The notes under the pieces are model-generated. The model saw nothing but the letters and a program-made list of their open reading frames with translations, had not been told where the DNA came from and ran no database searches. From positions 1-20,317 of the IMG/VR virus record IMGVR_UViG_3300035661_000377: a stretch of DNA of 20,317 bases. One strand, written 5' to 3'. A program made the position numbers and the translations under genes. Positions within the stretch are counted from its first letter, which is position 1. Each line of letters starts with the position of its first letter. Positions 1-20,317 of this stretch are shown here, one piece after another. The stretch comes from a virus.

Positions 1-104
1 ACCTCGATGATGGTCGCTCGGGTCCCGAACGAAGCGAGTTCGTCACGGGCGTCTTCCACCCATTGGCGGAAGAGGGGGCGCTTGGTCCAGGGTCCGAAAG
101 CCAT
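1..104 (-). CDS. Leftward gene of unknown function, 5' end only
   Basis: A reading frame opens on the minus strand at an ATG (positions 104-102) and runs off the left edge without a stop, giving about 34 residues beginning MAFGPWTKRPLFRQWVEDAR. Its codons end mostly in G or C, like the real genes here. It is divergent from the Cro-like gene at 189, separated by an AT-rich promoter region. This is where a lysogeny-side gene (repressor, integrase arm or accessory gene) would sit in a temperate phage, but I do not recognise the fragment and assign no function. Confidence 0.5.
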   Translation of the reverse strand, partial: MAFGPWTKRPLFRQWVEDARDELASFGTRATIIE

Positions 105-131
105 GGACCAATTTTGCCCTGGTTCTACAAA

Positions 132-178
132 ATGTATATTTTGACACCCGTTGACACTGTTTATACATGATGTATCTT
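132..178. promoter_or_regulatory. Divergent early promoter/operator region
   Basis: This short AT-rich stretch lies between the leftward gene and the Cro-like gene. It contains TTGACA at 141-146 and again at 151-156 (the heptamer TTGACAC repeated at a 10-base step), TATACA at 162-167 and TATCTT at 173-178. The second TTGACA and TATCTT are 16 bases apart, a plausible rightward promoter with a very short leader before the ATG at 189. A perfect interrupted palindrome, ATACAT-G-ATGTAT, spans 163-175. Another half-site, ATGTAT, lies at 132-137. A dimeric regulator bound at 163-175 would cover the -10 region. The elements are seen directly; their roles are inferred. Confidence 0.55.
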
Positions 179-188
179 TATTCTCGAC

Positions 189-434
189 ATGGACACCATC
201 AACCTCACCTCCCTCGAATGGGATTTGCTCGGCCAACTGATTCAGGAAGGCCGCCTTCCCATCAAATCCAACACCCTTCGAGCCATCCGGTACCGCACCC
301 GGCGGTGGACTGACGAACTTGCCATCGCGGTGCACGCGGCCACGAACGGGAAGATCCCCTGCTGGAAGATCCGGCCTGACCACTACACCGAAGGCGTGGT
401 GCCGCCCTGCCTGCTTCATGCCTCCTCCGAGTGA
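189..434 (+). CDS. Cro/YdaS-like phage regulator
   Basis: An 81-residue protein, first gene of the rightward early operon. The C-terminal half (TDELAIAVHAATNGKIPCWK followed by IRPDHY) matches the end of the Cro/YdaS family, where a helix-turn-helix is followed by an A-x-x-A-T-x-G-x-(I/V) stretch and a (L/I)RPD motif. The N-terminal helices are less typical, so the assignment rests mainly on this C-terminal signature, position and size. It would bind the operator just upstream (palindrome at 163-175) to control the divergent promoters. The ATG at 189 follows the promoter by only about ten bases with no clear Shine-Dalgarno site, so translation may be nearly leaderless. Confidence 0.65.
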   Translation: MDTINLTSLEWDLLGQLIQEGRLPIKSNTLRAIRYRTRRWTDELAIAVHAATNGKIPCWKIRPDHYTEGVVPPCLLHASSE

Positions 435-649
435 TGGCCGCCCTGATCGAACTCCACCACCTGTCCCCGCGGGCCGCCCAGCCGCCGGCGGCGCTTGAGG
501 TATTCCCGGAGGGCGATCGGCCCCAGCACCTGCAGCTCGGCCAACGTCGCGAACACCACGATCAGGCCACCGCCCCCGCCCCGGCTGCCCCCGGGCGCGG
601 GGGTTTCCTTTCCTAGCCCTTCCGCCATCCCCAACAAAGGATCCGTCAT
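416..649 (-). CDS. Possible antisense small gene, unknown function
   Basis: Between the Cro-like gene and the next rightward gene there is no convincing plus-strand frame, but the minus strand has a 77-codon frame starting at ATG 649-647. It has strongly G/C-ending codons and a protein-like C-terminal half (TLAELQVLGPIALREYLKRR, residues about 33-52) after a Gly-rich segment. The start codon overlaps the CATG that also starts the rightward gene at 648, and no Shine-Dalgarno site is visible. The plus-strand frame over the same bases (431-616) is rich in His, Gln, Pro and Ala and looks like a shadow. This could be a real antisense gene or simply an open frame in GC-rich DNA. Confidence 0.25.
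   Translation of the reverse strand: MTDPLLGMAEGLGKETPAPGGSRGGGGGLIVVFATLAELQVLGPIALREYLKRRRRLGGPRGQVVEFDQGGHHSEEA
588..612 (+). terminator. Candidate terminator or attenuator between early genes
   Basis: A six-pair hairpin, CCCCCG (588-593), loop GGCG, CGGGGG (598-603), is followed by TTTCCTTTCC. The T-run is interrupted by CC, so termination may be partial. It lies after the Cro-like gene and upstream of the CII-like gene, where early transcription termination or antitermination would act in a lambda-type switch. Confidence 0.45.
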
Positions 650-1172
650 GCCGGAAACCGTCACGTCGAACATGTCTGAAAAGCAGGTCGCTGAATTTCA
701 GAAGCGCCAGCTGCGCGATTTCAAGTACCAACAGAACCTCGAACTGATGCTCTCCCGCCGGGAGCGCAAGGCGGTCGCGCCCGGGTTCCCCTGCTCTGAG
801 GCCAGCCTCTGCGACTGGCTCAAGGAAGGCGGCCCCGCGGCCATGGGCGCCCAGTGGCTGCCGGCCTGGACCCGCGAGGTCGGGCCCGGACTGCTGCGCT
901 GGATCGCCAAGGAGTGCGGCTTCGACCTGGTGGACGAGGATGAGGCCGGCCCGGTGGAGGTCACCGACTCGGCCCAGCTGCTGGCGCTCATCGCCGTCCA
1001 CCACGGCCGCCTCATGGGCCAGATCATCCAGGCCCGGGAGGACGGCAACATCGACGACCAGGAGCGTGAGGAGATCTGGCCCGAGGTCTGCCGGCTGATC
1101 CGCGAGCTCGAGGCGGAAGCGGAATATTTCCGGCCCCTCCGCCGAGAGCGGGCCGCGGGAGGTGACCGGTGA
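648..1172 (+). CDS. CII/CP76-like phage regulatory protein
   Basis: A 174-residue protein. I chose the ATG at 648 because AAAGGA (636-641) lies seven bases upstream; an in-frame start at 495 would add a proline-rich stretch across the hairpin. The layout resembles the phage regulatory CII/CP76 family: an N-terminal part with a DNA-binding-like segment (residues about 40-90, with CDWLKEGG and GLLRWIAKECGFDLV), then a C-terminal helical part (LLALIAVHHGRLMGQIIQAR, then DGNIDDQEREEI) like the family's 'ala-dGrit-qE' helical tail. It would act on lysogeny or early promoters. It overlaps the next frame by four bases (GTGA). The family call is from memory and moderate. Confidence 0.5.
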   Translation: MPETVTSNMSEKQVAEFQKRQLRDFKYQQNLELMLSRRERKAVAPGFPCSEASLCDWLKEGGPAAMGAQWLPAWTREVGPGLLRWIAKECGFDLVDEDEAGPVEVTDSAQLLALIAVHHGRLMGQIIQAREDGNIDDQEREEIWPEVCRLIRELEAEAEYFRPLRRERAAGGDR

Positions 1173-1231
1173 CCGCCCGCCTGTACAGAACGTTCATCGC
1201 CATGACGCCCCGGGGCAGGGGTGGCCGATGA
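1169..1231 (+). CDS. Possible 20-residue coupling peptide
   Basis: A GTG at 1169 overlaps the stop of the upstream gene (GTGA) and opens a 20-codon frame, VTARLYRTFIAMTPRGRGGR, whose TGA (1229-1231) overlaps the ATG of the downstream nuclease (ATGA). The double four-base overlap is the same arrangement used by most real gene pairs in this window, so it could be a translated mini-gene that couples the nuclease to the upstream gene. It could also be the start of a gene cut off by insertion of the nuclease gene. The peptide has no recognisable domain. Confidence 0.35.
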   Translation: MTARLYRTFIAMTPRGRGGR

Positions 1232-2217
1232 GCGAACTCTTTCTACCAGGAGATCCGCTGCCCGATTCAGGCAATCGCTCTGGGAAACATTTCACCGAGG
1301 TGGAGGACCGCGTCCTTGAATCGCTCTACAAAGAGCTTTCTTACAAGCGACTTGGTGAGGTGCTTGGACGTTCTGAGGCTTCGATCAGAACCCACTGCTA
1401 CGAGAAGGGTTTCCGGAAAGCCCCCGAGGATTGGACCACTACCGAGCTGCATCTCCTTTTCTCCTGGTATGCCAGCAATACTGGCGGCCGCGGAGACTTA
1501 AATCTTGATGAGCTGGCTGAAATCCTGGGAAGGCACAAGACCAACGTCTGCCGAAAGGCCCGGGAACTTGGACTCACTGATGGTTCCAGACCGGTGGGCG
1601 ATCTGTTGCTGGAGGCGATGAGCGCGCGTTCCAAGGCCTGGCACGAAGTTCACGAACACCCCCGCGGGATGCTCGGGAAATCCCAGGGCCCGGCCGCCCG
1701 GCAAGCAGTCTCCGAGGCCACCCGTGAACGATCCGCCAGGACCACCAAGAAGGCCTGGCGCGAACGCGGTGAGAAGATGGTGGCCACCAAGATCGAACGG
1801 TATGGGTCAGGAAATCCAGCCTCCGGCGAAAACGCCTACAGTCGCTGCAAGCGTGGGCGGCGCGAGGACCTAGGTATTCCTTTCTTCCGTTCCATGTGGG
1901 AAGCCAACTATGCGCGGTATCTCAACCTGCTCGTCCAGAAGGGCAAGGTGATCCGGTGGGAATACGAGCCGCAGACCTTCGTCTTCCACGGGGTGACTCG
2001 CGGCGCTGTTTCCTATCTGCCCGACTTCAAGGTCTGGAATGCCGATGGGACCGTGGCTTTCCACGAAGTCAAAGGCTGGATGGACGGGAAGAGCAAGACG
2101 AAGCTGCGGCGCATGAAGCAGTTCTACCCGGAGGTCAAGCTCATCGTCATCGGCGAGAAGGAATACAAAGCCATCTCTGAATGGGCCGTCCTGATCCCGA
2201 ACTGGGAGGTGGCGTAA
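1228..2217 (+). CDS. Myb-like HTH plus PD-(D/E)XK nuclease, likely homing type
   Basis: A 329-residue protein from the ATG at 1228, preceded by CAGGGG; an in-frame ATG at 1162 would add 22 unlikely residues. Residues about 20-65 and 69-116 form two Myb/SANT-like helix-turn-helix repeats (FTEVEDRVLESLYKELSYKR and DWTTTELHLLFSWYA). A basic region follows. Residues about 215-310 form a PD-(D/E)XK nuclease core: FRSMWEANYARYL, then YLPDF with Asp266, then FHEVKGW with Glu280 and Lys282. This 'WEANYARYL...YTPDF...HEVKG' pattern is known from stand-alone phage nucleases thought to be mobile. The first half uses many A/T-ending codons (gat, tca, aat, tct, ctt), unlike its neighbours, which fits recent transfer. 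It is wedged between early genes by one- to four-base overlaps. It could instead be a recombination nuclease of the phage. Confidence 0.75.
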   Translation: MSELFLPGDPLPDSGNRSGKHFTEVEDRVLESLYKELSYKRLGEVLGRSEASIRTHCYEKGFRKAPEDWTTTELHLLFSWYASNTGGRGDLNLDELAEILGRHKTNVCRKARELGLTDGSRPVGDLLLEAMSARSKAWHEVHEHPRGMLGKSQGPAARQAVSEATRERSARTTKKAWRERGEKMVATKIERYGSGNPASGENAYSRCKRGRREDLGIPFFRSMWEANYARYLNLLVQKGKVIRWEYEPQTFVFHGVTRGAVSYLPDFKVWNADGTVAFHEVKGWMDGKSKTKLRRMKQFYPEVKLIVIGEKEYKAISEWAVLIPNWEVA

Positions 2218-3236
2218 TGGCAAAGCCAGGATTTCGAAACCATCGCAAGTTCCGGCGCCTGGTTGCCGCCCTCCATATCCCAGAGGCCCACGCCCTCGGG
2301 CATGTTGAACTCCTATGGAGCACAACCTACGAAACCGGTTCGGCCTACCTCGGCGACGAGGTGGACGTAGAACTGGCGGCCGGGTGGACCGGTGACCCCG
2401 GGGCGCTCTGTTCGGCACTCCTCCTGTGTGGAGGAAAGACACAGGGCCTTATCGAGGAGGTTGAGCCAGGGATCTACCAGGTCCACGACCTACTCGACCA
2501 CGCCCCAGATTACGTCGGCGACCGCGCCAAGCGTGCGCTGGAGGCCCAGGAAGACAAGGTCTGCGAGCATTGCGGGGCGATCTTCCGCTCTCCGGATGCC
2601 CGGGCTCACTACTGCACCGACGCCTGCCGGAAGCTTGCCTGGAAGGCAAAGCAGAAAGGCGACGGATCGGGACAGATGGCGACGGATGGCGACAGACCCA
2701 TCCGTCCCCCTACGTCCCAGGCGACGGACCAGGACGGATCGCGACAGGTTGGGACGGAAAGCGACGAGGTTCCCAGCCCAGCCCAGCCCAGCCCAGCCCC
2801 TTTTAAAAGATTAAAAGATAAGGTCGCGGAGACACCCTCGCGACCGGCCCGAACCCCGAGCTGGGGTCGTTCCCATCCTCCCGAGATCCTGGACGTCACC
2901 AGCGAGATCCTCGCCGAGTGGCCACACCACAAGTCCGACACCCAGCCTTGCTTCGATCCCAAGAAGCCTCCCCAGCCCGTCCCGGTTAGCAGCGCCCCAG
3001 AGGTGGCGCAGCGCCTGGCGGAGATTGTCAAGGAAGGCGGGAAGCTTGACGTGTGCAAGGCCATCGCCACCAGGGCCGTCCGGGAATTCCGGAGCGAGGG
3101 CAAGTGGATCAAGGCTGCCCAGCACTTCTTCGGGAAGAGCCCCGAGGCGCCCTGGAGGGCTTACTACCAGGCGCACATCACCAACCAGGCGTTCGCCGAT
3201 GAGCCCGAACCCGAACCGTCCGGAGTGGCGTCATGA
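2217..3236 (+). CDS. Phage replication initiator protein (lambda O-like layout)
   Basis: A 339-residue protein beginning at the ATG that overlaps the previous stop (TAATG). Residues 1-110 look like the winged-helix N-terminal part of phage replication proteins (FRNHRKFRRLVAAL, then LGHVELLWSTTY, then YQVHDLLDHAPDYV). Residues 116-137 carry four cysteines, C116-x2-C119-x13-C133-x3-C137, a small zinc-binding finger. Residues about 148-205 are a low-complexity linker whose DNA holds repeats and an AT-rich patch (see the origin entry). The C-terminal part (about 265-325) is helical with EGKWIKAAQHFFGKSPEAPW, like the helicase- or loader-contact region of such proteins. The probable role is to bind the repeats inside its own gene and recruit host replication proteins. 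Unlike lambda, no separate helicase-loader gene is recognisable downstream. Confidence 0.65.
   Translation: MAKPGFRNHRKFRRLVAALHIPEAHALGHVELLWSTTYETGSAYLGDEVDVELAAGWTGDPGALCSALLLCGGKTQGLIEEVEPGIYQVHDLLDHAPDYVGDRAKRALEAQEDKVCEHCGAIFRSPDARAHYCTDACRKLAWKAKQKGDGSGQMATDGDRPIRPPTSQATDQDGSRQVGTESDEVPSPAQPSPAPFKRLKDKVAETPSRPARTPSWGRSHPPEILDVTSEILAEWPHHKSDTQPCFDPKKPPQPVPVSSAPEVAQRLAEIVKEGGKLDVCKAIATRAVREFRSEGKWIKAAQHFFGKSPEAPWRAYYQAHITNQAFADEPEPEPSGVAS
2658..2821. other. Candidate replication origin inside the initiator gene
   Basis: Two 18-base repeats sit in tandem at a 20-base step: GGCGACGGATCGGGACAG (2658-2675) and GGCGACGGATGGCGACAG (2678-2695). Two more divergent copies follow at 2730-2747 and 2750-2767, again 20 bases apart. 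The core GACGGA also occurs at 2723, and an inverted TCCGTC at 2701-2706. Directly downstream come five CCCAG units (2772-2796) and a 21-base patch with only two G residues (2801-2821), including TTTTAAAA and two tandem TAAAAGAT. Iterons followed by an AT-rich unwinding region within the linker of the initiator gene is the organisation of the lambda origin. The repeats are seen; origin function is inferred. Confidence 0.6.
2772..2796 (+). repeat. Five tandem CCCAG pentamers
   Basis: Five perfect copies of CCCAG run from 2772 to 2796 inside the replication gene, encoding a Pro/Ser/Ala-rich linker. They separate the iterons from the AT-rich patch. They may be only a coding simple repeat prone to slippage, or a spacer of the origin. 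Confidence 0.8.
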
Positions 3237-3610
3237 TCTCCCAGGCGCAGCAGGACCACTTCGACAGCCTCACGGCCAGCTTCGCCGAGCCCAGGCTCGA
3301 CATCCGGGTGCAGGTCGGCGCGAAGGTGCTCACCCGCTCCCTCCCGAAGATCTGCCCCTGGTGCAAGAACACGTTCTTCGGCTACCAGGTCGAGGGTGAG
3401 GAGCGCCAGCCCTACCAGCAGGACCCCGATGTCCAACTCGGGCGCCACGGCAGCCCCAAGACCGCCTCCGGCACCCGGGAGACCTGCGGGCACCCGCTTT
3501 GCTGGGATCACGAGGACCTCTACCAGTTCAACCGCCGGATGCTGGCTCGCAAAGCCGAGGCTGATGCGGCCGGGGTGCAGCCGCTGCTGGTCAAGGGGAA
3601 GAAGCTGTGA
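3233..3610 (+). CDS. Small zinc-ribbon-like early protein, unknown function
   Basis: A 125-residue protein whose ATG overlaps the stop of the replication gene (ATGA). Residues 41-44 form CPWC within LPKICPWCKNTFFGY, and residues 85-90 form CGHPLC, so four cysteines and a histidine could bind one zinc ion. The central segment is polar (GEERQPYQQDPDVQLGRHG), and the C-terminus is a basic helix (NRRMLARKAEAD). The position after the replication gene is like the nin region of lambdoid phages, which holds small zinc-binding recombination proteins, but I see no specific family match. Confidence 0.65.
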   Translation: MISQAQQDHFDSLTASFAEPRLDIRVQVGAKVLTRSLPKICPWCKNTFFGYQVEGEERQPYQQDPDVQLGRHGSPKTASGTRETCGHPLCWDHEDLYQFNRRMLARKAEADAAGVQPLLVKGKKL

Positions 3611-3684
3611 TGCGCCGCCTGGTCACTCTCCCGTTCCGGATCGCCGTCCGCTTCCTGCGCTGGGCTTTCGAGGTGGACGCATGA
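3610..3684 (+). CDS. Very small basic amphipathic protein (24 aa)
   Basis: An ATG at 3610 overlaps the previous stop (TGATG) and opens a 24-codon frame, MRRLVTLPFRIAVRFLRWAF followed by EVDA. Its TGA overlaps the ATG of the next gene (ATGA). The peptide alternates arginines with large hydrophobic residues and could form a membrane-binding amphipathic helix. Tight coupling on both sides suggests it is translated; function unknown. Confidence 0.45.
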   Translation: MRRLVTLPFRIAVRFLRWAFEVDA

Positions 3685-3917
3685 CCACCCTCTCGATCGA
3701 CTCCTGCCGCCTCACCGCCAGCCACACGCTCTACGCGGTGCACCAGGTCGTCTTCGGCCAGGGTGAGGGCTTCAGGATCATGAACTGCCAGACCGAGCCC
3801 ATGGTCACCATGCCCTTCGGCGCCTTCGACAGCCGGCCCGACCCGATCACCCACGCCTGGAACCGGCTGGAGGCACGGCGGGGGCTGGCGCTGATCTACG
3901 AGGTGAAGCGTGGGTAG
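3681..3917 (+). CDS. Small early-region protein, unknown function
   Basis: A 78-residue protein beginning MTTLSIDSCRLTASHTLYAV and ending ALIYEVKRG. The codon use is strongly G/C-ending like the structural genes. The ATG overlaps the stop of the 24-residue frame before it, and the end overlaps the terminase small-subunit start (GTG at 3910) by eight bases. No membrane segment, signal peptide or known motif is visible. It probably belongs to the early or pre-packaging small-gene cluster. Confidence 0.6.
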   Translation: MTTLSIDSCRLTASHTLYAVHQVVFGQGEGFRIMNCQTEPMVTMPFGAFDSRPDPITHAWNRLEARRGLALIYEVKRG

Positions 3918-4491
3918 GGGGCGGAAGCCGAAGCTTGACGCTCGTCAGCTCGAGGAGGTCCAGCGCCGCTATGCCAAAGGCGAGTCGGCCCGGGCCCTGG
4001 CCCGCGAGTTCGATTGTGGAGCAGCAACCATTTCGAGGCATTGTTCCAGAAAAGCGGAACGCATCAAAAACGCTGCAAGCAAGGTGGTTGAGGCGGACAA
4101 GGCCCTGGGTGAACTGCTCCCGGTGGAACGAGGCCTCGCCCTGTCGCTCGCCGACAACATGAAAGCCATGGCCAACAACCTCGCCCGAGTGGCCCAGGCC
4201 GGCTCTGCCACCGCGGTGCACCTGGCCGAGCTGGCGCGGGAGCGAGCCAAGGACGTGAAGCTGGCCACGCCCAAGGACGGCAGCATCGTGGACCAGGGCG
4301 CGATCAACGACGTGAACGCCCTCAACTTCGCAGCCAACCGCGCGGCCTCCCCAGCGCTGCGCCTGGCTGCGCTCACCCAGGGCCGTGAGCTGCCGCCCGA
4401 TGATCCCGAGGATGAGCCCGACATGAGCAGCCTGAGCGACGCGGAGCTGGACCAGCTGATCGCGCTGCAGGAAAAGACAGGGGGCGCTTGA
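3910..4491 (+). CDS. Terminase small subunit
   Basis: A 193-residue protein from a GTG start. Residues about 7-45 form a helix-turn-helix (KLDARQLEEVQRRYAKGESA, then RALAREFDCGAATISRHC), the DNA-recognition domain of small terminase subunits, followed by a long helical region (about 50-120) for ring assembly and an acidic C-terminus (DDPEDEPDMSSLSDAELDQL) that would contact the large subunit. It lies directly before the large terminase gene with a four-base overlap (TTGA). The assignment rests on this order plus the HTH-helical-acidic layout. Confidence 0.75.
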   Translation: MGRGRKPKLDARQLEEVQRRYAKGESARALAREFDCGAATISRHCSRKAERIKNAASKVVEADKALGELLPVERGLALSLADNMKAMANNLARVAQAGSATAVHLAELARERAKDVKLATPKDGSIVDQGAINDVNALNFAANRAASPALRLAALTQGRELPPDDPEDEPDMSSLSDAELDQLIALQEKTGGA

Positions 4492-6050
4492 CCCGCCGGC
4501 GGCCCACCCTCCAGGACGCCCGGGCGGAAAAGGCCCGGCGCTCGCTGGCGGAGTTCGTGCGCCAGTCCTGGCACGTGTTTGAGCCCGAGACCCCGCTCAA
4601 ATGGAGCTGGGTGCTGGACGCCATCTGCGACCACGTGCAGGCGCTGCTGGAGGACCGGCTGATTCGCGACGGGCGGGTGATCCGCAACCTGGTGATCAAC
4701 GTGCCGCCCGGCACCAGCAAGAGCACCATCACCAGCGTGTGCCTGCCGGCCTGGATGTGGACGAAGCGGCCCAGCTGGCGCGGGCTGTTCGCCTCCGGCA
4801 ACGACGACGTCGCCCTGCGCGATTCGGTCAAGTGCCGGCTGCTGCTGGACAGCGCGTGGTACCAGCGCAGCTTCCGGCCCCAGTGGCGCTTCACGCGGGA
4901 CCAGAACGCCAAGGGGCACTACGTCAACTCAAAGACCGGCTTCCGCCAGGCCATCAGCGCCGGCGCCTTCATCACCGGGCAACGCGCGGATGACCTGTTC
5001 GTGGATGATCCGAACTCCACCACCGGCGGCGAGGCCGACCGGAAGCGGGTGACCTCCTGGTGGGACGACGGCGCCTGGTCCCGGCTCAACGACCTGTCCA
5101 CCGGTCACCGGGTGATCATCCAGCAGCGGGTGCACGAGGAAGATCTCACCGGCCACGTGCAGGACAAGGACCTGGACGACTGGGCCTTCCTCGTGATCCG
5201 GATGAAGTACGAGGTGCCCACCGAGAAAGATCCTGGGCCGGCCCCGACGCCGGGCCTCAACTGGGTCGACCCGCGCCAGGTTGAAGGCGAGCTGATGTTC
5301 TCGGAGCGGTTCCCGGCGGACGTGGTGGCCGCCCAGGAGAAAGTCCTCGGCATCGCCGGCGCCGCCGGCCAGCTGCAACAGCGCCCGGCGCCCAAGGACG
5401 GCCTGATCTTCAAGGCCGGGTTCGTCCGGTTCTACAAGGCCGGGGCAGAGCCCGAGTTCAGCATGCGGTTCCTTAGCGCCGACACGGCCTTCTCGGAGAA
5501 GAAGACCGCGGACTACTCCGTCATCGGGGCCGCGGGCCAGTGCACCATCCCCGGCTTCCAGGGGCTCTGGTTCACCGACCTCTGGCGCGACCAGGTGGGC
5601 TTCCCGGAATTGAAGGCCCAGGCCAAGATCATGGCCGCTCAGCACCGCCCGGACGCCTTCCTGGTCGAGGACAAGGCATCGGGCCAATCCCTGATCCAGG
5701 AGCTCATGAACGACACCAGCCTGCCGGTGGTCAAGGTCAAGGTCGACACCGACAAGGTCTCCCGGGCCACCGCCGCGGCGCCGACATGGGAGGCCGGGCG
5801 GATCTGGCTGCCGGAGGACGCGCCCTGGACCGCCGCCTTCCTGGCCGAGCTCTACGCCTTCCCACAGGGCAAGCACGACGACCAGGTCGACATGCTCGCC
5901 CAGCTGGTCAAGCACGCGCTCATCGGCGGCAGCAACACCGGGATGCTGGCCTGGATCGAGCAGCAGGTGGCCGCGGCCAAGCAGGAGCAGCAGCCGGCCG
6001 GCGCCGTTGGCGATGTGGTGGTCCGGACTCACGAGGGGGTGGAGGCATGA
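4488..6050 (+). CDS. Terminase large subunit (packaging ATPase and nuclease)
   Basis: A 520-residue protein starting at a TTG that overlaps the small-subunit stop (TTGA). It powers DNA entry into the prohead and cuts the concatemer. The N-terminal ATPase shows Walker A VPPGTSKST (72-80) and Walker B LFVDDP (170-175), followed by a coupling-type segment (HRVIIQQRVHEEDLTGHV, 207-224). The C-terminal RNase H-like nuclease shows its acidic residues in SADTAF (Asp332), LVEDKASG (Glu394) and GKHDDQVDML (Asp464/465). The length is normal for the family. The VPPGTSKS form of Walker A with QQRxHxxD is typical of the large group of phage terminases with the Terminase_6-like nuclease. Confidence 0.95.
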   Translation: MTRRRPTLQDARAEKARRSLAEFVRQSWHVFEPETPLKWSWVLDAICDHVQALLEDRLIRDGRVIRNLVINVPPGTSKSTITSVCLPAWMWTKRPSWRGLFASGNDDVALRDSVKCRLLLDSAWYQRSFRPQWRFTRDQNAKGHYVNSKTGFRQAISAGAFITGQRADDLFVDDPNSTTGGEADRKRVTSWWDDGAWSRLNDLSTGHRVIIQQRVHEEDLTGHVQDKDLDDWAFLVIRMKYEVPTEKDPGPAPTPGLNWVDPRQVEGELMFSERFPADVVAAQEKVLGIAGAAGQLQQRPAPKDGLIFKAGFVRFYKAGAEPEFSMRFLSADTAFSEKKTADYSVIGAAGQCTIPGFQGLWFTDLWRDQVGFPELKAQAKIMAAQHRPDAFLVEDKASGQSLIQELMNDTSLPVVKVKVDTDKVSRATAAAPTWEAGRIWLPEDAPWTAAFLAELYAFPQGKHDDQVDMLAQLVKHALIGGSNTGMLAWIEQQVAAAKQEQQPAGAVGDVVVRTHEGVEA

Positions 6051-6256
6051 CCGAGACGACCTTGCTCACGGTCAAAGAGGCCGCGACCCACTACAACCCC
6101 CGCATGAAGGTGTGCACGTTCCGTTGCAAGATTCTCCCGGTGCTGGAGGAGCGGCACGGTCTGCGCATCCGTCTCGGGAAGGGCCGACGGGTGATCTGGG
6201 TCATCCCGGCGGTGCTCGAGGCGCTCATCGAGGAGGAGCGGGGCCTCGCCGGGTGA
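6047..6256 (+). CDS. Small helix-turn-helix protein (excisionase/MerR-like fold)
   Basis: A 69-residue protein whose ATG overlaps the terminase stop (ATGA). It begins TLLTVKEAATHYNPRMKVCT and continues to LRIRLGKGRRVIWVIPAVLE, the helix-turn-helix plus hairpin wing of excisionase/HTH_17-type proteins. Its position between packaging and lysis genes is unusual for an excisionase and suggests a late-gene regulator. Three perfect decamer repeats begin four bases after its stop (6261-6290), so it may bind them and control the downstream cassette. That link is inferred. Confidence 0.65.
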   Translation: MTETTLLTVKEAATHYNPRMKVCTFRCKILPVLEERHGLRIRLGKGRRVIWVIPAVLEALIEEERGLAG

Positions 6257-6260
6257 AAAG

Positions 6261-6290
6261 TTAGACCCCTTTAGACCCCTTTAGACCCCT
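6261..6290 (+). repeat. Three tandem perfect decamers TTAGACCCCT
   Basis: TTAGACCCCT occurs three times without a mismatch at 6261-6270, 6271-6280 and 6281-6290, followed by TTGTAAAACA. The ten-base step puts each copy on nearly the same face of the helix, which suits cooperative protein binding. This is in one of the few non-coding gaps (6257-6356) of the window, between a helix-turn-helix gene and the lysis cassette. It may be an operator or late-promoter activator site. I could not find a convincing -35/-10 pair in the rest of the gap. Confidence 0.75.
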
Positions 6291-6356
6291 TTGTAAAACA
6301 CGACAAGTGCATAGCCTTTTCACGGACGTGAGGCTGGGGAGCGGAGATCACCCGCG

Positions 6357-6749
6357 ATGCTCAGCTTTTCCCAGTCCACCGGAATTGTGAGCCTGAACGG
6401 CAAGCAGATCGCCCGCGGCTTCGCTGGCAATGATTCCCGTCCAGGGGTGAACCCCGACCACGTCCACGGCTACTGCAATCCGGACATGCAGGCGCGGCAC
6501 AACATCGGCCCGCTGCCCCAGGGCCTCTACCACATCGAGCGGTGGGAGGACCAGCACCCGGGCCTCGGGCCCATTGTCGCCATCCTGGCGCAGGTTTCAG
6601 GCGAAAGCTATGGCCGCTCCGGATTCCGCATCCACGGCGCCAGTTCCAACGATCCCCTCAACAGCAGCGAAGGCTGCATCGTGCTGCCGCGCGACGCCCG
6701 CCTGGCGCTGCGCGCTTCCGGCGAGACCCAGATCCAGGTGACCGGATGA
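6357..6749 (+). CDS. L,D-transpeptidase-fold (Tlde1/DUF2778-like) cell-wall enzyme, putative lysis enzyme
   Basis: A 130-residue protein. The middle shows IGPLPQGLYHIERW (residues about 50-63), then FRIHGASSNDPLNSSEGCIV (92-111) and LP. The H-x(n)-S-x-G-C pattern is the catalytic His/Ser-Gly-Cys signature of the YkuD/Tlde1 (DUF2778) fold, with predicted His95 and Cys109. Enzymes of this fold act on the tetrapeptide stems of peptidoglycan as L,D-transpeptidases or L,D-carboxypeptidases. The next three genes encode membrane proteins typical of lysis, so the probable role is wall degradation at lysis, replacing a lysozyme. No signal peptide is visible, so export would depend on a holin. Confidence 0.7.
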   Translation: MLSFSQSTGIVSLNGKQIARGFAGNDSRPGVNPDHVHGYCNPDMQARHNIGPLPQGLYHIERWEDQHPGLGPIVAILAQVSGESYGRSGFRIHGASSNDPLNSSEGCIVLPRDARLALRASGETQIQVTG

Positions 6750-7036
6750 GCGACTCGTGTGCCGCCTCTGCCGCCCTGACGCCTTCGACCCCGAAGACTA
6801 CGATTGCTGGCCACCTCCTGAACCTGTTCACGGGCCGGGACAACCAGACCCTGGACCTGGGCCGGGTCAGCTGGGGAGTGAACACCCTGGCGCTGCTGGC
6901 CCTGGCCGGCTGGCATGAGTACCTGAACACCCGGGTGAGCCTGACCGAGTTGGGCACGGCCCTGGGCGCGGTCGTGCTGACCCATGGCGTAGCCCTCGGG
7001 CTCAAGGGCAAGACCGAACCGGGAGGCGCCCCATGA
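6746..7036 (+). CDS. Two-helix membrane protein, putative holin
   Basis: A 96-residue protein whose ATG overlaps the previous stop. Two hydrophobic segments are visible, WGVNTLALLALAGWHEYL (about 46-63) and LGTALGAVVLTHGVALGLK (about 71-90). A conserved-looking lead, DNQTLDLGRVSW, precedes the first, as in a phage membrane family commonly found beside lysis genes ('TLDxGRVLWxxGxLAFLxLxxY'). Size, two spans and position after the wall enzyme suggest a holin or holin partner, but the family's function is not established to my knowledge. Confidence 0.55.
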   Translation: MSDSCAASAALTPSTPKTTIAGHLLNLFTGRDNQTLDLGRVSWGVNTLALLALAGWHEYLNTRVSLTELGTALGAVVLTHGVALGLKGKTEPGGAP

Positions 7037-7620
7037 TGGCGAAGCTGAAGGCCTATTGGCCGTTCCTGGCCTTCACACTGCTGGTCCTGGTCTGGACCGG
7101 CTTCGCGGTGCGCAGCTGCTCCGCGCGGCACCAGGCGGCCCAGCAGGAGGCACAGGCCGACCAGCACCACGAGCAGGCCATCCAGCAGGCAGCCCAGGGA
7201 GGCGTCCATGACCAGGTCGCGCAGGCGCAGGCGGACAAAGCCACCCAGGATGCGCTCGCAGTGGCCCGACTTCGGGCGGAACTGGCCCGCCTCCGTGCCC
7301 GTCCTGTTCAACCTCCCCCAACTCCCGGAGCACCCGATCCTGTCGATGTGGCTCCCCCCCCTGATCCGGTTCTGGCGCAGGCTGACGCCCTGATCGCCGC
7401 GCAGGACCAGCAGATCCAGGACCAGGCCGCGGAGATCCACACCCTGACCCTGGCCCGGGATTCCTGGAAGGCGGCTTACGAGGACGAAGCCAAGGCTGCC
7501 GCCGCCCAGCGGATCGCCATGGAGGCCCAGGCCGCAGCCATCCGATCCAGCCGCTGGCAGGGGCGCATCGAGGGCTTCCTGGTGGGCGTGGGTGCCGGCT
7601 ACGTGGGAGGCAAGCTGTGA
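7033..7620 (+). CDS. Rz-like inner-membrane spanin
   Basis: A 195-residue protein with one N-terminal membrane segment (YWPFLAFTLLVLVWTGFAVR, residues about 8-27) and then a long Gln/Ala-rich coiled-coil periplasmic region. The coiled coil is broken by a proline-rich hinge (PVQPPPTPGAPDPVDVAPPP, about 92-111). A short glycine-rich hydrophobic tail closes it (GFLVGVGAGYVGGKL). A single span plus coiled coil at this place is the layout of i-spanins (Rz), which link inner and outer membranes at lysis. I searched the other frames by eye for a nested Rz1 lipoprotein and saw no lipobox, so the outer-membrane partner is unidentified. ATG 7033 or ATG 7036 could be the start. Confidence 0.55.
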   Translation: MMAKLKAYWPFLAFTLLVLVWTGFAVRSCSARHQAAQQEAQADQHHEQAIQQAAQGGVHDQVAQAQADKATQDALAVARLRAELARLRARPVQPPPTPGAPDPVDVAPPPDPVLAQADALIAAQDQQIQDQAAEIHTLTLARDSWKAAYEDEAKAAAAQRIAMEAQAAAIRSSRWQGRIEGFLVGVGAGYVGGKL

Positions 7621-7871
7621 CCCTGCACGAGCGGCTCGACACCCGATTCAATCTCCAGAACGCCCTCACCGCCCTGGCCCTGGCCGGTGGCCTTTTCGCG
7701 TGGGCCATGCGGATGGAAGCCCGCATGTCGGTGGTCGAGCAGGCCCAGCGCGTGCAGTGCGAGATCGACAAGCGCCAGGACATGGAGAAGGACCGCCTGC
7801 AGGACACCCTTCGGTCTGATCTCAAGGACATGAACGCCAAGCTAGATCGCCTCATCGAGCGGGGAAAGTGA
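7617..7871 (+). CDS. Single-span membrane protein with coiled coil, lysis region
   Basis: An 84-residue protein from a GTG overlapping the previous stop (GTGA). Residues about 13-31 are hydrophobic (NLQNALTALALAGGLFAWAM), followed by a charged coiled coil to the end (CEIDKRQDMEKDRLQDTLRS). It resembles small holin-associated phage proteins but has the span before the coiled coil, opposite to XhlA. It may assist the holin or spanin complex. Function is inferred from position only. Confidence 0.55.
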   Translation: MTLHERLDTRFNLQNALTALALAGGLFAWAMRMEARMSVVEQAQRVQCEIDKRQDMEKDRLQDTLRSDLKDMNAKLDRLIERGK

Positions 7872-10867
7872 TGGCCGCTCCCATGGCATCCCCGCCCAAC
7901 GGTGGCCTCTGGTCGTTCACCGTGGGCAGCGGCGTGCCTGCCGAGTGGTTCGGCCCAGGCACCCCGCTGCAGCCGGTGGCGCAGGACCAGGCCATAGGGC
8001 GCGGCTGGGACTTCCCGACCGGCTACAACATCCAGACCCGGCCGAAGCCCAATGAGGGGATCACCTTCCAGGAGCTCCGTAACTTGTCGGACGGTTACGA
8101 CCTGCTGCGCCTGGTCATCGAGACCCGCAAGGACCAGATCGAGAAGCTCAGCTGGTCGATCAAAAAGCGGGGCGAGAAGGTGGTCAAGAAGTCGGCGGCG
8201 CCGGACGCGAGGATCGCCAGGTTCACCGACTTCCTGGCCTACCCCGACCTCGAGCACCCCTTCGGCACCTGGATCCGGATGCTCAGCGAGGACGTGTTCG
8301 TGCTTGACGCGCCCGCGGTCTACAACCGGCGCACCCGGGGCGGCGAGCTCTACGCCCTGGAACTGATCGACGGCGCCACCATCAAGCGGGTGCTGGATCC
8401 GACCGGCCGCACGCCCCTCGAGGGCCCGGCCTACCAGCAGATCATCAAGGGCGTCGTGGCGTGCGAGTACACCCGCAACGAGCTGCTCTACATGCCCCGC
8501 AACCCCCGGACGCACCGGGCGTTCGGGTTCAGCCCGGTCGAGCAGGTCAGCACCACGGTCAACATCGCGCTGCGCCGCCAACTGCACCAGCTGAGCTACT
8601 ACACCGACGGCAACACCCCGAACCTTATTTTCGGCGTGCCCAAGGAGTGGAACCCCGACCACATCAAGAAGTTCCAGGAGTGGTGGGACAGCTTGATGTC
8701 CGGCAACAGCGCCATGCGGTCGAAGGCCCGGTTCGTCCCCGGCGACGTGAAGCCGATGGATACCAAGGAACACGCCCTCAAGGACGATTACGACGAATGG
8801 CTGGCGCGCATCGTCTGTTTCGCGTTCTCCATCCCGGCCACCGCCCTGGTCAAGGAAACCAACCGGGCCACAGCCCAGACCGTCCAGAAGGCGGCCCTGA
8901 GCGAGGGCCTGGCGCCCGTGATGATGTGGGTCAAGGCCCTGATGGACCGGATCCTCCGGGACTGCTTCGGCGCGCCGGATCTGGAGTTCGCCTGGAGCGA
9001 CGAGCAGAGCATCGAGCCCCTGGTGCAGGCGCAGATCGACGACCTGGACGTGAAGAACAGGATCCGGGACATCAACGAGTGCCGGGAGGCCCGTGGGATG
9101 GAAGCCCTCTCTCCGGAGGAACTGGAAGCCCGGAAGCCAGTGCCGCCGCCGTCCCCCTTTGGTGCTGGCGAAGACGCTCCTCCGAGCGGGAAACCCACGG
9201 CTGACAAGCCGCCCGTCCCCAGAGAAGAGAAGCCCGCGGCCACTGAGAAGCTGGCCAAGGCCGCCAAGGTCATGAAGCCCATCAACCGCGACCGGAAGAG
9301 CCTGCAGAAGTTGGAGGCCAAGCTCAAGAAGGTGACCGCTGCCTTTCTCAAGGAGCAGGTCCGCCCCATCGCCGAGGCCCTGGCCGCGGCCATGCCGCCC
9401 ACCGCGGAGAAGATGGCCAAGATGTCCGACGACGAGGCCAAGCAACTACTGGAGGCCTCGAACATCGACTGGCACGAGCTGGGCGACGACCTGGAACCCA
9501 TCCTGGCAGCCATCGCCCAGGACGGCGTAGCTCAGGGTCTGGCCCAGGTGGGCGCCACCACCACCGCCGACCTGCTGGATCAGGTCAACACACGCGCCGT
9601 GGCCTGGGCGGAGCAGCACTCTGCCGACCTGGTCACCAAGCTCGCCGCCACCACCAGGGACCGCCTCCGGGGCGACCTGGCCGCGGGCATCGAGCTGGGC
9701 ATGAGCGCCGCCGACATCGCCGATGTGATCGCTGCCGACTATGGGTTCAGCGAGGAACGCGCCGAGTTGATCGCCCGCACCGAGCGCGCCTTCGCCGACA
9801 TCAAGGGCAACCAGATGGCCTATGCCGCCTCGGGTGTGGTGGGTGGCCTGCAGTGGATCGTCGCCAACGAGGGCGACGACAAGGTCTGCGAGGACTGCGA
9901 ACAGAACGATGGCGCGGTGGTCCCGATGGACCCCGAGACCGGAGAGGCCACCGAGGCCTTCCCCAGCGGGGACACCGCCGCCCCGGCCCACCCCGACTGT
10001 GTGCTACCGGGCACGCTGGTAACGGCCGCTGGCGTCTCGAAGTACTTCGAACGACGGTTTGAAGGGGAGATCGTCCGTATTCTCATCCAGGGCCAGGACG
10101 CGCTCTCCGTCACACCAAATCACCCAATACTGACGCGGCGCGGCTGGGTTGCGGCGCGCGAAATCCAGGAGGGTGAGGACGTGTTCCTTGCTCCTGATCC
10201 AGCGGCCCTCGCCCGGGCCTGCAACCCAGACAACCACCACGTGGAATCCCGCATCGAGGAAATGGCGCGTGCGCTTCATGTGTCGGGCGGCGTGACGACC
10301 GTAAGCATGCCATCCACCACCGAAGACTTCCACGGCGATGGACTCCTCGACCAGGATGTCCGCGTTATATCGGCCGACTGCGGCTTGGCATCTGGCCCGG
10401 AGCCCGGCGGCGAGGAACAAATCCCGCAGAACCACCTCCTGATCACTGCCGATGATTTGGAGCGCTTCGCGCGTGGCGGCGACACGCTCACGGTGAATCT
10501 GGGACTGCCTCTTCCCACGGACAGCCTCATGGGCTTTGGCCGCCCTGGCGCTTCTGGCATCGGAGGTGGCGTGGGCAGCCTGAACCAAATTGGCGGCCCC
10601 TTTGCTGCGAACAGGCAGGCCAACCCTAACCCAGGCCTTTCGCAGGCTGCTGCTATGGCATCCGGCTGCGCGCGCCAGATCGACGCTGCTCTCGCCAGCC
10701 TCGTAACGCCGGTGAAGGTCCTGCAAATCGTCAAGGGAGAACCATTTGTGGGCCACGTTTTCAACCTCCAAACAGAGGGCGGGTGGTATCTCGCCAACTC
10801 CATCATAACCCACAACTGCCGTTGCGACCTATTACCAGTTCTTACAGACGAAGGAGAGGAGTCATGA
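7871..10867 (+). CDS. Portal protein fused to Mu F-like head protein, interrupted by an intein
   Basis: Residue numbers count from the GTG at 7868; ATG 7871 is preferred because GGGGAAA lies six bases upstream. Residues about 55-430 form a portal domain (LRNLSDGYDLLRLVIETRKD, then DKIEK-type helices and HRAFGFSPVEQV, and a C-terminal wing with IVCFAFSIPATAL). A Pro-rich linker follows (about 430-460), then helical sequence and a Mu F-like minor head domain (about 610-710; GFSEERAELIARTERAFADI, then DDKVCEDCEQNDG and HPD-C). The HP-x-CRC motif that ends this domain is split: an intein occupies residues 711-983, and C984-R-C resumes. Splicing would give a mature protein of about 725 residues. 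The portal forms the DNA gate of the head; the Mu F part is a head component near it. Portal-MuF fusions are known. The stop overlaps the next ATG. Confidence 0.9.
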   Translation: MAAPMASPPNGGLWSFTVGSGVPAEWFGPGTPLQPVAQDQAIGRGWDFPTGYNIQTRPKPNEGITFQELRNLSDGYDLLRLVIETRKDQIEKLSWSIKKRGEKVVKKSAAPDARIARFTDFLAYPDLEHPFGTWIRMLSEDVFVLDAPAVYNRRTRGGELYALELIDGATIKRVLDPTGRTPLEGPAYQQIIKGVVACEYTRNELLYMPRNPRTHRAFGFSPVEQVSTTVNIALRRQLHQLSYYTDGNTPNLIFGVPKEWNPDHIKKFQEWWDSLMSGNSAMRSKARFVPGDVKPMDTKEHALKDDYDEWLARIVCFAFSIPATALVKETNRATAQTVQKAALSEGLAPVMMWVKALMDRILRDCFGAPDLEFAWSDEQSIEPLVQAQIDDLDVKNRIRDINECREARGMEALSPEELEARKPVPPPSPFGAGEDAPPSGKPTADKPPVPREEKPAATEKLAKAAKVMKPINRDRKSLQKLEAKLKKVTAAFLKEQVRPIAEALAAAMPPTAEKMAKMSDDEAKQLLEASNIDWHELGDDLEPILAAIAQDGVAQGLAQVGATTTADLLDQVNTRAVAWAEQHSADLVTKLAATTRDRLRGDLAAGIELGMSAADIADVIAADYGFSEERAELIARTERAFADIKGNQMAYAASGVVGGLQWIVANEGDDKVCEDCEQNDGAVVPMDPETGEATEAFPSGDTAAPAHPDCVLPGTLVTAAGVSKYFERRFEGEIVRILIQGQDALSVTPNHPILTRRGWVAAREIQEGEDVFLAPDPAALARACNPDNHHVESRIEEMARALHVSGGVTTVSMPSTTEDFHGDGLLDQDVRVISADCGLASGPEPGGEEQIPQNHLLITADDLERFARGGDTLTVNLGLPLPTDSLMGFGRPGASGIGGGVGSLNQIGGPFAANRQANPNPGLSQAAAMASGCARQIDAALASLVTPVKVLQIVKGEPFVGHVFNLQTEGGWYLANSIITHNCRCDLLPVLTDEGEES
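10004..10756 (-). CDS. Antisense Vsr-like (EDxHD-type) homing endonuclease inside the intein
   Basis: A 250-residue protein on the minus strand, nested wholly within intein DNA. GTG at 10756-10754 is the likely start, with a perfect GGAGGT seven bases upstream (10764-10769); an upstream in-frame GTG at 10813 would add only shadow of the intein end. Residues 6-50 read as a helix-turn-helix (FSLDDLQDLHRRYEAGESSV, then DLARAAGCHSSSLRKAW), followed by a basic helical linker. Residues 105-215 form a Vsr-like nuclease core: RYNADILVEESIAVEVFGGG (129-148) with Asp133 and Glu143, WHAYGRH with His150 and His155, then FHVVVVWVAGPGEG and YWVIWCDGE. I recognise the 'AVEhFGG-x-WH-x-x-GRHAAR...hhhVWV...YWhI' pattern from stand-alone homing nucleases. 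Its TAG lies one codon after the intein's first Val. It uses the same triplets as the intein, read in reverse. Confidence 0.8.
   Translation of the reverse strand: MAHKWFSLDDLQDLHRRYEAGESSVDLARAAGCHSSSLRKAWVRVGLPVRSKGAANLVQAAHATSDARSARAAKAHEAVRGKRQSQIHRERVAATREALQIIGSDQEVVLRDLFLAAGLRARCQAAVGRYNADILVEESIAVEVFGGGWHAYGRHAARHMKRTRHFLDAGFHVVVVWVAGPGEGRWIRSKEHVLTLLDFARRNPAAPRQYWVIWCDGERVLALDENTDDLPFKPSFEVLRDASGRYQRAR
10764..10769 (-). promoter_or_regulatory. Shine-Dalgarno site of the antisense endonuclease
   Basis: On the minus strand GGAGGT stands seven bases before the GTG at 10756. The same bases on the plus strand (ACCTCC) lie in the Asn-Leu-Gln codons of intein block F. A TATGAT, resembling a -10 box, lies upstream on the minus strand at 10807-10802, but no good -35 box accompanies it. 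Confidence 0.65.
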
Positions 10868-11151
10868 CCATGAAACTGCTGCCCCCGAACTCCACCGGCA
10901 CCGACCAGATCACGGTCAACGGCCGGACCTACACCACCACCAACGGCACCGCGATCGACGTGCCCGACCATGACGCCGACGTGATGCGCGCCAACGGCTG
11001 GTATGCGCCGGCCCCGGGCGGCAGCGGCGCCACCGCCAGCCGTCCCACCAACGTGCCCCGGAACACCGTCTTCTTCGACTCGACGCTCTCGGCGTTGATC
11101 GTCTGGGACGGCAAGACCTGGCGCAACAAGACCACGGGAGCCGCCGTATGA
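10864..11151 (+). CDS. Small structural-region protein, unknown function
   Basis: A 95-residue protein. The ATG at 10864 overlaps the portal stop (ATGA) and is preceded by AAGGAGAGGAG, a strong ribosome site. The sequence is short-loop rich (NGRTYTTTNGTAIDVPDHDA, then MRANGWYAP) and ends VFFDSTLSALIVWDGKTWRN. The first half resembles small phage proteins with a 'G-x-x-Y-x-x-x-x-G-x-x-x-D-V-P-x-x-D-A' beta layout that bind or decorate structural complexes; the second half resembles a short trimeric beta motif. No firm family call. It lies between portal and protease genes. Confidence 0.65.
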   Translation: MTMKLLPPNSTGTDQITVNGRTYTTTNGTAIDVPDHDADVMRANGWYAPAPGGSGATASRPTNVPRNTVFFDSTLSALIVWDGKTWRNKTTGAAV

Positions 11152-12404
11152 AAACCAAAGCGCAGTTCTTCGTCGCCTTCGAGAAGGTCGAGAAGCAGGA
11201 CGACGGCACCATGCTGGTGTCCGGCGTGGCTTCCAGCGAGGCCGTGGATAGCGACGGCGAGACCATCACCGCCGAGGCCATGAAAGCCGCCCTGCCGGAC
11301 TACATGAAATTCGGGGCGATCCGTGAGATGCACCAGCCGATCGCCGCCGGCTCCGCCCTTAAGTGCGAGGTTGATGCCGAGGGCGTCACCCACCTCGAGG
11401 CCAAGATCGTCGACCCCACCACGGTCATGAAGATCGAGGAGGAGGTGCTCAAGGGGTTCAGCGTCGGCGGCAAGATCACCGGGCGGGACAAGCTGAACAA
11501 GACCATCATCACCGGGATCCGCCTGACCGAGATCAGCGTGGTGGACCGGCCGGCCAACCCGGAAGCGGTGTTCAAGCTGGCCAAGGTCGATGGCGCCGAC
11601 GAACCCACCCTGGGCGAGCTGCGCAAGGGCATGTGGACCGTCGAGAACTTCGCCGACCTGCTCGGGCGCATCGGCTACATGGCCCAGGACACCGCCTGGG
11701 AATCCGAGTACGAGGGCGACAACAGCCCGGTGCCGGCGGCCCTGCGGGACTGGCTGGCCCAGGGCGCCGAGATCTTCCAGGCCATGGCGGCCGAGGAGAT
11801 CCAGGAACTGCTGGCCACCCTGCCGGCGGCGCCGACCGTCGAGGTGATGGCCATGGCCGCGAAGTTGGCGAAGGGTGAGGTCACCATGGAGATTGGCGGA
11901 TCGGCCAACATCGCCGGCGTCCCCCTGGCCAAGGCAAAGTTCACCGCCACCACGAAGGCCACCCTCAACGCCATGCACAAGGTCGCCATGAACGCCGTGG
12001 GCGCCCTGGCCGACTGCTGGAAGGACGAGGAAGATACGGAGGACGCCGGCAAGGCCGCCCCCACCGGCGATGTCCAGAAGGTCGAAGGCACGCCGGCCGC
12101 CGAGGATCCCCTCGCCAAGATGGCCACCCTCGAAACCGACCTAGCCAAGGCCGCCGGCGACCTCGCCAAAGCTCAGCTCACCATCGACACCCTGACCGCG
12201 CGCGTGGCCGAACTGGAGGTCGAGCCAGCGCCGCCCAAGGGATTCATCAACTCCAACGTCACCGTCGGCAAGGCCGACGACCACGCCACCCCTGAGGCCG
12301 ATGCCGCCCTGCAGAAGCAGGCGGAGGAAATCGCTGCCGCTTCCACCCCCGAGGAGAAGGCCCGCCTCCTCATCAAGGCCATCCAGACCCAGGCCAAAGC
12401 CTAA
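11148..12404 (+). CDS. Prohead protease (XkdF/S78-like) fused to scaffold region
   Basis: A 418-residue protein with its ATG overlapping the previous stop. Residues about 5-145 match the XkdF-like prohead serine protease: LVSGVASSEAVDSDGETI, then IREMHQP with predicted catalytic His62, KGFSVGGKI with predicted Ser105, and LTEISVVDRPANPEAVF with an acidic residue. The remaining 270 residues include alanine-rich helices and a heptad coiled coil (LETDLAKAAGDLAKAQLTID, then TLTARVAELEVE), typical of a scaffold for capsid assembly. The enzyme would assemble inside the prohead, cleave itself and scaffold, and then leave. Between them lies an extra segment (about 150-300) with an MATA/KFTATTKATLNAMHK stretch of unknown role. 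Confidence 0.85.
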   Translation: MKTKAQFFVAFEKVEKQDDGTMLVSGVASSEAVDSDGETITAEAMKAALPDYMKFGAIREMHQPIAAGSALKCEVDAEGVTHLEAKIVDPTTVMKIEEEVLKGFSVGGKITGRDKLNKTIITGIRLTEISVVDRPANPEAVFKLAKVDGADEPTLGELRKGMWTVENFADLLGRIGYMAQDTAWESEYEGDNSPVPAALRDWLAQGAEIFQAMAAEEIQELLATLPAAPTVEVMAMAAKLAKGEVTMEIGGSANIAGVPLAKAKFTATTKATLNAMHKVAMNAVGALADCWKDEEDTEDAGKAAPTGDVQKVEGTPAAEDPLAKMATLETDLAKAAGDLAKAQLTIDTLTARVAELEVEPAPPKGFINSNVTVGKADDHATPEADAALQKQAEEIAAASTPEEKARLLIKAIQTQAKA

Positions 12405-12416
12405 GAGGAGACATCC

Positions 12417-13940
12417 ATGAACACTGCCGAAATTCTCAGCGAACTCAAGAAGGCCCAGGCCGCCCCCGTGGTGGACGACCTGCTGAAGGCCTTCACCCAG
12501 ACCGCCACCGCCACCCAGGGCCTGCAGCTCTACGACCTGGAAGCCCCGGCGAAGATGCTCATCCCCGTTCTGACTCCCCTGCGGAACATCATCCCCCGCC
12601 GGGTCACCGGGTTCGGATCCCAGGCGAACTGGAAGGCGATCACCGGCATCAACACCGCCAACCAGCGCGCGGGCGTGTCCGAGGGCAACCGCGGCGGCAT
12701 CATCGCGCAGACCACGGCCGAATACCTCGCCGCCTATCGCGCGTGGGGCCTGGAGAACTCGGTCACCTTCGAGGCCGACCTGGCCGCCAACGGCTTCATG
12801 GACCTCAAGGCCCTGGCCGTCCAGCAGCTCCTGCAGTCTCTGATGATCCAGGAAGAGCGCCTGGACCTGGGCGGCAACACCTCCGTGGCCCTGGGCATCA
12901 CCCCGACCCCGTCCCTGGTGGCGGGCACCGCCGGTAGCATGGCCACCCAGGGCGCCGCCAGCGTGATCTGCGTGGCCCTCGGCCCCCAGGCCTACCTGGA
13001 CGTGGCCGGCCACAACGACGGCGTCACCGGCCAGGTCTTCGACCCGACCACCGCGATCGTCCCCGGCCAGATCACCAAGACCAACACCGACGCTAGCACC
13101 GACACTTTCGGCGGCGGCAGCGCCCAGAAGAGCGCCAACGCCACCGTCAGCGTCACCGGCCCGAACGGCTCCATCGCCGCCACCGTCGCCGCGGTCAAGG
13201 GTGCCTGGGGCTACGCCTGGTTCGTCGGCGCCACCGCCGGGACCGAGCGTCTGGCTGCCATCACCAGCATCAACTCGGTGGTCCTGACCTCCTACCCCGG
13301 CTCCGGCCAGCTGGCCTCGACCCTCACCGCGGTTGACAGCTCCACCAGCACTCTGGATTACGACGGCCTTTACACCCAGGCCGCCAAGTCCGGCAGCAAC
13401 GCCTACTGGGCGACCCTGGCCACCGGCTCCGCCGGCACCGGGACCGCGCTCACCTCCGACGGCGCCGGCGGCATCGCGGACTTCGAACTGGCGTTCGCGG
13501 CCTTCTACAACCGCTACCGCATGTCGCCCACCCGGATCTTCGTGAACTCCCAGGAGTGCATCAACATCACGAAGAAGATCATCGCCAACGGCGGCGCGCC
13601 CCTGATCCGCTTCACCATGGACGCCAAGAACATCGCCGACGGCAAGCTCGCGGCGGGCGTGGTCATCGGTTCATACCTGAACAAGGTCATGAACGTCGAG
13701 ATCCCGATCCAGGTGCACCCGCTCCTGCCCCCGGGCACCATCCTGTTCTACACCGACCAGCTGCCCTACCCCATGAACGGCGTCGCCGACGTGGTCCGGA
13801 AGAAGCTGCGCCGGGACTATTACCAGATGGAATGGCCGCTCAAGAGCCGCAAGTACGAGTACGGCGTCTACGCCGATGGCGTGCTGCAGCACTACGCGCC
13901 GTTCAGCCTTGGCGTCATCACCAACATCACGAATGGGTGA
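12417..13940 (+). CDS. Major capsid protein
   Basis: A 507-residue protein with GAGGAG (12405-12410) before its ATG, directly after the protease-scaffold gene and before a terminator. The N-terminal part (LKKAQAAPVVDDLLKAFTQT, then LIPVLTPLRNIIPRRVTGFG and WKAITGIN) and the C-terminal part (FYNRYRMSPTRIFVNSQECI, VEIPIQVHPLLPPGTILFYT, YEYGVYADGVLQHYAPFSLG) have the look of an HK97-fold capsid. Residues about 215-340 (codons around 13060-13440) are Ser/Thr/Gly/Ala-rich with VSVTGPNGSIAATVAAVKGA and look like an inserted beta domain that could project from the shell. The identification rests on gene order, size and this layout. Confidence 0.85.
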   Translation: MNTAEILSELKKAQAAPVVDDLLKAFTQTATATQGLQLYDLEAPAKMLIPVLTPLRNIIPRRVTGFGSQANWKAITGINTANQRAGVSEGNRGGIIAQTTAEYLAAYRAWGLENSVTFEADLAANGFMDLKALAVQQLLQSLMIQEERLDLGGNTSVALGITPTPSLVAGTAGSMATQGAASVICVALGPQAYLDVAGHNDGVTGQVFDPTTAIVPGQITKTNTDASTDTFGGGSAQKSANATVSVTGPNGSIAATVAAVKGAWGYAWFVGATAGTERLAAITSINSVVLTSYPGSGQLASTLTAVDSSTSTLDYDGLYTQAAKSGSNAYWATLATGSAGTGTALTSDGAGGIADFELAFAAFYNRYRMSPTRIFVNSQECINITKKIIANGGAPLIRFTMDAKNIADGKLAAGVVIGSYLNKVMNVEIPIQVHPLLPPGTILFYTDQLPYPMNGVADVVRKKLRRDYYQMEWPLKSRKYEYGVYADGVLQHYAPFSLGVITNITNG

Positions 13941-13956
13941 GTAGTTCATAAACCAT

Positions 13957-13992
13957 CCCGGGGGTCCTTCGGGGCCCTCGGGTTTCCCTCTT
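13957..13992 (+). terminator. Rho-independent terminator with UUCG loop after capsid gene
   Basis: An 11-pair stem (13957-13967 with 13972-13982, two G-T pairs) closes a TTCG tetraloop (13968-13971) and is followed by TTTCCCTCTT. It is 17 bases after the capsid stop. A hairpin this strong with a short T-run probably stops part of transcription, so tail genes would be expressed less than the capsid. Confidence 0.75.
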
Positions 13993-14002
13993 GGGAGACC
14001 CC

Positions 14003-14299
14003 ATGCACTGCTACCACCCGCAGAACACCGCATCCGGCATCAGCTGGGGCGGCCAGCAGTTCGAGCCGGACGCCAACGGGGTGTTCGACGTGCCGGAGGC
14101 CGCCGCGGCCGACCTGGCCGCCTTCGGCATCGTCCCGGGCGACCCGGCCCCGGCCGAGCCCGCCGAGGTGACCGTGCCCATCAGCCAGTGGAAGAACGTC
14201 GACCTGCTGGCGAAGGCCGCCGAGCTGGGCCTCCAGCTGGACCCGGCCATCAAGCGCCCCGACCTCATCCAGGCCGTCGCCGCGGCCCTGAAGGCCTGA
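14003..14299 (+). CDS. Small head-region protein with SAP/HeH-like C-terminus
   Basis: A 98-residue protein. ATG 14003 is chosen because TTGGGAG lies just upstream; an in-frame TTG at 13991 is within that site. The N-terminal half has short beta-like text (FEPDANGVFDVPEAAAADLA), a Pro/Ala linker follows, and the end reads KNVDLLAKAAELGLQLDPAI, then KRPDLIQAVAAALKA, a helix-extended loop-helix pattern like the HeH/SAP domains found beside capsid genes. The region after capsid and before the connector usually holds such small head-completion or decoration proteins. Specific role not established. Confidence 0.65.
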   Translation: MHCYHPQNTASGISWGGQQFEPDANGVFDVPEAAAADLAAFGIVPGDPAPAEPAEVTVPISQWKNVDLLAKAAELGLQLDPAIKRPDLIQAVAAALKA

Positions 14300-14303
14300 T
14301 CCC

Positions 14304-14870
14304 ATGGCCGCCGATCCCGCCGACCTCACGACCGTCGCCAACCTCCAGGCCTGGCTGCGCCTGACCAACGTGTCCACCGACACCGCGGCGGAGCTGCAGC
14401 GCCTGGTGACGGCCGTGAGCCGGTGGATCCAGAGCAAGATCAGCCGGACCATCCCCAGCCAGGCCTACACCGACACCCTGGACGGGCAGGGCGGCACGCG
14501 GATGATCCTCGGGAACTACCCGGTCGCCGCCGTCGCCTCGGTCACCATCGACGGCAACCTCATCCCGCAATCGACCGGCCCGGCCATCCCCGGCTGGGTG
14601 CTGGCCAACGACGGGGTTTCCCTCCGCGGCTACGTCTTCACCCGCGACCTGGCCAACGTGGTCATCAGCTACACGGCCGGCTATGCCAGCGTCCCCGACG
14701 ACCTGGAGCAGGCCTGCCTCGAGCTCGCCAGCATGCGATGGAAGGAGCGGGACCGGATCGGCCACTCCTCGGTCAACATGGCCGGCCAGCAGACCAACTT
14801 CATCGTCAAGGACATGCCGGACAGCGTCCGCACCATCCTCCAGCAGTGGAACAAGGTGGTGCCATGCTAG
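14304..14870 (+). CDS. Head-tail connector protein (gp6-like)
   Basis: A 188-residue protein four bases after the previous stop. The N-terminal helices (DLTTVANLQAWLRLTNVSTD, then LQRLVTAVSRWIQSKISRTI) and the sequence SYTAGYASVPDDLEQACLEL near residues 125-145 match the gp6/DNA-packaging adaptor pattern, in which a 'YxAGY-x-x-(V/I)P-x-D-L-x-x-A' segment precedes the last helices. The protein forms a ring below the portal and leads to the tail. The stop overlaps the next ATG (the TAG is read through as Met-Leu-Ala in the other frame). Confidence 0.75.
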   Translation: MAADPADLTTVANLQAWLRLTNVSTDTAAELQRLVTAVSRWIQSKISRTIPSQAYTDTLDGQGGTRMILGNYPVAAVASVTIDGNLIPQSTGPAIPGWVLANDGVSLRGYVFTRDLANVVISYTAGYASVPDDLEQACLELASMRWKERDRIGHSSVNMAGQQTNFIVKDMPDSVRTILQQWNKVVPC

Positions 14871-15349
14871 CCGGCCGAATCATCGGGGCCGAGACGGTCC
14901 TCTCGCACCTCTACGACATGCCGGCCAAGGTGCGCGCCCGGGTGGCGATCACCATCCAGCGCCTGACCATGGAGCTGCTGCGCAAGGTCCACTCCGAGAA
15001 ACTGTCCGGCCAGGTGCTGATGAACCGCACCGGAACCCTGCGGCACAGCGTCAACCCGAAGGTCGAGGACCGCGGCACCGCCATCGTGGGATCGGTCGGT
15101 ACGAACCTGGTCTACGCCAAGGCGCATGAGTTCGGGGTAGACAAGCAGGTGACCATCCGGGAGCACCTGCGCACCGTCACCATGGCCTGGGGCCGGGAAC
15201 TGGCATCCCCGGTGGTCTGCACCGTCCGGTCGCATTCGGCGCACATGCGTCTGCCACAACGTTCCTTCCTGCGCTCCTCCCTCGAGGAGATGCGTGGGCA
15301 GATCCGGTTCCAGCTCATCGCCGCCATGCGGGAAGGGGTGCAGCGATGA
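14864..15349 (+). CDS. HK97 gp10-like tail completion protein
   Basis: A 161-residue protein whose ATG lies inside the end of the connector gene (seven-base overlap). It includes VRARVAITIQRLTMELLRKV, then RTGTLRHSV, VGTNLVYAKAHEFGV and the closing MRLPQRSFLRSSLEEMRGQI. The 'TGxLRxSI...YAxxHEFG...PxRxFLRxSL' sequence is the signature of the HK97 gp10/neck protein family. The protein joins head and tail during assembly. Confidence 0.85.
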   Translation: MLAGRIIGAETVLSHLYDMPAKVRARVAITIQRLTMELLRKVHSEKLSGQVLMNRTGTLRHSVNPKVEDRGTAIVGSVGTNLVYAKAHEFGVDKQVTIREHLRTVTMAWGRELASPVVCTVRSHSAHMRLPQRSFLRSSLEEMRGQIRFQLIAAMREGVQR

Positions 15350-15792
15350 AGCGCGAGCCGATCCTCCAGGCCCTCTTCGACCTCATCTCGGCCATGCCCG
15401 GGCTGGTCACCAAGAGCCGGACACCGCGGCACTGGTCGGACGTCTCAAAAGATGACCGGCCGGCCATGTTCATGGGCGCCGGCGACCAGATCCCCCAGAA
15501 CGATTCCAGCGGCAAGCCGGCGATCTGGACCATGGAGGTCGAGGTCTACCTCTACGTCACCAGCACCGACTCGAAGGTGCCCCCATCAGCCCTGCTCAAC
15601 GAATACTTGGACCGGCTGGAGGCGCTGCTGATGCCGGCGGTCCCGGGCGCGCCCTGGCCAACCGGGGGCGCCCAGACTCTGGGCGGCCTGGTCCGGCACG
15701 TGTGGATCAGCGGTCCCATCACCACCTCCAAGGACGTCCTTACGGGCGGCCAGGGCGTGGCCATCGTCCCTCTCGAAATCGTCGCCGTCTGA
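15346..15792 (+). CDS. Tail terminator / minor tail protein-like
   Basis: A 148-residue protein with its ATG overlapping the previous stop. It begins MKREPILQALFDLISAMPGL, continues RPAMFMGAGDQIPQ and IWTMEVEVYLYVTSTDSKVP, then ALLNEYLDRLEALLMP and ends with a beta strand (GVAIVPLEIVAV). This helix-plus-sheet layout with 'RPAhFh' and 'E-x-E-h-x-h-Y' is seen in tail terminator proteins of siphoviruses, in the same place between the gp10-like and tail tube genes. The role would be to stop tail tube growth and connect it to the head. Confidence 0.65.
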   Translation: MKREPILQALFDLISAMPGLVTKSRTPRHWSDVSKDDRPAMFMGAGDQIPQNDSSGKPAIWTMEVEVYLYVTSTDSKVPPSALLNEYLDRLEALLMPAVPGAPWPTGGAQTLGGLVRHVWISGPITTSKDVLTGGQGVAIVPLEIVAV

Positions 15793-15803
15793 AGGAGCCC
15801 CTT

Positions 15804-16022
15804 ATGGCCGAACTCGAAACCACCATCAAGGTCGACGCAACGGAAGCCCTGGCATCCATCGAGGGGCTCGAGGCGCAGTTGCACGCCGAGGTTGAAGCCA
15901 TGTGGCAGAGCCTCTTCGCGAACGTCTGCAACCAGGTGGATACCCGGATCCACAACTTCATGCACGGCGAGAAGGAGGCCCTCAAGGCCCGAATCTCCGC
16001 CCTCTTCCATAAGGAGGCCTGA
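15804..16022 (+). CDS. Small tail-region protein, unknown function
   Basis: A 72-residue protein with GAAGGAG (15791-15797) before its ATG. Text: MAELETTIKVDATEALASIE and WQSLFANVCNQVDTRIHNFM, ending KARISALFHKEA. It is mostly helical with one possible coiled-coil segment and no recognised domain. It lies between the tail terminator-like gene and the tail tube gene. The spacing and strong ribosome site support a real gene, but the function is unknown. Confidence 0.6.
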   Translation: MAELETTIKVDATEALASIEGLEAQLHAEVEAMWQSLFANVCNQVDTRIHNFMHGEKEALKARISALFHKEA

Positions 16023-16025
16023 GCC

Positions 16026-16796
16026 ATGGCCCAGCCGCTTTTCGGGACGGGTCTTGCGACCCTGACCCCCACCCTTTCCGGCGCCCAGACCCCCATCGTG
16101 GTCGCGGTGCTGGAGGACATCAGCCTCGACGTCTCCGCCAAGATCGTCGACCTCATCGGCAACCTGCAGGTGGCCGTCGACAAGGCCAAGGCGGAAGTGA
16201 AGTGGGCCGGCAAGTTCAAGACCGGCTACTTCGCCGGCGGCCTGATCGCCGCGATCCTCAGCGGCAGCACCATCGCCGCGGGCAGCCAGCAGCCGATTTT
16301 CGGCGAGACCTTCACCCTGGCGGGGACCAGCTACACCACCACCAAGGGCGCGCTCACCATCGCCGGCACCGCGGGCGACCTGGGCGTGTTCGACACCACG
16401 GCCAACAAGTTCCTGACCGCCGTCGCCTCCGCCCCGGCTGCCGGCCAGTACGTGCCCGCCACCAGCGCCGGCCTGCTGACCTTCGCCGCGGCCGACACTG
16501 GCCACGTCATGCAGGTCTCCTACCTCTACACCGCCAGCAGCACCGGCACCACGATCACCTACAACAACCAGTACATGGGCACGAACACCACCTTCGCCTT
16601 CCGGCTGTTCAACAACTACCAGGCCGCGGCGGGCGGGGCGAACGTGGCAGCGGCGGCCGGGCTCTACCTGCCGGTGGTGACCATCCCCAAGCTCTCGCTG
16701 GCCTTCAAAAACGCCGGGTTCATGGAAAAGAACGTGGACTTCGAGTGCTCTGCCAACGCGGCCGGCCAGGTCGCCCAGATCTACACCGGGAACTAG
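16026..16796 (+). CDS. Major tail tube protein
   Basis: A 256-residue protein three bases after the previous stop. The N-terminus (TPIVVAVLEDISLDVSAKIV) and the end (PVVTIPKLSLAFKNAGFMEK, then VDFECSANAAGQVAQIY) have the 'ED-hShDxs' and 'hPxhxhsFKxxGFxxxxhxFExxAd' pattern of siphovirus tail tube proteins. The middle (about 95-180) is a Thr/Ala/Gly-rich stretch that may be an inserted Ig-like surface domain. It is followed by chaperone genes and the tape measure, the standard tail order. The protein stacks as rings to form the tube. Confidence 0.8.
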   Translation: MAQPLFGTGLATLTPTLSGAQTPIVVAVLEDISLDVSAKIVDLIGNLQVAVDKAKAEVKWAGKFKTGYFAGGLIAAILSGSTIAAGSQQPIFGETFTLAGTSYTTTKGALTIAGTAGDLGVFDTTANKFLTAVASAPAAGQYVPATSAGLLTFAAADTGHVMQVSYLYTASSTGTTITYNNQYMGTNTTFAFRLFNNYQAAAGGANVAAAAGLYLPVVTIPKLSLAFKNAGFMEKNVDFECSANAAGQVAQIYTGN

Positions 16797-16799
16797 CCC

Positions 16800-17048
16800 A
16801 TGAACCTCACCCCCCTCACCTACGGCCAGGTCAAGGCCAACAAGGCCGCCTGTGACCTGATGACCGCTCCGGATCTCACCTATGACCAGCGCCTGGAGGC
16901 GGCCGTCGACTTCCTGCATGTGTCCGATCCCGCCCTGGACGTCGACGCCATAGCGCCCAGTGCGATCCTTGCCGCGGCCCAGGACCTCTACCGGACCACG
17001 TTCTACCGCCCGGAAGAGCCCGCTCCAGTTCAAACACCGAACCCCTGA
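16800..17048 (+). CDS. Tail assembly chaperone (G-like)
   Basis: An 82-residue protein starting at ATG 16800 and ending in TGA 17046-17048. Text: MNLTPLTYGQVKANKAACDL and YDQRLEAAVDFLHVSDPALD, rich in helices, ending in a polar Pro-rich tail (EEPAPVQTPNP). It lies between the tail tube and tape measure genes, where gpG and gpGT are found, and is followed in the minus-one frame by a T-like segment without a normal start. It would bind the tape measure during tail assembly. Confidence 0.75.
   Translation: MNLTPLTYGQVKANKAACDLMTAPDLTYDQRLEAAVDFLHVSDPALDVDAIAPSAILAAAQDLYRTTFYRPEEPAPVQTPNP
17042..17048 (+). promoter_or_regulatory. Candidate minus-one frameshift site CCCCTGA
   Basis: The last sense codon of the G-like gene is CCC, preceded by C and followed by its TGA stop. 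Slipping back one base re-pairs the Pro tRNA perfectly with CCC (17042-17044), and reading continues with CTG-ATC-TGG in the T frame. Slippage at a slow-to-decode stop is a plausible mechanism. The same CTG overlaps the stop (CTGA) and could alternatively be a rare start codon. Confidence 0.5.
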
Positions 17049-17275
17049 TCTGGAGCCAGACGACGGGGCTCATCGTCACAGCCACGGGGTGGACCATCCA
17101 GGAACTCTACGCCACCCCTTGGCCGGAAGTGCAGGACCTCCTGGACTACCTGGAAGATAACCCCCCCGTCCAGCGCATGGTCGCCGCCTATCTGAAGGTG
17201 GGGGAGCACCAGCAGGAGGAGCACGTGGTCATGAACAAGGAAGAGCTTGAGGCATTCCTGAGGACCCACCAGTGA
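17045..17275 (+). CDS. Tail assembly chaperone second frame (T-like extension)
   Basis: This minus-one frame encodes 76 residues: LIWSQTTGLIVTATGWTIQE, then LYATPWPEVQDLLDYLEDNP, PVQRMVAAYLKVGEHQQEEH and VVMNKEELEAFLRTHQ. The 'GWTxxExxxxPWPxVxxLLxYLxxxPPVxxMVAAYL' pattern is what T-like chaperone extensions of siphoviruses show. No ATG, GTG or TTG precedes the conserved part, so it must be reached by frameshifting from the G-like gene (giving a fusion of about 158 residues) or by an unusual CTG start. It ends with GTGA overlapping the tape measure start. Confidence 0.7.
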   Translation: MIWSQTTGLIVTATGWTIQELYATPWPEVQDLLDYLEDNPPVQRMVAAYLKVGEHQQEEHVVMNKEELEAFLRTHQ

Positions 17276-19134
17276 GCGACGAGAACATCCAGGTATCCAT
17301 CACCGCCCAGATCCAGGACCTGCTGACGGGCCTAGGGAAGGCGCAGGAAAGCGTGAAGGAAGCCACCGAGGGGATGACCGGGTCGATCTCTGGCCTGGCC
17401 AAGACCTTCGAGGAGATGGGTGGGGCGGCGGTCCTCATGGCCGGGGTCGGCCTGGCCATGGAAGGCCTCAGCAAGGGCGTGGAATACGTGCAGGAGGCGG
17501 TCCGCGAAACCAACGAGCTGGCCGAATCGTTCCAGGATCTCCGCTATGCCACCATGGCCAGCGTCGAGCAGCTGAACACCTACACCATGGCCATCGAAAT
17601 GGATGGCGGCAAGGTCGGCGACCTCGAGCACCTGATGGTCGGCATGCAGCGCGGGATCAAGGCCAACAGCGAGGCCCTGGTCGCCAACGGCGTGGCCTCC
17701 AGCGAGGCGGCGCTCAAGGGTCTCAGCTTTGAGGAATACCTCGCCCGGGTGTCCAAGATCGCCGACGAGATGGCGACGCCCACCGACCGGGAGCAATTCC
17801 TGATCCAGGCCCTGGGTCGGTCTGGCGCCACCGCTGGCCAGCAGCTCAAGGAGTTCGTGGAGCACCTCGAGAAGGCCCGGGGAATCTCCGAGAAGGGCGG
17901 CATCATCACCGACCAATCCATCGAGCGGATGGAGGAGACAAAGGCCGCCACTGCCCGGCTGGAGATCGCCCAGCAGAAGTACGCGGCCAGCGTGAGCAGC
18001 TGGGCCAACTCCATCGGGAACTGGTGGCGCAATGCCCACGCAGCCTGGTTGGAGAACGAGACCGACCTGGCCGAGGTGAACCATCTGATCCAGGCCGGCC
18101 TGATCAACAACATCCGGTACGGGCAGAGTCTGAAGGACCTGGTTCCGGAGGTCGCCAAAATCCGCGACATGTGGCGGGAGATCGACGCCTCCAGCTCCGA
18201 CGTGGGCGTTCATAACGGGCCCAAGCCGGGCACCCTGCACGACAAGGAGGCTCCCAAGAAGGAGAAGCCCACCGTCGACCCGCAGATCGCCTACGAGATG
18301 GACGTCGCCAATGACCTCCAGGAGATCAAGGCCAACCAGGAGAAGGAGTTCGCGAAAATCCGGGAGGCCGGCCTGAAGGAATGGAACACGCAGCAGACCG
18401 CCCAGGCCAAGGGCGCGCTCGCGGTCGAGCTGAACACCGCCAAGGACATGGAGGAGGAGAAGAAGAACGCGGAGAAGCGGGCCCTGGAGATCCGCGAGAA
18501 GAACCTCCTCGAATGGAACCTCAAGCAGCAGCGGATGCTCGCCCTCCAGGAGAACTCGTACCGGGACTTCCTCAACGGAATGACCCAGGGCTGGGGGCAG
18601 AGCATCCAGTCCATGCTGCACGGCCAGATGAGCCTTTCCCAGGGGTTCAAGGGCGCCCTGCAGCAGATGGAGAGCCAGACCGAGATGAGCCTGATCAACA
18701 TGGGGTTGAACTGGCTCAAGGCCGCAGCGCTCCAGGCCCTCATCGGCAAGGAGAGCCACGCCACCCAGATCATGACCGACGCCAAAGGGGCCGCGGCCGG
18801 GGCCTACAATGCCACCGTCGGCATCCCCTACGTGGGGCCATTCCTCGCCCCGGCGGCGGCGGCCGTCGCTTTTGCCGGCGTCATGGCCTTCGCCGAGGGC
18901 GGCTGGGACCGCGTCCCTTCCGACCAGGTGGCCATGATCCACAAGAACGAGATGGTGCTTCCCGCCCACATCGCGGAACCGGTCCGCCAGATGGCCGCGG
19001 CCGGGGGTGGCGGGGGAATTCAGCTGCACGTCCAAGCAATGGATGCCAAGTCCTTCCACAGCTACCTCAGCCAGCACCAGGGGGCCCTGGCCCAGGTCCT
19101 GCAGACCATCGCGCGGAACGGGAGGAAGTCGTGA
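17272..19134 (+). CDS. Tail tape measure protein
   Basis: A 620-residue protein from a GTG overlapping the previous stop. Long helices dominate; near the N-terminus a Gly/Ala/Met-rich hydrophobic segment is visible (GGAAVLMAGVGLAMEGLSKG), a Lys/Glu/Ala-rich coiled coil fills about 340-430, and a second hydrophobic segment lies near 520-550 (PYVGPFLAPAAAAVAFAGVM). The end carries FAEGGWDRVPSDQVAMIHKN and EMVLPAHIAEPVRQM, the 'FAxGGhxxxPxxhxhhHxxEhVLP' signature at the C-terminus of tape measure proteins. At about 0.15 nm per residue this suggests a tail near 90 nm, an estimate from general knowledge. Confidence 0.9.
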   Translation: MSDENIQVSITAQIQDLLTGLGKAQESVKEATEGMTGSISGLAKTFEEMGGAAVLMAGVGLAMEGLSKGVEYVQEAVRETNELAESFQDLRYATMASVEQLNTYTMAIEMDGGKVGDLEHLMVGMQRGIKANSEALVANGVASSEAALKGLSFEEYLARVSKIADEMATPTDREQFLIQALGRSGATAGQQLKEFVEHLEKARGISEKGGIITDQSIERMEETKAATARLEIAQQKYAASVSSWANSIGNWWRNAHAAWLENETDLAEVNHLIQAGLINNIRYGQSLKDLVPEVAKIRDMWREIDASSSDVGVHNGPKPGTLHDKEAPKKEKPTVDPQIAYEMDVANDLQEIKANQEKEFAKIREAGLKEWNTQQTAQAKGALAVELNTAKDMEEEKKNAEKRALEIREKNLLEWNLKQQRMLALQENSYRDFLNGMTQGWGQSIQSMLHGQMSLSQGFKGALQQMESQTEMSLINMGLNWLKAAALQALIGKESHATQIMTDAKGAAAGAYNATVGIPYVGPFLAPAAAAVAFAGVMAFAEGGWDRVPSDQVAMIHKNEMVLPAHIAEPVRQMAAAGGGGGIQLHVQAMDAKSFHSYLSQHQGALAQVLQTIARNGRKS

Positions 19135-19511
19135 GCGGCACCTTTCCCACCCTCCCAGGCCTCGACATCGCCGTGAAGCGCACCGAGATCTTCTCGACCC
19201 TGGTCCAACCCGGGTCGACCGGGAAGGAACAGCGGGCCAGCTTCCAGGGCACTCCGCGCTACCAGTTTGAGCTGACCTTCAACTTCTTCCGGCAGACCAA
19301 CTTCAGTGCCCAGACGACCTTCGATGAGCTGTCCACCCTGGTGACCTTCTTCGAGACCCAAAAGGGCCAGTGGGACACGTTCTCGTTCACCGACCCGGTG
19401 GACGGCACCGTGCGCACCTGCCGCTTCGCCCAGGACCAGCTGGATATCCAGCGGATTGTGAACCTGGCCTGGAAAGGGGCTTCCGCCGTGAAGCTGATCA
19501 GCACGAAATGA
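19131..19511 (+). CDS. Distal tail protein, DUF2460/gpM-like
   Basis: A 126-residue protein from a GTG overlapping the tape measure stop, with GGGAGGAAG upstream. It begins TFPTLPGLDIAVKRTEIFST and includes YQFELTFNFFR, then LVTFFETQKGQWDTFSFTDP and VDGTVRTCRFAQDQLDIQRI. The pattern 'FPxLxGhxh-x-h-K-P/R-x-F-x-T... F-x-x-R-x-G-x-x-x-x-F-x-F-x-D-P' matches the DUF2460-like and gpM-like proteins at the tail tip. It comes straight after the tape measure, as in siphoviruses. Confidence 0.75.
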   Translation: MSGTFPTLPGLDIAVKRTEIFSTLVQPGSTGKEQRASFQGTPRYQFELTFNFFRQTNFSAQTTFDELSTLVTFFETQKGQWDTFSFTDPVDGTVRTCRFAQDQLDIQRIVNLAWKGASAVKLISTK

Positions 19512-20317
19512 AGACCGCGTCCGGCGCCCTCATCGCCCTCCTGGCCACCGACCACTTCCTGATGGCGGACCTCTACACGATCACCCTGCGCGGGGGATCG
19601 GTGCTGCGCTGGACGAACTTCGACCAGAACCTGACCCTGGGCGCCAACACCTTCACCTGCGCCACCGACAACGGCGCCCAGCCGATCTGCAAGCGGGGCG
19701 AGATCCGGAACGCGAGGGGCACCGAGGTGGGCACCTGCGACCTGACCCTGCTGGGCGGCCAGAGCGCCACCATCGGGGGCACCCGGCTGGGGATGTTCGC
19801 CCTTAACGGCGGCTTCGATGGCGCCCAGGTGCTCGCCCAGCGTATCTTCATGGCGACAGCCGGCGACACCTCCGCCGGCGCGATCACCATCTTCCAGGGC
19901 CTCGTGGCCAGCGCCGAACCGGGCGCCACCCAGACGGTGCTGCACCTCAAGGACGTCCGGGAATACCTCTCGATCCCTATGCCCCGCAACCTCTGGCAGC
20001 CGAGCTGCAACAACCAGTTCTGCGATGCCGGCTGCGGGTTGAACCTGGCCACCTACACCCAGGCCGAGGCGGTGACCGCCGGCAGCACCATCACGTCGAT
20101 CCCCGGCTCGGTCATCAAGGCCGACGGCTACTTCCAGGGCGGCGTGCTGACCTTCACCAGTGGCGCCAACAACGGCTTCTCGACGCCGATCCGGGCCTAC
20201 GTGGGTGGCGTGTTCACCCCGGTCCTGGCATTGCCCGCGGCCCCGTCCACCGGAGACACCTTCACCGCCACGGCCGGTTGCGCCCGGACCCAGGCGGCCT
20301 GCGCCGCGTACGGCAAC
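19508..20317 (+). CDS. Tail tip protein, DUF2163/phage BR0599-like, 3' end outside the window
   Basis: An ATG overlapping the previous stop (ATGA) opens a frame that runs to the right edge without a stop (270 codons seen). The N-terminal part (LLATDHFLMADLYTITLRGG, then VLRWTNFDQNLTLG and AQPICKRGEIRNARGTEVGT) matches the DUF2163-type tail tip protein. Cys167, Cys172 and Cys176 (within WQPSCNNQFCDAGCGLN) and a later GCARTQAACAAYGN repeat the 'C-x-x-x-F-C-D-x-x-C' and 'GC-x-R-x-x-x-x-C' patterns of the C-terminal BR0599-like domain. The family lies between the tape measure and the host-recognition proteins. The cysteines could bind metal at the tail tip. Confidence 0.8.
   Translation, partial: MKTASGALIALLATDHFLMADLYTITLRGGSVLRWTNFDQNLTLGANTFTCATDNGAQPICKRGEIRNARGTEVGTCDLTLLGGQSATIGGTRLGMFALNGGFDGAQVLAQRIFMATAGDTSAGAITIFQGLVASAEPGATQTVLHLKDVREYLSIPMPRNLWQPSCNNQFCDAGCGLNLATYTQAEAVTAGSTITSIPGSVIKADGYFQGGVLTFTSGANNGFSTPIRAYVGGVFTPVLALPAAPSTGDTFTATAGCARTQAACAAYGN

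Follow-up and report, generated by a model that had tools for sequence, protein, structure and literature searches.

Our analysis provides strong evidence that two overlapping reading frames of a viral contig, here called G and T, together encode a tail assembly chaperone pair like G/GT of lambda. With high probability T is entered by a -1 slip of the ribosome on the heptamer C_CCG_GAA, a slip that we infer from the frames and their conservation, the heptamer, its spacing, a covarying stem and relatives that lack a slip site at the stop codon, all of them observed directly. The whole contig (IMGVR_UViG_3300035661_000377, 20,317 bp) is called the window below. Its nearest cellular relatives are located in Geothrix and Holophagaceae genomes (6 of 77 family genomes), and its host is therefore probably a Geothrix-like acidobacterium. 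The features discussed are compiled in Table 1.

Table 1. Features at the G/T junction of the window and in the adjoining genes.
Feature	Position	Strand	Basis or remark
Gene preceding G, located where a major tail protein is expected	16026..16796	+	PHROG 8234, unknown function, E 6.7e-29
G-like ORF (0 frame), short version (82 aa) of a putative tail assembly chaperone	16800..17048	+	conserved
Proposed slippery heptamer C_CCG_GAA (0 frame CCG GAA, codons 71-72; -1 frame CCC GGA)	17009..17015	+	invariant, in phase
T segment, extension in the -1 frame with 86 codons past the slip and a TGA at 17273-17275	17015..17275	+	conserved
Spacer, 6 nt	17016..17021	+	equal length in aligned close relatives
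Stem-loop 3' of the heptamer	17022..17056	+	covariation; RNAalifold
C_CCC_TGA at the 0-frame stop, site of the preliminary description, rejected as slip site	17042..17048	+	0 frame of L076 ends before it
Tail tape measure gene after T, GTG start	17272..19134	+	PHROG 2854, E 2.8e-18

Reading frames and chaperone identity

G starts with an ATG and ends with the TGA at 17046-17048. The T frame, -1 relative to G, is open from 16886 to 17275, and its stop codon shares bases with the GTG that begins the tape measure gene. Three traits of G/GT-type pairs are found at this locus: a small ORF (G) placed between the gene in the major tail position and the tape measure gene, a second segment without a start codon that overlaps it in the -1 frame, and a slippery heptamer, C_CCG_GAA, that lies in phase within the overlap. 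The preliminary description of the window, made from its letters alone, had called T coding, had noticed that no ATG, GTG or TTG precedes its conserved part and had read the end of G as AAC CCC TGA with a preceding C. All of this was borne out: over 20 distinct loci share a conserved T translation, no ATG, GTG or TTG occurs in the T frame from 17009 to the motif GLIVTATGW, and G ends as described.

In a single sequence, a gene split into G and T by a sequencing error or by a recent frameshift mutation in the contig would look identical. The relatives have already refuted such a scenario, to which we assign next to no probability: the same -1 arrangement recurs in over 25 distinct loci that come from separate assemblies, among them the genome record of Geothrix campi SG10 (L075). 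In three outgroups (L068, L069 and L073) the 0 frame runs without a stop up to the conserved T core. Both frames are open there for 49-73 nt counted from the heptamer start.

The chaperone function is likewise inferred, and the identity rests on the position before the tape measure gene together with a near-threshold match of a distant relative, L029, whose G matched Phage_TAC_7 just under the curated cut-off (E 7.4e-5). Pfam and PHROG scans gave no match for the window's own G and T, a tblastn search of 50,697 phage records gave none for T from L005 and L029, and Foldseek returned nothing at E <= 0.001 for the G model in PDB and BFVD. The gene upstream of G was assigned as the major tail gene by position only. 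G is predicted to fold into a helical domain up to about residue 69 with a flexible tail behind it, so that a slip at codons 71-72 would fall at the start of the linker.

A conserved putative slippery heptamer

C_CCG_GAA is invariant and in phase in 15 of 15 Geothrix/Holophagaceae-type sequences (window included), which are related and hence not independent. DNA alignment columns 12-20, GCCCGGAAG, show no variation across these 15 close relatives. In the window's genes GAA accounts for 25% of the Glu codons and CCG for 44% of those for Pro, so that the invariance of CCCGGAA is not predicted by coding alone. It is the sole well re-pairing in-phase slip site common to every member of the close group. 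The motif is no strict XXXYYYZ heptamer and relies on G:U re-pairing of the Glu-tRNA; 30 nt lie between it and the stop codon of G. The preliminary description, according to which the junction differs from the usual heptamer slip sites, had overlooked this site.

More distant relatives carry other heptamers at the homologous junction, namely G_GGG_GAA (L029, L062-L064, L066-L069, L073 and L083), GGGGGAC (L070), A_AAA_AAA (L025) and GGGAAAA (L084), and the T frame follows in all of them. One outgroup sequence, L065, reads GGGCGAC at 2459-2465 where its relatives carry GGGGGAA. L077, whose context shows neither a G-like frame nor the heptamer, was left out as a probable chance match.

The substitution pattern across the junction was computed on the equal-length group members only. 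Before the heptamer, the third positions of the 0 frame vary most (0.555 vs 0.325 and 0.361). From the heptamer to the stop codon, conservation is highest at first positions of 0-frame codons, which are second positions of -1-frame codons (0.138 vs 0.338 and 0.331), a pattern as expected where both frames code. Past the G stop, variation is highest at -1-frame third positions (0.303). Judged by these values, the change in pattern is located at the heptamer and not at the stop codon.

In the proposed mechanism, most ribosomes would read G through to its TGA, and a minority, probably slowed by the stem-loop, would shift back by one base on C_CCG_GAA, with the Pro-tRNA moving from CCG to CCC and the Glu-tRNA from GAA to GGA. 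Reading in the -1 frame would continue as AGA GCC CGC TCC AGT, and the predicted fusion protein would comprise about 158 aa with the junction FYRPE-RARSSSNTEPLIW (also given as FYRPE-RARSSSNTEPLIWSQ). It would contain -1-frame peptide encoded upstream of CCCCTGA, e.g. SSSNTEPLIWSQ. The corresponding peptide of Geothrix campi SG10, SSSSDEPLNWSR, could exist only with a slip upstream of CCCCTGA. Correcting the most likely slip position therefore also changes which peptide or which mutation would test the frameshift.

The stop codon of G as a slip or start site

The preliminary description had proposed a one-base slippage between G and T. The -1 frameshift as such is supported by our data, the site it had favoured, CCCCTGA, is not. 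According to that proposal the Pro-tRNA slips by -1 at the stop codon on C_CCC_TGA, with the junction TPNP-LIWSQ; re-pairing from CCC to CCC would be perfect, and slipping can be promoted where a stop codon occupies the A site. CCCCTGA is also well kept, being present in 14 of the 15 close relatives and serving as the 0-frame stop in 13 of them, a conservation that dual coding can equally explain (NP-stop in the 0 frame, EPLNW in the -1 frame). Two relatives speak against the proposal. A TAG closes G of L076 15 nt ahead of the TGA in CCCCTGA, so that 0-frame ribosomes never reach the motif, yet T is open in the -1 frame. L014 has CTC TAG at the end of G, without a run of C. Taken at face value, both sequences rule out the stop-codon site for themselves, and although each is a single contig in which an assembly error is possible, the outgroups independently argue the same. 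CCCCTGA is absent not only from L014 but also from L025, L029 and most outgroups, yet T stays in the -1 frame. In L029, L062, L064, L066 and L067, for example, G ends in other contexts 7-28 nt past the heptamer start and T still follows in the -1 frame. A slip at the stop codon is thus largely refuted by L076 and L014, and we regard it as very unlikely.

The same relatives bear on the second suggestion made earlier, a separate T protein produced by re-initiation at the CTG that overlaps the G stop. The resemblance of CTGA to the ATGA, GTGA and TTGA overlaps, which the preliminary description had read elsewhere in the window, speaks for it. The codon itself is not kept, however, and reads CTA in L014, TTA in L029 and ATA in L025. 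Furthermore, no Shine-Dalgarno-like sequence is visible just upstream in the window, and the -1 frame is under coding constraint already upstream of the CTG (SSS.EP is conserved). Re-initiation was not borne out and has to be considered highly improbable.

The window's other in-phase candidate, a slip on G_AAC_CCC (17039-17045), has a re-pairing score comparable to that of C_CCG_GAA; it was rejected, being lost in L014 and lying behind the stop in L076.

A downstream stem-loop

The arms of the stem-loop that follows C_CCG_GAA are GCTCCAG (17022-17028) and CTGGAGC (17050-17056) in the window, and GCTCCAGTTC with GAACTGGAGC in many group members. The window's own stem is short, with 7 bp and a 21-nt loop, and the stop codon of G sits inside this loop. 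On 15 distinct sequences, 96% of the cells are paired and 9 cells are changed on both sides, with the arms lying within coding sequence; slid controls were paired at 13-52%. None of 500 shuffles reached the observed pairing or covariation score, and since the shuffles ignore relatedness this result is read as support and not as a probability. RNAalifold recovered the same helix. Folds of the 50 nt past the site rank, at the median, at the 3.5th percentile of windows from the same locus. At this length the window is a poor example (52nd percentile), but its 59-nt fold is strong (z -3.85). Most outgroups, e.g. L029, L066 and L073, have a hairpin 5-9 nt 3' of the heptamer. It seems very doubtful that the stop-enclosing stem-loop with C_CCC_TGA in its loop forms a second element, which would affect termination or add a low level of extra slipping.

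Comparison with known frameshift systems

Many tailed phages make two versions of their tail chaperone by a one-letter slip of the ribosome. Xu, Hendrix and Duda reportedly described a wider set of lambda G/GT-like tail assembly chaperone frameshifts in 2004. The junction of the window very probably represents an ordinary -1 programmed frameshift of this lambda G/GT kind in Geothrix-like Acidobacteriota phages. As in lambda (PMC5009743), a small gene before the tape measure gene would be extended C-terminally by a -1 shift near its 3' end, and in both cases the second frame has no start codon; the heptamers differ, being G_GGA_AAG in lambda and C_CCG_GAA in the window. P2-like phages have no conserved stem-loop (PMC3091744), whereas the window's heptamer has one 3' of it.

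The closest match to the heptamers comes from the PRFect study (PMC10885494), which lists the slippery motifs of annotated SEA-PHAGES frameshifts and whose training set consists of tail assembly chaperones. In these data all of about a thousand 'fivetwo' motifs are GGGGGAA and CCCGGAA is the commonest 'threetwotwo' form, and G:U pairing at the second codon is invoked for both. GGGGGAA and CCCGGAA occur exactly so here, in the same kind of gene, and the mean distance from site to stop is similar (26 nt vs 30 nt in the window). Because both motifs have already been described for tail chaperones, the junction would belong to a known kind. The PRFect data stem from annotated SEA-PHAGES genomes; our data, in contrast, add Geothrix-like Acidobacteriota phages, in which both heptamers occur at one homologous junction as part of a naturally occurring series of candidate slip sites (G_GGG_GAA, C_CCG_GAA, A_AAA_AAA and GGGAAAA). 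This series fits the suggestion made with PRFect that CCCGGAA works like GGGGGAA via G:U re-pairing of the Glu-tRNA.

Listeria phage PSA uses a +1 frameshift at CCC_UGA (PMC5009743), and G of the window likewise ends in CCC UGA. PSA, however, shifts by +1 at the stop, whereas the frame of T in the window is -1 and its relatives do not all keep the stop-codon site. A PSA-like +1 slip at CCC_UGA was rejected on account of the frame of T.

An antisense nuclease frame opposite an intein

Elsewhere in the window, the portal-MuF gene (7868-10867, + strand) contains an intein. Opposite this intein, a 269-aa ORF (10004-10813, - strand) matches REase_MTES_1575 (Vsr-like) with an E value of 1e-4, below the curated cut-off. 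Relatives of the nuclease are encoded by 46 viral contigs (relatives labelled L086-L130), and the arrangement is conserved in distant phages. For all 29 relatives checked, the nuclease match runs antisense to a long open frame, and this antisense frame matches an intein splicing domain in all eight that were scanned, most of them adjoining a Mu_F domain. In six loci with 36-47% GC, one antisense frame is stop-free over the whole nuclease ORF (237-300 codons), and the other two carry 6-42 stops. Our sequence data suggest that these inteins form a family with the homing endonuclease gene on the strand opposite to them. No account of an intein with its homing endonuclease in antisense turned up in literature titles and abstracts, among which few subscription papers were covered. 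What came closest was an HNH that lies on the same strand but out of frame in an insertion of a phage methylase, and this insertion is not an intein (PMC11855218). The antisense endonuclease looks more novel than the G/T frameshift. In one relative, the intein-bearing MuF protein (L130:2359-4590, - strand) also has a C-terminal match to an ADP-ribosyltransferase exoenzyme domain (PF03496, E 1.4e-10).
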